A DNA stretch of 64,000 nt from Methylomonas koyamae (GTDB taxonomy: Bacteria > Pseudomonadota > Gammaproteobacteria > Methylococcales > Methylomonadaceae): positions 930,001-994,000 of the forward strand of contig NZ_AP019777.1 of NCBI RefSeq assembly GCF_019669905.1. Direction: 5' to 3'. Each line of letters starts with the position of its first letter. Positions within the stretch are counted from its first letter, which is position 1. Below the pieces are notes generated by a model that saw only the letters and a list, made by a program, of their open reading frames with translations, made no database searches and had not been told where the DNA came from. Positions 1-64,000 of this stretch are shown here, one piece after another. The position numbers and the translations under genes were made by a program.

Positions 1-1
1 C

Positions 2-280
2 GATACCGTGGTTGTTCAAGTCAGAGTGACCGAAGGTAGCCGCGAACGGTTGCAGGCTTTCGAAGGCATCGTTATCGCCAAGCGCAATCGCGGTTTGAAT
101 TCAGCATTTACCGTTAGAAAAATTTCCCACGGCGTCGGCGTCGAGCGCGTATTTCAGACCCACAGCCCTGCGGTCGGCAGTATCGAAGTTAAACGCCGCG
201 GCGATGTGCGCCGCGCCAAGCTGTATTATCTGCGCGATCTGGCCGGTAAAGCCGCACGGATTAAAGAAAGACTTTCTTAA
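2..280 (+). CDS. rplS: 50S ribosomal protein L19 (C-terminal part)
   Basis: Structural protein of the large ribosomal subunit at the 30S-50S interface. The reading frame is open from the first bases of the window, so the N-terminus lies upstream; about 93 residues are visible. The stretches [29 protein letters not shown] and [17 protein letters not shown] are the hallmark L19 core and tail. An apparent GTG at 8 is an internal valine, not a start. The gene ends just before an intrinsic terminator, as expected for the last gene of the usual rpsP-rimM-trmD-rplS operon, although those partners are outside the window. Confidence 0.97.
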
Positions 281-318
281 GCCGTTGCTATCCGATTGGC
301 AGCAATCGGGTCGGTTGC

Positions 319-349
319 AAAAAGGCGGCTTCTGGCCGCCTTTTTTTTT
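319..349 (+). terminator. Intrinsic terminator after rplS
   Basis: GGCGGC (324-329) and GCCGCC (335-340) form a 6-bp GC stem, extended by A:T pairs, over a 5-nt loop and followed by nine T residues. It closes the rplS operon. Confidence 0.9.
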
Positions 350-369
350 CCGCTAATTTCGAGTAATCC

Positions 370-879
370 ATGACCTTGCATATTGTTTGGCAGCCAACAG
401 CGGACGCGGAACCGCACACCGTAGGCGTGCCGGTGTTCGGTGTCGAATTGGCGTTAACCTTGCGCGGTTCGGTCATCATCGACGCCTCGTGGCAAATCGA
501 GGCCCATGCCGCAGAAAAGACCCTGCCCGATTTGGCGCTGCAGGTTCGGCAGTATCTACTGGATCCGGATAACAGTCATTTACAGCTCGAACTGTTAACC
601 CAGGGCAGCAAATTCAGCAACAGGGTCTGGAATGCTCTGTCGACAATACCGGTCGGCGTGACGTTAACCTATGCCGAATTGGCAAAACGCTTGGACTCCG
701 CGCCTCGCGCCGTTGCTGCGGGTTGCCGGCGCAACCCCTATGCCGGCATTATTCCTTGCCACCGCGTCGTCGCCAGTAACGGTATCGGCGGCTTCATGGG
801 CCAAGCCGATGGCGAATTCGTAGCGTTAAAAAGCCGGTTGCTCGATTACGAGAGTCGTTTGTGCCGCACGAAATCGTGA
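370..879 (+). CDS. ogt: Methylated-DNA--protein-cysteine methyltransferase
   Basis: Suicide DNA-repair protein that moves the alkyl group from O6-alkylguanine (or O4-alkylthymine) to its own cysteine. The 169-residue product has the C-terminal catalytic domain with PCHRVV (acceptor Cys130), the preceding helix-turn-helix region (VGVTLTYAELAKRL) and the GIGGF segment after the active site. The N-terminal domain is the poorly conserved ribonuclease-like domain of Ogt-type enzymes. The ATG at 370 was chosen as the first in-frame start after the rplS terminator. Its 3' end overlaps the GTG start of xerD by 19 bases, so the two are probably co-translated. Ogt or Ada-C/MGMT naming cannot be separated by sequence alone. 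Confidence 0.92.
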   Translation: MTLHIVWQPTADAEPHTVGVPVFGVELALTLRGSVIIDASWQIEAHAAEKTLPDLALQVRQYLLDPDNSHLQLELLTQGSKFSNRVWNALSTIPVGVTLTYAELAKRLDSAPRAVAAGCRRNPYAGIIPCHRVVASNGIGGFMGQADGEFVALKSRLLDYESRLCRTKS

Positions 880-1760
880 ATTCGGCCCAAGCCATAGAGG
901 CTTTCTTGAATGCGCTGTGGTTGGAGTTCGGTTTGAGCGATAACACGCTGGCGGCCTACGGCAGCGACTTGAAACAATTTGCCGTGTGGCTGAAGCATAA
1001 GGAACTGCCGGCGGCAGACGATACCGATGTCCGCGGCTTTCTGGCCAGCCAGCGCCGAGCCGGCATTTCGAGCCGCTCCGCGGCGCGCAAATTATCCTGC
1101 TTGAAGCGGTTTTATGGCTATTTGCTGCGAGAGGCAAAAATCGCCGCCGATCCCACTCAATTAATAGACGCGCCGCAATTAGGCCGATATTTGCCCGGTT
1201 CGCTGTCCGAGAGCGATGTCGAAGCGTTGCTTCTAGCTCCGGAAATCACTAGTACGCTGGGGTTTCGGGATCGAGCCATGCTGGAGATCTTATATGCGAC
1301 TGGACTGCGCGTCTCAGAATTGGTCGGTTTGAGTTTTTCGCAGGTCAATTTTCGCCAAGGGTGTTTGCGGGTCATCGGCAAAGGCGATAAGGAACGTTTG
1401 GTCCCGGTCGGCGAAGAAGCGATCGAATGGGTCGAACGTTACATTAGTGGCGCCAGACAGGCATTGCTGGCCGGTCGGCAATCCGATTATTTATTCGTCA
1501 CCGCACGCGGCGGCGCCATGACACGCCAGGCTTTTTGGCATATCATCAAACGCTATGCCAAGCAGGCCGGGATCGACAAGCACTTGTCGCCGCATACCTT
1601 GCGCCATGCGTTTGCGACGCACTTGTTAAACCACGGTGCCGACCTGCGCGTGGTGCAGTTGTTGCTGGGCCATTCCGATCTGTCGACGACGCAGATTTAC
1701 ACGCATATCGCCCAGCAGCGTTTAAAAGAACTTCATCGCCAACACCACCCCAGAGGTTAA
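861..1760 (+). CDS. xerD: Tyrosine recombinase XerD
   Basis: Site-specific recombinase that, with XerC, resolves chromosome dimers at dif under FtsK control. The 299-residue length is typical. The N-terminal SAM-like core-binding domain (about 1-90) is followed by the catalytic domain. Visible catalytic elements are ATGLRVSEL (Arg), HTLRHAFATHLL (His, Arg), LLLGHSDLSTTQIYTH (His, and Tyr nucleophile) and the C-terminal HPRG tail, which is closer to XerD than XerC. The start is GTG, overlapping the end of ogt; the codon choice rests on family length. lpxA follows two bases after the stop, making ogt-xerD-lpxA a tight unit. The neighbours are not the usual dsbC-recJ partners of enterobacterial xerD. 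Confidence 0.93.
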   Translation: MPHEIVNSAQAIEAFLNALWLEFGLSDNTLAAYGSDLKQFAVWLKHKELPAADDTDVRGFLASQRRAGISSRSAARKLSCLKRFYGYLLREAKIAADPTQLIDAPQLGRYLPGSLSESDVEALLLAPEITSTLGFRDRAMLEILYATGLRVSELVGLSFSQVNFRQGCLRVIGKGDKERLVPVGEEAIEWVERYISGARQALLAGRQSDYLFVTARGGAMTRQAFWHIIKRYAKQAGIDKHLSPHTLRHAFATHLLNHGADLRVVQLLLGHSDLSTTQIYTHIAQQRLKELHRQHHPRG

Positions 1761-1762
1761 AC

Positions 1763-2548
1763 ATGAGCAATTCGATCCATCCAACGGCTTACGTCGAAAG
1801 CGGCGCGATTTTAGCCGAAAATGTCTGCGTTGGACCGTTTGCTGTAGTCGAAGCCGGCGCCCGAATCGGCGCCGGCAGCCGAATCGGCGCGCACGCCGTA
1901 GTCCACGGCCAGGTGAAAATGGGAGCCGATAATATTCTGCATCCCCACTCGGTGCTGGGCGGATTGCCGCAGGATACCGGTTTCCGTGCCGAAACCGAAT
2001 CCTGGTTGGAAATCGGCGACGGCAACGTGTTTCGGGAAGGTTTCACCGCCCACAGGGCTACCAAAGCCGGTGCTGCCACTATCATCGGTTCGGGCTGTTA
2101 CTTCATGAACAACAGCCATGTCGCTCACGATTGCCGGATTGGCGATAAAACTATTTTCGCCAACAATGTCGCGATCGGCGGCCACGTCGAGGTTGGCGCT
2201 AACGTATTCATGGGCGGCGCGGTGGTGGTCCACCAGTTTTGCCGGATCGGAGCGTATGCCATTGTGCAGGGTACGACCGGTATCAATATGGACGTAATTC
2301 CGTTTACATTGATCGGCGGCCGGCCGGCCAAGCATTACCGGTTGAATATCGTCGGCCTGAGACGGGCCGGCATCGTCGGCGACCGATACAAAGTGCTTTC
2401 CGCTGCATTCAGATTGCTGCGGAATAAAAAAAGCCTCGACGAATTGCAATCTACCGAAGAACTGCAATACTTAAAAGATTGGTTGGCGGCCGAGTCGAAG
2501 CGCGGAATGCACGGCTTCATGTCGATAGCCTCGACCGATAACGAGTAA
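1763..2548 (+). CDS. lpxA: Acyl-ACP--UDP-N-acetylglucosamine O-acyltransferase (LpxA family)
   Basis: LpxA catalyses the first step of lipid A synthesis, moving a 3-hydroxyacyl chain from ACP to UDP-GlcNAc in the cytosol. The 261-residue protein shows the left-handed beta-helix hexapeptide repeats through residue 190, the catalytic His within NSHVAHDC, VHQFCRIGAY and the C-terminal helical NIVGLRRAGI segment. The ATG at 1763 starts two bases after xerD; a longer frame reading back into xerD is not real. The gene is outside the usual lpxD-fabZ-lpxA-lpxB operon and differs from the canonical protein around the active site (FMNNSHVAH instead of the common LMINAHIAH), so it may be a second, diverged LpxA. 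Substrate is therefore inferred. Confidence 0.85.
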   Translation: MSNSIHPTAYVESGAILAENVCVGPFAVVEAGARIGAGSRIGAHAVVHGQVKMGADNILHPHSVLGGLPQDTGFRAETESWLEIGDGNVFREGFTAHRATKAGAATIIGSGCYFMNNSHVAHDCRIGDKTIFANNVAIGGHVEVGANVFMGGAVVVHQFCRIGAYAIVQGTTGINMDVIPFTLIGGRPAKHYRLNIVGLRRAGIVGDRYKVLSAAFRLLRNKKSLDELQSTEELQYLKDWLAAESKRGMHGFMSIASTDNE

Positions 2549-2637
2549 AAAGAAGCCTGGCCCGTTGCGAATCTGGGCTCAACCGGTTCAGTGACAATTT
2601 GGGCGCCTAAATCGGCACAACGTTAGTACTAATCGCC

Positions 2638-3060
2638 ATGAAAATACATGTAATCGACAATGCCGGGCAAATCGAGCCGTTGCTGCTGATGGCCGAAGCC
2701 GAGGTGGCGTTCTATATCGACGAGATAAGGGCGCTGAATGCCGCGGAACAGGATAAGCCCGGGTTGATTTTGTTGAATTATGCGCTGCGCGGCGCGGACA
2801 CCGCCGAATACACCGGCTTGCTACTGAACGCCAGTCCGGCCAGCAATATCGTTATCATCGGCGACGATCTGGCGACCGAGCAAGTGGTCAATTGCATAAT
2901 GGCCGGCGCCAAGGGCTACCAAAACAGCGGTTCGCTGGCGGTTTATATCAATCGCATGATTCGGGCCGTGGCGGCTGGGGAAGCTTGGTTGAGCCGTAAA
3001 CTGGTCGCCAGCCTATTGGATGCCATCCATAAAAACTATGCCGGCCAGGATGCCTTGTAG
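2638..3060 (+). CDS. Receiver-like protein lacking the phosphoacceptor (pseudo-receiver)
   Basis: The 140-residue protein follows the receiver-domain pattern of NarL/LuxR-type regulators: an N-terminal strand (KIHVIDN), a central hydrophobic strand (LILLNYALRG), IVIIGDDLATEQV, then the AGAKGY and IRAVAAGEAWLSRKL segments typical of the receiver-to-HTH linker. No HTH follows; the protein stops after about 20 more residues. The phosphorylated Asp is replaced by Asn47 and the conserved Lys after GAKGY by Gln/Asn. It is therefore probably a phosphorylation-independent receiver or partner protein. No clear Shine-Dalgarno is visible. It is convergent with the TonB receptor gene, one base away. The family assignment is from pattern only. 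Confidence 0.7.
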   Translation: MKIHVIDNAGQIEPLLLMAEAEVAFYIDEIRALNAAEQDKPGLILLNYALRGADTAEYTGLLLNASPASNIVIIGDDLATEQVVNCIMAGAKGYQNSGSLAVYINRMIRAVAAGEAWLSRKLVASLLDAIHKNYAGQDAL

Positions 3061-3061
3061 A

Positions 3062-5200
3062 TCAGTAGTGTAAACCCACTTCGAAGTAAAACATCTGGCC
3101 GCTGATCGGCAGATTGTAAGGATAGCTAGCCGTGGCCGGTTCCGTACCGCGAGCATCCAGCAAATTGCGGGCAGAAGCCGTCAAATCCAGATAACCCATC
3201 AATTTTTTCGCGTTCAGCGTCAGGTCTACCGTTTCGTAATCTTTTAATTGTCTGCTGTCGCCGGGACTGCTCAGCCGGTGGCCGATCCAGTTGATCTGGG
3301 TTTGGATTTGCCATTTGGGCAGGAAATTCCAGGCCAGGGCCGAATATACATGGTGTTCGGGAACATTGCTGACCCGGGTGTGGGTCGCTTCGTTGCGGGC
3401 AAATTGCCAGGCATAATTGCCGCGCAAATTCCAATCCGGCAGAAACTTCCAATCCCATTCGAACTCGCTGCCGTAACCGTCCTGACCGGGCGTGTTCTGT
3501 TCCGTCAGGGTTGTGGACGAGGCAATCGGACCGCTGATCAGATCGTGAATTTCGTAATGGTATAAATTCAACGCGGTTCTGAGCGTTTTGCTCGGATGGT
3601 AGTCGAAGGCCAGCTCGGTGGTGGCGATGGTTTCCGGACTCAAACTCGGATTGCCCAGAAATAGCGTGCTGTTTTGTTGGTATTGCTCCAAAAAGCTCGG
3701 AGCGCGGTAAGCTTGGCCGTAAAGCAATTTGCCGGTGAAATGTTCGTTGACGTCCCAAACCAGTGCCGCCCGCGGGTTTAGTGTGCTGCCGAAGTCGGAA
3801 TAGTGGTCGAAACGCAAGCCGGTCGTCAAATGCCAATCCGGGGCGAATTGCCATTCGTCTTGAAATGCCGCCGACCAGATGTCGCGGTGGTGGTCGTCCA
3901 GGAACGTGAAGGGCGTGTCGGTCAGATTTTGCAGCGGGCCGCCGAGATTGGCGATGCCGGCCCCGTAGTTACGGGCTTCCCGGGTGTTGAGTTCCTCGTA
4001 ACGGAAGCCGGTGATCATCCTGATGATATGGTTGGAGAACCCTTTGTAAATACTGGTCAGTTCGAAACTGGGTACTGTGTTTTTGAAGCCGGCGACGAAA
4101 CGTAAACCGTTTGGAAACGGCACGAAGGCATTGATCAATCCCGGTTGGCCGGTGACGTTGCCGCTGGCGTCCAGTGGCAGTATCGATCCCGGCGGAAAGC
4201 CGTAAATGTCGGCCGCAACGTCGGTATGCAAGAAGCTGGCGTGGGCTTGCAATTCCCAATCCTGCAAATCGTCCTCCGTCGAATAACGGATGTCGGCCAG
4301 ATAATTGCTGCCGTTGCCTTTGCCGCGGTTGTCCAAAGCGCCGAAAGCGCCCGACCTAAAGCTGTAGTCCGATTCGTTAAAAGCCCAGAATCCCAAGTCC
4401 CAATGTTTGCGTTGCAGATTCAGATGGCCGTTCCAGCGTTCGTTTTGAGTTTGCATCGGCCCCGGCGCCAGCGACGCGCGCGTCGCCAACAGTTGGTCGA
4501 TCTGGCTTTGCGCGTCGGCCTTGATGATCCGGTCGGGATCGGCGCCGTTGTGGCTGTATTGCAGACTGCCGGCTACGTCCCAGCCTTGCCATTTGCCGCC
4601 GTATTGGCCCCAGGCGCTTTTGGTATCGGCATTGCCGCCGCGCGCGCCGACGTTAAGCCCGTCGATATCGGCCGCTTTCTTGGTGACGATGTTGATCACG
4701 CCGGCAAAGGCGTCGGCGCCGTACAGCGCGGACCCCGGCCCGCGAATTACTTCGACGCGCTGGATGTTTTCCACCGGCATAATCATGCCGGCCATGTGCG
4801 TGCCCTGGTAAGGTACCGAAAAGCGGGTGCCGTTGATCATCAACAACACTTCGGAATTGGTTTCGTTGCGGATGCCGCGCATCGTATAACTGTAATCGTT
4901 GGTTACCGGCTGGATCGTGACGTGCATGCCGGGCACGGTTTCCAGCACCTCGTGCAATTCGGTGGCGCCCATTGCCGCGATTTGCTCGGCGGTGATGACG
5001 CTGGTGACGGCTGCGGATTGGGCGATGGGTTTGGCGGTGCCGGAGGCGATTGCAACCGAGATATTGGCCAGCTCCGCCGGCGACATATCCAGCAATTCGT
5101 TCATGCTTTGCTCTGCGTGCGCCGCTTGGCCGATCAGCGTCAGCCATAAACCCGGTTGGAACAGTCGTTTCTTCAAAGCTCCCGGCATAAGTAATCTCAT
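3062..5200 (-). CDS. TonB-dependent outer-membrane receptor
   Basis: Outer-membrane beta-barrel that imports a ligand with energy from TonB-ExbBD. The 712-residue protein has a signal peptide ending AHA|E near residue 30, a short N-terminal MNELLDMSPAELANISV motif typical of receptors linked to YfiR-type operons, the plug domain (VTSVITAEQI... about 60-170, with VEVIRGPGSALYGADAFAGVINIVTK), and a barrel ending in an aromatic residue (FYFEVGLHY). Its ATG overlaps the stop of the upstream GGDEF-EAL gene by four bases. The ligand cannot be read from sequence; the operon suggests a signalling or regulated-uptake role rather than simple siderophore import. Confidence 0.92.
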   Translation of the reverse strand: MRLLMPGALKKRLFQPGLWLTLIGQAAHAEQSMNELLDMSPAELANISVAIASGTAKPIAQSAAVTSVITAEQIAAMGATELHEVLETVPGMHVTIQPVTNDYSYTMRGIRNETNSEVLLMINGTRFSVPYQGTHMAGMIMPVENIQRVEVIRGPGSALYGADAFAGVINIVTKKAADIDGLNVGARGGNADTKSAWGQYGGKWQGWDVAGSLQYSHNGADPDRIIKADAQSQIDQLLATRASLAPGPMQTQNERWNGHLNLQRKHWDLGFWAFNESDYSFRSGAFGALDNRGKGNGSNYLADIRYSTEDDLQDWELQAHASFLHTDVAADIYGFPPGSILPLDASGNVTGQPGLINAFVPFPNGLRFVAGFKNTVPSFELTSIYKGFSNHIIRMITGFRYEELNTREARNYGAGIANLGGPLQNLTDTPFTFLDDHHRDIWSAAFQDEWQFAPDWHLTTGLRFDHYSDFGSTLNPRAALVWDVNEHFTGKLLYGQAYRAPSFLEQYQQNSTLFLGNPSLSPETIATTELAFDYHPSKTLRTALNLYHYEIHDLISGPIASSTTLTEQNTPGQDGYGSEFEWDWKFLPDWNLRGNYAWQFARNEATHTRVSNVPEHHVYSALAWNFLPKWQIQTQINWIGHRLSSPGDSRQLKDYETVDLTLNAKKLMGYLDLTASARNLLDARGTEPATASYPYNLPISGQMFYFEVGLHY

Positions 5201-7557
5201 AGTTCCCGTAAAGGCACCGGCTTGGCGATGCCGTAACCTTGCGCGTAATTGACGCCCAGGGTTTGCAGTAAATCAAAGATAGACTTGTTTTCGACAAATT
5301 CGGCAATTGTTTTCTTGCCCATCACGTGGGCGACTTCGTTGATCGACTTCACCATCGTCAGATCCACCCGGTCTTCTAGGATGTCTTTGACGAACAAGCC
5401 GTCGATTTTCAGATAATCGACCGGCAGGTTTTTCAAATAAGCGAACGAGGATAAGCCGCTGCCGAAATCGTCCAGCGAAAACGAACACCCCTTTCCGCGC
5501 AGCGACTCCATGAACTGGCGGGCGTAAGACAGGTTGCTGATCGCCGCGGTCTCGGTGACCTCGAAGCAGATTTTCTCGGTCGGGATCCGCCATTTCTGGA
5601 ATTGTTCGCCGATGAAACTCAGCATGGATTGGTCCGACAGCGACAGGCCCGACAGATTGACCGAACACATTTCCAGGCGACGCAGCAAATCGGGCGTGGT
5701 AGCCAAATACTCGAATAGCGTGGCGATGACCCAGCGGTCCAGCGGCGGCGCCATGTTGTAGCGTTCCGCGGCCGGTAAAAACGCGCCGGGCGGTATGATT
5801 TTGCCCTGGTCGTCGCGGTAGCGGATCAGGGTCTCGAAATGCAAGGCCTCGTGGTTATGGGTCAGCGGCACGATCAACTGGCCGAACAACTGGAAGCGGT
5901 TTTGTTCGATGCCCAGCCGAATTTTTTCCACCCACTGCATTTCGCCCTGGCGCAAGGTCAATTCCTCGTCGTCCGGGCTGAATACGTGCACCCGGTTGCG
6001 GCCCTTCTCTTTCGCGGCATAGCAGGCGGCGTCGGCCTCTTTCAGCACGTCGACCGCGTTGCCGCTGGAGCGGTTGATCGGCGCCACGCCGATGCTGACG
6101 CCGATGCTGAAACTGCGGCTTTCCCAGGCGAACTGGAAGTCGCAAATCGCATTGCGCAATTTTTCGCCGGTGACCACGGCCTGCTCCAGCGAGCAATAGG
6201 ACATCAGGATGCCGAACTCGTCGCCGCCCAGCCGCGCCAAAATATCCATTTTTCGGACCTGTTGCCGCAACACCTCGCCGAGTTGCCGTAGCAGTTCGTC
6301 GCCGGCCAAATGGCCGCAGGTATCGTTGACGATCTTGAATTGATCCAGGTCCAGGTAACACAACACGTGGCTGCTGTCGTCGGTTTGCGCCTGCAACACC
6401 AGGTTCTGGATATGGATATCGAATTGGCGGCGGTTGACCAGTCCGGTCAATTCGTCGTGGCTGGCCTGGTAGGCGATTTTTTCCGACAGCCGGCGGGTTT
6501 CGGTGATGTCTTCGCAGACCAGCAGCAAATGCGGCAAATTGTTTTCGTCCTTGACCAGGCGCGCGGTTTCCCTGACCCAAATCGTATTGCCGTTGCGGCA
6601 GACGATGCGGCTTTCCAGCTTGTGCACCTGTTCCGGATGGTTGCGGCAAATTTGCAGAAATTGGTTGCAATTGCCGATGTCCTCCGGATGGGCGAAGTTG
6701 AAGATCGAACAACCCTGCAATTCTTCGACGCCCAGCCCCAATTGGCGGGCGCCGAAGCGGTTTACCGAGATAATCTGCCCGTCCATGTCCAGGTTGAACA
6801 CCATGGTCGGGTTGTTGTCGTAGAGCGCCTGGTAGTTGTTCTTGACGCTGACCAGCGCTTTGTTCTGGGTTTCTACCGTGTCGAGCATGTCGTTGAAGGC
6901 ATCGACCAGGATGCCCATTTCGTCGCTGCTATGTTTCTCGGCGCGCAACGAATAATCGTGGCCGCGGCTGACTTTTTGCGCCGTGTGCGCCAATTGGGCG
7001 ATCGGTTTGGCGACCCGGTTCAGCAGCGGCGCCGTCAGCAGAAAGGTAATGAACAGCGCGACGAACAGCACCAGCAGCACCACGCCGACGAATTTCAATT
7101 CCCGCCAGAACGCGGTGCTCAAATCGGAGCACAAATACACCGCGCCGATGATCTCGTCGTCCACCAGCATCGGTTGGTAAACGTATAACGACAATTGGTC
7201 GAAGTGGGTGCGCAGGCCTTGCAGGCTGTCCGGGCAAGCGGCCGTCGGTTTGTCCAGCGCAGTAAACAAGCCGCCCTGTTTGTCGTAAACGCAGGCGCTG
7301 CGCAGATCGGGCAGATTGGCCAACGATGCCAGGTTTTCCTTAGCCAGATTGGAATCGTCGAACATCACGGCCGCGATACTGCGGTTGGCGATCAGGCCGG
7401 CGACCGCGAGCAGGTCGTCCTGCGCCTTGCGCTTGACGTCACTGATATTGATCGTGACCAGTATCAGTAAAGCCAGCAGCATCGAAAACAAGCTGGACGT
7501 AATTGCTATGGTGAACAACTTGGACTTGATCGACAGCCGGGCGAAGAATTTACTCAA
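5197..7557 (-). CDS. CHASE8-HAMP-PAS-GGDEF-EAL membrane sensor (YfiN-like)
   Basis: Membrane c-di-GMP enzyme of 786 residues. Order: TM1 (about 15-38), a periplasmic CHASE8-like sensor, TM2 (about 155-180), HAMP with DEMGILVDAFNDML, PAS (about 245-350), GGDEF with intact RLGGDEFGIL, and an EAL domain. The EAL signature reads ETLIR with the metal-binding Glu kept, and DDFGSGLSSF and KIDGLFVKDI are present, so both cyclase and phosphodiesterase activities look possible. The start is TTG, preceded by an AGGGGG ribosome site, and overlaps the yfiR stop by eight bases. By analogy with the P. aeruginosa YfiBNR system, the upstream YfiR homologue should restrain the periplasmic sensor. Direction of activity is unknown. 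Confidence 0.92.
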   Translation of the reverse strand: MSKFFARLSIKSKLFTIAITSSLFSMLLALLILVTINISDVKRKAQDDLLAVAGLIANRSIAAVMFDDSNLAKENLASLANLPDLRSACVYDKQGGLFTALDKPTAACPDSLQGLRTHFDQLSLYVYQPMLVDDEIIGAVYLCSDLSTAFWRELKFVGVVLLVLFVALFITFLLTAPLLNRVAKPIAQLAHTAQKVSRGHDYSLRAEKHSSDEMGILVDAFNDMLDTVETQNKALVSVKNNYQALYDNNPTMVFNLDMDGQIISVNRFGARQLGLGVEELQGCSIFNFAHPEDIGNCNQFLQICRNHPEQVHKLESRIVCRNGNTIWVRETARLVKDENNLPHLLLVCEDITETRRLSEKIAYQASHDELTGLVNRRQFDIHIQNLVLQAQTDDSSHVLCYLDLDQFKIVNDTCGHLAGDELLRQLGEVLRQQVRKMDILARLGGDEFGILMSYCSLEQAVVTGEKLRNAICDFQFAWESRSFSIGVSIGVAPINRSSGNAVDVLKEADAACYAAKEKGRNRVHVFSPDDEELTLRQGEMQWVEKIRLGIEQNRFQLFGQLIVPLTHNHEALHFETLIRYRDDQGKIIPPGAFLPAAERYNMAPPLDRWVIATLFEYLATTPDLLRRLEMCSVNLSGLSLSDQSMLSFIGEQFQKWRIPTEKICFEVTETAAISNLSYARQFMESLRGKGCSFSLDDFGSGLSSFAYLKNLPVDYLKIDGLFVKDILEDRVDLTMVKSINEVAHVMGKKTIAEFVENKSIFDLLQTLGVNYAQGYGIAKPVPLREL

Positions 7558-8131
7558 CTTCGCCCCCTTCGACCAGCGTGGCGACTTCGATCAGTTTGGC
7601 GCTGACGCTGAGGCCGTTTTTTTTCAACGCCTTCAGATTGATGTGCAATTTGACTTTAGCGTCGTCCAGTACGAAGCCGATCATGCCGCCGGATTCGGCA
7701 AAAAACGGTTGGCTGCTGACGGTCAGGGCGGTTTTCAACGAGCCCACCGTCAACACGCCGGCCATGGCTTGCTCGGGGCGCTGGTCCGGATTGTCGAAGT
7801 AGGCGATGTCGCAATCGCGGGCCTGCTTGGCCGAATCGTAGCGGATCAGTTTGATCGGCTTGTCTTGGACGGTTTTAGTTTCCAGCGGATCGAGCAAGTG
7901 GCCGAACGGGTCGTTGCCGATAATGCAAATATTGAAGGTTGGGCTGGTTTTGGCCGGCCAGGTAATGAATTTGGTGAAATTGTATAGGTAAGCCGCTTTG
8001 ACCTTGTATTCCAATTCGTTGTCTTCGGCCTGGGCTTTGGGGAGGCTGCACCAGCATAAGACTGTCCAGCCGAAGGCGACGCAAATGCGCCGCAGTGGCC
8101 GTGCCTCAGCAAAAGAAAAAACGGAAACCAA
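7550..8131 (-). CDS. yfiR: YfiR-family periplasmic regulator (DUF4154)
   Basis: Small periplasmic protein that in Pseudomonas binds and represses the diguanylate cyclase YfiN. The 193-residue product has an N-terminal signal peptide ending AQA|E (about residue 35), then KVKAAYLYNFTKFITWP, the signature of the YfiR family, and the closing GGMIGFVLDDAKVKLHINL segment. The start is TTG with GGCAGG seven bases upstream; no ATG or GTG gives a complete signal peptide. It is the first gene of a three-gene operon whose members overlap by 8 and 4 bases, which argues for a functional unit of inhibitor, membrane c-di-GMP enzyme and outer-membrane receptor. Confidence 0.88.
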   Translation of the reverse strand: MVSVFSFAEARPLRRICVAFGWTVLCWCSLPKAQAEDNELEYKVKAAYLYNFTKFITWPAKTSPTFNICIIGNDPFGHLLDPLETKTVQDKPIKLIRYDSAKQARDCDIAYFDNPDQRPEQAMAGVLTVGSLKTALTVSSQPFFAESGGMIGFVLDDAKVKLHINLKALKKNGLSVSAKLIEVATLVEGGEVE

Positions 8132-8177
8132 GTTATTGCCTGCCGGAAAAAATCATCAGGCAAGAATAGTTGAAAAA

Positions 8178-9479
8178 TCACTGGCTGCAGAAAAAAGCCC
8201 GCAGCGCCCGGATCATATAACCGTGGTCCAAAACGCCGGCGCTTTCGCGGAGGCTGTGCATGGCCCACATCGGCGAACCGACATCCACGCTGCGTACGCC
8301 CAGTTTGGCCGACGCGATCGGGCCTATCGTGCTGCCGCAGGGCAGGTCGCCGCGGTGAGCGTACTTCTGGTAGGGCACGTCGGCGTCTCGGCAAAAGCGG
8401 ATGAATTCCGCCTCGGACAGGCATTCCGAGGCATAGCGGTGGTTAACGTTAATCTTGATGGCCGGGCCCTGGTTGACGATCACTTTGTGGCCGGGTTCGT
8501 AAGCGCCGGGAAAGCCGGGCTGGTAGCCATGCGCCATATCGGCACTAACCATAAAGCTGTGGGCCAAGGCTCGGCGATAACCGTCGGCTCGGTCGCAGCA
8601 GCAGGCGGCGATGCGTTCCAGCACGTCCGGCAAAAAGCTGCCGGCCGCGCCTTTGCAGCTTTCGCTGCCGATTTCTTCGTGGTCGAAAAAGGCGCAGACC
8701 AGCGTGTTGCCGCTGTTCAGTACCGCGTTATCCAGCATCGCGCTTAAGCCGGCGTGGCAGGACGCCAGGTTATCCAATTGGCTGTCGGCGTAGAACAAGC
8801 CGTCGTTGCCCCAGAATGCGCCTTTTTGGGTGTCGTAAACGTTCAATTCCCAACTCAACAGGCTGTCGGCCTCGATGCCGGCGGTAGCGGCCAGCAACTG
8901 GCGAAAATAGTCGGCGGGCAATTGTTCGGCGGCGCTGGCCATTATCAAGGCCAGTTCGGTTTGCTTTTGCAATTTCAGGCCGTCTTCGTTGACGCCGCGG
9001 TTCATGTGAATTGCCAGATTGGGCAAACGCAGCAGGGCTTGGTCGAAGCGGAGTAACCGGCTGCCGACGCTGCCGTCCGCTTGGCTGAACGCGACGCGGC
9101 CGGCCAAACTTAGGTCGCGGTCGGTGAAGGTTGCCAGAATCGGCCCGCCGTAGATTTCGACTGCTAAGCGTTGAATTTTGTCCGATTCCAATACCGGCTG
9201 CGGTTTGACCCGCAATCCGGGCGAGTCGGTGTGGGCGCCGAGCAATTTGAAACCCTTGGCCGCCAGGTCCGTTCGGCCCAGCACGAAAGCCGCAATCGAC
9301 GAATCGTCGCGGATCACGTAGTAGCGGCCGTCGGCGGCCAGGGTCCAGGCGTCGCCCTCGTGCAGGCGCTGGAACTGAAACGCCTGTAGACGTTGTTCGA
9401 TGCTGGCTACCGCATGCCACGGGCTGGGGCTGGCATCGATGAAGTCGAGTAAATCCTGTACTTGCCGGTGGGCGCTCAT
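8178..9479 (-). CDS. apeB: M18 family aspartyl/leucyl aminopeptidase
   Basis: Cytosolic dinuclear zinc aminopeptidase, 433 residues, which is the usual family length. Zinc-ligand and catalytic motifs seen: [13 protein letters not shown] (His, Asp), FDHEEIGSE (Glu pair) and MAHGYQP near the C-terminus; WELNVYDTQ and CHAGLSAML are also family features. Start ATG at 9479 overlaps the msrB stop by four bases, so a longer upstream frame is rejected because it runs through msrB. Transcription continues from msrB. Substrate preference (acidic or neutral N-terminal residues) is not evident from sequence. Confidence 0.93.
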
Positions 9480-9871
9480 GTTTTCTTGTCCAGGGTTAAC
9501 GCTACCGAATTGATGCAATAGCGCAATCCGGTCGGTAGCGGGCCGTCTTCGAACACGTGGCCGAGATGGGCGCCGCAGGAATGGCAGGTCACTTCGGTGC
9601 GGCGCATGCCGTGGCTGGTATCGAGATGTTCGTCCAGGCTCTCGGCGTGCAACGGGTTCCAAAAGCTGGGCCAGCCGCAGCCGGAATGGAATTTGTGTTC
9701 GGAATCGAACAAGGCCTCGCCGCAACAGACGCAGCGGTAGATGCCGGCTTCCTCGCAATCGGTGTATTTGCCGGTGAACGGCGGTTCGGTGCCTTTTTCG
9801 CGGCAAACGCGGTATTGCTCCGGCGTCAGTTTTTCGCGCCAAAATTTTTCCGGATCGTTCGAGTCGGTCAT
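9476..9871 (-). CDS. msrB: Peptide-methionine (R)-S-oxide reductase
   Basis: Repairs oxidised methionine by reducing the R-sulfoxide, usually in the cytosol with thioredoxin as the donor. The 131-residue protein has the two zinc-binding CxxC pairs ([10 protein letters not shown] and [11 protein letters not shown]), the SGCGWPSFW segment and the C-terminal catalytic RYCINSVAL. The ATG at 9871 is favoured by an AAGGA site eight bases upstream; a TTG six codons earlier lacks one. It overlaps the apeB start by four bases and heads that two-gene operon. Confidence 0.95.
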
Positions 9872-9959
9872 GGTGGCTATCCTTATCAACGGGGTCGGCG
9901 GCCATTGTACCCAGTCTCAACGGCTTGCTGAAGCCGCAGGAATATTTCGGTTGATTATG

Positions 9960-9973
9960 TTAGAGAATTCTAA
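9960..9973. promoter_or_regulatory. Inverted repeat upstream of sqr
   Basis: TTAGA-N4-TCTAA lies about 100 bases upstream of the sqr start in an AT-rich stretch. It could be an operator for a sulfide- or redox-responsive repressor, but no regulator gene lies nearby and the match to a known site is not established. Confidence 0.25.
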
Positions 9974-10070
9974 TATTCTTTGGCCACATGGTTTTGCGGC
10001 GTACAACTACAATAATTCGATAAATAAACCGCAATTTCGTGTTTATCTGAATATCAGCGAGGAGAATGTC

Positions 10071-11348
10071 ATGGCAAGAATCGTAGTGTTGGGTGCAGGC
10101 ATCGGTGGCGTACCGATGGCGTACGAAATGAAGGAAACGGTTGGCAAGGAGCACGAAGTGGTGGTGATTTCCGATTCGCCGACTTTCCATTTCGTGCCGT
10201 CCAATCCTTGGGTACCGCCGAAATGGCGCAAACCGGAAGATTTGAAAATCGAACTGGCGCCGGTGATGGCGAAAAAAGGCATCACCTTCATCCAAAAGGC
10301 CGCCACCAAGGTCGATCCGGCCAATAACAAAGTCGATCTGGCCGACGGCAGTGCCGTGGAATACGACTATCTGGTCATCGCTACCGGACCGCGTTTGGCT
10401 TTCGACGAAGTACCGGGCCTGGGCCCCCACGGCGGCCACACGTCTTCGGTTTGCCACGTCGACCACGCTGCGTTGGCAGCCGAAGACTGGGACCGCTTCA
10501 TGGCCGATCCCGGTCCGATCGTGATCGGTGCGGTGCAAGGCGCTTCCTGCTTCGGTCCGGCCTACGAATACATGATGATCATCGAAACCGAATTGCGGAA
10601 ACGTAAAATCCGCGACAAGGTACCGATGACTTTCGTCACTTCCGAACCTTATATCGGCCATCTGGGCCTGGGCGGCGTCGGCGACACCAAAGGCTTGCTG
10701 GAAAGCGCGTTGCGCGACAAGACCATCAAATGGATCACCAATGCCAAGGTCGACAAGATTGAAGCCGGCATGATGTATATCACCGAAGTCGACGACGACG
10801 GCAACGAAAAGAAGAAGCACGAGCTGCCGTTCAAACATTCGATGATGCTGCCGGCCTTTACCGGCGTCGATGCGGTGCGTAACAGCGGTGCGGAAGGCCT
10901 GACCAATCCGCGCGGCTTCGTCATCGTCGACGAACACCAGCGCAATCCGACCTATAAAAACATTTATTCGGTCGGCGTCTGCGTGGCCTTGCCGCCGGTG
11001 GAAAAAACCCCGGTACCGGTCGGTACCCCGAAAACCGGTTACATGATCGAATCGATGGTGACCGCGACCGCCCACAACATCCGCGACGAACTGGCCGGCA
11101 AGCAACCGTCCGACAAGCCGAGCTTGAGTGCGCTGTGTCTGGCAGATCTGGGCGATACCGGCGTGGCATTCTTGGCGGTGCCGCAGATACCGCCGCGCAA
11201 TACCACCTGGTCGCAACACGGCAAATGGGTGCATCTGGCCAAAATCGCGTTCGAAAAATACTTCATGCGCAAAGTCAGAAAAGGTATCAGCGAGCCGTTC
11301 TACGAACGGATGATGCTGAAATTCATGGGCGTCGTGCGCCTGAAATAG
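10071..11348 (+). CDS. sqr: Sulfide:quinone oxidoreductase, type I
   Basis: Membrane-associated flavoprotein that oxidises sulfide to polysulfide and reduces quinone. The 425-residue protein starts with an FAD-binding GAGIGGVPMAYEM. It keeps Cys128, Cys160 (GASCFGP) and Cys356, which match in both position and context the three redox cysteines I know from the Acidithiobacillus ferrooxidans enzyme. TPVPVGTPKTGYMIESM and the amphipathic C-terminus (FEKYFMRKVRKG) also fit. The ATG at 10071 follows a GGAG site; the frame is open further upstream without one. A DUF2892-type membrane gene follows ten bases later, and a terminator closes the pair. Role: sulfide detoxification or energy gain. Confidence 0.93.
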   Translation: MARIVVLGAGIGGVPMAYEMKETVGKEHEVVVISDSPTFHFVPSNPWVPPKWRKPEDLKIELAPVMAKKGITFIQKAATKVDPANNKVDLADGSAVEYDYLVIATGPRLAFDEVPGLGPHGGHTSSVCHVDHAALAAEDWDRFMADPGPIVIGAVQGASCFGPAYEYMMIIETELRKRKIRDKVPMTFVTSEPYIGHLGLGGVGDTKGLLESALRDKTIKWITNAKVDKIEAGMMYITEVDDDGNEKKKHELPFKHSMMLPAFTGVDAVRNSGAEGLTNPRGFVIVDEHQRNPTYKNIYSVGVCVALPPVEKTPVPVGTPKTGYMIESMVTATAHNIRDELAGKQPSDKPSLSALCLADLGDTGVAFLAVPQIPPRNTTWSQHGKWVHLAKIAFEKYFMRKVRKGISEPFYERMMLKFMGVVRLK

Positions 11349-11357
11349 GAGGTGCTT

Positions 11358-11558
11358 ATGTCTATCGATCGGATGGTGATGGCGTTTGCCGGCTCGTTTA
11401 TTCTGGCCAGCCTGGCATTGGCGCATTGGCATTCGCCAAATTGGTTGTGGTTTACCGCCTTCGTCGGCGCCAATTTATTGCAAGCCTCGTTTACCGGCTT
11501 TTGCCCGTTGGCGATTATCCTGAAAAAGCTCGGCGTAAAACCCGGCTGCGCGTTTTAG
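11358..11558 (+). CDS. DUF2892-family small membrane protein
   Basis: Inner-membrane protein of 66 residues with two predicted hydrophobic helices ([17 protein letters not shown] and [19 protein letters not shown]) and the family ending [18 protein letters not shown]. Proteins of this type occur beside or fused to rhodanese and sulfide-oxidation proteins. A strong AGGAGG site lies six bases before the ATG, so this start is preferred over a GTG two codons earlier. It is co-transcribed with sqr, which suggests a role in sulfur or sulfane transfer at the membrane; the biochemical role is unknown. Confidence 0.85.
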
Positions 11559-11572
11559 TTTGTTCCCTCTAG

Positions 11573-11607
11573 CCTAACCGCCGCGGGTTTGGCGGTTAGG
11601 TCTTTTT
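11573..11607 (+). terminator. Intrinsic terminator of the sqr operon
   Basis: A perfect 10-bp stem, CCTAACCGCC (11573-11582) with GGCGGTTAGG (11591-11600), 8-nt loop, followed by TCTTTTT. Confidence 0.92.
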
Positions 11608-11644
11608 GCCGTTTTCCGCCCGAAAAAAATTCGGCGCCAACCCT

Positions 11645-11672
11645 CTTGAAGTTTCTCTCATAGCCCCTAAAT
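11645..11672 (+). promoter_or_regulatory. Sigma-32 heat-shock promoter of the Hsp20 gene
   Basis: CTTGAAG (11645-11651), 12-nt spacer, CCCCTAAAT (11664-11672). This matches the sigma-32 consensus CTTGAAA-N11-16-CCCCAT closely and lies 76 bases before the Hsp20 ATG. Confidence 0.75.
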
Positions 11673-11748
11673 TCTCGGTGTCCGGGCCGGACGGCTCGGT
11701 AAAAACCAGTGTTTTCAAATGCATATCTTGAATTGGGGAGAAAATGCC

Positions 11749-12219
11749 ATGAGAGTCGAATATACGCCGATTTACCGTCCCAACCTGGGTTTGGCGCCAT
11801 GGGCCGCGATGTTGGACGGCATTTTGCAAAGCGATCGGCCCAATCACGATTATCCGGCCTTCGATATCGAAGCGGTCGGCGACAACCAATTTACCATCAG
11901 TTTGGCGGTGCCTGGGTTCAGTCCGGAGCAGTTGCTGATAGAAACCGAAAACAACGTACTGACCGTCAAAGGCGAGAAACCGCAAGACGCCGGCAAGCGC
12001 CGCTTTCTGCACCAAGGCATTGTCAGCCGCAATTTCGAACGCCGTTTCAATCTGGCCGAACATACCGAAGTCTGCGGCGCCCACTACCGTGACGGTTTGC
12101 TGACCGTAAGTCTGGTAAAACGCGTGCCGGAGGCGATGAAACCGCGCCGCATCGAAATCGACAACGTCGGCCAGGTACTTAACCCGGCCCCAGCCCAAGC
12201 CACCTTGCCGATCGCTTGA
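11749..12219 (+). CDS. Small heat-shock protein, Hsp20/IbpA family
   Basis: ATP-independent chaperone that holds unfolding proteins in a refoldable state. The 156-residue product has an N-terminal arm (YRPNLGLAPWAAMLDGI), the alpha-crystallin domain (YPAFDIEAVGDNQFTISLAVPGFSPEQL to GLLTVSLVKRVPEAMKPRRI) and a C-terminal tail. The ATG at 11749 has GGGGAG eight bases upstream; a start ten codons earlier lacks such a site. A clear sigma-32 promoter precedes it. The closest relatives are IbpA-type proteins; I do not assign A or B. Confidence 0.92.
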   Translation: MRVEYTPIYRPNLGLAPWAAMLDGILQSDRPNHDYPAFDIEAVGDNQFTISLAVPGFSPEQLLIETENNVLTVKGEKPQDAGKRRFLHQGIVSRNFERRFNLAEHTEVCGAHYRDGLLTVSLVKRVPEAMKPRRIEIDNVGQVLNPAPAQATLPIA

Positions 12220-12229
12220 TCCGCGGCCG

Positions 12230-12757
12230 ATGGCTACCGGAATCGTTGAATCCGCTACCGGCGGGCGTAGCCAGCGTCCGCCGGACGGCACCGATGCCAG
12301 GTCGTCCCGGCCGGCGGCCTGGCCGCACGAAGAATGGAAACTGCTGTCGTTTTACGAAAAATTCGAGCAGTGCGTGGCACTGGTGCTGGTGGCGCTGATT
12401 TCGCTGGTGATCGTCAGCGCGTTGTACCGTTTGGCGCTCAAAGTATTGGCGACCTTGCTCGAAGCCGCCGACCCCACCGACCCCGGCGTGTTCCAGGCCT
12501 TGTTCGGCATGATCATGACCTTGCTGATCGCTATGGAATTCAAGCACTCGATCTTGCGCGTCGTCGCTCGCCGCGACAGCATCATTCAGGTCAAAACGGT
12601 GATTCTGATCGCGATCCTGGCGATCAGCCGCAAATTCATCGTGCTCGATACCAAGCACTTGGTGGCAGCCGACATTGCCGCCTTATCCGGCGCGTTGTTG
12701 GCGTTGGGCTGCGTCTACTGGCTGATGCGCGAGCGCGACGACCGGGTTCAGCGTTGA
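12230..12757 (+). CDS. PsiE-family membrane protein
   Basis: Predicted inner-membrane protein of 175 residues with four hydrophobic helices (about 50-70, 90-105, 120-140, 150-165). FYEKFEQCVALVLVALISLVIV, GMIMTLLIAMEFKHSI and the charged RDSIIQVKTVILIAILAISRKFIVLD are typical of the phosphate-starvation-inducible E family, whose function is not known. The first 40 residues are polar and variable. It starts ten bases after the Hsp20 stop and may share its transcript, with heat-shock control an inference. Its stop lies only three bases from the convergent potassium-channel gene, with no terminator between. Confidence 0.8.
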   Translation: MATGIVESATGGRSQRPPDGTDARSSRPAAWPHEEWKLLSFYEKFEQCVALVLVALISLVIVSALYRLALKVLATLLEAADPTDPGVFQALFGMIMTLLIAMEFKHSILRVVARRDSIIQVKTVILIAILAISRKFIVLDTKHLVAADIAALSGALLALGCVYWLMRERDDRVQR

Positions 12758-12760
12758 CGA

Positions 12761-13615
12761 TCAAGCGCCGATCCGCTCGCCGCAGTACTTGCAATGCGCC
12801 GCGTCGAAATCGTGTCCGACCGCACCGCAGTTGGCGCAGGCTCGATTGTCCAGGCCGCGGTTGTTGTGGCTGTTGATCAATTCGGCGCTGTAGATGCCGG
12901 TCGGCACGGCGATGATGCCGTAACCCATGATCATGATGGTGGACGCGATCAACTGCCCCAAAGCCGTCTTCGGGGCAATGTCGCCGTAACCGACGGTGGT
13001 GATCGTGACGATGGCCCAATACACCGCTTTCGGAATACTGGTAAAGCCGGCTTGCGGGCCTTCCACCACATACATCAGCGCGCCGAAAACCACGACCAGC
13101 GTCAACACCGCATACAGAAATACCGTGATTTTACGAAAGCTATTGGCCAAGGCGACGGTCAGGACATTGGCTTCGTCCAGATATTGGGAGAGCTTCAGAA
13201 TCCGGAAAATCCGCAACAGCCGCAATATCCGCAGCGTTAGCATGTAGCCGGTGCCCGGCAGCAGCAAGCCCAGATAAGCCGGCAGAATCGACAGCAAGTC
13301 GATGATGCCGAAAAAGCTGCGGATATACAGCCAGGGTCGGCGCACGCAGACCAACCGCAGCAGGTATTCCAGCGTGAACAAAGCTGTGAACGCCCACTCC
13401 GCCCGAAACAGCACGTTCGCGTAACGCTGTTGGATATGCGCCACGCTGTCCAGCATCACCACGCCGATGCTGAGCAGGATGGCGACGATCAACAGAATGT
13501 CGAAAGTCCGGCCGGCAGCGGTTTCCGAGCCGAAAATGATTTGGTTCAACGCCTCCCGCCACGGCGACAGGGTTTGGCCTTGGTTATAGCGGTGCGGTTT
13601 GCGGTTCGGTCTCAT
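12761..13615 (-). CDS. Voltage-gated potassium channel with C-terminal zinc ribbon
   Basis: Six-helix Kv-type ion channel, 284 residues. Visible are S1-S3, an S4 with regularly spaced arginines (LRILRLLRIFRILKLSQY), S5, the pore helix and selectivity filter TTVGYGD, and S6 with a proline-containing GIIAVPTGIYSAEL. After S6 comes a short cytoplasmic tail with two Cys pairs (CANCGAVGH and CKYCGERIG) that should bind a zinc ion. There is no TrkA-N/RCK domain. The zinc-ribbon tail is an unusual regulatory end for a channel, possibly redox- or metal-responsive (inference). The gene is divergent from nifE, sharing its upstream region, and convergent with the PsiE gene. Confidence 0.9.
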   Translation of the reverse strand: MRPNRKPHRYNQGQTLSPWREALNQIIFGSETAAGRTFDILLIVAILLSIGVVMLDSVAHIQQRYANVLFRAEWAFTALFTLEYLLRLVCVRRPWLYIRSFFGIIDLLSILPAYLGLLLPGTGYMLTLRILRLLRIFRILKLSQYLDEANVLTVALANSFRKITVFLYAVLTLVVVFGALMYVVEGPQAGFTSIPKAVYWAIVTITTVGYGDIAPKTALGQLIASTIMIMGYGIIAVPTGIYSAELINSHNNRGLDNRACANCGAVGHDFDAAHCKYCGERIGA

Positions 13616-13701
13616 CGGCAGCGTGCAGGATGGTTAGGCGATGGGCGCAAGTATAAGCCCGGCGAAAGCGGACGCCACTTTGTCCGGTCGCGTTTGCCGA
13701 T

Positions 13702-13717
13702 TGTCGGGTTTGCTACA
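13702..13717 (+). promoter_or_regulatory. NifA upstream activator sequence
   Basis: TGT-CGGGTTTGCT-ACA is an exact TGT-N10-ACA NifA site, centred about 78 bases before the likely nifE transcription start. Confidence 0.8.
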
Positions 13718-13760
13718 AAAAAAATCCAGACAAGCCTTTGAAAAATATGGATTTGGTAGT

Positions 13761-13776
13761 TGGCACACCGGTTGCA
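13761..13776 (+). promoter_or_regulatory. Sigma-54 promoter of nifE
   Basis: TGGCAC-ACCGG-TTGCA is a perfect -24/-12 element (GG and GC ten bases apart), 32 bases before the nifE ATG. With the NifA site upstream it gives the standard nitrogen-fixation control. Confidence 0.92.
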
Positions 13777-13807
13777 AAAGGTTTTACAAAAAACTTGGGG
13801 TTGTGCC

Positions 13808-15280
13808 ATGAAATCGACCAAAGACATTGCCGAAATGCTGGACGAACCGGCTTGCGAGCATAACAAGAAGGAAAAATCCGGCTGCGCCAAACCCAAACCC
13901 GGCTCGGCCGCCGGCGGTTGTGCCTTCGATGGCGCCCAAATCGCATTGTTACCGATTGCCGACGTCGCCCATATCGTGCACGGCCCGATCGCTTGTGCCG
14001 GCAGCTCCTGGGACAACCGTGGCACCCGCTCCTCCGGGCCGGGCCTGTACCGGATCGGCATGACCACCGACCTGACCGAGCAGGACATCGTTATGGGCCG
14101 CTCGGAAAAACGCCTGTTCCATGCCATCAAGCAAGCCGTGGAAAGCTTCAACCCGCCGGCGGTATTCATTTACAACACCTGCGTGCCGGCCCTGGTCGGC
14201 GACGACATCAACGCCACCTGCAAAGAAGCCACCGAGCGTTGGGGCGTGCCGGTGGTGCCGATAGACGCGGCCGGTTTTTACGGCACCAAAAACCTGGGCA
14301 ACCGCATCGCCGCCGATGCGATGATCAAATACGTGGTGGGGACTCGCGACCCCGATCCGTTGCCGCCGGCAGCGATAGCAGCGGAAAAAACCGGCATCAA
14401 AATCCACGACGTCAACTTGGTCGGCGAATACAACATTGCCGGCGAGTTCTGGCACGTGTTGCCGCTGCTGGACGAAATGGGCTTGCGCGTCTTGTGCACC
14501 CTGTCCGGCGACGCTCGCTTCCGCGAAGTGCAAACCATGCACAAGGCCGAAGTCAACATGATGGTCTGCTCCAAAGCCATGATCAACGTAGCGCGCAAAC
14601 TGGAGCAGCAATACCAAATTCCCTGGTTCGAGGGCAGCTTCTACGGCATTACCGACACCAGCCAAGCCTTGCGCGATTTCGCCCGCATCATAGCCGATCC
14701 GGATTTGACCGCCCGCACCGAAGCCATCATCGCCCGCGAAGAGAATCGGATCCGCGCAGCCTTGGCGCCGTGGCGCGAACGCCTGAAAGGCAAACGGGTA
14801 TTGCTGTTTACCGGCGGCGTCAAAAGCTGGTCGGTAATTTCGGCGCTGCAGGATTTGGGCATGGTCGTCGTCGCTACCGGCACCAAGAAATCGACCGAAG
14901 AAGACAAAGCCCGGATTCGGGAATTGATGGGCGAAGATACCTTGATGATCGAAGACGGCAGCCCGAAGGCGTTGTTAAAAGTCGTGCGCGACTATAAAGC
15001 CGACATTCTGATTGCCGGCGGCCGCAATATGTATACCGCGTTGAAGGCGCGCATCCCGTTTCTGGACATCAACCAGGAGCGCGAATTCGGTTACGAAGGC
15101 TACCAAGGCATGCTGGAACTGGTCCGCCAATTGGCTTTGACGCTGGAAAGCCCGGTCTGGGAAGCGGTTCGGGCGCCGGCGCCGTGGCGGGCCTCGAAAT
15201 CCGTAGGGTATGCATCGCGTACCGAATTGGCTGAGGTACGCGAAGCGTACCCTACAGCGTCCGAATCCGTCGCTGCTTAG
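13808..15280 (+). CDS. nifE: Nitrogenase FeMo-cofactor scaffold protein NifE
   Basis: Alpha-like subunit of the NifEN scaffold on which the NifB-derived Fe-S core matures to FeMo-cofactor. The 490-residue protein begins [21 protein letters not shown] and carries the cluster-ligand regions [30 protein letters not shown] and [12 protein letters not shown]. Typical NifE segments [14 protein letters not shown] and [29 protein letters not shown] follow. The ATG at 13808 is used; reading further upstream would pass through the sigma-54 promoter. The last 30 or so residues are unusual: they are encoded by an intact palindromic repeat (15203-15255) read in frame after APAPWRASK. nifN begins 14 bases after the stop. 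Confidence 0.97.
15203..15255. repeat. REP-like palindrome inside the 3' end of nifE
   Basis: Arms 15203-15223 and 15235-15255 are inverted repeats matching at 19 of 21 positions around an 11-nt centre; each begins with GTAGGGTA on its own strand. The arms resemble the short intergenic repeats seen elsewhere in the window (GTAGGGT followed by a palindrome). It is translated as part of NifE. Confidence 0.85.
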
Positions 15281-15294
15281 CCGAGTACTTCGCC

Positions 15295-16692
15295 ATGGCC
15301 GAAATCCTGAAACGCAATAAAGCCCTGTCGGTAAGCCCGTTAAAAGCTAGCCAACCCACCGGCGGCTCGTTGGCCTGCCTGGGTTTCGATAGGGCGATCC
15401 CGATGCTGCATGGCTCGCAAGGCTGCACAGCGTTTGCCAAAGTGTTTTTCGTGCGCCACTTCCGCGAACCGATTCCGTTGCAAACCACTGCGATGGATCA
15501 GGCCAGTTCGGTACTCGGCGCCGACGAGAACGTGATCGAGGGCATCAAAATCATCGCCGAGAAATCCAATCCGGCCTTGATTGCGGTATTGACCACCGGC
15601 CTGGCCGAAACCCAGGGCTGCGACGTGCAGCGCAACTTACGCGAGTTCCGCGCCAAATATCCCGAATACGACCATGTTGCGGTTGTGGTCGTTAACACGC
15701 CGGATTTTACCGGCTGCGTCGAAACCGGCTATGCGGCGACGCTGACCGAAATCGTGCGCAGTCTGGTACCGGATGCCGAGCAGGCCGGCACCAAGCCCGG
15801 TAACCGCCTGCGCCAGGTCAACGTGCTGGCCAGCCCGATGCTGACGCCGGGCGATTTGGAGGCCTTGCGCGATCTGATCGAGCAATTCAATTTGCGGCCG
15901 GTGCTGGTGCCGGACATCTCCGATTCGCTGGACGGCAGTTTGACCGACGACGATTTTTCGCCGGTGACGATAGGCGGTACCCCGGTGTCGGAACTGAAGA
16001 CGCTGGGCGAGGCCCGCGCCACGCTGGTAGTCGGCGCGTCGCTGCGCAAAGCCGGCGAACTGTTGCAGGAAAAAACCGGCGTGCCCAGCCATTTCTTCGA
16101 CCATCTGTACGGTTTGCAAGCCAACGATGCCTTGATTTGCGCGCTGGCCGACATCAGCGAAATGCCGGTGCCGGGCAAGATCGAACGCCAACGCGCGCAA
16201 TTGCAGGATGCGATGCTGGATACCCATTTCATGCTCGGCCAATTGCGGGTAGCGCTAGCCGGCGATCCCGATCAACTCAACGCGTTGGCGCATCTGGTCA
16301 CCGGCATGGGCGCCGAGGTGGTTGCCGCCGTGGCCGCCGCTAATGCGCCGGTACTGGCAACGACGCCGGTCGCCAGCGTCAAGATCGGCGACCTCGAAGA
16401 TTTGGAAAACCTGGCCCGCGAACACAAGGCGCAACTGCTGATCGGCAACTCGCATGCGGTCGCCAGCGCCGAGCGTTTGGGCATTCCGATTCTGCGGGTC
16501 GGCTTTCCGTTATACGACATCATCGGCGGCTACCAGAAAACCTGGATCGGTTACCGCGGCAGCCGCCAAACCCTGTTCGATCTGGCCAATCTGGTCATCA
16601 ATTTCGCCCACGAAGAAATCGAGCCTTACTTTTCGCCGTACGCGCAGAAGCCGGAATCCGAACGCCAAGCTTGTTCGCCGTCATGTCATTAG
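15295..16692 (+). CDS. nifN: Nitrogenase cofactor scaffold protein NifN
   Basis: Beta-like subunit of the NifE2N2 scaffold complex in the cytosol. The 465-residue protein opens with [28 protein letters not shown] NifN sequence, then [24 protein letters not shown] with the conserved Cys of the cluster site, [16 protein letters not shown] and [14 protein letters not shown]. The C-terminal domain includes [22 protein letters not shown]. It follows nifE by 14 bases and its stop overlaps the nifX start by ten bases, so nifENX is one translationally linked block transcribed from the sigma-54 promoter before nifE. Confidence 0.97.
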
Positions 16693-17168
16693 CTCGCCGC
16701 ATGCAGGTCTTGCATGCCCCAGACCAGAGGATGCCTATGGAAACCGCGATAAAAGTCGCTTTCGCCACCACCGACATGGTGCACGTCAACCAGCATTTCG
16801 GTTCCGCCAAATCGTTCGCGGTCTATGCCGTCGACCCGGAACAGTCGGAAATGCTGGAAGCCGCCCAGTTCGGCGAACTGGCGCAAGACGGCAACGAGGA
16901 CAAATTGTCGGTGAAGATCCAGTTGTTGGAAGGTTGCGCCGCAGTCTACTGCCAGGCCATAGGCGCCTCGGCGATCAAACAGATCGTCGCTCAGGGCATC
17001 CAGCCGATCAAGGTCCAGGAAGGCGCCACGATCAAGGATTTGATCGGCGACTTGCAGCACGAAATGAAAGTCGGCCCCTCGACCTGGCTGGCCAAAGCCA
17101 TCAACCAGCATAAAGGGCCGAGTCCGGATCGGTTCAATGCGATGGAGGATGAGGGGTGGGATGAATAG
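16683..17168 (+). CDS. nifX: Nitrogenase cofactor-carrier protein NifX
   Basis: Small protein that binds NifB-co and VK-cluster intermediates and exchanges them with NifEN. The 161-residue product has the expected N-terminal RRMQVL lead, then [28 protein letters not shown] and the [30 protein letters not shown] core of the NifX/NifB-C/NafY family. The ATG at 16683, overlapping the end of nifN, aligns with the N-terminus known in Azotobacter; two in-frame ATGs further in (after APDQR) are possible alternatives. A 544-base gap with a large repeat follows, so downstream genes may have a separate promoter. Confidence 0.93.
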
Positions 17169-17712
17169 AGCAATACCCGTTTGCTTATATGTAGTTTGGG
17201 TATTGAGCATGTCCAGAGCGTGCTTGTGCTTCGACAAGCTCGGCACTAACGGTCCAAATACCTAAAGGCCGGATCAATAAATAGTGCAGTGGGTGTCGAG
17301 AATTCGGGAGGGTTTTAGTCCCGTATGCCGCGCCGAGCACCGGAAGGTTTGAGGCGTAGGGTGGGCACAGTTTTTGTGCCCACACCGAAAACAGGTTTTG
17401 TGTCGCTATCGCGACGGATTAGTTAGACGTCGGGTCTCGGCCCGACAGCCGAGATACTTTTCTTTGCTTGTCCAAAGAAAAGTATCCAAAAGAAAAGACA
17501 CCCGGATGCCGCTTTTTCCCTGCGCTCCGTTGCGTTTATCGAGGGTCGGCAGAAGGGGCTTCCCAGCCCCTCCGCCGCCGCGCCGCGTCCATGCGGCGCC
17601 CCTGCGGGCGGTTCTCGAGAAACGCAACGGTGCTCGGCGCGGCATACGGGAAAGGGCTTGGCGATAGCAGAAGCCGTTTAATCGATTTGATACTTGAAAT
17701 AGGAGAACCACC
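17169..17712. other. Non-coding gap between nifX and the DUF269 gene
   Basis: No credible gene. It holds a short dispersed motif near 17215-17250 (containing TGCTTCGACAAGCTCGGCAC, a common intergenic repeat core) and copy A of the large hairpin repeat (17319-17651). The ribosome site for the next gene (GGAG near 17701) lies at the right end. I see no sigma-54 element here. Confidence 0.8.
17319..17651 (+). repeat. Large multi-hairpin repeat, copy A
   Basis: 333-bp element bounded by perfect 24-bp inverted repeats (17319-17342 and 17628-17651). Inside, in order: GTGGGCACA stem (17361-17383), GTCGC/GCGAC (17402-17415), GTCGGG/CCCGAC (17429-17446), a 14-bp stem with loop CTTGTC (17453-17486), then an outer long stem GTTGCGTTTATCGAG (17529-17543) with its partner at 17614-17628 enclosing AGGGGCT/AGCCCCT (17554-17571) and CGCCGC/GCGGCG (17581-17598). 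Confidence 0.88.
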
Positions 17713-18186
17713 ATGTCCCAACCCGCACTTGTCGTCGAAGCCGGCGATCCCTTGATGACTTCGGACATCGTCGTCGAAATGCTGAAGCAGCTTCGGGCGA
17801 TGGATACCTACGATACCTACGAAGGCTGGTCCGAGGAAAAAATCATCGACCCTTTGATTATGACCAAGGAACGTAAACGCGAGATTCCTATCGTCGGCGA
17901 CCCTGACGAAATCACGCTGGCCCGGGTCAAGGCGTACTACAACGCCATTGCTTCGCTGGCGGAAAAACGCACCGGTTTGATGGCGGTGCCGGTTATCAAT
18001 ATCACCCACGAAGGTTTCGGCCGGGCGCTGGTGCTGGTCGGCAAATTGATTGCGGTCGATAAAGTGCTGCGCGACGTGCATCGCTTCGGTTTCGGCAGTT
18101 TGGAAGAATTGAACGAGAAGACCGAAAAGATTCTGGAAAAGGCCGTGAGCTTGATTGAGCAATTTAAAGAAGTGGCCGAAGCTTGA
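17713..18186 (+). CDS. NifX-associated protein (DUF269)
   Basis: Conserved nitrogen-fixation accessory protein of 157 residues found next to nifX in many diazotrophs; the exact role is not established. It is mostly helical. The family core IVEMLKQLRAMDTYDTYEGWSEEKIIDPLIMTKE, EITLARVKAYYNAIASLAEKRTG and the C-terminal VLRDVHRFGFGSLEELN helix region are all present. The ATG has a GGAG site. It is followed after eight bases by a second conserved small nif gene and then ferredoxin III, the usual order in Azotobacter-type clusters. Confidence 0.9.
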   Translation: MSQPALVVEAGDPLMTSDIVVEMLKQLRAMDTYDTYEGWSEEKIIDPLIMTKERKREIPIVGDPDEITLARVKAYYNAIASLAEKRTGLMAVPVINITHEGFGRALVLVGKLIAVDKVLRDVHRFGFGSLEELNEKTEKILEKAVSLIEQFKEVAEA

Positions 18187-18194
18187 GGTGAAAT

Positions 18195-18410
18195 ATGAGC
18201 GACGAAGACATTAAAGCCTTGGAAAAAGAAGTGAAGAAAACCAAACGCCTGGCCAACGAGGCGGCGTCGGTGCTGCACGACCTGATCGAAGACCGGTTGC
18301 CGGATGCTTACGGCGAACTGATGGGGGTGGCGCAAGCTACCTATGACGCCTGCAAGGCCTGGGACGAAGCCAACAAGAAATTCTTGGCGGCCAGCACCAC
18401 TTCAGCCTAG
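18195..18410 (+). CDS. Nif-associated CCE_0567/DUF683 family metalloprotein
   Basis: Short helical-hairpin protein of 71 residues. The pattern LEKEVKKTKRLANEAASVLHDLIEDRLPDAYGELMGVAQATYDACKAW is that of the DUF683 family, small coiled proteins whose structural members bind a metal through acidic and His residues. The GAGGTGAAAT site before the ATG and the 8-base spacing on both sides place it firmly in the DUF269-fdxB run. Function is unknown; the constant association with nifX genes suggests a part in cofactor or electron-carrier handling. Confidence 0.88.
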   Translation: MSDEDIKALEKEVKKTKRLANEAASVLHDLIEDRLPDAYGELMGVAQATYDACKAWDEANKKFLAASTTSA

Positions 18411-18418
18411 GAGGAGCG

Positions 18419-18730
18419 ATGAGCGAATTTGTAACCGGCGTAACCTTCGGCGGCAGCGTCTGGACGCCGTCCTACGTGACCGACATTAACCAGCGCGCCT
18501 GCATCGGCTGCGGCCGTTGCTTCAAGGTTTGCCCGCGCGACGTGTTCGATTTGGTCGAAAAAGACGAGGCGCTGGCCGACGCGGCCGACGACGATTACGA
18601 AGATTTCGAGGACGACGACAACAGTATGGTGATGAGCCTGAAAAACGCAGCCGACTGCATCGGTTGCGAGGCCTGTTCCAAGGTTTGTCCGAAGGATTGT
18701 TTTACGCATCAGCATAAGGCTGCGGCTTGA
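18419..18730 (+). CDS. fdxB: Ferredoxin III, nif-specific, 2[4Fe-4S]
   Basis: Electron carrier of 103 residues. Two cluster motifs are present: Cys28-Cys31-Cys34-Cys38 followed by Pro (CIGCGRCFKVCP) and Cys80-Cys83-Cys86-Cys90 (CIGCEACSKVCP). Between them lies an acidic insertion (DAADDDYEDFEDDD) typical of the nif FdxIII/FdxB type. The opening VTGVTFGGSVWTPSYVTDIN is also family-specific. A GGAGGAG site precedes the ATG. It ends the DUF269-DUF683-fdxB block; a repeat-filled gap of 808 bases follows. Confidence 0.95.
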   Translation: MSEFVTGVTFGGSVWTPSYVTDINQRACIGCGRCFKVCPRDVFDLVEKDEALADAADDDYEDFEDDDNSMVMSLKNAADCIGCEACSKVCPKDCFTHQHKAAA

Positions 18731-18743
18731 TTGCTTGATTTGA

Positions 18744-19034
18744 GCGTAGGGTGGGCACGGTTTTTGTGCCCACGCGGTGAGGGAGATGTGTCGCTGTCGC
18801 GACGGTTGTTTTGTATGTCGGTTCGCGGACCGACAACCGCGATACTTTTCTTTGCTTGTCCAAAGAAAAGTATCCAAAAGAAACGACACCCCGATGCCGC
18901 TTTGATCCTGCGCGCCGCAGCGTTTATCGAGGGTCGGCAGAAGGGGCTTCCCAGCCCCTCCGCCGACGTGCGGCATCCTTGCCGCACCCCTTCGGGCTGT
19001 TCTCGATAAACGCTACGGTGCTCGGCGCGGCATA
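18744..19034 (+). repeat. Large multi-hairpin repeat, copy B
   Basis: Same module order as copy A but without the left 24-bp terminal repeat. Stems: GTGGGCAC/GTGCCCAC (18751-18773), GTCGGT/ACCGAC (18817-18834; one pair changed on both sides relative to copy A), the identical 14-bp stem (18841-18874), GTGCGGC/GCCGCAC with loop ATCCTT (18968-18987) and the long stem AGCGTTTATCGAG with CTCGATAAACGCT (18919-18931, 19002-19014). Ends in the shared CGGTGCTCGGCGCGGCATA. Confidence 0.88.
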
Positions 19035-19185
19035 GGGGGATTTGTCTACTACGCAGGATTGAACGAAGCATGGGATGCTGCCGACTATAGGCGGCGCAGC
19101 GTTCGCGACCGATGCGCTTCACTGCGTTCAGCACATCCTACATTTTGATTTTTTGGTTGGGCAGCTTAGCGGCTGATGGTTTTTG

Positions 19186-19508
19186 TCCCGTATGGCGCGC
19201 CGAGCACCGGAGCTTTTGAACGGATCAGCCCGTAGGGGCGATGCAGGGATGCATCGCGTTGCCGAAGGGGCAGGAAGCCCCTTTCGGCAACCCCGTTCAA
19301 AAGCTTCGGAGCGCAGGGAATAAGCGGCATCCGGGGCGCCTTTTCTTTGGATACTTTCTTTTGGCGACGCACAAATTCGTCTGGAACGAATTTGAACAGC
19401 CGGTAGGCTGGCCCGAAGGGCGAAAACCATGGATGGTTTTCGTAGCGAAAGTATCTCGGCCGTCGGGACGAGACCCGACTTTAAAATATCCGTCGCGATA
19501 GCGACACC
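19186..19508 (-). repeat. Large multi-hairpin repeat, copy C (inverted)
   Basis: Reads on the minus strand. It keeps the outer terminal motif (19186-19209), GTCGC/GCGAC (19492-19505) and the GTCGGG/CCCGAC module, but its long stem is AGCTTTTGAACGG with CCGTTCAAAAGCT (19211-19223, 19293-19305), and the ATCC-loop hairpin is GCGATGC/GCATCGC (19238-19257). It has an extra insertion with a CTGGA-loop hairpin (19372-19394) and a palindrome at about 19422-19443. Confidence 0.85.
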
Positions 19509-19538
19509 AATTTTTCATCTTAAAAAAGGAAAGCTATC

Positions 19539-19862
19539 ATGCCACGCCCCGAAAAACACGTATTCGTCTGTACTCAAGCCCGTCCGCAAGGCCATCCGCG
19601 CGGGTCCTGCTCGGCCAGCGGTTGTGCCGACGTGATGAACGAGTTCATGAACCAAATTCAGGCCCGGAATCTGTTCGAGAAAATCGGTTTGACCAATACC
19701 GGTTGCATGGGGCCGTGCACGCTCGGCCCGAGCGTGCTGGTTTACCCGGAAGGGGTCATGTACGGCAAAGTCACCAAAGACGATGTCAAAACCATCATCG
19801 ACCAGCATTTGTTGGGCGGTGCGCCGGTCGAGGCTTTGCAAGTCCCGGCAGAGGTTTGGTAA
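19539..19862 (+). CDS. Thioredoxin-like 2Fe-2S ferredoxin, nif-linked
   Basis: 107-residue ferredoxin of the thioredoxin-fold [2Fe-2S] type (Clostridium pasteurianum/Azotobacter FeSI relatives). It opens with KHVFVCTQARP, giving Cys11, then Cys24 in GSCSASGC and the second ligand pair in GCMGPCTLGPSVLVYPEGVMYGKV (Cys56, Cys60). An AAAGGAAAG site precedes the ATG. It is the first gene after the second repeat block and is closely followed by a helical-repeat gene, so it probably heads a transcript that runs to 23441. A role in electron transfer to or protection of nitrogenase is inferred from position. Confidence 0.9.
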   Translation: MPRPEKHVFVCTQARPQGHPRGSCSASGCADVMNEFMNQIQARNLFEKIGLTNTGCMGPCTLGPSVLVYPEGVMYGKVTKDDVKTIIDQHLLGGAPVEALQVPAEVW

Positions 19863-19865
19863 GCC

Positions 19866-20372
19866 ATGGCCGGAGTGTCGTTTCTGGAACAGCGGGTGCT
19901 GTTCAGCCCGGACGTGCCCGAGGCGGTGAACAAGCTGCTGCAAATGGCGGTGGCGGCCAGCCATGCCGATAAACCGCTGGCGGAGAAATACTTCCAGCAG
20001 GCGCAACAGCTGGATCCGGCCTGCCTGCAGACCTATTTTGCGCTGTACAAGTTTTATTTCTACCAGGGCCGTTTGGCCGAAGCCGAGCGCGAAGCCCTGG
20101 CGGCACTGGCGGAATCGGCGCGGCAAGGCGGCTTTCCGGCCGATTACCGGCAATTGGCGGCCGAAGCCGGGCAATGGGATATGTATGCCAGCGACGTCTG
20201 CCTGTTTTACCTGTACAGCTTGAAAGCCCTGGGTTTCATCCGTTTGCGCCGGCAGCTCGAAGACGAGGCCCGGTTGGTGTTGGCGGTGCTGCGGCAACTG
20301 GACCCGCTGGACCGCTCCGGCGGCTCGGTGATCATGCATTTGGCCGAAGTGTTGGCCGAGGAGGCGGCATGA
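19866..20372 (+). CDS. Nif-linked TPR-like helical protein
   Basis: 168-residue protein without signal peptide. Two TPR-like helix pairs are visible: MAVAASHADKPLAEKYFQQAQQLDPACLQ and YFALYKFYFYQGRLAEAEREALAALAES, and a later helix QLEDEARLVLAVLRQLDPLD. TPR folds mediate protein contacts, so it may be an assembly or scaffold factor. It starts three bases after the ferredoxin stop and its own stop overlaps the next ATG, giving tight coupling. I do not recognise a named family. Confidence 0.75.
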   Translation: MAGVSFLEQRVLFSPDVPEAVNKLLQMAVAASHADKPLAEKYFQQAQQLDPACLQTYFALYKFYFYQGRLAEAEREALAALAESARQGGFPADYRQLAAEAGQWDMYASDVCLFYLYSLKALGFIRLRRQLEDEARLVLAVLRQLDPLDRSGGSVIMHLAEVLAEEAA

Positions 20373-20746
20373 GCGACGAATTGCAGCAACACCTGGAAGC
20401 CAAACGCGGCTTCGGCAAGGCGGTGTGCCAGCGCATGACCGAAAACATCGTCAAGCTGGGTTTTCCGTTGCAGACCGATTTGAGTTTGCCCGATTTCGAC
20501 GCCGCGGTGTTCAGTCTGGTCACCGATCCGTTTACCCAGAGCCGGGATCTGGTCGGTTACTGGTACAACGCCGGCAAGCAACGTATCGGCCAGATCAAAT
20601 TCCACGGCGACGGCAGTTTTTACGCCGAATACGATGTGGTCAAGCCGCATCCGACCAAGAAGCGCTGGTTCGTCGAGGCGATCAATGCCTGGGGCCGGCA
20701 GGACGAAATCAAAACCGAAGCAAAATTGTTGGACACGCCGCAATAA
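20369..20746 (+). CDS. Nif-linked hypothetical protein, 125 residues
   Basis: Unrecognised cytosolic protein. The ATG at 20369 overlaps the TPR gene stop (ATGA) and is preceded by GAGGAGG within that gene, so this start is preferred over a longer frame reading back to 20174. Two parts can be seen: a helical start (LQQHLEAKRGFGKAVCQRMTENIV) and a strand-rich C-terminal half with DLVGYWYNAGKQRIGQIKFHGDGSFYAEYDVV followed by KKRWFVEAI, rich in aromatic and basic residues. No cluster or nucleotide motif. It sits in the run ferredoxin-TPR-this-DUF364. Confidence 0.75.
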   Translation: MSDELQQHLEAKRGFGKAVCQRMTENIVKLGFPLQTDLSLPDFDAAVFSLVTDPFTQSRDLVGYWYNAGKQRIGQIKFHGDGSFYAEYDVVKPHPTKKRWFVEAINAWGRQDEIKTEAKLLDTPQ

Positions 20747-20755
20747 GGAGGCGCG

Positions 20756-21718
20756 ATGGCTAATCCCAAACGCTTGTACGAATTGCTGTTGGATTATTGC
20801 AGCAGCGATGCCGTGGTGGACAATCTGATGATAGGCCTGGTGTGGACCGTATGCCAGAGTCAGGGCAAGGCGACGGCCGGGCTGGCGATGAGTCCGGGAC
20901 ATGCCACCCGCACCTTGGCTTGGTCGGGGAGTTTGGTCGGCAAGCCGGTTACCGATTTGGCGGCCTGGATTACCGAATGGGACCCGTTCAAGGCCACCGT
21001 GGCGATGGCAGCGATCAACAGTTGCATCAACGCCCGGCCGTTGCCGGAATCGCTGGCGCTGGATTGCCACGACGAACACGCCAATCTGGCGGTGTTCGAT
21101 TATTTTCTGCCGCAGTTACAGGGTAAACATGTGGTCGTAATCGGCCGTTATCCCGGCATCGAACGCTACCAGGACAAAATGTTGTTGACGGTATTGGAAC
21201 GGCAACCGACGGCCGCCGATCTGCCGGATTCGGCATGCGAGTTCTTGCTGCCGCAGGCCGATTGGGTATTTCTGACCGGCAGCAGCATCACCAACAAGAC
21301 CTTCCCGCGTCTGACCGAATTGGCCGCGCATGCGACCACGGTTTTGATGGGGCCGACCGTACCCTGGCTGCCGCAACTGCACGAGTTCGGCATCGATTAT
21401 CTGGCCGGGGTCGAAGTCGTCGATCCGCAAGCGCTTTACCACACTGCGGCCCAGGGCGGCGGGGTGCGGATTTTCAACAACGGCCTGCGCTACCGGATTG
21501 CCGAGCTGGCGCCGCAACGCAGCATCAGTTGGTTGAAGCAGCAGATCGCCGATTGCTTTGCCGAAAAATCGCAACTGACGCTGGCGATGGAGCAATGGTA
21601 CGGCGCCGGCAACAAAGCCCGCTTCCCGCAATATTCGTTGCTCGACCAATTGAACAGCCGGCTGTCGCGGCTGGACACCAGTTTTAAATCGTTGTGGGAC
21701 AACTATGCCGCCGGATAA
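20756..21718 (+). CDS. DUF364/DUF4213 putative metal-chelation protein, nif-linked
   Basis: 320-residue two-domain protein. The N-terminal part (about 1-110, LMIGLVWTVCQSQG and GLAMSPG) resembles the enolase-N-like DUF4213 fold. The C-terminal part (about 115-245) is Rossmann-like with GKHVVVIGRYPGIERYQ, PQADWVFLTGSSITNKTFPRLTEL and VLMGPTVPWLPQLHEFGIDYLAG, the DUF364 heavy-metal-chelation family. An extra C-terminal 70 residues is helical. A strong AAGGAGG site precedes the ATG. In a nif cluster a role in supplying molybdenum or another metal to cofactor assembly is plausible; this is inference. Confidence 0.82.
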   Translation: MANPKRLYELLLDYCSSDAVVDNLMIGLVWTVCQSQGKATAGLAMSPGHATRTLAWSGSLVGKPVTDLAAWITEWDPFKATVAMAAINSCINARPLPESLALDCHDEHANLAVFDYFLPQLQGKHVVVIGRYPGIERYQDKMLLTVLERQPTAADLPDSACEFLLPQADWVFLTGSSITNKTFPRLTELAAHATTVLMGPTVPWLPQLHEFGIDYLAGVEVVDPQALYHTAAQGGGVRIFNNGLRYRIAELAPQRSISWLKQQIADCFAEKSQLTLAMEQWYGAGNKARFPQYSLLDQLNSRLSRLDTSFKSLWDNYAAG

Positions 21719-21721
21719 CGC

Positions 21722-22171
21722 ATGATCCCGGCCATACCGGCAGAATTCGACCGGCACCGGTTGCTGCTGTTGTACAAAGGCGATATCAGCGCGTTGACCT
21801 TGTTCGCCCAGCAAGCCAACGGCAGCGTCTGTTTTCCGCAGCCGTTGCCGGCCTTATCCGCGGCGCTGGACGACGATAGCGGCGCAGCGGCCACGTTGAC
21901 GATTCATCCGGCGACGCTGGTTAAGGCGATCACCAAGCTGATGGACTTCGAGGCCGATTTGTTGCAGGCCGAGGCCGGCTACCGGCAGGCGGTCGACACG
22001 CCGGGCGGCATCGTCACCGTCTACATCGCCCGGTTTAAGCTGCTCGATCCGCCGCACCGGCTGCTGCAAAGCCTGGATTGCCGGCTGCGCACCTTGCCCG
22101 AGCTGCGCGGCCGGCCGCCGGCCGAGATGGATTTGTTGCGCCGCGCCTACGAAACGATGATGGAGGGTTAG
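21722..22171 (+). CDS. Nif-linked hypothetical protein, 149 residues
   Basis: Unrecognised cytosolic protein starting three bases after the DUF364 stop, with its stop one base before the GTG of the next gene. The N-terminal half is alternating strand/loop (HRLLLLYKGDISALTLFAQQ), the middle has IHPATLVKAITKLMDFEADLLQAEAGYRQAVD and the C-terminal half is strand-rich (GIVTVYIARFKLLDPPH) then helical. There are two cysteines (one in CFPQP, one in the LDCRLRTL stretch) and no metal motif. Position suggests it works with the DUF364 protein. Confidence 0.72.
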   Translation: MIPAIPAEFDRHRLLLLYKGDISALTLFAQQANGSVCFPQPLPALSAALDDDSGAAATLTIHPATLVKAITKLMDFEADLLQAEAGYRQAVDTPGGIVTVYIARFKLLDPPHRLLQSLDCRLRTLPELRGRPPAEMDLLRRAYETMMEG

Positions 22172-22172
22172 C

Positions 22173-23441
22173 GTGTTCGATTACATGGACTTCGGCCTCG
22201 ACGCCGGCGATAACGGCGGCGCATCGTATCCGGCCAGCGACGGCCCCTATATTCCGGAAGCCCAGGATTGCATGCGTTGCGGCATGTGCGTGAGCGGCTG
22301 CCCGACTTACCGTTTGTTTCAAACCGACGCCGAAACGCCGCGGCAGAGGATTCGCAGCATCGAAAAAGTGCTGCGGGATGAGGCGATTGGCGACGACGAA
22401 CGCGGCCATCTGGATAACTGCCTGCAATGCCGGGCCTGCGAAACCGTGTGTCCGAGTCGGATGAAATATGGCGAACTGTTCGATTTGGCGCGGCACAAAC
22501 TAATGCAATTGCAGCCGCCGTCCTGGCTTACCGGATTGGCGCTGCGTCTGATCGAACATAAAAAATGGCGGCGCAGCTTGTTGCCGTTGGTCACCTTGTA
22601 TTTGCGTTCGGGTCTGCAAAAGCCGTTGCGGGCTAGCGGCCTGTTGCAAAAACTGTATCTGGCGGCCGCCGAGCGCCTAGTCTGCGAGCCGGCGCTTGGC
22701 GGTTTAGCCGGTGTTTTTCCGGTGGGCAAGCGCGCCCGCCAGCGCGGGCGCGTGGCGCTGTTCACCGGTTGTCTGGCCGAACATTTCGACCGCGCCACGC
22801 TGAAGGCGGCAATCAAATTGCTGAATGCCATCGGCTACGAGGTGGTGGTGCCGGAAGGGCAGGGCTGCTGCGGCGCGATCCATCAACATAACGGCCGCTC
22901 CGCCGCAGCTCTGGTCGAAAACAATATCGCCGCGTTTTATGCGCTGGAAGTCGAAGCGGTGGTCTATCTGGCCAGCGGGTGCGGGGCGATGTTGAGCGAA
23001 GCCGAAGGCGCCGACAGCGAGACCGCCGGCTGGTTCCGCCGCAGTCTATGCGACATCAACGAGTTCTTGCTGGAGCACTGGCCGGAGCAGTTGCAACCGG
23101 CGGCATCGAATCTGAACATCGCCGTGCACGAACCTTGCAGCCAGCGGAACGTGCTGAAAAACGCCAAGGCGGTTTACGCCTTGTTGGCCAAAATCCCCGG
23201 CGTGAATATCGAAGCGCTGCCGGACAACCAGACCTGCTGCGGCGCCGGCGGCAGCTATATGCTGAGCCATCCGGAAAACGCCGGGCGATTGAAAGCCGCC
23301 AAGCGCCAAGCCATCGCCGGTTGCGGTGCCGACATCGCCGTCAGCGCCAATTTCGGTTGCGCATTTTTTCTGAACGCCGAGCGCGGCGAAACCGACCGCA
23401 AACTGATGCATCCGATCCGGCTGCTGGCCGACCGTATCTGA
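22173..23441 (+). CDS. GlcF-like iron-sulfur protein with two CCG domains, nif-linked
   Basis: 422-residue redox protein. Two [4Fe-4S] motifs: Cys33-Cys36-Cys39-Cys43 (CMRCGMCVSGCP) and Cys83-Cys86-Cys89-Cys93 (CLQCRACETVCP). Two cysteine-rich CCG domains follow: GCLAEHFD... GQGCCGAIHQHNG and HEPCSQRNVL... TCCGAGGSYML. This is the architecture of glycolate oxidase subunit GlcF and heterodisulfide-reductase-like proteins, but no GlcD or GlcE gene lies beside it. GTG start with a GGAGGG site; an ATG four codons later is the alternative. It ends the nif-linked run, before trpS, and may feed electrons to a membrane or flavin partner. Confidence 0.88.
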   Translation: MFDYMDFGLDAGDNGGASYPASDGPYIPEAQDCMRCGMCVSGCPTYRLFQTDAETPRQRIRSIEKVLRDEAIGDDERGHLDNCLQCRACETVCPSRMKYGELFDLARHKLMQLQPPSWLTGLALRLIEHKKWRRSLLPLVTLYLRSGLQKPLRASGLLQKLYLAAAERLVCEPALGGLAGVFPVGKRARQRGRVALFTGCLAEHFDRATLKAAIKLLNAIGYEVVVPEGQGCCGAIHQHNGRSAAALVENNIAAFYALEVEAVVYLASGCGAMLSEAEGADSETAGWFRRSLCDINEFLLEHWPEQLQPAASNLNIAVHEPCSQRNVLKNAKAVYALLAKIPGVNIEALPDNQTCCGAGGSYMLSHPENAGRLKAAKRQAIAGCGADIAVSANFGCAFFLNAERGETDRKLMHPIRLLADRI

Positions 23442-23471
23442 CCGAGTCCGCCGCTGCCGGCGGCGCCGAGC

Positions 23472-23500
23472 CTGACTATCCCCGGCGATTTGTGTAAAAT
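23472..23500 (+). promoter_or_regulatory. Candidate sigma-70 promoter of trpS
   Basis: CTGACT (23472-23477), 17-nt spacer ending TGTG, TAAAAT (23495-23500). Four of six and five of six consensus matches with an extended -10. Confidence 0.45.
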
Positions 23501-23537
23501 CGCGCCACTTTTCAATTTAGATAGCGCAGGCAGCAGC

Positions 23538-24551
23538 ATGACTAAATCCATCGTTCTTACCGGCATCACCACCACCGGTACGCCGCATTTGGGCAATTAC
23601 GCCGGAGCCATTCGGCCGGCGATCAAGGCCAGCAAGGACGAGCAGGTCCGGCCGTTTTATTTTCTGGCCGATTACCATGCGCTGATCAAATGCAGCGAGC
23701 CGGCCCGGGTCAAGCAATCCAGCCTGGAGATTGCCGCGACTTGGCTGGCGCTGGGGCTGGATACCTCGAATGCGGTGTTCTACCGCCAATCCGACGTGCC
23801 GGAAATTCTGGAACTGACCTGGATGCTGACCTGCGTCACCGCCAAGGGCTTGATGAACCGGGCGCACGCCTACAAAGCCGCGGTTGCGGAAAACGAGGAA
23901 GCCGGCGGTAGCGATCCGGACAAAGGCGTGACGATGGGTTTATTCAGTTACCCGATCCTGATGGCTGCCGATATCTTGATGTTCAACGCCAACAAGGTGC
24001 CGGTCGGCAAGGACCAAATCCAGCATATCGAAATGGCCCGAGACATCGCCGCCCGTTTCAACCATATTTACGGCGAGCATTTCGTCCTGCCGGAAGCGGT
24101 ACTGGAAGAAAATGCCGCGACCTTGCTGGGTCTGGACGGCCGCAAAATGAGCAAGAGCTACAACAACACCATCCCGTTGTTCGAGCCGGAAAAGAAACTG
24201 CGCAAATTGATCAACAAGATCAAAACCAACTCGCTGGAACCGGGCGAACCGAAAGACCCGGAAGGCTGCACGCTGTTCGGTATCTACCAGGCGTTCGCCA
24301 ACCACCACGAAGTCGATGCGATTCGCCAGCGTTACGCGGAAGGCATCGGTTGGGGCGAGATGAAACAGGTGTTGTTCGAAAAAATCAACGACGAAATCGC
24401 GCCGGCGCGCGAGCGTTACGAAGCGCTGCTGGCGTCGCCTGAGCACATCGAACAGCAATTGCAGGAAGGCGCCGAAAAAGCCCGCGCCATCAGCCGGCCG
24501 TTCATCGAACAACTGCGGGCAGCGGTCGGCATCGCCAAGTTGGCCGGTTAA
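23538..24551 (+). CDS. trpS: Tryptophanyl-tRNA synthetase
   Basis: Class I aminoacyl-tRNA synthetase charging tRNA-Trp. The 337-residue protein has the HIGH-like [12 protein letters not shown] near the N-terminus, DYHAL, the [14 protein letters not shown] specificity region, [15 protein letters not shown] and the KMSKS loop in [10 protein letters not shown]. The ATG at 23538 gives MTKSIVLTG, the conserved start; the frame is open 16 codons further up but without a start context. A sigma-70-like promoter lies 38 bases upstream, so it appears independent of the nif genes. Confidence 0.96.
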
Positions 24552-24594
24552 GCGCCGCGCCGGGTCGGCGGCCGCTAACCCAACCGAGGTTGTG

Positions 24595-25356
24595 ATGTCC
24601 GCAATGCTGGTTTACGCGCTACAGGCGCTGTTACTGCCGCCGGTCTCGTTGTTGGTTTTGGCGCTAGTAGGGCTGGCGTACGGTAACCGAAAATGGGGGC
24701 GAAACATGGCGCTGACCGGTTTGATTTTGTTGTGGTTGCTGAGCCTGCCGGTGGTGGTGAATCGGCTGGGGCTGTGGTGGGAGCGGGTGCCGCCTGTGAC
24801 GGCGGAGGCTGTCGCGGCATCGAAGCCCCAAGCGCTGGTCGTGATCGGCGGCGGCCTGCAATTCGACACGCCCGAATATCCCGGGCAAATCACCTTACAT
24901 CCCCGAAACCTGCTGCGCCTGCGCTATGCCGCCAAACTGGCCTGGGACTTGGGCTTGCCGGTATTGGTCTCCGGCGGCGGCGCGCTGGCGCCGGATGATG
25001 TGGCCGAAGCCGACCTGATGGCGGAGATCTTGGATCGGGAGTTCAAAACCCCTGTGGCTTGGCAGGAGCGCGAAAGCCGCAACACCGCCGAAAACGCCGG
25101 CTTCAGCCGCGAGTTGTTGCGCCAATATGGCATCGACAACATCGTGCTGGTGACGCAAGCCTACCACATGCCCCGAGCGTTAATGGCTTTCCGCAACGCC
25201 GGCTTCAAGGTCTTGCCGGCACCGACCGCCTTCATCGGCCGCAGCGGCGATTCCCGCTTCCTGGACTGGCTACCGTCGCCGTCGGCCTGGGCCAACGTCT
25301 TCCTGCTGGCCCACGAGGCGGTCGGGATGGTTTGGTATGGGATTAGGTATGGGTAG
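24595..25356 (+). CDS. YdcF/ElyC-type DUF218 membrane protein
   Basis: 253-residue inner-membrane protein with two N-terminal helices (about 5-25 and 35-55) and a cytoplasmic or periplasmic DUF218 domain. Motifs ALVVIGGGLQFDTPEYPG, LRYAAKLAWDLGLPVLVSGGG, ESRNTAENAGFSRELL and VLVTQAYHMPRALMAFRNAGF are those of the SanA/YdcF/ElyC family, implicated in envelope (peptidoglycan or lipid carrier) maintenance. The ATG at 24595 has GAGGT just upstream. It follows trpS by 43 bases and is the last gene before a repeat-filled gap. Confidence 0.86.
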   Translation: MSAMLVYALQALLLPPVSLLVLALVGLAYGNRKWGRNMALTGLILLWLLSLPVVVNRLGLWWERVPPVTAEAVAASKPQALVVIGGGLQFDTPEYPGQITLHPRNLLRLRYAAKLAWDLGLPVLVSGGGALAPDDVAEADLMAEILDREFKTPVAWQERESRNTAENAGFSRELLRQYGIDNIVLVTQAYHMPRALMAFRNAGFKVLPAPTAFIGRSGDSRFLDWLPSPSAWANVFLLAHEAVGMVWYGIRYG

Positions 25357-25791
25357 GAGGGCATGAATAGCGGAAATGATGGGCGGTGATAGCCAGTCAA
25401 AGCGGTTTCGGCTTTTCCTAGTTCCTAAGCTTCTGCGTACCCGCAGGGCATAAATGGGAAAGCATACCAGCCTTCATGCAGTATGGATTCCAACGGGGGA
25501 TCGTTCATCGTTATATACAAGTGCCGTCATACCCGCAGGACGCGGGTATCCAGTACCATGGACGGCAGCTTCAAGCCATCCTTGCAGCCTGGATTCGCTA
25601 CGCGGTCTGCGGCTCCGGCACAAATCTGTCTGGAACAGATTTGCATTACCCGACGCGTGTCAGGCAGGACAGCCTGACATGAATCCCTGCCGAAAGACGG
25701 TTATCGAACAAAGATGTGTATAACGGCTAACTAAGGACCTTGGCAAACAGGAAATACTATGTAATCGTTCCGGCAAAACGTGCACTTGGCT

Positions 25792-25834
25792 TTCAAGGTT
25801 GTACACGCTTGCCGGAGCCATATCACATTTCGCT
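25792..25834. repeat. Direct repeat, left copy
   Basis: Starts TTCAAGGTTGTA and contains CTTGCCGGAGC and CACATTTCGCT; repeated at 26040-26082 with a few changes. The two copies flank the REP pair. Confidence 0.7.
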
Positions 25835-25884
25835 GGTTGGCCTTTTTCCTGGTGTTCGGAGGTGGTTAAACAGTTCCAAGACAT

Positions 25885-25987
25885 TGTAGGCCGGAATAAG
25901 CGCAGCGTTTCCGGCAAAATCAACGAGAGAGGTGTGCCTGGCAAAACTAAAAACCTGCCGGAAACGCTGCGCTTATTCCGGCCTACA
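25885..25987. repeat. REP pair with perfect 32-bp inverted arms
   Basis: Arms 25885-25916 and 25956-25987 are exact reverse complements, separated by 39 bases. Each reads TGTAGGCCGGAATAAG.. on its own strand, close in form to the enterobacterial REP core TGTAGGCCGGATAAG. Confidence 0.9.
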
Positions 25988-26039
25988 TGGCTGGTCCGAC
26001 AAAACGACTGCAGCAGTCAGTTAGAGCGGCCGCTTAGTC

Positions 26040-26082
26040 TTCAAGGTTGTAAACACTTGCCGGAGCTGTGACACATTTCGCT
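26040..26082. repeat. Direct repeat, right copy
   Basis: Second copy of the 25792-25834 sequence in the same orientation, 248 bases downstream. Confidence 0.7.
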
Positions 26083-26158
26083 CATCGGCCTACATGGCTC
26101 TGAGCCGGAACGGATTATGCTCATTGGAAATGCCTAGCGTTGAATTAACGGGCGCGTG

Positions 26159-27157
26159 TTAGTGAGTCACCGTTGAATGAGTTGTTAGCCATGTTTGTAG
26201 CGCTTTGGACGTAATCATTGTGTTTTTATACTGAGCTGTTTTCTCGATGATTTGCTCTAGATCAGGGTAAAGCGCCCTAGCCTTTTCAAAATATGGTTGA
26301 GCTTCTGTTGTCTTATTGGCATCTTGAAGCATGAGCGCCCACTTTGTATATAGAGCGCAGGCCAATGTGAATCGGCCCATACCATAGTCCATTATGCTGA
26401 GGGCTTTTTCGCCTTTCACTATGGCACCATCTACATCATTGTAATCAAACAACAGGAAGTCTGAGTAATTTCCCCATACCCATGCATTTCCCGGTTCGTA
26501 GGAAATTTCTTGTTTAAATCCGTTATTAGCATTATCGTATTGACCTAAATATCTATACACCGTAGTTAGACCAGATAAGGCGTTGGCATATGCTTTCCTA
26601 TTTGATGTTCGTGTTTTAATTACGCTTTGGTAACGTTGAAAAGCTTCTTTGTATTTATCCCGTTTAATAAGTAAATCAGCCCAGTTCAAATCTAACCAAG
26701 GAATTTTGGTTCCTATGCTTTCCGCTTTTTTTAATGCACTTTCGGCATCGCTATATCGCTGCATATTTGTATATAAGTGACCCAGTAAGACGTATGAGTC
26801 AGCGTAGCTAGGCTCAATTTCTATAGACTTTAGTATTGACGCTTCCGCAGGATTGAGGCTGCCTGATTCGAAGTTGTTATAGTTAATGTAACCTGCCATG
26901 ATATATAGTCGACCATATTCTTTATAGGCAGGAGCAAAACTTCCGTCGCTTTTAAGTACCCCCTTAAGTAGAGTATCAGCCTCTATCAGTTTTTCACCCT
27001 GGCCACTCCACGAGTCCAATATATTCTTGGCATGGGACATTTCGGAATATAGTTTTGGATTCTTGGTAGAATATTTCTTATCTATTGGCGAAATCCATTC
27101 TTCTGCATGAGCAGCTAATGAAGATAGGAGAATAAGGAATGCGATTGATTTTTTCAT
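26159..27157 (-). CDS. Secreted TPR protein in an AT-rich patch
   Basis: 332-residue protein with a clear signal peptide (MKKSIAFLILLSSLAAHA|EE) and at least five tetratricopeptide repeats between about 60 and 310 (for example YADSYVLLGHLYTNMQRYSDAESALKKAES and KAYANALSGLTTVYRYLGQYDNANNGF). TPR proteins in the periplasm act in complex assembly; no more specific family is recognised. The ATG has TGAGG six bases upstream. The coding sequence is far richer in A+T, Asn and Lys than its neighbours and lies between repeats, which points to horizontal acquisition. It is transcribed alone, towards the REP-containing gap. Confidence 0.85.
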   Translation of the reverse strand: MKKSIAFLILLSSLAAHAEEWISPIDKKYSTKNPKLYSEMSHAKNILDSWSGQGEKLIEADTLLKGVLKSDGSFAPAYKEYGRLYIMAGYINYNNFESGSLNPAEASILKSIEIEPSYADSYVLLGHLYTNMQRYSDAESALKKAESIGTKIPWLDLNWADLLIKRDKYKEAFQRYQSVIKTRTSNRKAYANALSGLTTVYRYLGQYDNANNGFKQEISYEPGNAWVWGNYSDFLLFDYNDVDGAIVKGEKALSIMDYGMGRFTLACALYTKWALMLQDANKTTEAQPYFEKARALYPDLEQIIEKTAQYKNTMITSKALQTWLTTHSTVTH

Positions 27158-27542
27158 TAATGCCTCACAGCTTTTATATGGCTAACTAGTAGTGAACAGG
27201 TTGGTGAAAAGCTCTTTTTCGAAGCCAATCGAGTCTGCATGTAGTATTGAAAAAAAGGAATTAGGACTAAATAAAGCTACCTTCTTGCTGAATTAGTGAT
27301 CAGAATATAATTTTGACCAAACGGCTAAGCTGATGTTTGTTATCGGTGGTAACTGACTTGGTGAGCATGAAATTTTCCTATCGGTCTCAGTTTAGAGATG
27401 ATGGCCTGTAACGACCTTAACGTCATTGAATCACTTCGGTCGGTAGGTCGCAACTTTAAAGCGCATTTGTCTCCAATCAGAATACCTAAACTGATTGCCA
27501 GTTATTTAGGTCTGATCGTAACCTTACTACCTTAGTAGCGCA
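27158..27542. other. AT-rich gap upstream of the TPR gene
   Basis: 385 bases without a gene, sharing the low GC of the TPR gene. It includes a solitary sequence similar to the end of the IS at 41380 (27197-27214) and a CCTAAACTG/CAG..TTTAGG imperfect hairpin (27485-27510). Confidence 0.7.
27197..27214. repeat. Solitary IS5-type terminal-repeat remnant
   Basis: CAGGTTGGTGAAAAGCTC matches the left terminal repeat of the complete IS (41380-41397) at 16 of 18 positions. No transposase or partner end was found at a sensible distance. Confidence 0.45.
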
Positions 27543-28130
27543 TCAACGATAGCCAAAAAACTCCCGGCGCAAGTCGTCGAGTTGCCGTTCGTGGAAATAC
27601 AAATCTTGGCGGCGGTGGTCGTAGCGGCGGTCTAGGTCCCGCAGTTCGCTGCGCAGTCGGTCGCGCTCTTTGTCGGTCAATTTGCTGTCGCGCAGACGGC
27701 TTTCCTTGCCGGACAAGTCGCTTTGCAGCCGGTCCAGTTCGTTGCGGTCTTCGTAAACGGCATAGGCCGCCGCGTGGTAGCGGGCAAACTGGCCGTCGAT
27801 GGCCGGAGGGCAGACGTGTCGGTATTGGCGGCCATTCAGGCCTTCGTTGAACGCATTGTCCAGCCGGCAGTAATCGGTCAGGCCTTGCTCGCGGCCGGCG
27901 AAATAGGCCGATTGATCGACGGCTATGCCATACTCGCGGCAGGCTTCGGCGTGATCCGCCAAACGCTGGCCGGTTTCGCCGCCGAGCCCGTCGCGCATGC
28001 CGACGCCGAACCAGTCGCCGCGCAGGCAATCTTCTCGGCTCAGACTGGCGCAACCTGCGGCAAGCAGTGCCAGCAACAGAGCCGCGCCGGTATAAGTAGC
28101 GCTGCGGAACCAGGCCGATTTAAGCGGCAT
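27543..28130 (-). CDS. DUF2799 lipoprotein
   Basis: 195-residue envelope lipoprotein. The signal peptide ends at the lipobox LAAGC (Cys27). The body has the DUF2799 motifs REDCLRGDWFGVGMRDGLGGETGQRLADHAEACREYGIAVD, YFAGREQGLTDYC and NAFNEGLNG, and a long charged coiled coil from about 125 to 185 (LDRLQSDLSGKESRLRDSKLTDKERDRLRSELRDLDRRY in pattern). The role of the family is unknown. Its start lies inside the 3' end of the upstream MFS gene (11-base overlap), implying co-translation. Confidence 0.85.
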   Translation of the reverse strand: MPLKSAWFRSATYTGAALLLALLAAGCASLSREDCLRGDWFGVGMRDGLGGETGQRLADHAEACREYGIAVDQSAYFAGREQGLTDYCRLDNAFNEGLNGRQYRHVCPPAIDGQFARYHAAAYAVYEDRNELDRLQSDLSGKESRLRDSKLTDKERDRLRSELRDLDRRYDHRRQDLYFHERQLDDLRREFFGYR

Positions 28131-29442
28131 CGTCGTCGCAATCCAATGCCGAGCTGCGCAGCGGTTCTTTCATCGCTATCGCAACGCACAAGGCCAGCGC
28201 GGCGCAACCGCTGACGTAATAGCCGAACCATTCCGGGTGGCCCTGGCTTTTTAGCCATAACGCCAGGTATTCGGCGCTGCCGCCGAACAAGGCCACGGTC
28301 AGCGCATACGGAAAACCGACGCCGAGGGCGCGGATCTGCACCGGAAACAGTTCGGCTTTGACGATGGCGTTGACCGACGAGTAGCCGGAGGTGATCAGCA
28401 GGGCGCAAACGTACCAGCCCAGCGCAGTCTCGACGCTGTGGGCAGCGGCCAATAGCGAAAGCAACGGCGCGGTGAATAGGGTGGCGCCGAGGCCGAAGCC
28501 GATCAGCAGCGTGCGGCGGCCGATGTAGTCGGAGATCAAACCGAATACGGGTTGTAGTGCCATGAATACCAGCAAGCCCAGGCTGCAGATCAGCGTGGCG
28601 TCGTCTTTGCTGAAGCCGCTGGTATTGACCAGGAATTTTTGCATGTAGACGGTGAAGGTGTAATACGACACCGTGCCGCCGGCGGTTAGGGCAACGACGG
28701 TGAATACCGCCCGCGGGTGGCGCGCCAGTTCGCGCAGTGGCGTGCGTCGGTGCGGATGCCGGCGCGATGCGGCGAAGGCGGCGGTTTCGGCCATATTGCC
28801 GCGTAGCCAGATCGCCAGCACGGCCAACGTGCCGCCGACGACGAACGGAATCCGCCAACCCCAGGCGTGCAGTTGGTCGCTGCTTAACAGGTAACGTTGC
28901 AACAGCATCAATAACCCGAGCGCCAGCAGTTGGCCGAGCACGATCGTCACGTATTGGAAGCTGGAATAGTAACCGCGGTGCCTGGCACCGGCCATTTCGC
29001 TGAGGTAGGTGGCCGAACTGCCGTATTCGCCGCCGATGCTGAAGCCTTGCAGCATGCGGGCAATCAGCAGCAGCGCCGGGGCCCAGTTGCCGATGGCGGC
29101 GTAGCCCGGTGTGCAGGCGATGATCAACGAGCCCAGGCACATCAAACTCACCGACAACAGCAATGCGCTCTTGCGGCCTTTGCGGTCGGCCAGGCTGCCG
29201 AGCAGCCATCCGCCCAGCGGCCGGAACACGAAGCCGACGGCGAATATTGCGGCGTTATTCAACAATTGCGCGGTCTGGTCGCCCTCCGGAAAGAAGCGCG
29301 GGGCAAAGTACAGGGCGAAGGCGGCGTAGATGGCCCAGTCGAAATATTCAACCAGATTGCCGGCCGAGCCGCTCAGGATGTAGCGCAGGCGCTGCCGGTG
29401 CGACAGCGTGGCGGCGGGCGGAGGCGTGGCGAAAGAATCCAT
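28120..29442 (-). CDS. MFS transporter of the metabolite:H+ symporter (MHS) family
   Basis: 440-residue inner-membrane permease with 12 predicted helices. The MHS signatures are present: GNLVEYFDWAIYAAFALYFAP in helix 1, FVFRPLGGWLLGSLADRKGRKSALL between helices 2 and 3, and LLLIARMLQGFSIGGEYGSSATYLSEMA in helices 4-5. Relatives (KgtP, ProP, ShiA) import dicarboxylates, osmolytes or shikimate; the substrate here is not evident. An ATG start is used. It is followed, overlapping, by the DUF2799 lipoprotein gene. Confidence 0.9.
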   Translation of the reverse strand: MDSFATPPPAATLSHRQRLRYILSGSAGNLVEYFDWAIYAAFALYFAPRFFPEGDQTAQLLNNAAIFAVGFVFRPLGGWLLGSLADRKGRKSALLLSVSLMCLGSLIIACTPGYAAIGNWAPALLLIARMLQGFSIGGEYGSSATYLSEMAGARHRGYYSSFQYVTIVLGQLLALGLLMLLQRYLLSSDQLHAWGWRIPFVVGGTLAVLAIWLRGNMAETAAFAASRRHPHRRTPLRELARHPRAVFTVVALTAGGTVSYYTFTVYMQKFLVNTSGFSKDDATLICSLGLLVFMALQPVFGLISDYIGRRTLLIGFGLGATLFTAPLLSLLAAAHSVETALGWYVCALLITSGYSSVNAIVKAELFPVQIRALGVGFPYALTVALFGGSAEYLALWLKSQGHPEWFGYYVSGCAALALCVAIAMKEPLRSSALDCDDDAA

Positions 29443-29460
29443 CCCTGCGCCTCGCGAGCT

Positions 29461-29934
29461 TTATTCGGCGGCGGGTGCCTGCCGGGCCGGCTTGGCTTCG
29501 GTTTTTTTCGGTTTTTTCTTTTGCGACCGGTATTTCAGGCGTTGCGCCTGGACGGCGTTGTCCTTGGTGACGCGGCCGGCTTCGTTACCGTTCAGGTCGA
29601 CCCGAATGGCGCCTTCGACCATGCAGGCCCAATAGCGGTTGCCGGTACACCAGGTTTTGATCGCTTCCAGCAGCGCTTCCTTGGCGATGCCGAGTTGTTC
29701 CGATAGTTCGACCAAGTCGTTATGGATGCCGATTTTGAGCGGCACTTTCGGGTTCGGGCTTTTCGGAAAGATAGTCGGAAAACGCTTCTGCAACTGGCCT
29801 ATGGTTTGTACCACCGGATCGACGTCCGCGCTGGGCGCTTGGTGCTGCTTTTTCTTTTCTTGCTTTTTCGCTTTTTCGGCAGCGGCCTGTTGCGCCAGTT
29901 GATCCCGCAGCGATGCTAATTGTTCGAACCCCAT
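29461..29934 (-). CDS. ProQ/FinO-domain RNA chaperone
   Basis: 157-residue RNA-binding protein of the ProQ/FinO family, which stabilises small RNAs and mRNA 3' ends. A basic coiled N-terminal arm (AAAEKAKKQEKKKQ) precedes the FinO domain: IGQLQKRFPTIFPKSPNPKVPLKIGIHNDL, LGIAKEALLEAIKTWCTGNRYWACMVEGAIRVDLNG. A basic Lys-rich tail follows. MGFEQLASLRDQL is taken as the start (29934); an ATG 11 codons upstream at 29967 is possible and neither has a clear ribosome site. It is separated from the MFS gene by 18 bases. Confidence 0.88.
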   Translation of the reverse strand: MGFEQLASLRDQLAQQAAAEKAKKQEKKKQHQAPSADVDPVVQTIGQLQKRFPTIFPKSPNPKVPLKIGIHNDLVELSEQLGIAKEALLEAIKTWCTGNRYWACMVEGAIRVDLNGNEAGRVTKDNAVQAQRLKYRSQKKKPKKTEAKPARQAPAAE

Positions 29935-30242
29935 ACGCAACCCGATAATGTACTGAAAAACGCGCATTGTACAACGATGCGGGCGGCGGTGAAATTTACC
30001 GTGCGTTTTATGCGGTTATATTGGTCGGTCGTCCTGCACCGATCGGTTGATGCTTGCACGGCTGCTTGATTCTACTTTGCCAGATTAAGCCAATGCCGTT
30101 GCGCCCGCCAGGACAACTTCAATGGCACAAGGTTGCCATTAATCAATTTTTACATTGGGCAAACGCCGATTTACTTTATGTTGGGCATACTTGAGACTAT
30201 GTGTTTGGCTTTTTCCGTTACCCGTGCCGGAGTTTTGCACCA
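29935..30242. other. Divergent intergenic region between proQ-like and lipoprotein genes
   Basis: 308 bases, no gene. It holds a perfect inverted repeat AATGGCA-N6-TGCCATT (30121-30140) about 100 bases upstream of the lipoprotein gene, a likely operator. The same bases look like a sigma-54 site but with a spacer one base short. Confidence 0.6.
30121..30140. promoter_or_regulatory. Candidate operator (inverted repeat)
   Basis: AATGGCA-CAAGGT-TGCCATT, 7-bp perfect arms. Binding protein unknown. Confidence 0.4.
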
Positions 30243-31562
30243 ATGTCTGTTTTCTCCAGATTGTTCCCGAACTATCGTCTGCTTTTGGCAATCATGCTGC
30301 TGCCGATGCTAAATGCCTGTTCTTCCCGGCCCACTTTACCGGGGCAGGAGGAGCAATTCGAGAAATTGCAGCAGGCGATGCAAAGCGGGGCCTACCGGCC
30401 GGCCGGCAATTTCGAGCTGGATTCCGTCCGCGACCGCTGGTTGCACGACGGGGTCGAGCTGGATGTGGAAATGCTGGCGCCGAAAGCCGCGGGCAGTTAT
30501 CCGCTGGTGATTTATCTGCCCAGTATCGGCGAAGACGCAGGGGCCGGCAGGTTGTGGCGGGAAAGCTGGGCCAAGGCCGGTTATGCCGTATTCAGCGTCC
30601 AGCCGGTGGAAATCGCTCAGGCCTTGAAACAACTGGAAGCCGAACGTAAATTCGACTTGCCGGACGCCGACGAATTGGCGGCTCCCGCAGATGCGGACGA
30701 GGACGGCGGCCCCGAACGCGAACCCGGCGGCGAGTCTTGGTTTGGCGAGAAACGTCCGCGCCAATCGCGTTCCGCGCGCAGTAGCGAACTGCACTACGTC
30801 GGCCACCAATATTTTGCGCCGGATCGATTGCAAAGCCGGCTCGGGCATTTGTACTGGGCTTACCGGCAACTGAAACTCAGAGCCGAGATGCGGGCGCCGG
30901 TATTTGCCGCGGCCGATTTTTCCAAAGTGGTTTTGGCCGGTTACGATTTGGGCGGGCAGACGGTGTCGGCGGCGGCGGGCGAGGCGTTCGCCGGCGATAT
31001 GCCGGGCGGCGGCGATTTGCAACCGGTCGCCGCCATTGTGCTGAGTCCGTCGGTCGATTTGGCCGAAGGCCAAGTACGGGGCCGATTTCAAAAGCTGACC
31101 TTGCCGATGTTAAGTATCACCGGCAGCGAAGACAACGATCCGTATGCAATCAGCTCGGCGCCGGTCAGAACGGCGTTGTGGGAATACGCGCCTGCCGGAG
31201 GTAAGTACCTGTTGCTGTTGCAGGGCGGCGGGCATAAGGTGTTGGCGGGATCGGAACTCGGCGGCCGTTTCGCGGCGGCGGAGCGGCGCAACGAGGCGGC
31301 GCTGGCGGAGGGAATGCCGATGGCCGCCGGCCGCCGCCGAGGCGGCATGGGCGGACCTCAAGCCGGCGGCGAGTCCTGGTTTGGCGGCTCGCGCACGGAA
31401 GAAACCCGGCGGGACCAGGGTTACAAACACGTTGCCGCCGTTATCGGCACCACCACGGCGTTTTTGGACATGGTCGTCAAAAACGACGAGTTCGCCCATG
31501 CCTGGTTGCAGGAAAAAGCCAATCCCTGGCTCGGGCGAAGCGGGTCGTTAAAGAGTCGCTAG
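30243..31562 (+). CDS. Alpha/beta-hydrolase-like lipoprotein with duplicated GGESWFG motif
   Basis: 439-residue envelope lipoprotein: signal peptide with lipobox LNAC (Cys26). The fold pattern is alpha/beta-hydrolase-like (YPLVIYLPSIGEDAGAGRLWRESWAKAGYAVFSVQ, then the nucleophile-elbow region VVLAGYDLGGQTVSAAAGEAF, and a late GGGHKVL His). The elbow reads GYDLGG, with Asp235 where esterases have Ser, so activity is uncertain. An acidic, low-complexity insertion (about 140-180) ends in GGESWFGEKR, and the same GGESWFG recurs at 375-381. The ATG at 30243 gives the proper signal peptide. It stands alone between divergent and convergent neighbours. Confidence 0.75.
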   Translation: MSVFSRLFPNYRLLLAIMLLPMLNACSSRPTLPGQEEQFEKLQQAMQSGAYRPAGNFELDSVRDRWLHDGVELDVEMLAPKAAGSYPLVIYLPSIGEDAGAGRLWRESWAKAGYAVFSVQPVEIAQALKQLEAERKFDLPDADELAAPADADEDGGPEREPGGESWFGEKRPRQSRSARSSELHYVGHQYFAPDRLQSRLGHLYWAYRQLKLRAEMRAPVFAAADFSKVVLAGYDLGGQTVSAAAGEAFAGDMPGGGDLQPVAAIVLSPSVDLAEGQVRGRFQKLTLPMLSITGSEDNDPYAISSAPVRTALWEYAPAGGKYLLLLQGGGHKVLAGSELGGRFAAAERRNEAALAEGMPMAAGRRRGGMGGPQAGGESWFGGSRTEETRRDQGYKHVAAVIGTTTAFLDMVVKNDEFAHAWLQEKANPWLGRSGSLKSR

Positions 31563-31569
31563 TCGGCGT

Positions 31570-32190
31570 TTACGCGGGTTGCCCGTCGGCGGCCAACCAA
31601 CGTTCCCGTAGCTGGTCGCGATGGATATACAGCCACTGGATGGCAATGATCGGAATGCCGGATTCGATTTCGCGGCGTTGCAGCATGGCAAACACCTCCT
31701 CGAATTTGATAGCGCTGACCCGGATGTCCTCGTCTTCCTCGTCCAGACCGTGAATGCCGCCCACCTCGCTGCTATCGACCCGGCCGCAAAACAGCGTGAT
31801 CCATTCGGAGGCGCCGCCCGGGGTCGTGAAAAATTGCTGGATCTCGATCAAATCCAGAATCTCGCAGCCGGCTTCCTCCCGCGCTTCGCGGTAGGCGACT
31901 TCTTCGGCGGTTTCGCCTTCTTCAATCGCTCCGGCCACAATTTCCAGCAACCAGGCCCGCTGCGGCTGCAAAATCGCGCCGACCCGGAATTGTTCGATGA
32001 TGACGACTTCGTCGCGGTCGGGGTCGTACAGCAGCACCGCCACGCAATCGCCGCGGCGGAACAATTCCCGCGTTAGCGGTTGGCTCCAGCCGCCCTTGAA
32101 CAGCGTGTGCCGCAGCGTATATTGCTCCAGTCGGAAAAAACCGTGGTAGACAGTGCGGCAGTCCAGTATTTCGAAGCGTTTTTCGCTCAT
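31570..32190 (-). CDS. nudF: ADP-ribose pyrophosphatase (Nudix)
   Basis: Cytosolic hydrolase that splits ADP-ribose to AMP and ribose-5-phosphate. The 206-residue protein has a full Nudix box, GAIEEGETAEEVAYREAREEAG, after the GAILQPQRAWLLEIVAG stretch, and the NudF-type FFTTPGGASEWITLFCGRVD. Start ATG at 32190 overlaps the stop of the upstream dehydrogenase gene by four bases, so the longer frame further up is rejected. Co-transcribed with the sugar dehydrogenase gene. A role in clearing toxic nucleotide sugars is usual for the family. Confidence 0.93.
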   Translation of the reverse strand: MSEKRFEILDCRTVYHGFFRLEQYTLRHTLFKGGWSQPLTRELFRRGDCVAVLLYDPDRDEVVIIEQFRVGAILQPQRAWLLEIVAGAIEEGETAEEVAYREAREEAGCEILDLIEIQQFFTTPGGASEWITLFCGRVDSSEVGGIHGLDEEDEDIRVSAIKFEEVFAMLQRREIESGIPIIAIQWLYIHRDQLRERWLAADGQPA

Positions 32191-33296
32191 TGGCCGTAGG
32201 TCACCCGGTAGATTACGCCCAGACTGTCGTCGCTGATCAGCAAGCTGCCGTCCGGCAATTGCAGAACGTCGTTGGGCCGGCCCAGCACTTCGCCTTTGGC
32301 CGTCAGCCAGCCGCTGATGAAGGGTTGTTCGTTGTAAGGCTGGCCCTCGCGGAATTTGACGATGTTGACCTGGTAGCCTTGCGCTTCGCTGCGGTTCCAC
32401 GAGCCGTGTTGCGCCACGATCAGTTGCCGAAAATAAACGTCGGGAAACTGCTTGCCGGTATAAAAACGCATGCCTAACGGAGCGATATGCGCCTTATAGC
32501 GCCAGACCGGCGCCGCATATTTGTAGCATTCTTTGCCGGCGCCGAATTCGGGATCGGGGATGTTGCCGGCGTGGCAGTAGGGAAAGCCGAAGTGATGGTT
32601 GGCCGGGTTCCACTCGTTCAATTCGTCCGGCGGCACATCGTCGCCCAGATAGTCGCGGCCGTTGTCGTTGAAAAACAAATGGCCGGTCCGGGTTTCCCAG
32701 TCGAAACCGACCGTATTGCGGATGCCGCGCGCCAATATTTCCAAATTGCTGCCGTCGAGGTTCATCCGCAACAAAGAACCGTATATCGGTTGTTCCGGAT
32801 CGCAGACGTTACACGGCGCGCCGACTGCGGTGTACAGTTTGTTATCGGGGCCGATACGCAAATATTTCCAGCCGTGGTGGCGGTCGGACGGGAATCGGTC
32901 GTAGACGGTCACCGGTTTCGGCGGATTGGCCAGCCGCATGCCGATTTCGTCGAAACGAATGATGCGTTGGATTTCGGCGACGTAGAGCGAGCCGTCTTTG
33001 TAAGCGACGCCGTTGGGCAAGTTGAGTTGTTCGGCGATGACGAAGCGCTGGTCGGCCGTGCCGTCGCCGTCCCTATCTTGCACGGCGTAGACGTTGCCCT
33101 GGCGGGAGCCGACATAGACCACGCCCTTGTCGCCCAACGCCATCTGTCGGGCATTGGGCAGATTGTCGGCGAAAATCCGGATATTGAATCCGGGCGGCAA
33201 GTGCAGTTGTTTCAAAACCGCCTCGTGTTCCGGGCTGGCGGCCAGCGTGGGCAAGCTCGCAATCATGAGCAATAGCAGGGACTTTATTCTTTTCAT
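32187..33296 (-). CDS. PQQ-dependent sugar/sorbosone dehydrogenase-like protein
   Basis: 369-residue periplasmic six-bladed beta-propeller enzyme with a signal peptide (MKRIKSLLLLMIASLPTLA|A). Visible features of the soluble glucose/L-sorbosone dehydrogenase family: LPPGFNIRIFADNLPNARQMALGDKGVVYVGS, DRFPSDRHHGWKYLRIGPDNKLY, GIRNTVGFDWETRTGHLFFNDNGRDYLGDD and QHGSWNRSEAQGY. The DxHxGW and QHGSW segments are the usual cofactor and substrate regions. Substrate is not known and PQQ use is inferred from the family. Overlaps nudF by four bases. Confidence 0.87.
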   Translation of the reverse strand: MKRIKSLLLLMIASLPTLAASPEHEAVLKQLHLPPGFNIRIFADNLPNARQMALGDKGVVYVGSRQGNVYAVQDRDGDGTADQRFVIAEQLNLPNGVAYKDGSLYVAEIQRIIRFDEIGMRLANPPKPVTVYDRFPSDRHHGWKYLRIGPDNKLYTAVGAPCNVCDPEQPIYGSLLRMNLDGSNLEILARGIRNTVGFDWETRTGHLFFNDNGRDYLGDDVPPDELNEWNPANHHFGFPYCHAGNIPDPEFGAGKECYKYAAPVWRYKAHIAPLGMRFYTGKQFPDVYFRQLIVAQHGSWNRSEAQGYQVNIVKFREGQPYNEQPFISGWLTAKGEVLGRPNDVLQLPDGSLLISDDSLGVIYRVTYGQ

Positions 33297-33344
33297 TTTT
33301 ATCTGCCTCTGAGTAAACTTTGAATGATGTTATCACTCTATAAC

Positions 33345-33373
33345 CTTGAATTTAATCTTTCGGCGCCCCAAAT
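33345..33373 (+). promoter_or_regulatory. Sigma-32 promoter of htpX
   Basis: CTTGAAT (33345-33351), 14-nt spacer, CCCCAAAT (33366-33373); 36 bases before the htpX ATG. Close to the heat-shock consensus. Confidence 0.75.
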
Positions 33374-33409
33374 CGCCACCACACCATAACAACACAGGAA
33401 AGTTACGCC

Positions 33410-34285
33410 ATGATGAGAATATTGCTGTTTTTGGCTACCAACGTGGCCATCATGATTGCGATCAGCATCATTTTTAACGTTTTAGGCTTGAGAGGCGCGC
33501 TGGACGCTCAAGGCGTACATCTGAACATCGAAGGCTTGCTGGCTATGTCGGCGGTAATCGGTATGACCGGTTCGGTGATTTCGTTGTTCATGTCCAAGTG
33601 GTCGGCGAAAAGCGCAATGGGCGTGCATGTGATCGAACAACCGCAAAACCAGACCGAACAATGGCTGGTCAGTGTGGTATCGCGCCAAGCGCAAATGGCC
33701 GGTATCGGCATGCCGGAAGTCGGTATCTTCGATGCGCCGGAAGCCAATGCTTTTGCCACCGGGGCTAACCGGGACAATGCTTTGGTAGCGGTCAGCACCG
33801 GTTTATTGCGGACCATGAATGCCGACGAAGTCGAAGCGGTGGTCGGCCACGAGATTAGCCACGTCGCCAACGGCGATATGGTGACGATGGCGCTGATGCA
33901 GGGCGTGGTCAACACCTTCGTTTATTTCTTCGCCACCATCATCGGTTATGTGGTCGACCGGGCGGTGTTCAAGACCGAACGCGGTTACGGTCCGGCGTAT
34001 TACGTGACGCAAATGGTCGCGCAAATCGCCTTGTCGATTTTGGCTTCGATGCTGGTGATGTGGTTCTCGCGTTACCGCGAATTCCGCGCCGATGCCGGCG
34101 GTGCTCAATTAGCCGGCCGGCAGAAAATGATCGACGCCTTGCGGGCGTTGCAACGCTCGCACGAACCGGCGCAATTGCCCGGCGAGTTGGCGGCATTCGG
34201 CATCAACGGCGGCGGCGTGCAACGCTTGTTCATGAGCCACCCGCCTTTGGAAGAGCGGATTGCCGCTTTGCAAAACGCCCGTTAA
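33410..34285 (+). CDS. htpX: Membrane zinc protease HtpX
   Basis: Inner-membrane metalloprotease that cuts misfolded membrane proteins, acting alongside FtsH. The 291-residue protein has two N-terminal helices (about 3-25 and 38-60), the zinc motif HEISH at 147-151, further helices at about 160-180 and 195-215, and the third zinc ligand region SRYREFRADAGGAQLAG. An ACAGGAA site lies nine bases before the ATG. The sigma-32 promoter ahead agrees with heat-shock control known for E. coli htpX. A terminator follows 11 bases after the stop. Confidence 0.96.
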   Translation: MMRILLFLATNVAIMIAISIIFNVLGLRGALDAQGVHLNIEGLLAMSAVIGMTGSVISLFMSKWSAKSAMGVHVIEQPQNQTEQWLVSVVSRQAQMAGIGMPEVGIFDAPEANAFATGANRDNALVAVSTGLLRTMNADEVEAVVGHEISHVANGDMVTMALMQGVVNTFVYFFATIIGYVVDRAVFKTERGYGPAYYVTQMVAQIALSILASMLVMWFSRYREFRADAGGAQLAGRQKMIDALRALQRSHEPAQLPGELAAFGINGGGVQRLFMSHPPLEERIAALQNAR

Positions 34286-34296
34286 CCGACGGAACA

Positions 34297-34328
34297 GCCG
34301 AGCCGGGGCATCCCGGCTCGGCTTTTTT
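34297..34328 (+). terminator. Intrinsic terminator of htpX
   Basis: GCCGAGCCGGG (34297-34307) pairs with CCCGGCTCGGC (34312-34322), loop GCAT, then six T. The T run touches the ATG of the next gene. Confidence 0.9.
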
Positions 34329-34556
34329 ATGGCCAACCAATTTATCCGTTTCCGACTCGATCTCAGTTACGGCCAATTTCTGGCCGTCTACCAAGGCCAC
34401 GCCAAAACGGTCAGCGCCGTCGCCGACGACGGCCGTCGCATACAGTTTCCGGCCGGCAACATTCAGCGCTACTTGACCAAGAATGGCATTCAGGGTTACT
34501 TCGAAATGGAATTGGGGCCGGGAAACAAATTCGTCGCGTTGCGCCGGCTGGATTAG
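34329..34556 (+). CDS. DUF2835 protein
   Basis: Small cytosolic protein of 75 residues, probably a single beta-rich domain: FIRFRLDLSYGQFLAVYQGHAKTVSAVADDGRRIQFPAGNIQRYLTKNGIQGYFEM is the conserved DUF2835 sequence, known from gammaproteobacteria without function. The ATG directly follows the T run of the htpX terminator, and no ribosome site lies outside that hairpin, so translation may need read-through RNA or a leaderless transcript. An in-frame TTG inside the end of htpX exists but would add 23 unrelated residues. Confidence 0.85.
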   Translation: MANQFIRFRLDLSYGQFLAVYQGHAKTVSAVADDGRRIQFPAGNIQRYLTKNGIQGYFEMELGPGNKFVALRRLD

Positions 34557-34580
34557 CTCGCCCTCTCGGCCCGACCGGAC

Positions 34581-35342
34581 TCAAGCTTTGGCAGCCTTGG
34601 TGCGGTACATAGCTTGGTCGGCCTGCCTGATTAAATCGTCCCAGGATTGTTTGCCGCGGCGGTAAATCGCGGTGCCGATGCTGACGTCCAGCGTCAGGTA
34701 GCCGATGGCCGAGGCGTAGGGAGCGATCAGAGTTTCGTAAACTTTATCGATTACCGCGCTTAGCTGGTTCGAGTTTTCGATGTCGGTCAGCAGTACCAAA
34801 AACTCATCTCCGCCGTAACGGCAAGCGGTATCGCAATTGCGAATGCAGGCTTGCAGCCGGTTGGCGACATCGCTTAACAGGCGGTCGCCGGCCGCATGGC
34901 CCAGCGTGTCGTTGACGGCTTTGAAGTCGTCGAGATCGATGAACAACAATGCCAGATGCGATTGCTGCCGGTTTGCCAGCGCCATGGCCTGGCGCAGCCT
35001 ATCCTGCAGCAGCGTGCGGTTTGCCAGTCCGGTCAACGCATCGTGATGGGCCGCATGCAAGGCCTGGCGATAATTTTCGCCCACTTCGCGCAATTGTTGG
35101 TTTAACTCGGCTCGGTCGGCGTGTAGCGATTCGACTTGCCGCCTGGCGACGGCCAATTGCTGTTGGCTCAGCGCCAACGCCTTTTGCAATTCGGCAATCT
35201 CCGCAAAGTTTTGGTGTAACTGTTCGCATTTGCCGGGCGCCGCGCAACAGGAACCCGGCTCGAGCCAATGTGAGGTAACGCTGGCATCCGGGCCGGAAAG
35301 GGCCGGGATGGGGTTCAAAAAAAGAGTCGGTTCGTTTTTCAT
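34581..35342 (-). CDS. Soluble diguanylate cyclase
   Basis: 253-residue cytosolic protein with a GGDEF domain making c-di-GMP. A coiled-coil segment (about 45-95, LQKALALSQQQLAVARRQVESLHADRAELNQQLREV) leads into HDALTGLANRTLLQDRL, LLFIDLDDFKAVNDTLGHAAGDRLL and the active-site YGGDEFLVLL. No membrane segment or sensory domain is present; the N-terminal 40 residues contain a CC pair and a further Cys (SCCAAPGKC) that could bind metal or form disulfides. No I-site RxxD is obvious before GGDEF. The gene is alone, convergent with DUF2835. Confidence 0.9.
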   Translation of the reverse strand: MKNEPTLFLNPIPALSGPDASVTSHWLEPGSCCAAPGKCEQLHQNFAEIAELQKALALSQQQLAVARRQVESLHADRAELNQQLREVGENYRQALHAAHHDALTGLANRTLLQDRLRQAMALANRQQSHLALLFIDLDDFKAVNDTLGHAAGDRLLSDVANRLQACIRNCDTACRYGGDEFLVLLTDIENSNQLSAVIDKVYETLIAPYASAIGYLTLDVSIGTAIYRRGKQSWDDLIRQADQAMYRTKAAKA

Positions 35343-35530
35343 GGTCAGCTCTGTCGGTAAAGGGTTGGTATTTGCCGTTTTCCGGCGCCTTTTTTACCGA
35401 ATCCATCAAGAGCCGTGCCATTGCGGATTTAATCGAATCCGGATGCCGCAATTCATTGAAATAAAATTGTTTTTATTGTACGGCCTGGCGGGAGCGGCGC
35501 TGCTGCGGCGACGGCAGCGGGCCGAGCGGG

Positions 35531-35561
35531 ACGAAATATCGCCATGCGCACGATATTTCGT
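35531..35561. repeat. Perfect 11-bp inverted repeat
   Basis: ACGAAATATCG (35531-35541) and CGATATTTCGT (35551-35561), 9-nt loop, between the OYE and diguanylate-cyclase genes. There is no T run on the minus strand, so it is not a standard terminator for the minus-strand genes. Confidence 0.5.
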
Positions 35562-35603
35562 AGTTTTGGCGGGCGGCCGAGTGGCCGCTGCTTGATCTAT
35601 GTG

Positions 35604-36716
35604 TTAGCGTTGACGGAAGCGGATGTCGCCGAACAGTTCCTTCAATTCTCTCGGTTGGCAACGCCAATATTGGCGGGGAGCTTCGACTCGAGCGCCAAGT
35701 TTGGCGGCGGCGTGCCAGGGCCAGCGCGGATCGTAAAGAATGCCGCGGGCGATGGCGACCAGGTCGGCCCGACCCTCGGCGACGATGGCTTCGGCCGCCT
35801 CCGCTTCGGTAATCAATCCCACTGCAACCGTCGCCAGTCCGCAGCCGGCGCGAATCGCTGCCGCCAGCGGCACTTGGTAGTTGGGGCCCAGCGGAATTTT
35901 CTGTTGCGGTGACAGGCCGCCGCTGGATACGTGAATGTAGGCGCAGCCGCGAGCTTTCAATTCGTTGGCAAACACATTGCTTTGCTCGACATCCCAGCCG
36001 CCGGCCACCCAATCGGTCGCAGAAATCCTGACTCCGATCGGTATCCGCTCGGAAACCGCGGCACGCATCGCCGCGAACACCGCCAACGGAAACCGCATCC
36101 GGTTTTCCAGCGAACCGCCAAATTCGTCGTTCCGCACATTGGCCAGCGGCGACAAAAACTGGTGTAACAGATAGCCGTGTGCAGCGTGGATCTCGATTGC
36201 GTCGACGCCGATCTGCTGCGCCCGTTGTGCCGCCGATACGAAACACCGTTCTATGTGTGTCATATCGGCAGGGCTCAGTTCGAGCGGCGGCGGGTCGTCC
36301 GGCATGAACGGCAGCGGCGATGGGGCAACGGTCGGCCAACCGCCGCCGGTCGCGTCCAGTAGCTGTCCGCCGTCCCACGGTGTAGCGGTAGAGGCCTTGC
36401 GTCCGGCATGGGCGAGTTGCAGCGCAATCGGCATCGGCGAATAGCGCCGAATCGAATCCAGAATTTTGCCCAAAGCCGCCGCGCCGGCGTCGGACCAGAG
36501 ACCGAGGTCGGCCGGCGAGATGCGGCCGCGCGGCTCGACCGCGGTGGCTTCGATGATCAACAGGCCGGCGCCGGACATTGCCAGATTGCCGAGGTGCATT
36601 AAGTGCCAATCGGAGGCAATGCCGTCGACGGCCGAATATTGGCACATCGGCGCGATGACGATCCGGTTCGGCAGGGTCAACGGGCCTAAAGAAAACGGAG
36701 TGAATAATTGGCTCAT
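35604..36716 (-). CDS. NADH:flavin oxidoreductase / Old Yellow Enzyme (YqjM-type)
   Basis: FMN enzyme reducing activated alkenes, 370 residues, TIM barrel. Family features: LFTPFSLGPLTLPNRIVIAPMCQYSAVDG (with the YqjM-type Cys near the flavin), LALQLAHAGRKAST-like IALQLAHAGRKAST, DAIEIHAAHGYLLHQFLSPLANVRNDEFGGSLENRMRFPL (His pair and specificity loop) and GLITEAEAAEAIVAEGRADLVAIARGILYDPRWPWHAA. The ATG at 36716 gives the normal start. It is not in an obvious operon. A role in oxidative or electrophile stress is typical. Confidence 0.93.
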   Translation of the reverse strand: MSQLFTPFSLGPLTLPNRIVIAPMCQYSAVDGIASDWHLMHLGNLAMSGAGLLIIEATAVEPRGRISPADLGLWSDAGAAALGKILDSIRRYSPMPIALQLAHAGRKASTATPWDGGQLLDATGGGWPTVAPSPLPFMPDDPPPLELSPADMTHIERCFVSAAQRAQQIGVDAIEIHAAHGYLLHQFLSPLANVRNDEFGGSLENRMRFPLAVFAAMRAAVSERIPIGVRISATDWVAGGWDVEQSNVFANELKARGCAYIHVSSGGLSPQQKIPLGPNYQVPLAAAIRAGCGLATVAVGLITEAEAAEAIVAEGRADLVAIARGILYDPRWPWHAAAKLGARVEAPRQYWRCQPRELKELFGDIRFRQR

Positions 36717-36896
36717 GGCGGAGGTCGGGGCTATTTGCTTGGCTGAGGTGCGAGTCTATTGGCTGGTGGCCGGATTGGCAATGCTGCCAGCGCTGCCACG
36801 CTTGTCATTTCGGCTGCCAGAACTGTCACTCGCGCAATTGCTGAAAAATCATTGTGAAGAAGATCAAATAATTGATTCGAAACATTTTAATGGTAG

Positions 36897-36912
36897 TGGC
36901 ACAAGGCGTGCT
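36897..36912 (+). promoter_or_regulatory. Sigma-54-like promoter before the PEP-CTERM genes
   Basis: TGGCAC-AAGGC-GTGCT has GG and GC exactly ten bases apart (36898-36899, 36910-36911) and lies 60 bases before the first PEP-CTERM gene. The -12 half is weaker than in the nifE promoter. Confidence 0.5.
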
Positions 36913-36971
36913 TTATTCCAGGTTAAGGAATTCGTTCCGTTCCACTCAATGTTTTATTACTGCTGCAAAGG

Positions 36972-37628
36972 ATGAATAAAGTGAACAAGTGTTTGCCTGG
37001 ATTACGCCTGGTTTTATTGGCCCTGACGTTGGCTTTGTTTGCGGGAAACGCCGTTTCCGCAACCTTGATCGACGATTTTTCCGATTTTCAAGCCATCGGT
37101 AACGGTAGCGACGGTCCGTTGCCGATTTCCGGCTCGGATTTAAGCGGCATTACCCGCACCTTGACCGCTACCCCGTTCGCTAACGGCGATACCTCAGAAG
37201 TGGTGGTCGAACAAGGTCTGTTGACGGTCAGTAACGGTTCAAACGGCGGTTTCGCCAGCGTGTTATACAGTTTCGATACGATCGATTTGGCATCGCTGGC
37301 CGGCGCATTTGTGCTTGCCACCGAATTTATGGATTTGAGCCACCAAGTGCAGTTGATTGCCAACGGCAGTTCGATATTCGGATTTACCGACTTGGGACTC
37401 GGCCAGCACATCATCGCCTTTACCCAGTTTTCCGATGCCAGCGTGTTCGGCCATTTGACTAGCCTGGAACTCAAATTCCAGGGCACTGACGCCTGGGACG
37501 CACAGTTCAGATTGTTGGCTACCAATGGCAATAGCGTGCCCGAACCGTCGGTCATAGCACTGTTAGCGATTGGTTTGTTGGCTAGCGGCTTCGGCTCGCC
37601 GAAAAAACCGTTGTCGGCCAAGGCGTGA
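36972..37628 (+). CDS. PEP-CTERM exosortase-substrate protein
   Basis: 218-residue secreted protein. Signal peptide ends about VSA|T (residue 30). The body is strand-rich with an Asn/Ser/Gly-rich surface (LIANGSSIFGF). The C-terminus has the sorting signal VPEPSVIALLAIGLLASGF, then a basic tail (SPKKPLSAKA), the tripartite PEP-CTERM form processed by exosortase. Such proteins are linked to exopolysaccharide and floc formation. It is a paralogue of the next gene. A sigma-54-like site precedes it, in keeping with the PrsK-PrsR control proposed for these systems; no exosortase is in the window. Confidence 0.85.
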   Translation: MNKVNKCLPGLRLVLLALTLALFAGNAVSATLIDDFSDFQAIGNGSDGPLPISGSDLSGITRTLTATPFANGDTSEVVVEQGLLTVSNGSNGGFASVLYSFDTIDLASLAGAFVLATEFMDLSHQVQLIANGSSIFGFTDLGLGQHIIAFTQFSDASVFGHLTSLELKFQGTDAWDAQFRLLATNGNSVPEPSVIALLAIGLLASGFGSPKKPLSAKA

Positions 37629-37669
37629 ATTAGCAATCCACTCTCAGTGTAATGTCAGGACAATCGACC

Positions 37670-38338
37670 ATGTTTATGAAAATCTTGAAATCCAGTCTGC
37701 CAGCCTTAGCGCTGCTTTGCTCGCTGTCTATCTCGCCTTCCGCGGGCGCCAGCGTGTTAACGATCGACAATTTTACCCACGTCCAAACGGCTATCGATCG
37801 GGGAAATACCGTGGGTAGCCCGACTACCGTCAATCATTTGACCGGTACTGATTTGACCAATGCCTCGCGTACCTTTTCGGCCGTTGCCAGCGGCACGACT
37901 TACGCCAATAAAGAAGAAATCGCTTCCGGCGGCAATGTTTTGAAAATTACCAATGGCGGAACCTCGGCCGGTACCGCGTCTATCGTTTGGAATTTCGATC
38001 CGATCAATTTTACCGCCCACGGCAATGCGATTCTGTTGGAGATTTTAAGTATCGACTTGGGCGTTCAAGTCGAAATGATCGCCAACGGCAGTTCGACTAG
38101 CGGCGTACAAAGTTTCAGCGGTCCGGGAAGCTTTTGGTTGGGGTTCGACGAATTCAGTAACCCGGCGGCGTTTTCCAACGTCAATAGTTTCCGCCTGAAT
38201 TTCTCCGGTCCGGCGGCTTGGGACGGACAATTCCGGGTGTTGGCAACCAGCTTTCCGGTGCCGCTGCCTCCGGCCTTCTGGCTGATGGGGTCCGTGCTGT
38301 TGGGCGGGCTGGGCATTCCGCGCAGATCAACCCGCTGA
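37670..38338 (+). CDS. Exosortase-substrate paralogue with VPLP-type C-terminal tag
   Basis: 222-residue secreted protein with signal peptide ending about AGA|S. The body matches the preceding protein at several points (QVEMIANGSS, FDEFSNPAAFSNVNSFRLNFSGPAAWDGQFRVLATS versus FTQFSDASVFGHLTSLELKFQGTDAWDAQFRLLAT). The C-terminal signal differs: VPLPPAFWLMGSVLLGGLG then RRSTR. The ATG at 37670 has AGGA nine bases upstream and is preferred to one six codons earlier and another two codons later. A terminator follows the stop. Confidence 0.8.
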   Translation: MFMKILKSSLPALALLCSLSISPSAGASVLTIDNFTHVQTAIDRGNTVGSPTTVNHLTGTDLTNASRTFSAVASGTTYANKEEIASGGNVLKITNGGTSAGTASIVWNFDPINFTAHGNAILLEILSIDLGVQVEMIANGSSTSGVQSFSGPGSFWLGFDEFSNPAAFSNVNSFRLNFSGPAAWDGQFRVLATSFPVPLPPAFWLMGSVLLGGLGIPRRSTR

Positions 38339-38350
38339 TTCGGTACGGCC

Positions 38351-38387
38351 AAAAACCAGACCCGGCAAGCGCTGGGTCTGGTTTTTT
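38351..38387 (+). terminator. Intrinsic terminator after the exosortase-substrate pair
   Basis: CCAGACCC (38356-38363) pairs with GGGTCTGG (38374-38381), preceded by A5 and followed by T6. Confidence 0.9.
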
Positions 38388-38572
38388 ATTGCCCGAGCCA
38401 TTTCCGCTACGCCATTGGCTTCCAAGCACTGTCGGCCGGTTACCAGGCTCTTTCAGCTAAGGGCTGGACAACGGCCGATTGCAAGGTAACTTCTGCTCCA
38501 AGCATGGCGCAGCCTTGCTGCTAATTAAATCGAATCAATCGTTTGGCCGCTTGCCGGCTTGGAGGGAATAGT

Positions 38573-38722
38573 ATGGGGCCGTATTACCGAGCGACATCGC
38601 AAACCACAGGGGCTTTTTTCGACACGTTCTACCAACATCCGATTTTGATGTTGCTACTGGTCGCCGGCGTGGTCGGGCTGGGCGTCTGGTTCTGGAAAAA
38701 AACCGATAAACCGTCGGCCTAG
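38573..38722 (+). CDS. 49-residue single-pass membrane protein
   Basis: Short gene with a strong GGAGGG site six bases before the ATG. The product begins MGPYYRATSQTTGAFFDTFY, then has one hydrophobic helix (PILMLLLVAGVVGLGVWFW) and a positive tail (KKTDKPSA), consistent with an inner-membrane miniprotein with cytoplasmic C-terminus. A hairpin follows 11 bases after the stop (38734-38770). The codon use fits its neighbours. No family is recognised. It lies alone, convergent with the next minus-strand gene. Confidence 0.65.
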   Translation: MGPYYRATSQTTGAFFDTFYQHPILMLLLVAGVVGLGVWFWKKTDKPSA

Positions 38723-38733
38723 CTTGGCATGAC

Positions 38734-38770
38734 GCTTTGGCCGCAAACGCCGGCAATTCGCGGCCAAAGC
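38734..38770. terminator. Hairpin after the 49-residue protein gene
   Basis: GCTTTGGCCGC (38734-38744) pairs with GCGGCCAAAGC (38760-38770), 15-nt loop. No clear T run, so it may be a weak bidirectional terminator between convergent genes. Confidence 0.45.
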
Positions 38771-38784
38771 GCCGCTCTCGTTGT

Positions 38785-39735
38785 TTATCGGGACAGTTTT
38801 GTTTTGCTGTTGCGCCAAAAATAAAACAGCGCCAGTCCGGTGGCGAGTGCCAGTAGTGCCAGCATGAATCTAGGATCCGCCACTTGCAATGAACGGTTTT
38901 CGTCCTTGAATTTGAATTTGGTCAGCACGCCTAAAGCCGGGTCGCTGATATCGATAGCGATCGATTTTGCCGGCAAGTTGAGTAGCTGGATCTCGCTGCC
39001 GTCGAACGGCTTGTTGTTGCGGGTATCGGTACTGACCATGCCCGGGTAAAGTGGCGTTTGCGCCAATTGGGCGAGACTGATTTTTCCGGCAAGTTCTTGC
39101 TCCAGTTCCTGGGTCGTTTTGCCGTCGGTTTTTATCTTGATCGGCGTTTGGCCGTCTATCGCGATCGCAATTTCGCCTTGGGATGCCGATTGCGCTTTTT
39201 TCGACGTAAAGTTGTCCAAATACTCCACGTCGGCGGTATAGACCAAATCCAGCGCTAGCTGTACGCCTTCGGCGCTAAAGGTTTTGTCGGCCAGCTCGTA
39301 CTGCAAAGCCTGATTGGAGTAATCGCGAATCGTGATGTTGGTGAGCGAGTAGCCGGCTTTGTTGGCGATAACCAATTCCGGCTGGTCCTTGGGTTGGATA
39401 ACGGTGACGCCGCGCCAATTCGGATCGAGTTGGATCATGCCGTCCTTCATTGCGGTCCAAAGCTTTTTGGCGATGTAAGCCTCCGGTTTGTCGTGGTCCA
39501 ATTTGGAGGCGTTCAAGAAACTCAAGCCGGTGGAGCGGTATAACTCGCCGTCGTCGATACGCCATTCCACGGTATACGAAAACAGCGAATCGCTGGCGCG
39601 GCGCGGAATTCCGGTGTGGATGCGTAATTTATCCTGTTCGGCGGCCGTATTCGCCGCAAAAGCAGGCTGGAATTGCGCTATGCAGGCCGGCAGGGACAAG
39701 GCCAGCATCAGCGAATGTATCAGTTTTTGTTTCAT
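38785..39735 (-). CDS. Exported membrane-anchored hypothetical protein
   Basis: 316-residue protein, unrecognised. Signal peptide ending AFA|A (about residue 28), a large polar strand-rich domain (RIHTGIPRRASDSLFSYTVEWRIDDGELYRSTGLSFLN, QLDPNWRGVTVIQPKDQPELVIANKAGYSLTNITIRDYS), and a single C-terminal hydrophobic helix FMLALLALATGLALFYFW followed by RNSKTKLSR. This end resembles a simple membrane anchor. ATG start with GGAAT upstream. It stands alone between the small membrane gene and mobA. Confidence 0.75.
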   Translation of the reverse strand: MKQKLIHSLMLALSLPACIAQFQPAFAANTAAEQDKLRIHTGIPRRASDSLFSYTVEWRIDDGELYRSTGLSFLNASKLDHDKPEAYIAKKLWTAMKDGMIQLDPNWRGVTVIQPKDQPELVIANKAGYSLTNITIRDYSNQALQYELADKTFSAEGVQLALDLVYTADVEYLDNFTSKKAQSASQGEIAIAIDGQTPIKIKTDGKTTQELEQELAGKISLAQLAQTPLYPGMVSTDTRNNKPFDGSEIQLLNLPAKSIAIDISDPALGVLTKFKFKDENRSLQVADPRFMLALLALATGLALFYFWRNSKTKLSR

Positions 39736-39818
39736 TTCAATTCCGGACCGTGGCGTTCAAAACGCCAACGTTAGCACAAGCTGCCGGAAAAGGCATACTG
39801 CACCGGCTGTAGGGGTAA

Positions 39819-40448
39819 TCAGGACGGCTCAGAGTCCGGGGATGCGACGCGGCCTAGTCCACCGCGCAATTGCAGCGCCTCCAATTCGGCGGGCGAGTTG
39901 ATATTGGCAAAAACCTCGGGCGCCGTGCCGAAATCGACTTCGACCATAGCGTGGCGCCGAAACCAAACCTGCAATTTACGTTCTCCGCGTAGCAAGTAAT
40001 CTTGTAAATCGGCTTGCAAATGGGTGCGGATCGCTGCGAAAACCGGATGTAAACGCTCGCCGTCGAATGCCACCGCAATGTCGGCAGTACTACCGTGTAA
40101 GGCGTCCAACAGCTTTTGAAAATGTTCGGTGCGGACAAAAGGCGAATCGCAAGGCGCAGTCAATAAAATTTGCGCCGGTGCGGTTTGCAATGCGGCCAGG
40201 ATGCCGGCCAAAGGGCCGTCGAAGGTGGGATTGGCGTCGCTGATCACCCGGTAGCCGAAGCCACGGTATTGCTCTTGGTTACGGTTGGCGCTGATCAACA
40301 ACGTTTGGGCCAGCGGCGCCAACGCCGCCAACGCATAGCTGACCAGCGGCCGGTCTCCGAACAGGATCAGGCCTTTGTCTCGGTGCTGCATCCGCCGCGC
40401 CAAACCGCCGGCCAGCACGACGCCGCTAACTTTGTTTTGCCCGCTCAT
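39819..40448 (-). CDS. mobA: Molybdenum cofactor guanylyltransferase
   Basis: Adds GMP to molybdopterin to make the bis-MGD cofactor of DMSO-reductase-family enzymes. The 209-residue protein has the nucleotide-binding VVLAGGLARRMQHRDKGLILFGDRPLV, DANPTFDGPLAGILAAL and LTAPCDSPFV, all diagnostic for MobA; NINSPAEL closes the fold. ATG start at 40448. It is divergent from the DUF302 lipoprotein gene, with only 17 bases between start codons, so promoters overlap the coding ends. Confidence 0.93.
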   Translation of the reverse strand: MSGQNKVSGVVLAGGLARRMQHRDKGLILFGDRPLVSYALAALAPLAQTLLISANRNQEQYRGFGYRVISDANPTFDGPLAGILAALQTAPAQILLTAPCDSPFVRTEHFQKLLDALHGSTADIAVAFDGERLHPVFAAIRTHLQADLQDYLLRGERKLQVWFRRHAMVEVDFGTAPEVFANINSPAELEALQLRGGLGRVASPDSEPS

Positions 40449-40465
40449 GATGTTAAGCTTTGCCG

Positions 40466-40924
40466 ATGTTTAACAGAGCCGTCATTTTCGCAAGCTTGCC
40501 GCTGATTGCAAGTTGCGCCAATCCCGCGCTGCACAGCGAGACGGTAACGTATTATCAGGTCGAGACCGGCAAGCCTTACGACGAAGTGTTGGCCGAATTG
40601 CAGGTTGCCATTGCCGAGCACAATTTCCGTATCACCGGCCATAGCCGGGTCGGCAAAGTCATACGCGAGCGTGGCGCCGAGAATTTTCCCGAGTACGACA
40701 CCGTACAGTTTTGCAATCTGACCTTGGCGAAAACGGTACTGGAAATCACGCCGCATGCGATCGCTTATATGCCCTGCAACGTCGTGACCTACCAATTCCA
40801 GGGTAAAACCATCGTGCGTACCCATTTGTTGCCGGAAGATACCGACAATCCGGCGCTGAACCAATTTGCAGCCGAAATGAACCCGCAACTGAAACAGATT
40901 GTCGATTTCGCCGCCGAACAATAA
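40466..40924 (+). CDS. DUF302-domain lipoprotein
   Basis: 152-residue exported protein with a lipobox-like end of the signal sequence (LIASC, about Cys17). The mature part has a DUF302-like pattern: YYQVETGKPYDEVLAELQVAIAEHNFRITGHSRVGKVIRERG and LAKTVLEITPHAIAYMPCNVVTYQFQGKTIVRTHLLPED, i.e. a compact alpha/beta domain. Function of the family is unknown. The ATG at 40466 is preferred over a TTG two codons earlier. Followed after 30 bases by another small lipoprotein gene. Confidence 0.82.
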   Translation: MFNRAVIFASLPLIASCANPALHSETVTYYQVETGKPYDEVLAELQVAIAEHNFRITGHSRVGKVIRERGAENFPEYDTVQFCNLTLAKTVLEITPHAIAYMPCNVVTYQFQGKTIVRTHLLPEDTDNPALNQFAAEMNPQLKQIVDFAAEQ

Positions 40925-40954
40925 CTCTTTAACTACAACGAAACAGCCAGCACC

Positions 40955-41353
40955 ATGAAAAACTTTTTGATCCCGATGCTCAGCGCTTTGGTTTTACTCG
41001 GCGGTTGCGCCGTCACCGAAGACAGCGCCAAACCGGATGCCGAAGCCGCTGCCGCACCCGCGCCAATGATCAACGACTACCCGACCCGCGACCGCGTCGA
41101 TTACGTTTTGGAATGCGTCGCCAAACACGGCGGCTTGACCTACATCAGCCAATACGCCTGCGGCTGCAAGATCGACAAGATTGCCGAGAAATTGAGTTTT
41201 GCCGAATACGAAGCGGCCAGAACCTTCAGCCAGATGCAAAAAACCGCCGGAGAGAACGGCGCCGCGTTCCGCGATCCCAAACAATCCAAGGAGTTACGCA
41301 GCCGCTTGAAAGAAGCCGAAGCAGAAGCCGAGAAAGCCTGCTTCATCAAATAA
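40955..41353 (+). CDS. Small lipoprotein, 132 residues
   Basis: Envelope lipoprotein of unknown role: signal peptide with lipobox LGGC (Cys18), an Ala/Pro-rich linker, then DRVDYVLECVAKHGGLTYISQYACGCKIDKIAEKLSFAEYEAARTFSQM with three further cysteines and a helical, charged end (KELRSRLKEAEAEAEKACF). Disulfide bonding in the periplasm is likely. It probably shares a transcript with the DUF302 gene. Its terminator has been split by the IS that begins 27 bases after the stop. Confidence 0.8.
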   Translation: MKNFLIPMLSALVLLGGCAVTEDSAKPDAEAAAAPAPMINDYPTRDRVDYVLECVAKHGGLTYISQYACGCKIDKIAEKLSFAEYEAARTFSQMQKTAGENGAAFRDPKQSKELRSRLKEAEAEAEKACFIK

Positions 41354-41370
41354 ACGGATAGGCCAATACA

Positions 41371-41379
41371 GGGCTTTAG
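41371..41379 (+). terminator. Left half of a terminator split by the IS
   Basis: GGGCTTTAG (41371-41379) is the exact complement of CTAAAGCCC at 42744-42752. Removing the IS and one target copy restores a 9-bp stem, CGGCG loop and T6. Confidence 0.85.
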
Positions 41380-42734
41380 CAGGCTGGTGAAAAACTCCCA
41401 AAGCTGCAGTCATCAAGGCGCATAGCCTCAGCAAACAAGTAAAATAGCGCATCTAAATTGGAGAAGCCCCCCATGCGCGGACACGATGCCATTCAAAATA
41501 GCTGGTTCAGCTACGTTAGCCTGGAAGACCGTATTCCCAAACAGCATCCGTTGCGTCGTTTACGGCTACTCGTCGATGGCGTATTGGCCTCTATGGATGC
41601 GGTCTTTGCCGAATGCTACTCCCATACTGGCCGCCCGTCGATTGCGCCCGAAAAACTGCTGCGCGCCTTGCTATTGCAAGTGCTGTACACCGTTCGTAGC
41701 GAACGCCAGTTGATGGAACAGCTGGACTACAACCTGCTGTTTCGCTGGTTTGTCGGTTTGGGTATCGACGATGCTGTCTGGGAACGCAGCGTGTTCAGCG
41801 CCAACCGCGAGCGCCTGCTGTCCGAAGCACTGAGTCGCGAGTTTTTTGAGCGGGTCTTGGCCATTGCCGAATGGCAAAACCTGGTGTCCGACGAACACTT
41901 CAGTGTCGACGGCAGCCTGATCGAAGCCTGGGCCTCGCACAAAAGCTTCGTGAAGAAAGACGGCAGCGGTCCTGATAAACCCGCCGGCCGCAATCCCGAG
42001 GTCGACTTCAGCGGCGAAAAGCGCAGCAATGCCACGCATCAGAGCACGACAGACCCCGAAGCGCGGCTTTACAAGAAAGGCGAATACACCGAGGCCAAAC
42101 TGCGTTACATCACCCATGCCCTATCCGAGAATCGTAACGGCCTGATTGTCGATGTCGAAACCACCCAAGCCACCGGCACCGCTGAAATCGAAGCCGCGCA
42201 AACAATGATCAAACGCCGTGTTCCCAAAGGCGGCAGCGTCGGTGCCGACAAAGGCTATGACCAACCGGCGTTCGTCAACAAACTCAAGACGCAAGACATC
42301 AAAGCCCATGTTGCTCGCAAAAAGACCGGCAGTGCCGTCGATGGCCGCACCGCGCGCGGCAAAGCGTACGCTCAAAGCCTCAAGCGCCGCAAAATCGTCG
42401 AAGAAGCCTTCGGCTGGATCAAGACCGTCGGGGGCCTGCGTAAAACCCGCCACATCGGCTTAGCCAAAGTCGCAGGTCAGGCCTTGTTTTGCTTTGCCGC
42501 CTACAACCTGACGCGCTTGCTCAACCTATTGGTGTTCACGCCGAAACCGGCGTGGAGTGCGCCCACCTAGGGCGAAGTGCGCCTGAAAACCGTCCACAGA
42601 CGGCTTCAGGCGAATAAAAAGCCCTTGAAACAGGGGCAAAACGGTTGAAACTCGATGTCATGACCGATTTCAACACGAAAAAATCACGGAAACCGTGGGT
42701 AAGGGGAAATATCAGTGGGTTTTTCACCAGCCTG
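41380..42734 (+). mobile_element. Complete IS5-family insertion sequence
   Basis: 1355-bp element. Terminal inverted repeats CAGGCTGGTGAAAAACTC (41380-41397) and its complement at 42717-42734 match at 17 of 18 positions. Flanks carry a 4-bp target duplication TTAG (41376-41379 and 42735-42738). It encodes one transposase. About 165 bases of non-coding sequence with a hairpin follow the transposase inside the right end. Confidence 0.93.
41473..42570 (+). CDS. IS5-family DDE transposase
   Basis: 365-residue transposase: N-terminal DUF772-type helical domain (SYVSLEDRIPKQHPLRRLRLLVD, RPSIAPEKLLRALLLQVLYTVRSERQLMEQLDYNLLFRWFVGL) and a DDE catalytic domain with the first Asp in HFSVDGSLIEAWAS, second in SVGADKGYD and the Glu in KIVEEAFGWIK. 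The insert KRSNATHQSTTDPEARLYKKG is typical of this subgroup. The ATG at 41473 has GGAG nine bases upstream; an in-frame TTG five codons earlier is less likely. The frame is intact, so the element may be active. Confidence 0.94.
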   Translation: MRGHDAIQNSWFSYVSLEDRIPKQHPLRRLRLLVDGVLASMDAVFAECYSHTGRPSIAPEKLLRALLLQVLYTVRSERQLMEQLDYNLLFRWFVGLGIDDAVWERSVFSANRERLLSEALSREFFERVLAIAEWQNLVSDEHFSVDGSLIEAWASHKSFVKKDGSGPDKPAGRNPEVDFSGEKRSNATHQSTTDPEARLYKKGEYTEAKLRYITHALSENRNGLIVDVETTQATGTAEIEAAQTMIKRRVPKGGSVGADKGYDQPAFVNKLKTQDIKAHVARKKTGSAVDGRTARGKAYAQSLKRRKIVEEAFGWIKTVGGLRKTRHIGLAKVAGQALFCFAAYNLTRLLNLLVFTPKPAWSAPT

Positions 42735-42743
42735 TTAGCGGCG

Positions 42744-42758
42744 CTAAAGCCCTTTTTT
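42744..42758 (+). terminator. Right half of the split terminator
   Basis: CTAAAGCCC (42744-42752) followed by T6 (42753-42758); pairs with 41371-41379 in the uninterrupted sequence. Confidence 0.85.
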
Positions 42759-42791
42759 ATTTGCCACAATTTTCACGTTGCCTTTGTCGGC

Positions 42792-43340
42792 ATGCCGGAC
42801 CTGTCGATCATGTTCAATACTTCCGCGATCCAATATCCTAAATCCAAATTGTCGATTCTGGCGTTGCTGGCGCTGAATGCCGTTATTTACGGTTTTACCG
42901 ACACGCTGACCAGTTTTTCCGATGCCTTGGTATGGGTGGTGTTGCTGGTGATTTACGAATTGGAAGCGAACAAGGTCGGTTTGCCGCTAGGCGAAACGGC
43001 GATGCGCCATCTGCGCAGCGGTTTGATCGGCGTGATCGGTTTGGTTTTTGCCAGTTACTGGCGCGACAGCGAATGGTTGGATGTGGCCAACTCGCTGCTT
43101 TGGTTTGGATTGATTGCCATTTTGGAAACCGAAGTCCGCTGGCCGGACTACGTACGCCGGCACCCGCGTTTTTTTTGGCTGGCGACCATTGCCACTTTTA
43201 CCGGCCTACTGGCGATGGCCGGGGTTTGGTTGGCGCGCGGCGCCTGGCTCGACGGCTACGATGCCTTGTTGTGGATTGTCGCGTTCGGTTTCATCGAAGT
43301 CGATATTTTTCATCTGCTAAAACGTAAGCGCTCGGTATAA
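42792..43340 (+). CDS. Hypothetical multi-pass membrane protein
   Basis: 182-residue inner-membrane protein with about five hydrophobic helices (around 20-50, 70-90, 95-110, 120-145, 155-175), and acidic/basic loops such as YELEANKVGLPLGETAMRHLRSG. No family is recognised. The ATG at 42792 is used; a second in-frame ATG lies six codons on, and the frame is open back into the IS end, which cannot be native. There is no strong ribosome site. It is followed six bases later by the sulfatase gene, so the two probably act together in the envelope. Confidence 0.75.
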   Translation: MPDLSIMFNTSAIQYPKSKLSILALLALNAVIYGFTDTLTSFSDALVWVVLLVIYELEANKVGLPLGETAMRHLRSGLIGVIGLVFASYWRDSEWLDVANSLLWFGLIAILETEVRWPDYVRRHPRFFWLATIATFTGLLAMAGVWLARGAWLDGYDALLWIVAFGFIEVDIFHLLKRKRSV

Positions 43341-43346
43341 GCCGGC

Positions 43347-45098
43347 ATGGCCAAGCGCTTGGGCGTCTTCGTCTTCCTATTGGCGCCGTTGCTGCTGAAA
43401 GGCCTGTTCGTCGACCGTTTCATCTACGAGTACACCGGTACGCCATGGCTGGGATGGGCTCGGGTGTTGGCCAACGATGCTGTGGTTTATGCGGCATTGC
43501 TGGTGCTGCTGTACCTGTCGTGCTGGCCCGGTATGCGGCGGCCGATATCGGCGCTATTGCGTTTGTCGGCGCTGGCGTTGTTTACGGTGTACTGGATCGA
43601 TTACTTGGTCATCGCTAATTTCGACACCCATCTGGCGCTCGGCGATGCGATCAAATACGCCGGTTATTCCCACAAATACCTGCAACAAATCTACGGATTG
43701 CCGGATTGGGCGCTGTGGGCGGTCGCGCTGCCGGTATTGGCGGCGATTGCCGCGCTGGTATCGCTTCCGTACCGTCTTCCCGCCGAACGCGGCCGCATAC
43801 TGCCGCTGTTTGCCATCGCCGGGCTGCCGTTGATTTCCGGTTTCACCGACAACGACGTCTACGCCCATGCCTGGATTTATAAAAACGTTTTCGATTACAA
43901 CCTGACGATACGCTCGGAAGCGTCGGCTTACAGCCCGGCTTTTATTCGCGATTTTCGCCACGAAGAAGCGCAAATCTGCCTCGCCGAACCGGCACAACGC
44001 AAAAACATCGTCATTCTGATGGTGGAATCGCTGTCCGCCTACCAAAGTCGCTACTTTTCCGGCATTCGCGATTGGACCCCCGAGTTGGACGCGATCGCGG
44101 CAAACCATCTGGCGTTTCGCAATTTTTACGCGAACGGTTTTATCACCGAAGACGGCGAAATCGCTCTGTTGACCGGCTTGCCGCCGATCTATTCGCCGTC
44201 GAGCTATTCCGACGGCGGCAGCGCTTCGTTTGCCGGTTTTTATGGCGTCGAGCAAGCGTTGCCGAAACGGTTGAGGTCTCACGGCTACCTTAGCGAGTTT
44301 TTAACCAGTGCCGATCTGGAATTCGGCAACACCGGGACTTGGGCGAAAAGCATCGGTTTCGATTACGTCGAGGGCCACGACCATCCCGATTATGCGCATT
44401 GGGACCGCTATCATTTTCGCGCCGCGCCGGACGAGGCGCTTTACCTGCGGGCGCTGGATCGAATCGCCAAGGCCGCTAACCAGCCGTTGTTACTGTTCAT
44501 CAAGACCGTCAGTACCCACCATCCTTACGTCGACCCGGAAACCAAGCAAAAATCCGAGGAAGCGGCGTTCCGCTACGCCGATAAGCAATTGGGCCGTTTT
44601 GTCCGGCAGTTGCAGGATCGGCACTTTTTTCGCAATGGGCTGCTGCTGATCGTCGGCGACCACCATTCGATGACGCCGTTAAAAAAAGAAGAGGCCGCGC
44701 ATTTCGGCCATTACAAAGCCTCGGCCAAAGTGCCGTTGCTCGTCGTCTCCGGCAACGGGCATGCGGATGAGGACAGGCAGTTTCAACAGACCGACGTGTT
44801 CAATACCTTGCAAGGCATGGTCGACGGCAGGCAATGCCGCAGCGATTGGCAAGGCGTGCTGTGGGGCGAGCATGCCGCGCCGCCGCGTTTTATCGCCCAT
44901 CGCCGCGGCGACAATCGCGATAAGGTCAGCGTGTTCAGCGAGGATGGCGATTATCTGATAAAGCTGGACGGCGACGATACCCGCCTTGGCAGCGATGGCG
45001 TCGATCCGGGCTTAAGCCGCTTGCTGGTCGGTAAAATCAATGCGTTGCGTCTGGCTCGGCTGAATTGGCTGGCAAAATCCGCCGAAACGTCAAATTGA
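43347..45098 (+). CDS. LTA synthase/sulfatase-family membrane protein
   Basis: 583-residue inner-membrane enzyme with four to five N-terminal helices (to about 165) and a large periplasmic alkaline-phosphatase-fold domain. Motifs: NIVILMVESLSAYQSRYFSG (metal-binding Glu), FYANGFITEDGEIALLTGLPP (catalytic Thr region), IKTVSTHHPYVDPE and LLIVGDHHSMTP (metal ligands). Relatives transfer phosphoglycerol or phosphoethanolamine to glycans or lipids, e.g. OpgB and LtaS. Substrate is unknown. The gene's last 62 bases overlap the convergent alkB gene. Confidence 0.88.
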   Translation: MAKRLGVFVFLLAPLLLKGLFVDRFIYEYTGTPWLGWARVLANDAVVYAALLVLLYLSCWPGMRRPISALLRLSALALFTVYWIDYLVIANFDTHLALGDAIKYAGYSHKYLQQIYGLPDWALWAVALPVLAAIAALVSLPYRLPAERGRILPLFAIAGLPLISGFTDNDVYAHAWIYKNVFDYNLTIRSEASAYSPAFIRDFRHEEAQICLAEPAQRKNIVILMVESLSAYQSRYFSGIRDWTPELDAIAANHLAFRNFYANGFITEDGEIALLTGLPPIYSPSSYSDGGSASFAGFYGVEQALPKRLRSHGYLSEFLTSADLEFGNTGTWAKSIGFDYVEGHDHPDYAHWDRYHFRAAPDEALYLRALDRIAKAANQPLLLFIKTVSTHHPYVDPETKQKSEEAAFRYADKQLGRFVRQLQDRHFFRNGLLLIVGDHHSMTPLKKEEAAHFGHYKASAKVPLLVVSGNGHADEDRQFQQTDVFNTLQGMVDGRQCRSDWQGVLWGEHAAPPRFIAHRRGDNRDKVSVFSEDGDYLIKLDGDDTRLGSDGVDPGLSRLLVGKINALRLARLNWLAKSAETSN

Positions 45099-45681
45099 TC
45101 CGCGGCTGTTTGGTTTGCCGGGTTTTCGGCAACTCGTGGCGCCAATGGTGCTGCAATGTGCCGGCCATGACCAACAGGTCGCCGTGAGCTAATTCGATAT
45201 CCAGAGTCTGTTTGCTACGGTTGTGGCGCAGGCGGAATAGGCGACTGTCGCCGAGACTGAGCGATGCGATCGTGGGGTTCTTGCCCAGCTCGGGCTCGTT
45301 GTCGGCGTGGCAGCCCATCGAATCGCGGCCGTCGCGGTATAAATTGGCCAGCACGCTATTGAAGGTATGTTGGCAAACCGAATCCAGGTCGGCTTTTATC
45401 TGCAATAAACTAGCGGTCCAGGGCAAAGGGCTGTGGTCGACGCCGGAATAGCGGTAATGTGCTGCCCGGTCGCCGTACCAAGCCATTAGCCGCGGCACGG
45501 TTATCGAGCGGCCGAAGATTTGGATTTGTTCGGTTTGCCATGCCAGGTTGCAGCGTAAATCTTGAAACAAGGCATCGGCGGCGGCGTTCGGGTAAAAGCC
45601 GCGCAACAGGTAGAGTTCGCCGTCGCTCGGCGCCAGATTGTCGGTGTTGGCTAGCATTGCGGCGCCGATGTCGCTAACCAT
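45037..45681 (-). CDS. alkB: AlkB-family 2-oxoglutarate/Fe(II) dioxygenase
   Basis: Removes 1-methyladenine and 3-methylcytosine lesions oxidatively. The 214-residue protein has the substrate region VPRLMAWYGD and YRYSGVDHSPLPW, NLYRDGRDSMGCHADNEPELG with the HxD iron ligands, ASLSLGDSRLFRLRH, the distal His in HHWRHELPK and the 2-oxoglutarate-binding Arg pair in RINLTFR. It is most like the AlkB2/3-type subgroup without the E. coli ada fusion. The 3' end lies within the sulfatase gene on the other strand (62-base overlap). Confidence 0.93.
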   Translation of the reverse strand: MVSDIGAAMLANTDNLAPSDGELYLLRGFYPNAAADALFQDLRCNLAWQTEQIQIFGRSITVPRLMAWYGDRAAHYRYSGVDHSPLPWTASLLQIKADLDSVCQHTFNSVLANLYRDGRDSMGCHADNEPELGKNPTIASLSLGDSRLFRLRHNRSKQTLDIELAHGDLLVMAGTLQHHWRHELPKTRQTKQPRINLTFRRILPANSAEPDATH

Positions 45682-45699
45682 GCACCCGACGAATCGGGC

Positions 45700-47361
45700 T
45701 TAGTTGACCAGTAAAATAATCAACTGCGCCGCGATGATGCGCAAAATCATCACCAGCGGATACACCGTTGCGTAAGCCATCGAAACGGCAGCCGACGGAC
45801 TCAGATTGTTGGCGAAGGCCAGGGCCGGCGGATCGGTCATGCTACCGGCCAGCAGGCCGCACAAAGACAGAAAATTCAGCTTGTAGAAAATGCGGCCGAC
45901 GGCAGCGACGATTAATAACGGCAGCAGCGTGATCAATGCGGCGCAGGCCATCCAGTAAAAGCCGTCGCCTTTGACCAGGGTTTCGACGAACTGGTCGCCG
46001 GAATGCAGACCGACGCAGGCCAGGAACAGCACGATGCCGATATCTTTCAGGATGATGTTGGAGCTTTTCGGTAGATGCCAGGTCATCGCGCCCCAGTTGC
46101 CGATCCGGCTCAGCATGATCGCAACCAGCAACGGGCCGCCGGCCATGCCCAGTTTGACCGCGGACGGGATGCCGGGCAGGTAAAGCGGGAAGCTACCCAA
46201 CAGCACGCCGAGCGAGATGCCGATAAAGATCGGCATGATTTGCGGATGGTCCAGTTCTTCCAAGGAATTGCCCAGGGCTTTTTCGATGCTGGTCAATGCA
46301 TCCTGGCTGCCGACCACGTGCAGTTCGTCGCCGAATTGCACATGGACGTGGCTGGTCGGCGAAAATTCGACGTCCGGCCGATGAATCCGCGAAATCGTCA
46401 CGCCGTACAGCAGACAGAGGTTGCCGATGGTTTGGTTGATCGCCGCTTTATTGGTGACCACCAAGCGTTTGCTGTGCAGATTGGTGGCGATTTGTTTCAG
46501 GTCGATATCCGATTCCGGGCCGATCAGGATTTTCAACTGCTCCAGCGGTTCGCGCTCTCCGACCAGCCGGATTGTGTCGCCGACCGCCAGCCGGCTGTCC
46601 CGGCCGGCGACGTCGACTTGGCCGTTGTGCAGAATTCGGGTCATGACTACGTTCATACCTTCGAAAAACGGAATCTGGCTCAGCATCAGGCCGTTCAGAT
46701 TGGGGTTCTCGACTTTCAAATCCTTCCAGATCGGCACGTGCGCCTGCTGTTGTTGGTTGTCGTCGAACAGTTTGGCTTCGTGGGCGATGTCGATCTTGAA
46801 CAGGCGTTTATTCAGCAGCATCGCCAAGATGATGCCGGCGATGCCGAACGGATAGGCGACCGCATAACCCAAGCCCGGCATTTTTAGCGTGTCCGGGCCG
46901 ATATTCGGCAAACTGCCCAAGACTTGCTGGGCCGCGGCCAGCGACGGTGTATTCGTCGTCGCGCCGGAGAACAGGCCCACTGCGACCGGCATCGGAATCT
47001 CGCCGACGATGCTGATCAGCACTGCGGCCAAGGCGCCCAGCAAGACGATGGCCGCAGCCAACCCGTTCAGCTTCAGCCCGTAGCGGAAAAACGAACTGAC
47101 GAAGCTGGGCCCGACCTGCAAGCCGATGGCGTAAACGAACAACACCAGGCCGAATTCGCGTAGGAAGTGCATGACTTCCGGATTGATGCTGAGCTGGAAA
47201 TGGCCGAAGATCAGGCCGGAGAACAACACGCCGGCGATGCCGAGCTGAATGCCGGCCAGCGACAAGCGGCCCAACACCAGGCCGCTGGCGATCACCAGGC
47301 TGATGACCAGCAAGGTGTGTGGTACCGAGTCTTGATTGAAAAGCGATAGCAGCCAGGACAT
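45700..47361 (-). CDS. AspT/YidE-YbjL-family putative transporter
   Basis: 553-residue membrane protein with two sets of about five helices flanking two cytoplasmic TrkA-C domains (about 205-290 and 295-370, e.g. VVMTRILHNGQVDVAGRDSRLAVGDTIRLVGEREPLEQL). AspT-type duplicated sequences GVLFSGLIFGHFQ..., EFGLVLFVYAIGLQVGPSFVSSF and FLACVGLHSGDQFVETLV, ALAFANNLSPSAAVSMAYATVYPL are seen. Relatives exchange aspartate and alanine or are uncharacterised. ATG start at 47361. It stands alone, divergent from the cytochrome c4 gene. Confidence 0.9.
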   Translation of the reverse strand: MSWLLSLFNQDSVPHTLLVISLVIASGLVLGRLSLAGIQLGIAGVLFSGLIFGHFQLSINPEVMHFLREFGLVLFVYAIGLQVGPSFVSSFFRYGLKLNGLAAAIVLLGALAAVLISIVGEIPMPVAVGLFSGATTNTPSLAAAQQVLGSLPNIGPDTLKMPGLGYAVAYPFGIAGIILAMLLNKRLFKIDIAHEAKLFDDNQQQQAHVPIWKDLKVENPNLNGLMLSQIPFFEGMNVVMTRILHNGQVDVAGRDSRLAVGDTIRLVGEREPLEQLKILIGPESDIDLKQIATNLHSKRLVVTNKAAINQTIGNLCLLYGVTISRIHRPDVEFSPTSHVHVQFGDELHVVGSQDALTSIEKALGNSLEELDHPQIMPIFIGISLGVLLGSFPLYLPGIPSAVKLGMAGGPLLVAIMLSRIGNWGAMTWHLPKSSNIILKDIGIVLFLACVGLHSGDQFVETLVKGDGFYWMACAALITLLPLLIVAAVGRIFYKLNFLSLCGLLAGSMTDPPALAFANNLSPSAAVSMAYATVYPLVMILRIIAAQLIILLVN

Positions 47362-47400
47362 GTCCTATTCCTTGGGGATGGGGTTCACGGGATTTAAGGT

Positions 47401-47429
47401 TTGCTTACTCGAAACGGCCTGACTATGAT
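47401..47429 (+). promoter_or_regulatory. Candidate sigma-70 promoter of the cytochrome c4 gene
   Basis: TTGCTT (47401-47406), 17-nt spacer, TATGAT (47424-47429). The -35 is weak, the -10 good. Confidence 0.4.
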
Positions 47430-47495
47430 GGGGCTTCCCCGCCGGTGCGAAAGCGCTGGTCGGATTGTACAACAAGCCAACCAAGGGTGATCGGG

Positions 47496-48065
47496 ATGAA
47501 CAATAACTACCATAAAATTAAAATTATCGTCATGCTCGGGTTGTTTGCCGCTGGAGCGAATGCGGCGGATATCAATGCCGGTAAAGCCAAAGCTGCGGTT
47601 TGCCAGGGCTGCCACGGCTCCGCCGGCGTCAGTAGCAGCCCGCTGTGGCCGAGTTTGGCCGGCCAGGGCGCGATTTACCTGGAAAGCCAGTTGAATAAAT
47701 TCAAGTCGGGCCAGCGCGAAAACGAGGTCATGAAACCGATTGCAGCCGGTTTGTCGGAGGCCGACATGCAGAATCTGGCAGCTTACTATGCCAGTTTACC
47801 GGGCAAGTCGGCGGGCGGCGGTAGCGACGCCGCTTTGATCGGCCAAGGTAAGGAAAAAGCCGGTATGTGTCTGGGCTGCCACGGTAATAATGGTCAGGGC
47901 ACCGGCATGGTACCCAAACTCGCCGGCCAGCAGCCGCAATATTTGGCCAAGCAACTGGCCGATTTCAAAAAAGGTGCGCGTAAGGCACCGCAAATGAATG
48001 CAATGGCGCAATCGTTGAGCGACGACGACATCAAGGCTTTGGCCGCTTATTTAGGCTCGTTGTAA
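47496..48065 (+). CDS. Dihaem cytochrome c4
   Basis: 189-residue periplasmic electron carrier. Signal peptide ends ANA|AD (residue 23). Two similar c-type haem domains: Cys36-x-x-Cys39-His40 (CQGCH) and Cys125-x-x-Cys128-His129 (CLGCH), each followed by the PSLAGQ or PKLAGQ segment and a late Met ligand (EVMKPIAAGLSE, QMNAMAQSLSD). This tandem form defines cytochrome c4, which passes electrons to terminal oxidases. The ATG at 47496 gives the correct leader. It is convergent with the lipoprotein gene at 48088. Confidence 0.94.
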   Translation: MNNNYHKIKIIVMLGLFAAGANAADINAGKAKAAVCQGCHGSAGVSSSPLWPSLAGQGAIYLESQLNKFKSGQRENEVMKPIAAGLSEADMQNLAAYYASLPGKSAGGGSDAALIGQGKEKAGMCLGCHGNNGQGTGMVPKLAGQQPQYLAKQLADFKKGARKAPQMNAMAQSLSDDDIKALAAYLGSL

Positions 48066-48087
48066 TTCTGCAATTCGCCGTTGCCGG

Positions 48088-48603
48088 TTAGCGGTTGGGC
48101 GGCGGCGGCGGGGAGCCGGGCGGTGGCGGCGGAACCCGCGTCGGAGCGTTGCTAGGCGCCGGCGATTGGTAAGAAAATTCTCCGGATACCGGCACCCGGT
48201 GGCCCTTGCCGTACATACACTGCACGTAAGCATTGTCGTAGTTTTGCTGGGTAGCGTAGCCGGCGCGGCGGGCTTCGCCGCTGCCGGCGATGGTTCCCGC
48301 CATTAGGCCGGTACCGGCGCCTATCGCCGCACCGCCACCTCCTCCCAACGCTGCGCCGGCGGCGGCACCGACCGCCGTACCGACGGCGGCGCTGCCGATC
48401 TGGCTATCCGCGCTGGCTTGGTTCGGCGTCGCGCCGACTTGGCCGGCCGCGTACTGCTGGCATAGATAATCGTCCTGGCGGAATTGTTCGAACGACATGC
48501 CGCTGCCCGGTAAGGCCATTACGCTGGGGCCGTTGGGCATATGTGCGCAGCCACCGCTTAGCAAGGCGGCGCCAAGCAATCCGATAACTCTGTTACGTTG
48601 CAT
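48088..48603 (-). CDS. Glycine-zipper outer-membrane lipoprotein
   Basis: 171-residue lipoprotein: lipobox LSGGC (Cys19), a conserved FRQDDYLCQQYAAGQ segment, a long glycine zipper (IGSAAVGTAVGAAAGAALGGGGGAAIGAGTGLMAGTIAGSG in pattern, about 70-110) able to insert in or associate with the outer membrane, then YDNAYVQCMYGKGH and a proline-rich tail (PPPPPGSPPPPPNR). GGAGG lies seven bases before the ATG. It is the last gene of the cpxR-cpxA transcript. Similar proteins are general stress-responsive envelope components. Confidence 0.85.
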   Translation of the reverse strand: MQRNRVIGLLGAALLSGGCAHMPNGPSVMALPGSGMSFEQFRQDDYLCQQYAAGQVGATPNQASADSQIGSAAVGTAVGAAAGAALGGGGGAAIGAGTGLMAGTIAGSGEARRAGYATQQNYDNAYVQCMYGKGHRVPVSGEFSYQSPAPSNAPTRVPPPPPGSPPPPPNR

Positions 48604-48616
48604 AGTGCGCCTCCAC

Positions 48617-49012
48617 TCAATTCGGCGGTGTCGGCGAGACTTGGCGCCAGCCGCCGGGGCATTGATTGACGTAAGGGTAATAGCCGGCCGGATTGTCGCA
48701 GTAATACCAATAGCCTTCCGGCAACGGTGCGCTGGGCGCGGCCGGCCGCTCGCGTTCGATGTAAACGGGCGGTTGCGCCGGCAACGTGATGATTTCCCGC
48801 GGGTAGTAGGGATAAGCGGGGTAGTACGGGTAAGCCGGATAATACGGTCGTGGAAACAGCGGAACTCCCAGGTAAAAACCGAAGCCGGGGTGAAAGTGGC
48901 GGCCGAAACCGTGGCCGTGGTGGTGCGGGCCGGCGCTGACGCCGAACGCCACTGTCGATAGTAGCGCGCCTGCCGCTAGCCAGCGGCGGAAGCTCAATTT
49001 GTGTGTGTCCAT
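48617..49012 (-). CDS. Exported His/Pro/Tyr-rich small protein
   Basis: 131-residue exported protein. The signal peptide ends VSA|G (about 27). It continues with a His/Gly-rich piece (HHHGHGFGRHFHPGFGF) that could bind metal, a Pro-Tyr repeat (YPAYPYYPAYPYYPREI) and the conserved GYWYYCDNPAGYYPYVNQCPGGWRQV, a known end of small gammaproteobacterial envelope proteins. GAGG precedes the ATG. It follows cpxA after seven bases and so is probably controlled by CpxR. Confidence 0.82.
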   Translation of the reverse strand: MDTHKLSFRRWLAAGALLSTVAFGVSAGPHHHGHGFGRHFHPGFGFYLGVPLFPRPYYPAYPYYPAYPYYPREIITLPAQPPVYIERERPAAPSAPLPEGYWYYCDNPAGYYPYVNQCPGGWRQVSPTPPN

Positions 49013-49019
49013 ATCATCC

Positions 49020-50471
49020 TCAACTGGTTTGCCGACTGGGGAACGGGATATCGATCGTGACGCGCAATCCGCCGGCCTCGCGGTTTTCGGCGCCGATTCG
49101 GCCGCCGTGCGCTTCGATCGCGCGTTGGGCGATGGTCAGGCCAAGGCCGGTGCTTTGGGCTTTGGTCGGTTTGCCGCTGCGGAAAAACGGCTGAAAAATC
49201 GCCGCCAGGTCCCGATCGGGAACTCCCGGCCCCATATCCTCCACGCGGATTCTTAAGCGCGCATTATTGCGCTCGAAATCGGCGGCCAGTATCACGCTGC
49301 CGTCGCGGCGGCAGTGTTGTACGGCATTGCGCAGGACGTTTTCGACCGCTCTGTGCAACAGTTCGGGCAGGCAATAACCGCGGATGTCGCCGATGCCTGA
49401 ATACTCCAGCGAAATGCCGTTCCGTTGCGCTTCGAAGCCGACGTCTTCGACGATATCCGCCAACAAATCGGCGATATTGACCGCTTCGAATGTTCGTTTA
49501 TCGACTCCGGCCTCCAGCCGGGACAGCATCAGCAGTTCGCCGACCAGGTCGCTGATGCGCTGCGACTCGCGTTCGATGCGCTCCAAGGTTGCCGGCAATT
49601 TTTCCGGTTGTTGCTGGGCCAGGCCGATCGCGGCTTGAATCCGGGCTAGCGGCGAGCGCAATTCGTGCGACACGTCGTGCAGCAAATGCTGCTGGGCGCC
49701 GACCAAATTGCCGATTTGCTTGGTCATATGGTCGAAATCCCGGCCCAAGTCGCTCAATTCGTCGCGTCGGCGGCCCATGCCCAGGCCGATCCGGGTATCC
49801 AGCCGGCCTTGGGCCACGGCTTGAAACGCATTGCGCAGATTGCGGATCGGTTTGGCGAAGTACCAGGCTAACAAGGCGCTAAACACCAAACTGGCGATGC
49901 TGCCGGCTATCAGCGGCGCGATAGGCGAGGGCGGATTGCGCGGCGGCCGGCGATTGTCGCGGCCGGGCGGCGGGCGTTGGCCGGGGCTGGCTAAACCCAG
50001 CAGGTCCGGCGGGTTCGGCGGCATCGCCATTCTGAAATTGTCGGCGAAACCGTTTTCCGGCGACGGTACGAACAGCAAATAGCGGCGGCCGTCGTCGGCC
50101 GAGACCATGCGGATCGCGTCCGGATATTGGCCGTCCGCGTACAGGGTTCGCGCCTGGTGCAAAATCTCGGGCGATACTTCGCGGCCCAGTAATTCCCGGT
50201 CTTGGTCGTCGACGGCGTAAATCGGCGGAAACCGCTCCTGGCGCAAGGCGTGGATAAAGTCGCGCAAGCCGGCGACGCCGCTGCGCGGCAACAAATTGGC
50301 GGCAACGCTGACCATCGAAGCGATATGCCTGACGTTGATGCCGCTGGGTTGGTTGGCCGATTCCGCTTGCCGTTGCGTTTCGCGCAGCCAGAAGATCGTG
50401 CCGACGCCGATGCCCGCCGTCAGCCAGGCCAGCCAGAACGCGAAAAAAAACTTCCAGAACAAGCGGCCCAT
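49020..50471 (-). CDS. cpxA: Envelope-stress sensor histidine kinase CpxA-like
   Basis: 483-residue inner-membrane kinase. TM1 (about 8-28), a periplasmic sensor (about 29-185) with an NxPDLL-GQRPPPG loop, TM2 (about 188-210), HAMP (KPIRNLRNAFQAVAQGRLDTRI), HisKA with the phospho-His in LLHDVSHELRSPLARIQAA, and HATPase with ENVLRNAVQHC, RVEDMGPGVPD and GLGLTIAQRAIEAHGG. It is directly downstream of the response-regulator gene (one base apart). The CpxA name rests on the adjoining CpxR box and cpxP gene. Confidence 0.9.
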   Translation of the reverse strand: MGRLFWKFFFAFWLAWLTAGIGVGTIFWLRETQRQAESANQPSGINVRHIASMVSVAANLLPRSGVAGLRDFIHALRQERFPPIYAVDDQDRELLGREVSPEILHQARTLYADGQYPDAIRMVSADDGRRYLLFVPSPENGFADNFRMAMPPNPPDLLGLASPGQRPPPGRDNRRPPRNPPSPIAPLIAGSIASLVFSALLAWYFAKPIRNLRNAFQAVAQGRLDTRIGLGMGRRRDELSDLGRDFDHMTKQIGNLVGAQQHLLHDVSHELRSPLARIQAAIGLAQQQPEKLPATLERIERESQRISDLVGELLMLSRLEAGVDKRTFEAVNIADLLADIVEDVGFEAQRNGISLEYSGIGDIRGYCLPELLHRAVENVLRNAVQHCRRDGSVILAADFERNNARLRIRVEDMGPGVPDRDLAAIFQPFFRSGKPTKAQSTGLGLTIAQRAIEAHGGRIGAENREAGGLRVTIDIPFPSRQTS

Positions 50472-50472
50472 T

Positions 50473-51159
50473 TCAATCCTTGACCAGTTGGTAACCTTGG
50501 CCGCGCACGGTCTGGATATAAGAGCGGCCGTCGGCCTGGTTGCCCAATTTTTGTCGAATGCTGCTCATGTGGACGTCTATGCTGCGGTCGAAGCGGGCCA
50601 GCGGCCGGCCTAACGCTTTCTCGGACAGGGCTTGTTTGCTGACAACTTGCCCGGCGTGGCAGGCCAGCGCTTCCAGTAGATTGAATTCGGTGCTGGTCAA
50701 CTCCAGGGTTTTGTCGAACCAGGTCGCCTTGCGTTTTTCGCTCCAGATTTGCAACGGCCCGGCCAAAATCGGCCCGGGTTGGCGTAGCTCGTCCGCCGCC
50801 TGGGTGCGGCGCAATATTGCGCGAATCCGGGCGACCAGTTCGCGCGGCGTGCAAGGTTTCGGAACGTAGTCGTCGGCACCGGATTCCAGGCCGATAATGC
50901 GGTCGACATCGTCGCCTTTGGCAGTAAACATCAGTACCGGCACACGACTTTCCAGCCTGATGCGCGCCAGTATTTCGGTGCCTTTGATGTCGGGCAGCAT
51001 GATGTCGAGGATCACCAATTGGTGTTTGCCGGATAGCGCCTGCTGCAGCCCGGAATTGCCGGTCATGGCGATGTCGACTTCGAAACCTTCCTGCTGTAGG
51101 TAATCGCTGAACAGGCCGGCCAATTCCTCGTCGTCGTCGATAATCAACACTTTGCTCAT
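50473..51159 (-). CDS. cpxR: Envelope-stress response regulator CpxR-like
   Basis: 228-residue OmpR-family regulator. Receiver: LIIDDDEELAGLFSDYL, phosphoacceptor Asp in LVILDIMLPDIKG, MFTAKGDD, and GADDYVPKPC. The winged helix follows: LTSTEFNLLEALACHAGQVVSKQALSEKALGR and RSIDVHMSSIRQKLG with GRSYIQTVRGQGYQLV. The ATG at 51159 has GGAGG eight bases upstream; a longer frame by 12 codons lacks one. It heads cpxR-cpxA-two envelope genes. A perfect CpxR box lies 68 bases upstream. Confidence 0.92.
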   Translation of the reverse strand: MSKVLIIDDDEELAGLFSDYLQQEGFEVDIAMTGNSGLQQALSGKHQLVILDIMLPDIKGTEILARIRLESRVPVLMFTAKGDDVDRIIGLESGADDYVPKPCTPRELVARIRAILRRTQAADELRQPGPILAGPLQIWSEKRKATWFDKTLELTSTEFNLLEALACHAGQVVSKQALSEKALGRPLARFDRSIDVHMSSIRQKLGNQADGRSYIQTVRGQGYQLVKD

Positions 51160-51226
51160 CTGCTTGGCCTCCACCAAAATTCGATGCGGCATCATAGCGG
51201 TTGCCGGCTTAACTGCGCCAACCGCT

Positions 51227-51241
51227 TTTACTTGATTTTAC
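51227..51241 (-). promoter_or_regulatory. CpxR box between cpxR and cpxP
   Basis: TTTAC-TTGAT-TTTAC on the plus strand, i.e. GTAAA-N5-GTAAA on the minus strand, an exact CpxR consensus. It is placed to control both the cpxR operon and cpxP. Confidence 0.8.
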
Positions 51242-51342
51242 TTTGCGCTAACCGCAGTTAACTCCCTGTTTGCAATACTGGATTCCGGCAAATAGCTATT
51301 CGGCTATGCCGCTTTCCAAATTGATCGAGTCGAGGAGTTGTT

Positions 51343-51786
51343 ATGAAAAAGTTGTTATTGATCGCAGGCCTGTTACCGCTGGCGGTTGCCGCCGGCCCCC
51401 GCCACGGCGAACCTGGTTGCGACGGTGGCCCGCATCCGGCTCGCCACGGCGAATTTGCTCCGGGCGAGCACCTGCCGCATTTTCTGCGGGCGTTGAATCT
51501 GAGCGATGCGCAACGGGCGGAGATAAAAAGTCTGCGGCAAAGTCAGTTCGGCGAGGGCCGCGATGCGATGCGAAGCCAGGGCCGGGCGATGCACGACGAG
51601 CTGCGCAATCTGAGCTTTTCCGCGGACTATAACGAAGCGAAAAGCCTGAGTCTGATCGAGAAATCGTTGGAGATGCATAAACAAGCGGCCTTGGAAAAGG
51701 CCAAGCTGGATAACCGGATCTTCAAACTGCTGACGCCGGAGCAACAGCAGAAACTTCAGTCCGAACTGAGCAAAGCCGAGCATTGA
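51343..51786 (+). CDS. cpxP: Spy/CpxP-family periplasmic chaperone
   Basis: 147-residue periplasmic protein. Signal peptide ends VAA|G (about 17). The helical body has an LNLSDAQRAEIKSLRQSQF first LTxxQ-like motif and KLLTPEQQQKLQSEL as second, the signature pair of Spy/CpxP proteins, which bind unfolded proteins and restrain CpxA. His-rich N-terminal piece (GPRHGEPGCDGGPHPARHG) may bind metal. GGAG precedes the ATG. It is divergent from cpxR across a CpxR box. Confidence 0.9.
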   Translation: MKKLLLIAGLLPLAVAAGPRHGEPGCDGGPHPARHGEFAPGEHLPHFLRALNLSDAQRAEIKSLRQSQFGEGRDAMRSQGRAMHDELRNLSFSADYNEAKSLSLIEKSLEMHKQAALEKAKLDNRIFKLLTPEQQQKLQSELSKAEH

Positions 51787-51897
51787 ACGTTGTTATTACT
51801 GGCGCACGACCCGCGGCAAGGCCTGCTGGCCGATTAATCGCCTGTGCCGGGTTAGTCGCAGGGTGTCGCCGGTGTGCACCATTTCGGAAAATTGTTA

Positions 51898-51926
51898 ATG
51901 ACCAAACAAGCATAATTTCGTAAAAT
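51898..51926 (+). promoter_or_regulatory. Candidate sigma-70 promoter of carA
   Basis: ATGACC (51898-51903), 17-nt spacer, TAAAAT (51921-51926). Gives a leader of about 70 bases that contains the hairpin at 51949-51982. Confidence 0.45.
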
Positions 51927-51948
51927 CTCGCTGTTTTTATCTCTCCGG

Positions 51949-51982
51949 AACGGGATCGGCCGCAAGGCTTATCCCGTTTTCT
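51949..51982 (+). terminator. Terminator-like hairpin in the carA leader
   Basis: AACGGGAT (51949-51956) pairs with ATCCCGTT (51971-51978); inside, GCC-GCAA-GGC forms a GNRA-capped upper stem. TTTTCT follows. It ends 20 bases before the carA start and could act as an attenuator. Confidence 0.6.
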
Positions 51983-52001
51983 ACATCTAAGGTGGCCAAT
52001 C

Positions 52002-53129
<1,128 letters not shown>

Positions 53130-53150
53130 GCCCAGTTTTTACAGAGTGAT

Positions 53151-56100
53151 ATGCCAAAAAGAACCGACATAAAATCGATTTTATTACTGGGCGCCGGACC
53201 GATCGTCATCGGTCAGGCTTGCGAGTTCGACTATTCTGGCACCCAGGCCTGCAAAGCGTTGCGCGAAGAAGGCTACCGGGTGATTCTGGTCAACTCCAAT
53301 CCGGCCACGATCATGACCGATCCGGACATGGCCGATGCTATCTACATCGAGCCGATCGACTGGCAAACGGTGGAAAAAATCATCGAGAAGGAGCGCCCGG
53401 ACGCAATCCTGCCGACTATGGGCGGTCAGACCGCGCTGAATTGCGCACTGGCGTTGGACAAGCACGGCGTGCTGGCCAAATACGGCGTGGAAATGATCGG
53501 CGCGAGTAAAGAAGCCATCAACAAAGCCGAGGATCGCGACCTGTTCAATCAGGCCATGCGCAAGATCGGCTTGGAAGTCGCCAAGTCCAAAGTTGCCCAC
53601 AGTATGGAAGAGGCCTTTGCCGCTCAGGAAGAAGTCGGCTATCCGACCATCATCCGGCCCTCGTTTACGATGGGCGGTAGCGGCGGCGGCATTGCCTACA
53701 ACCGCGAGGAATTCATCGAGATTTGCGAACGCGGCTTGGATTTGTCGCCGACCAACGAGCTGTTGATCGAGGAATCGATTCTGGGTTGGAAGGAATTCGA
53801 AATGGAGGTCGTGCGCGACCGCCACGACAATTGCATCATCGTCTGCTCCATCGAAAATTTCGATCCGATGGGCGTGCACACTGGCGACTCGATTACCGTG
53901 GCGCCGGCGCAAACCTTGACCGATAAGGAATACCAAATCATGCGCAACGCCTCGCTGGCGGTATTGCGCGAAATCGGCGTCGATACCGGCGGTTCCAACG
54001 TGCAGTTCGCCGTCAATCCCGATAACGGCCGCTTGATCGTCATCGAAATGAATCCGCGGGTCAGCCGTTCGTCGGCCTTGGCCTCCAAAGCCACCGGTTT
54101 CCCGATTGCAAAAGTTGCGGCGAAACTGGCGGTCGGTTTTACCTTGGATGAACTACGTAACGAGATCACCGGCGGAGCGACGCCGGCTTCGTTCGAGCCG
54201 ACTATCGACTATGTCGTCACCAAGGTGCCGCGGTTCGCGTTCGAGAAATTCCCGCAAGCCAACGACCGGCTGACCACGCAAATGAAATCGGTCGGCGAAG
54301 TCATGGCGATCGGCCGTACCTTCCAGGAATCGCTGCAAAAAGCCTTGCGCGGACTGGAAGTCGGCGTTGACGGCTTGGACGAAGTGGCGGATTTGAGCGA
54401 TCCGAACGCGCAGGACATCATTCTGCGCGAGCTGCGCTATCCGGGGCCGCAACGCTTGTGGTATCTGGCCGATGCGTTTCGTAGCGGCTTGAGTTTCGAA
54501 GAAATCCACCAGGCCTGCAAAATCGAGCCTTGGTTTTTGGCCCAAGTTGAGGATTTGATCTCTACTGAAAAAGCCTTGTCGACCAAAACCCTGGCGACAT
54601 TGGAGCCGGGCGAATTGCTGCGGTTGAAACGCAAAGGTTTCTCCGACAAACGTTTGGCGAAATTACTGGAAACCAAGGAATCCGAAGTACGCAACGTCCG
54701 CCACAAGAAAGGCATTCGGCCGGTGTTCAAGCGTATCGATTCCTGCGCCGCGGAGTTTGCTTCCGACACCGCTTATTTGTATTCCACCTACGAGCAGGAA
54801 TGCGAAGCCAAGCCGTCGGATCGGGAAAAAATCGTCATTTTGGGCGGCGGTCCGAACCGGATCGGCCAGGGCATCGAATTCGACTATTGCTGCGTACATG
54901 CCGCCTTGGCGCTGCGCGAGGACGGTTACGAGACCATTATGGTCAACTGTAATCCGGAAACCGTTTCGACCGACTTCGACACTTCCGACCGTTTGTATTT
55001 CGAGCCGTTGACCTTGGAAGACGTGCTGGAAATCATCGACCTGGAGAAACCCAAGGGTGTGATTGTGCAGTACGGTGGCCAAACCCCGCTGAAACTGGCA
55101 CGGGCCTTGGAAGCGGCTGGCGCGCCGATTATTGGCACTTCACCGGATTCGATCGATTTGGCCGAAGACCGCGAGCGGTTCCAGAAATTGCTGGAGCGTC
55201 TGAATCTGTTGCAACCGCCCAACGCCACCGCGCGTTCGGTCGAGCAGGCGGTCAGTTCGGCAAAGGAAATCGGCTATCCGCTGGTGGTGCGTCCATCCTA
55301 TGTGTTGGGCGGCCGGGCGATGGAGATCGTGTTCAACGAAGACGGCCTGCGCCGTTACATGAAAGAAGCCGTCAGCGTGTCGAACGATTCGCCGGTGTTA
55401 CTGGACCGGTTCCTGGACGACGCGGTGGAAATGGACGTCGATGCGATTTACGACGGCGAAACCGTGTTGATCGGCGGCTTGATGGAACACATCGAACAGG
55501 CCGGCGTGCATTCCGGCGACTCGGCGTGCTCGCTGCCGCCTTACGATTTGCCGGCGCATTTGCAAGATCAATTGCGCGCCCAAGTCGCGAAGATGGCCGA
55601 AGCATTGGGTGTGCGCGGTTTGATGAATACCCAGTTCGCGATTCAAGGCGAGACCGTATACGTGCTGGAAGTGAATCCGCGCGCTTCGCGTACCGCGCCG
55701 TTCGTGTCGAAAGCCACAGGTTATCCGTTGGCGAAAATCGCCGCGCGCTGCATGGTCGGTAAGTCGTTGAAAGAACAGGGTGTTACCGAGGAGCGCATTC
55801 CTGAGTATTTCTCGGTCAAGGAAGCGGTGTTTCCGTTCATCAAATTCCCCGGCGTCGATCCGTTGCTGGGGCCGGAGATGAAATCCACCGGCGAGGTGAT
55901 GGGCGTCGGCAAAACCTTCGGTGAAGCCTTTGCCAAGTCGCAACGGGCTTGCGGCGTGGATTTGAGCCATAGCGGCAAGGTATTGATCAGTATTCGCGAT
56001 GCGGATAAACCCAAGTTGCCGGAATTGGCGAATATGCTGATCGCCAAAAATTACGAAATCGTCGCGACTCCGGGTACCGCGCGCGTGTTGCGCGAGGCCG

Positions 56101-56372
56101 GTATCGCTTGTAAAGACGTGTTCAAGGTCAACCAGGGCCGGCCGCATACCGTGGATATGATCAAGAACGGCGAGATCCAGATGGTCATCAACACGACCGA
56201 CGGCGCGAAAGCGGTTGCGGATTCATTCACGATGCGGCGCGAAGCGCTGCAGCGTAAGGTCACCTACTACACGACGATGGCCGGCGCCAGAGCGGCTTGC
56301 TACGCGCTGGGCGAGCTCGATGCCGGCGACGTCAATTGCTTGCAAGATTTGCATAACAGTTTTAACGGATAA
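53151..56372 (+). CDS. carB: Carbamoyl-phosphate synthase large subunit
   Basis: 1073-residue catalytic subunit with two homologous ATP-grasp halves. First half: [20 protein letters not shown] and [31 protein letters not shown]. Second half: [32 protein letters not shown]. An MGS-like allosteric domain (about 940-1073, [21 protein letters not shown]) binds regulators such as UMP and ornithine. Length is standard. It forms the carAB-greA run, with greA 20 bases after the stop. Confidence 0.98.
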
Positions 56373-56392
56373 AGAAAAAAGGGGAGCAGTAA

Positions 56393-56869
56393 ATGCAAAA
56401 ATTTCCGCTGACGGTGGCTGGCGCCAATAAGCTGCGCGCCGAGCTGGAGGAATTGAAAACCGTGATTCGGCCGCGAATTATCCAGGCCATTGCCGAAGCC
56501 CGCGAGCACGGCGATTTGAAAGAAAACGCCGAGTACCATGCGGCTAGGGAACAACAAAGTTTCGCCGAGGGGCGGATTGCCGAAATCGAAGGTAAATTGT
56601 CCAACGCCAATATCATCGACGTGACCAAAACCGACGCCAACGGCAAAGTCGTATTCGGCGCGACCGTGGAAATCGAGGATTTGGATTCGGGTAAGGTTGT
56701 GACTTACCAGATCGTCGGCGAAGACGAAGCCAACATCAAGGAAGGCAGAATTTCGGTCGGATCGCCGATTGCGCGGGCTTTGATCGGCAAGGAAGTCGAA
56801 GATGTCGTGACGGTGAAGGCGCCGGGCGGCGATGTCGAGTACGAGATTATTTCGGTCAAATATATTTAG
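56393..56869 (+). CDS. greA: Transcription elongation factor GreA
   Basis: 158-residue factor that stimulates RNA polymerase to cleave backtracked transcripts. N-terminal coiled coil (about 1-75) with the acidic tip [18 protein letters not shown] and the C-terminal FKBP-like domain ([45 protein letters not shown]) are complete. AGGGGAGCAG precedes the ATG. It follows carB as in several gammaproteobacteria. Confidence 0.97.
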
Positions 56870-56880
56870 CCGGAGCGAGC

Positions 56881-56914
56881 GGGGAGGCGCTGCCTCCCCA
56901 ATAGGCTATTTTTT
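56881..56914 (+). terminator. Terminator after greA
   Basis: GGGGAGGC (56881-56888) pairs with GCCTCCCC (56892-56899) over a 3-nt loop; T6 starts nine bases later, inside the end of yhbY. Likely terminator for carAB-greA, less certain because of the spacing. Confidence 0.55.
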
Positions 56915-57172
56915 CGGATTTTGCCGGTAAACCACAGCAATTTGGCCGATAGACTGAATCAGTTCGGCTTTGGTTTCGGCGCAAATTTGCTCGGAAATAA
57001 CGGCGCGTTCATCCCGCTCGGCGCGGATTTTAATTTTGATCAGTTCGTGCGCATCCAGCGCGACGTTGATTTCTTTCAGTACCGCTTCGGTCAAGCCCGC
57101 CTGGCCGATGATCACCACCGGATTCAGGGCATGCGCCTGGGCTTTGAGTTTTTTCTTTTGGATGGGATTCAC
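56906..57172 (-). CDS. yhbY: Ribosome-assembly RNA-binding protein YhbY
   Basis: 88-residue CRS1-YhbY (CRM) domain protein that binds pre-50S particles. Features: KKKLKAQAHALNPVVIIGQAGLTEAVLKEINVALDAHELIKIKI with the GxxG-type loop GQAG, and a C-terminal VVYRQNP. ATG at 57172. It is divergent from rlmE and ftsH, the common gammaproteobacterial order, with 50 bases between starts. Confidence 0.94.
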   Translation of the reverse strand: MNPIQKKKLKAQAHALNPVVIIGQAGLTEAVLKEINVALDAHELIKIKIRAERDERAVISEQICAETKAELIQSIGQIAVVYRQNPKK

Positions 57173-57222
57173 GCAGTTTCCTTGACTTTATAAAACCGAG
57201 CGATTTTACACGAATAGAAAAT

Positions 57223-57840
57223 ATGGCACGCAGCAAAAGTAGCCAGCAGTGGATGCAGGAACATTTCCAGGACGAATATGTCAAGAAGGCCCAGGCTTTG
57301 GGTTATCGCTCGCGGGCGGTTTTCAAGCTGATCGAAATTCAGGAAAAAGACAAAATCATCAAGCCTGGTATTAATATAGTCGACCTCGGTGCGGCGCCCG
57401 GAGGTTGGTCGGAGTACGCCAGCAAAATCGTCGGCAAAAAAAGCAAGGTGATTGCGCTGGACTTATTGCCGATAGAACCGATCGAGGGGGTCGAATTCAT
57501 TCAAGGCGACTTTCGGGAAGACGAAGTCCTGGAAGAATTGTACAAAGTGCTTGATGGCGAGCCGGTGCACTTGTTATTGTCGGATATGGCCCCCAATATG
57601 AGCGGTAGCAGGGAAATGGATCAACCCCGCTCCATCTATCTCGGCGAATTGGCATTAGATGCCGCGCAGCGGATTTTGGTAAAGGGTGGGACGTTTTTGA
57701 TAAAAATGTTCCAGGGCGCCGGTTTCGACGAGTACTATAATCAAGTGCGGCAGCAATTCAACAGCGTTGCTATCAGAAAGCCCAAGGCTTCGCGGGCACG
57801 CAGCAACGAAGTCTACATTTTGGCGAAAGGTTTTAAATAA
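57223..57840 (+). CDS. rlmE: 23S rRNA 2'-O-ribose U2552 methyltransferase
   Basis: SAM-dependent methyltransferase (FtsJ/RrmJ) acting on the 50S subunit. The 205-residue protein shows SRAVFKLIEIQEKDKII (catalytic Lys), VDLGAAPGGWSEYA (SAM site), LLLSDMAPNMSG (catalytic Asp), FLIKMFQG (Lys) and PKASRARSNEVYILAKGFK (Glu). It precedes ftsH as in E. coli, where both are heat-shock controlled; I cannot see a convincing sigma-32 site here. Confidence 0.96.
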   Translation: MARSKSSQQWMQEHFQDEYVKKAQALGYRSRAVFKLIEIQEKDKIIKPGINIVDLGAAPGGWSEYASKIVGKKSKVIALDLLPIEPIEGVEFIQGDFREDEVLEELYKVLDGEPVHLLLSDMAPNMSGSREMDQPRSIYLGELALDAAQRILVKGGTFLIKMFQGAGFDEYYNQVRQQFNSVAIRKPKASRARSNEVYILAKGFK

Positions 57841-57951
57841 GCCGGCGAACAGCCTCGATTCCAGGCGGTCCTTGCCGGTAGGGTGCGAGTACTCCTGATA
57901 CAATTACTCGGTTTTTAAATATGGTGGCCATTCCCGGCCGGAGCGCGTAAC

Positions 57952-59877
<1,926 letters not shown>

Positions 59878-59894
59878 TATCGCCGCATGGAACA

Positions 59895-59921
59895 AGAGAG
59901 GCTTCGGCCTCTCTTTTTTTT
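59895..59921 (+). terminator. Intrinsic terminator of ftsH
   Basis: AGAGAGGC-TTCG-GCCTCTCT (59895-59914), an 8-bp stem with TTCG tetraloop, then a T run. Confidence 0.93.
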
Positions 59922-59945
59922 GGGTTTGAACAAGGTAGATCGAGA

Positions 59946-61286
59946 ATGGCAAAAAAATATTTCGGTACCGACGGTATTCGCGGCAAGGTTGGCGAATATC
60001 CGATAACCGCCGACTTCATGTTGAAACTGGGCTGGGCCACCGGCAGAGTGTTCGCTCGGGAAGGTAGCGGCTTCGTCTTGGTGGGTAAAGACACCCGTAT
60101 TTCCGGCTATATGTTCGAATCGGCGCTCGAAGCCGGATTGTCGGCCGCCGGCGTCGATACCCGGATGCTGGGGCCGATGCCGACGCCGGGCATAGCCTAC
60201 TTGACTAGAACCTTGCGGGCCAGGGCCGGCATTGTCATCAGCGCGTCGCACAACCCGTATTACGATAACGGTATTAAATTTTTCTCGGTCGACGGCGCCA
60301 AGTTGCCGGACGAAGTCGAGCACCAAATCGAACAATATCTGGATGCGCCGATCACGACCGTGGAGTCGGCAAAACTGGGCAAGGTTAAACGCATCAGCGA
60401 TGCCGCCGGACGTTATATCGAATTTTGCAAAGCCACGGTGCCGCCGCATCTGGACTTCAAAGGCATGCGCATCGTCATCGATTGCGCCAACGGAGCCACC
60501 TACCATATCGCGCCGCACGTGTTCAGCGAGGTTGGCGCCGAGGTGGTGACGATAGGCGCCGAACCGGACGGCCTGAATATTAACGACGAGTGCGGTGCCA
60601 CCAAACCGGATTATTTGGCGGGCAAGGTACTGGAATACCGTGCCGACTTGGGCATTGCGCTGGACGGCGACGGCGACCGCGTCATCATGATCGACCACAA
60701 AGGCGAAATCGTCGACGGCGATGAACTGATCTATATCATTGCTAAATCGCGGCTCGATGAAGGCAAATTGCTGGGGCCGGTGGTAGGGACCTTGATGTCT
60801 AATCTGGGTATGGAACACGCTTTGAACGCGCTGAACCTGCAACTGTTGCGAGCCAAGGTCGGCGACCGTTACGTGATGGAAATGCTGACGGAGAACAAAG
60901 GCATGTTGGGCGGCGAAGGTTCCGGCCATATCATTTGTCTGGATAAGACAACGACCGGCGACGGCATCGTTGCCGCGCTGCAAGTGCTGGCAGAAATGCA
61001 GCGCACCGGCAAAAGCTTGCGCGATCTGAAATCCGGCATGAAGAAATACCCGCAAGTGCTGGTCAACGTCAGAACCGAAAAGAAAGTCAAAATCGAGGAA
61101 ATCGACAGCATCAAGAAAGCCGTCGAAGCCGTCGAAAAAAAACTCGGCGACAAAGGCCGCGTGTTGCTGCGTTCGTCCGGTACCGAGCCGTTAATCCGGG
61201 TGATGGTGGAAGGCGTCGACGAAGATGACGTCACTCGCTACGCCAACCAGTTGGCGGCCGACGTGAAGAAGGCCATTGCGGCTTGA
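59946..61286 (+). CDS. glmM: Phosphoglucosamine mutase
   Basis: Converts glucosamine-6-phosphate to glucosamine-1-phosphate for UDP-GlcNAc. The 446-residue protein has [13 protein letters not shown] at the start, the phosphoserine loop [19 protein letters not shown], the metal-binding [26 protein letters not shown] and the phosphate-binding [18 protein letters not shown] at 59946 lies 24 bases after the ftsH terminator. folP, which often precedes glmM, is absent. Confidence 0.97.
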
Positions 61287-61311
61287 ATAAGCCGGCTTAT
61301 CCCGATATGAT
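61283..61311 (+). promoter_or_regulatory. Candidate sigma-70 promoter of tpiA
   Basis: TTGAAT (61283-61288, overlapping the end of glmM), 17-nt spacer, TATGAT (61306-61311). Would serve tpiA-secG-tRNA-Leu. Confidence 0.5.
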
Positions 61312-61340
61312 ATGCGGTCTTATTTAGCTTGGAGGGTGCA

Positions 61341-62087
61341 ATGCGTCGATCTTTGATTATGGGGAATTGGAAAATGAACGGCTCTCGGGAAGAGGGGCAA
61401 AAGCTTGCGCAAGCCTTGGCCGACGGCCTGGGTAATGTAGAACAAGAAGTTGCAGTCTGCGTTCCATTTGTCTACCTGTCAGATATCCGCACTGTATTGG
61501 CATCCTCGCCAATCGCCTTGGGTGCGCAAAATGTCGCCGACCAAGCGTCCGGTGCCTACACCGGCGAAGTGTCCGCCGCGATGCTGGCCGATATCGGTTG
61601 CAAATATGCCCTGGTCGGCCACTCCGAGCGCCGCAGCTACTACGGCGACACCAACGAATCCGTCGCCAAACGTTTCGCTCAAGCCTTGAGCAAAGGCGTG
61701 GTGCCGGTACTGTGCGTGGGTGAAACCCTGGAAGAGCGCGAACAAGACAAAACCTTCCAAGTCGTCGACGAGCAATTGGACGCCGTCATCGCCGAAGCCG
61801 GCATCGAAGCGTTCGAAAAAGCGGTCATCGCTTACGAACCGGTTTGGGCAATTGGTACCGGTAAAGTCGCGACCGACGAGCAAGCGCAAGAAGTGCACCA
61901 GTACATTCGCAAACGCATCGCGGACAGAAATCCTGCCATTGCCGAGAAAGTACAAATTTTATACGGCGGTAGCGTCAAACCGGATAATGCCAAAGGTTTG
62001 TTCGCAATGCCGGACATTGATGGCGGTTTGGTGGGCGGTGCATCTCTCGATGCCAAAGGCTTCCTGCAAATCTGCCATTCGGTTTAG
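61341..62087 (+). CDS. tpiA: Triosephosphate isomerase
   Basis: Glycolytic TIM-barrel enzyme interconverting DHAP and GAP. The 248-residue protein contains LIMGNWKMNGS (catalytic Lys), VGHSERR (electrophilic His), AYEPVWAIGTG (catalytic Glu) and ILYGGSVKPDNA with GGLVGGASL (phosphate loops). The ATG at 61341 has GGAGGG four bases upstream and is preferred to an ATG-free extension of four codons. secG follows after 21 bases. Confidence 0.98.
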   Translation: MRRSLIMGNWKMNGSREEGQKLAQALADGLGNVEQEVAVCVPFVYLSDIRTVLASSPIALGAQNVADQASGAYTGEVSAAMLADIGCKYALVGHSERRSYYGDTNESVAKRFAQALSKGVVPVLCVGETLEEREQDKTFQVVDEQLDAVIAEAGIEAFEKAVIAYEPVWAIGTGKVATDEQAQEVHQYIRKRIADRNPAIAEKVQILYGGSVKPDNAKGLFAMPDIDGGLVGGASLDAKGFLQICHSV

Positions 62088-62108
62088 TTCCATCCGATTA
62101 AGGTCTTT

Positions 62109-62516
62109 ATGTTGTACCAAATTATAATAATTATTCATATCTTCCTGGGTATAGGCATCATCGGTTTGGTGCTGATGCAACAAGGAAAGGGCGCAGACGC
62201 GGGAGCCACCTTCGGCGGCGGCGCATCCGGTTCGGTATTCGGCGCCCAGGGCTCCGCATCGTTCCTGTCCAGAACCACGGCAATTTTCGCAACGTTGTTT
62301 TTCATGACCAGCTTGGGTTTGGCGATGATGAGCGGTTACCAAGGTAAAAAGACCGACATCGTTCTGGAATCGGCTCCGGCGGCAGAACCCGCTAAATCCG
62401 AATTGCCGTTACCGCAGAGCTCAGCCGAGATTCCTGCGGCTGTGCCGGGCGTAGTCGACGCCAAAATCCCCGAAGCTCCGGCTATCAAAGAAGTCGAAAA
62501 GCCGGCCGCGCAATAA
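62109..62516 (+). CDS. secG: Protein-export membrane protein SecG
   Basis: Small subunit of the SecYEG translocon. The 135-residue protein has two helices (about 2-22 and 55-75) with the linking QQGKGADAGATFGGGASGSVFGAQGSASFL, the strict SecG signature. The C-terminal tail (about 85-135) is long and Pro/Ala/Glu-rich, as in other gammaproteobacteria. It lies between tpiA and tRNA-Leu, the standard order. Confidence 0.96.
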   Translation: MLYQIIIIIHIFLGIGIIGLVLMQQGKGADAGATFGGGASGSVFGAQGSASFLSRTTAIFATLFFMTSLGLAMMSGYQGKKTDIVLESAPAAEPAKSELPLPQSSAEIPAAVPGVVDAKIPEAPAIKEVEKPAAQ

Positions 62517-62524
62517 GTGTTAAT

Positions 62525-62609
62525 GCCGACGTGGTGAAATTGGTAGACACGCCATCTTGAGGGGGTGGTGACGCAAGTCGTGCCGGTTCAAGTCCGGCCG
62601 TCGGTACCA
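62525..62609 (+). tRNA. tRNA-Leu (anticodon GAG)
   Basis: 85-base tRNA with acceptor GCCGACG pairing with CGTCGGT (one G:U), D-loop TGGTAGACAC, anticodon stem CCATC/GGTGG around loop TTGAGGG (anticodon GAG), a long variable arm, T-loop GGTTCAAGTCC and an encoded CCA end. It follows secG by eight bases and probably serves as the attachment site of the element that follows. Confidence 0.95.
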
Positions 62610-62642
62610 AATTAGGGTTTTAAGAAACCCGATACAATCCAA

Positions 62643-62677
62643 AAACCCGCAAGTTACAAGGCTTCGCGGGTTTTTTT
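62643..62677 (+). terminator. Terminator after tRNA-Leu
   Basis: AAACCCGC (62643-62650) pairs with GCGGGTTT (62666-62673), then T to 62677. Closes the tpiA-secG-tRNA transcript. Confidence 0.85.
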
Positions 62678-62723
62678 ATGTCCGATGGAATCCGCCTAAA
62701 TTTGCCAGAATCCGGCCCAATGT

Positions 62724-62793
62724 GTGACACTGAGAGTGACACTGAGCTAATGACGCTTTCCAGTGTCACATTTTTTAAAAGCTGGTGTCACAT
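62724..62793. promoter_or_regulatory. Four-copy GTGACAC repeat before the integrase gene
   Basis: GTGACACTGA occurs at 62724-62733 and again at 62736-62745; the inverted form CAGTGTCACA is at 62761-62770, and GGTGTCACAT at 62784-62793, next to the integrase ATG. Likely binding sites for the integrase, an excisionase or a repressor. Confidence 0.6.
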
Positions 62794-62794
62794 T

Positions 62795-64000
62795 ATGGCA
62801 ATCGAAATCAACAAAGACGCGGTTTACAGGGCAGCCAAGCCAAAAGAAAAGGATTACACAATCAAGGACGGCGGCGGTTTGGAAATGGTCATAAAAGCCG
62901 ATGGCGTAAAACGATGGGTTTTTAGATATAGGGCAGACGGCAAGCAGAACAAACTAGGCTTTGGTGTGTACCCCGAAACCACGTTAGAGAACGCTAGGCG
63001 GAAGGCGGAGGAAGCGCGGCAACAAATCGCCGAAGGTATCGACCCCGGCAAAATCAGGCGGCAAGAAAAGGCAGCCAAGCAACTAGCCAAACAAAATCAA
63101 GGCCGGCAAAAGGAAGGCTTACCGATTCTGGATAGTTTCGCCGATATTACCCGGCAATGGTTGGCGTCAATCGCGCACCTGACAACCGTAACCACCCACA
63201 CCAAGAAAACCAGCAGGATCGAACGTCTAGCCTTTCCCTTGCTAGGTGATAAACCCATCAAGGAAATTAAATCCGCCGATGTGCTGGCAGTCTTAAAGCC
63301 GATGATCGACAAACAGCAGCTTGAAACGGCGCACCGGCTACACGCGGAAATCAGTTCAATATTTGCCTATGCCATTGTTCACAACTTCACCGACTACGAT
63401 CCGGCGCAACCTGTAGCAAAACAGATACCCGCACAAAAGGTAAGGCACCGGGCAGCGATTATCGACCCCAAGCAGGTTGGGCAATTGTTGCGGGATATTT
63501 ACGCCTATCAAGGCACCTATGTTGTGCAGATGGCGTTAAGGCTAAGCCCATTGCTGTTTCAGCGCCCAGGCGAAATCCGCCAAATGCTTTGGGATGATGT
63601 GGATTTGGTGGCGAAGGAATGGCGGCCTTACATCAGCAAAACCGACTTTCATCATATTGTGCCGTTGAGTCGGCAGGCTTTAGAAATCCTGGAAGCGATC
63701 CAACCACTAACCGGCGGCGGGCAATATGTGTTCCCTTCCAGCCGCGGCGATGGGCGGCCAATGTCGGATAACACCATCAGGACGGCGTTGATAACTCTTG
63801 GTTATGACTCAACCATCCAAACGGCGCACGGATTCCGCACTATTGCATCAACCTTGCTGAATGAGCAGGGATGGAGTCCAGATGCAATCGAGCGCCAGCT
63901 TGCCCACGCGCCGCGCGATCAAGTACGGGCGGCCTATAACCGGGCGCAATACCTGGACGAACGGCGGCGAATGATGCAAAGCTGGGCGGATTACCTGGAT
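62795..64000 (+). CDS. P4-type tyrosine integrase (runs off window end)
   Basis: Site-specific recombinase of an integrated element. 402 codons are visible to the last base of the window, with no stop yet. The N-terminal DUF4102-like arm-binding domain reads YTIKDGGGLEMVIKADGVKRWVFRYRADGKQNKLGFGVYPETTLENARRKA in pattern. The catalytic core has LLFQRPGEIRQMLW (Arg), HGFRTIASTLLNEQGW (His-x-x-Arg), QLAHAPRDQVRAAYNRAQYLDERRRMMQSWADYLD (His, Tyr). Only the extreme C-terminus is missing. Placed directly after tRNA-Leu, as usual for tRNA-targeting islands. The region upstream carries repeated GTGACAC sites. Confidence 0.93.
   Translation, partial: MAIEINKDAVYRAAKPKEKDYTIKDGGGLEMVIKADGVKRWVFRYRADGKQNKLGFGVYPETTLENARRKAEEARQQIAEGIDPGKIRRQEKAAKQLAKQNQGRQKEGLPILDSFADITRQWLASIAHLTTVTTHTKKTSRIERLAFPLLGDKPIKEIKSADVLAVLKPMIDKQQLETAHRLHAEISSIFAYAIVHNFTDYDPAQPVAKQIPAQKVRHRAAIIDPKQVGQLLRDIYAYQGTYVVQMALRLSPLLFQRPGEIRQMLWDDVDLVAKEWRPYISKTDFHHIVPLSRQALEILEAIQPLTGGGQYVFPSSRGDGRPMSDNTIRTALITLGYDSTIQTAHGFRTIASTLLNEQGWSPDAIERQLAHAPRDQVRAAYNRAQYLDERRRMMQSWADYLD

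Follow-up and report, generated by a model that had tools for sequence, protein, structure and literature searches.

Three structured repeats between nif genes

The DNA analysed is a 64,000-nt stretch of Methylomonas koyamae (assembly GCF_019669905.1, contig NZ_AP019777.1, positions 930,001–994,000, forward strand), called here the window, whose nif cluster holds three copies, A, B and C, of a structured repeat. B and C form a unit of 720 bp (18788–19507), a convergent pair of structured ends with a 4Fe–4S ferredoxin gene on one side and a 2Fe–2S ferredoxin-like gene on the other; the equivalent place also holds a unit in Methylomonas sp. WSC-6 (L183) and M. koyamae SM2 (L235). End A (17400–17650, plus strand) lies between nifX and a DUF269 gene. 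It is present at the orthologous site in SM2 and absent in WSC-6, the kind of empty site that a sequence-only reading of this DNA had proposed to look for in related genomes.

End B is complete (18788–19039, plus strand). Hairpin a (GTCGC TGTC GCGAC, 18790–18803) marks its outer boundary and is followed by a T-rich spacer, and module b (18817–18842) is a hairpin, GTCGGT/ACCGAC, whose loop TCGCGG pairs with CCGCGA just after it, as an alternative hairpin or a pseudoknot. Module c (18841–18888) consists of a Y arm (18841–18854), a loop (18855–18860), an R arm (18861–18874), a mirror third strand (18875–18884) and the sequence GACA (18885–18888), which pairs with TGTC in the loop. The 3′ half (18889–19039) comprises a closing stem, the long stem and three hairpins with loops TTCC, ATCC and CCC/GGG. 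Folded as single-stranded DNA (ssDNA), B has a z-score of −9.15. End C is inverted (19187–19507, minus strand), and a hairpin block of roughly 70–80 nt has been inserted into its c hairpin (about 19370–19446). In A, module c occupies 17453–17500 on the plus strand, with the Y arm at 17453–17466, the loop CTTGTC, the R arm at 17473–17486, a mirror third strand and GACA.

The sequence-only reading had described three repeats with paired changes in their stems, and its statements on stems and hairpins hold in all three copies. The long stem is GTTGCGTTTATCGAG/CTCGAGAAACGCAAC in A, with one mismatch, AGCGTTTATCGAG/CTCGATAAACGCT in B and AGCTTTTGAACGG/CCGTTCAAAAGCT in C; the ATCC-type hairpins are CGCCGC/GCGGCG, GTGCGGC/GCCGCAC and GCGATGC/GCATCGC, respectively, and in B the pair GTCGGG/CCCGAC is replaced by GTCGGT/ACCGAC. 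The 24-bp inverted match that it reported at A is likewise perfect (17319–17342 with 17628–17651), but we reject its reading as the terminal inverted repeat of A: the left arm comes from the 3′ end of another copy, truncated and in the opposite orientation (17300–17352, minus strand), and is missing beside the orthologous A in SM2. The element proper begins at hairpin a (17400 in A, 18788 in B, 19507 in C), not at 17319. The idea of a mobile element is kept in another form, in which the unit is a convergent pair such as B and C, elsewhere often with accessory genes between the ends.

Paired ends and turnover of the DNA between them

A genome with only the three copies, their differences random, would have counted against the sequence-only reading. 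The ~250-nt module is not so confined: this genome holds at least 39 full or partial copies, A, B and C included, and 36 of the 39 places lie outside the nif setting, which looks incidental. A model of the module's 5′ half matches 59 of 274 genomes of the class; in a draw across the phylum 22 of 299 genomes had a match, 21 of them in the same class, and the module-c pattern is found repeatedly across beta- and gammaproteobacteria. The detector gave 305 matches in loci chosen for the element and none in 0.89 Mb of block-shuffled sequence, both strands counted; the regular-expression count of stand-alone hairpin a leaves out locus L041. No match to the element was found in phages, and partial matches occur in 13 of 72,556 plasmid records.

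Neighbouring ends are convergent in 42 cases (including one, at L150, that is the same hairpin detected on both strands), tandem in 8 and divergent in 4, with a median spacing of 502 bp, at loci not selected for pairing. We prefer this count to a wider one within 4 kb (73 convergent, 20 tandem, 6 divergent), which includes loci picked because they held pairs. Since the copies are mostly convergent inverted pairs, the natural unit is an end, an interior and an inverted end, with interiors ranging from ~0.1 kb to several kb.

In the comparison of unit sites between genomes, the left flank of U2 has no match in other genomes among the matches listed, and the comparison is therefore restricted to U1 and U6. 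Among 37 members of the genus, U1, which is flanked by conserved genes, is occupied by a unit in 15, empty in 20 and unresolved in 2, a distribution that needs at least three changes on a weakly supported tree. All 15 occupied loci carry a plus-strand end on the left and a minus-strand end on the right, while their interiors are AT-rich and different, with gene-length similarity only among three genomes (G274, G298 and G302). The GC content of the cargo is lower than that of its own flanks in 15/15 cases at U1 and 6/9 at U6. Some of the cargo is antiphage (an EcoRV-type restriction–modification system, PDC-S14 and PDC-S19). At the 14 U6 loci both ends were detected in seven, one in three and none in four; with both ends in only half, other inserts also land there. 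Different cassettes thus lie between two conserved genes at U1 and partly at U6, in a comparison of species rather than strains. The ends persist while the DNA between them turns over, with accessory genes, some of them antiphage, that differ by species; this is clear at U1 and partial at U6.

Neither a target-site duplication nor a clean strain-level empty site was found, the flanks of those empty U1 sites that were read being 76–84% alike. Genome G170 lacks the unit of G022, with flanks too diverged for a clean junction, and for two genomes of other genera (G126 and G094) no usable congeners were found. As for cargo moving between different sites, a DUF3644 protein is present in 1 of 37 genomes, and the PDC-S14 relatives checked at other sites had no ends. 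For the ends themselves, the similarity of left to right 5′ halves is not higher inside a unit (0.825) than across species (0.833); the 3′ halves resemble each other somewhat more inside a unit (0.820, against 0.724). At orthologous ends, c modules and 3′ halves are exchanged as blocks, which fits recombination within the ends. We envision that turnover would proceed through such recombination, a cassette exchange as in minimal mobile elements to which dedicated homology arms would be added.

Minimal mobile elements of Neisseria are described (PMC3898611) as cassettes between conserved genes that turn over by homologous recombination in the flanking genes, and they share with the present sites a single locus with different gene cassettes, the cargo here including defence genes. 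The ends might accordingly be passive bystanders, or only insulating terminators, beside turnover of that kind; the conserved genes at U1 and the inserts without detected ends at four U6 loci would fit. We nevertheless consider this unlikely: every occupied U1 locus has its ends though the interiors differ, in 7 of these 15 loci the right junction reads ACACAAATTAACAGGTTACAA, with differences at single bases only, and the same ends enclose cargo elsewhere in this genome and in other families. Unlike the Neisseria elements, the variable part is bounded by dedicated structured ends recurring at several sites and families, in a comparison made here between species, not strains.

Conservation of the fold and a predicted triplex-pseudoknot in module c

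In each ~250-nt end, which consists of hairpin a, modules b and c, and a stem carrying three hairpins at its top, the fold is better conserved than the sequence. The genome-wide covariation test, set beforehand as the one that could overturn the sequence-only reading, came out in its favour: over 29 copies, 98.1% of cells are paired and 91 double changes occur, against 36–47% and 1–9 in a control with partners slid by 1–3 columns. The number of further pair types is not above that in shuffles.

Each end contains a block of the order Y–loop–R–linker–R′, and in 132 of 133 the third strand is a mirror of the R arm. In a test in which the closing G–C pair sets the register, 171 sites were considered and 128 counted, 32 being excluded for a non-purine L3 and 11 (by subtraction) for a short one; 112 of the 128 were mirror, against 2.1 expected after shuffling the L3 letters. 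This anchored test supersedes an unconstrained one with a faulty register (n = 188), which had given 13 exact mirror and 7 exact direct matches, the mirror being better in 88, equal in 78 and worse in 22. By arm type, the core AAGAGAAA has a mirror third strand in 6/6; for AAAGAAAG the exact mirror was found in 0/6 and a direct copy in 3/6, and for two further cores the exact mirror in 0/3. The c loop pairs downstream of the third strand in 99 of 114 (shuffled mean 20.7, maximum 31), and pair 2 of the outer c stem is frequently C–A or A–C (35/114). Pairing with the partner end was rejected as the cause of the third strand, the arm type being the same in 9 of 14 pairs, and avoidance of the R arm as its only cause is weakened by the other arm types (AAGAGAAA and others) and by all-A cases.

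The most fitting interpretation of module c is a purine-motif intrastrand triplex of class II (Y–R–R′) in which the apical loop forms pairs immediately beyond the third strand, that is, a predicted triplex-pseudoknot. With PIT elements, BoxC and TMECO (class II, Holder et al. 2015) the module shares the single-strand order Y–loop–R–linker–R′, a third strand antiparallel (mirror) to R, G·G–C and A·A–T triplets, and multiple copies in proteobacteria. TMECO as published is a short, G/C-rich motif of three 9-nt blocks, whereas the arms here are A/G-rich, and the ends do not show the G/C-rich TMECO/BoxC pattern CCCTCNCCC..GGGNGAGGG..GGGNGAGGG; a BoxC-like pattern lies beside 6 of 218 ends on the outside, with 3 inside and 1 farther out, numbers too small to carry an argument. 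Further differences from published TMECO are the loop pairing past the third strand, the swapped arm types with third-strand covariation and the placement in paired ~250-nt ends. For TMECO itself, Holder et al. (PMC4666352) did not find a triplex that is stable in vivo.

Changes on one side of a pair only (wobble intermediates) are scarce. The nested A1 pairs have none, as opposed to 54 two-sided cells; the counts are 3 and 37 for the b-loop and c-loop pairs and 17 and 149 for A2, where 16 of the 17 fall at one poorly aligned pair. Because of this rarity, and because the mirror third strand fits a purine-motif triplex, ssDNA is favoured over RNA; selection on a folded single strand, as the sequence-only reading proposed, is well supported, with ssDNA the preferred of its two candidates. 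That the ends are instead RNA elements (terminators, mRNA stabilisers or processed small RNAs at gene ends), their pairing selected in RNA, we regard as improbable. The copies in the window are intergenic, T-rich tracts come after hairpin a and the b′ hairpin, and 17150–19600 holds 11 terminator-like sites against 3.8 (s.d. 1.8) in shuffled sequence, although three of the 11 lie inside genes. Yet an RNA role sits poorly with the scarcity of wobble changes and leaves the inverted pairing and the cargo turnover unexplained; nothing in the window exceeds the gathering threshold of an Rfam family except one tRNA elsewhere in it, and the purine-motif triplex that the mirror strand fits cannot form in RNA, according to Holder et al. 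(PMC4666352).

Mobilisation, known systems and the proposed unit

The interiors have no transposase or recombinase in common among the open reading frames read. A RAYT-like gene was followed through 30 loci taken from a longer match list. In 19 of them the copy has at least 80% identity to the query, and 14 of these 19 have ends, hairpin a or a piece of an end close by (10 by the strict detector), compared with none of the 11 distant copies (46–61% identity). The gene is flanked just outside by its own REP pair in 9 of 10 copies examined, and Pfam Y1_Tnp matches it weakly (E = 0.001 in one copy and 0.004 in another, no match in a third). Having its own REP pair, it may be just cargo, and as a mobiliser we keep it only as a lead.

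Among the best matches in the open-licence literature, no description of this repeat family was found. REPINs, RAYT/REPtrons and TIRtrons share with it an inverted pair of non-coding, palindrome-bearing ends, a REP-like outer hairpin and, often, a RAYT-like gene within the unit or next to it, the likeness to TIRtrons being judged without their TIR sequences. REPs are described as 20–40 bp long (PMC3733652), far shorter than the present ends; the inverted pairs of REPINs are present, and a GTAG or CGTC tag is not established. Relative to REPINs and REPtrons, the ends have several structural modules over ~250 nt, the interiors hold accessory genes, and the RAYT-like gene has its own REPs. MITEs, too, are non-autonomous units with inverted ends and sometimes passenger genes, as are mobile insertion cassettes; compared with both, a transposase, a target-site duplication and a parental IS were not found here, and the ends are conserved as folds more than as sequences. 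An ordinary MITE or REPIN, mobilised through its outermost palindrome, hairpin a, by a DDE or Y1 transposase, with incidental inner structure and cargo inserted later, would account for the spacing of about 0.4–0.65 kb in most convergent pairs, for isolated hairpin-a-like palindromes close to a unit site in G170, for deletion derivatives of outer modules only (at 3440449 and 3443723) and for the RAYT-like gene inside or beside many units. We nonetheless judge it a poor candidate, as neither a cognate transposase nor a target-site duplication was found, the ends greatly exceed the length of REPs, and the inner modules b and c are conserved together with hairpin a. It is very improbable that folding is not selected and that arm complementarity is a mutational pattern from template switching at quasi-palindromes and gene conversion between copies: template switching gives paired changes without intermediates, as seen here, and modules are swapped as blocks at orthologous ends, but it yields inverted and not mirror repeats, whereas the third strand mirrors R over several arm sequences, the 4-bp loop/downstream pairing covaries though outside the palindrome, and the module-c pattern recurs across beta- and gammaproteobacteria.

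We place A, B and C, as ends, in a family of bipartite units in the chromosome that have predicted triplex-pseudoknot ends and whose cargo turns over while those ends are kept, and assign this reading a probability of about 0.55. The fold would form while the strand is single-stranded, in replication, transfer or DNA uptake, and the folded end may serve as the recognition feature of non-autonomous units, which would spread like very large REPIN- or MITE-type elements, moved in trans by some enzyme. Integron attC sites are likewise linked to recombination and conserved as ssDNA folds rather than as sequences; here the ends form inverted pairs rather than direct arrays, contain a predicted triplex-pseudoknot, and no integrase was seen in the interiors read. 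Tentatively, and with more doubt than assent, we raise the possibility of an undescribed class of cassette platform, an inverted-pair counterpart of attC, in which paired ssDNA triplex-pseudoknots would define, protect and exchange foreign, partly antiphage cassettes at fixed sites across beta- and gammaproteobacteria through a putative dedicated ssDNA-binding recombinase.

If this last reading is true, these ends would provide, to our knowledge, the first covariation evidence for a selected purine-motif DNA triplex in bacteria. A triplex is implied here by coordinated change in three strands and a covarying pseudoknot in more than 100 sequences, a pattern open to direct swap-and-restore testing. 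Close species differ in the accessory genes, defence genes among them, that lie between these structures, whereas the structures themselves are kept. Such a pattern suggests a platform for exchange in the chromosome, one that searches based on genes would miss because its ends encode no protein.

Copies and anatomy of the repeat

Re-reading the sequence bore out the positions of the three repeats in the nif gaps (A, B and C), together with the stems and loops quoted for them. Their structured copies of about 250 nt, here called ends, lie at 17400–17650 (+), 18788–19039 (+) and 19187–19507 (−). Copies in the genome far exceed these three: BLAST of copy B against its own genome (5.1 Mb, two contigs) gave 53 match pieces, which were merged by hand into at least 39 places, a lower bound (scored candidates, 40/71). 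These comprise 32 complete or nearly complete ends, 5 partial ones and 2 further copies made identical to others by segmental duplication. The duplication involves loci L037 and L046 (2.266–2.277 and 4.682–4.693 Mb), where some ends are identical in both copies and one end pair differs (2270583 vs 4688384). Long ORFs traverse the ends at 17374–17667, 18731–19009 and 19241–19501; these look spurious, and may be annotated elsewhere as hypothetical proteins.

Each end begins at an outer boundary, (T)GTGTCGC, followed inward by hairpin a (GTCGC TnnC GCGAC) and a T-rich spacer. Module b is a hairpin, GTCGGG/CCCGAC, with a loop complementary to the bases directly 3′ of it (TCTCGG/CCGAGA, TCGCGG/CCGCGA or TCCCGC/GCGGGA); because almost no linker separates its two pairings, they are probably alternatives and not a simultaneous pseudoknot. 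Module c runs 5′ to 3′ as Y arm (for example CTTTTCTTTG), loop (CTTGTC), R arm (CAAAGAAAAG), linker, third strand (CAAAAGAAA) and a GACA that pairs back to the loop. The innermost 3′ half holds a closing stem (TGCCGC/GCGGCA), a long stem and three hairpins. Some ends are interrupted, at differing points, by blocks of small hairpins whose loops are in several cases of the ATCC type (about 19370–19446 in end C; copies at loci L040, L036, L034 and L045), as if a smaller element enters the larger one. Inverted mini units of roughly 85–100 bp with outer modules only occur at locus L041 (genome 3440449 and 3443723) and are probable deletion derivatives. At a few ends, BoxC/TMECO-like triplex motifs directly adjoin hairpin a in the same orientation (L083, 1655–1700; flanks of L044 and L045), and the pattern matched at 6/218 ends.

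Rfam returned no family match to A, B or C. A scan of genome contigs for the module-c pattern gave at least 120 matches, and those listed fall in Methylomonas, Xanthomonas, Dyella, Lysobacter, Variovorax, Paraburkholderia, Polaromonas, Thiobacillus, Aeromonas, Pasteurellaceae and others, as well as in single contigs labelled Clostridia, Desulfobacterales, Desulfobulbus, Cystobacterineae and UBP11. Model matches occurred in 59 of 274 genomes drawn from the class and in 22 of 299 drawn from the phylum, 21 of the 22 being in the same class, which in GTDB includes betaproteobacteria. Phage records gave no match to the ends, and 13 of 72,556 plasmid records matched, all partially.

Covariation and the nature of the folded strand

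The claim of covarying stems held in a genome-wide alignment, first built from the 32 complete or nearly complete ends (some interrupted by insertions or lacking part of the 3′ end), where two-sided changes lay above slid and shuffled controls. Across the 29 copies without insertions in the 5′ half, 98.1% of cells in that half were paired and 91 had changed on both sides, against a shuffled mean of 26.5; sliding partners by 1–3 columns left 36–47% paired and 1–9 two-sided changes. Further pair types were not above shuffles in these copies (16 vs 16.9). In the 3′ half (27 copies), two-sided changes were found at 19 of 47 predicted pairs. The last four bases of the module-c loop pair downstream in 99 of 114 distinct sequences among the matches listed from the contig scan (shuffled mean 20.7, maximum 31), counting only positions left free by the pattern. 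In the outer c stem, Watson–Crick pairs form at pair 1 in 111/114 and pair 3 in 103/114 but at pair 2 in only 74/114; a C-A or A-C mismatch recurs at pair 2 (35/114; contig loci L119–L238).

Orthologous ends differ by entire blocks set among unchanged neighbours: a full c module, its stem, loop, third strand and partner included, or a full 3′ half. This makes recombination between copies likely, and part of the covariation inside one genome may stem from block replacement, not stepwise change.

The sequence-only reading had offered folded RNA or single-stranded DNA, and the second fares better. RNA helices usually pass through many G-U intermediates. Here, few standard pairs have changed on one side only: the nested A1 pairs show 0 such cells and 54 two-sided ones, the b-loop and c-loop pairs 3 and 37, and A2 17 and 149, 16 of the 17 coming from one poorly aligned pair. 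G-T occupies 4 of 456 cells at the main register of the loop/downstream pairing (114 distinct sequences). Two arm types predominate in module c. Its third strand almost always mirrors the R arm: in 132 of 133 matches to a pattern allowing four third strands per arm, including one with a broken stem and intact mirror, and, with this segment left free, exactly over 8 nt at 112 of 128 sites (2.1 expected by shuffling). Exceptions are arm core AAAGAAAG (mirror 0/6, direct 3/6) and two rarer arm cores (mirror 0/3). Mirror symmetry with strands ordered Y-R-R′ identifies a class II purine-motif intrastrand triplex (PMC4666352), and purine-motif triplexes are, according to the same paper, impossible in RNA. 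Given this bar and the scarce wobble pairs, the evidence points to single-stranded DNA. That module c forms such a triplex we put forward as a hypothesis, because the published G/C-rich motif was tied to genome instability, yet gave no in vivo footprint (PMC4666352). The fold may act while the strand is single.

Paired ends and their cargo

Among the genome-contig matches listed, which were not selected for pairing, neighbouring ends within 2 kb were convergent, with hairpin a outermost, in 42 cases (one of them a lone hairpin detected on each strand), tandem in 8 and divergent in 4; the median spacing was 502 bp. A wider count within 4 kb, taking in loci fetched for holding pairs and leaving out L041 and L049–L078, gave 73, 20 and 6. 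Because neighbouring ends are mostly convergent, the usual unit is an end, an interior and an inverted end; B and C form one such unit (18788–19507). Comparison of related genomes yielded an empty site for A, missing in Methylomonas sp. WSC-6, but not for B+C, whose place holds a unit with much-changed stems in both that genome and M. koyamae SM2.

In the genome that holds A, B and C, convergent pairs enclose ORFs of at least 100 aa at six places (157–160 kb, site U1; 273–275 kb; 1.066–1.070 Mb; 1.897 Mb; 3.918–3.920 Mb; 4.537 Mb, site U6), and such pairs occur in other families too. Pfam and PADLOC matches among the cargo include an EcoRV endonuclease with methylase, an Mrr-type nuclease, PDC-S14, PDC-S19 (DUF3644; this cargo present in 1/37 genomes) and Septu PtuA. 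PADLOC gave 5 strong and 2 weak matches among 20 proteins tested, drawn from 38, and Pfam matched at E 0.01 or better in 13 of 40, four of the 40 being from other families. At U1 the cargo has a mean GC of 0.43 and the flanks 0.54 (cargo lower in 15/15); at U6 the means are 0.46 and 0.50 (cargo lower in 6/9).

Site comparison covered these two sites in one genus, U6 being only partly clear. Among 37 Methylomonas genomes (G000 included), U1 is occupied in 15, empty in 20 (called from the match table; 11 fetched and read), split between contigs in 1 and rearranged in 1. Occupied sites carry a left + end and a right − end in 15/15, and a third end in 4/15. Their junctions, compared without two left and one right, are closely similar: the right junction ACACAAATTAACAGGTTACAA recurs with at most single-base changes in 7/15, and others have a longer or changed spacer. 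With ends masked, gene-length similarity between interiors is confined to three genomes (G274, G298 and G302; 186–411 aa, 91–95% identity, best frames); other matches reach at most 60 aa, mostly near the right end's inner edge. Close relatives on short branches (G275, G279 and G280) hold different genes, and clustering left 39 ORFs without a relative, a count that still includes spurious ORFs. On a weak tree, U1 occupancy requires at least three changes, two forced by well-supported branches. In the 14 U6 loci read, both ends were detected in 7, one in 3 and none in 4; U6 is empty in one further genome, G288.

The original spread of the units would need an enzyme. No target-site duplication was found when the diverged empty sites were compared between species. 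Of 19 close copies of a RAYT-like gene, 14 are accompanied by ends (10 when the strict detector is used), as against none of 11 distant copies; the gene bears its own REPs, however. A REP-like hairpin, GTAGGGTGGGCAC..GTGCCCAC, lies at 17356–17383 and 18746–18773, just upstream of eight ends, and elsewhere too; near 3.426–3.428 Mb (L040) it flanks two ORFs that we take, by eye, to be RAYT-like. TIRtrons, described in PMC3733652 as RAYT-like genes between long inverted repeats, are a related idea, likened here by description. The minimal mobile element concept is described in PMC3898611. Because ends are retained while interiors differ, we argue for cargo turnover by exchange rather than by repeated insertion.
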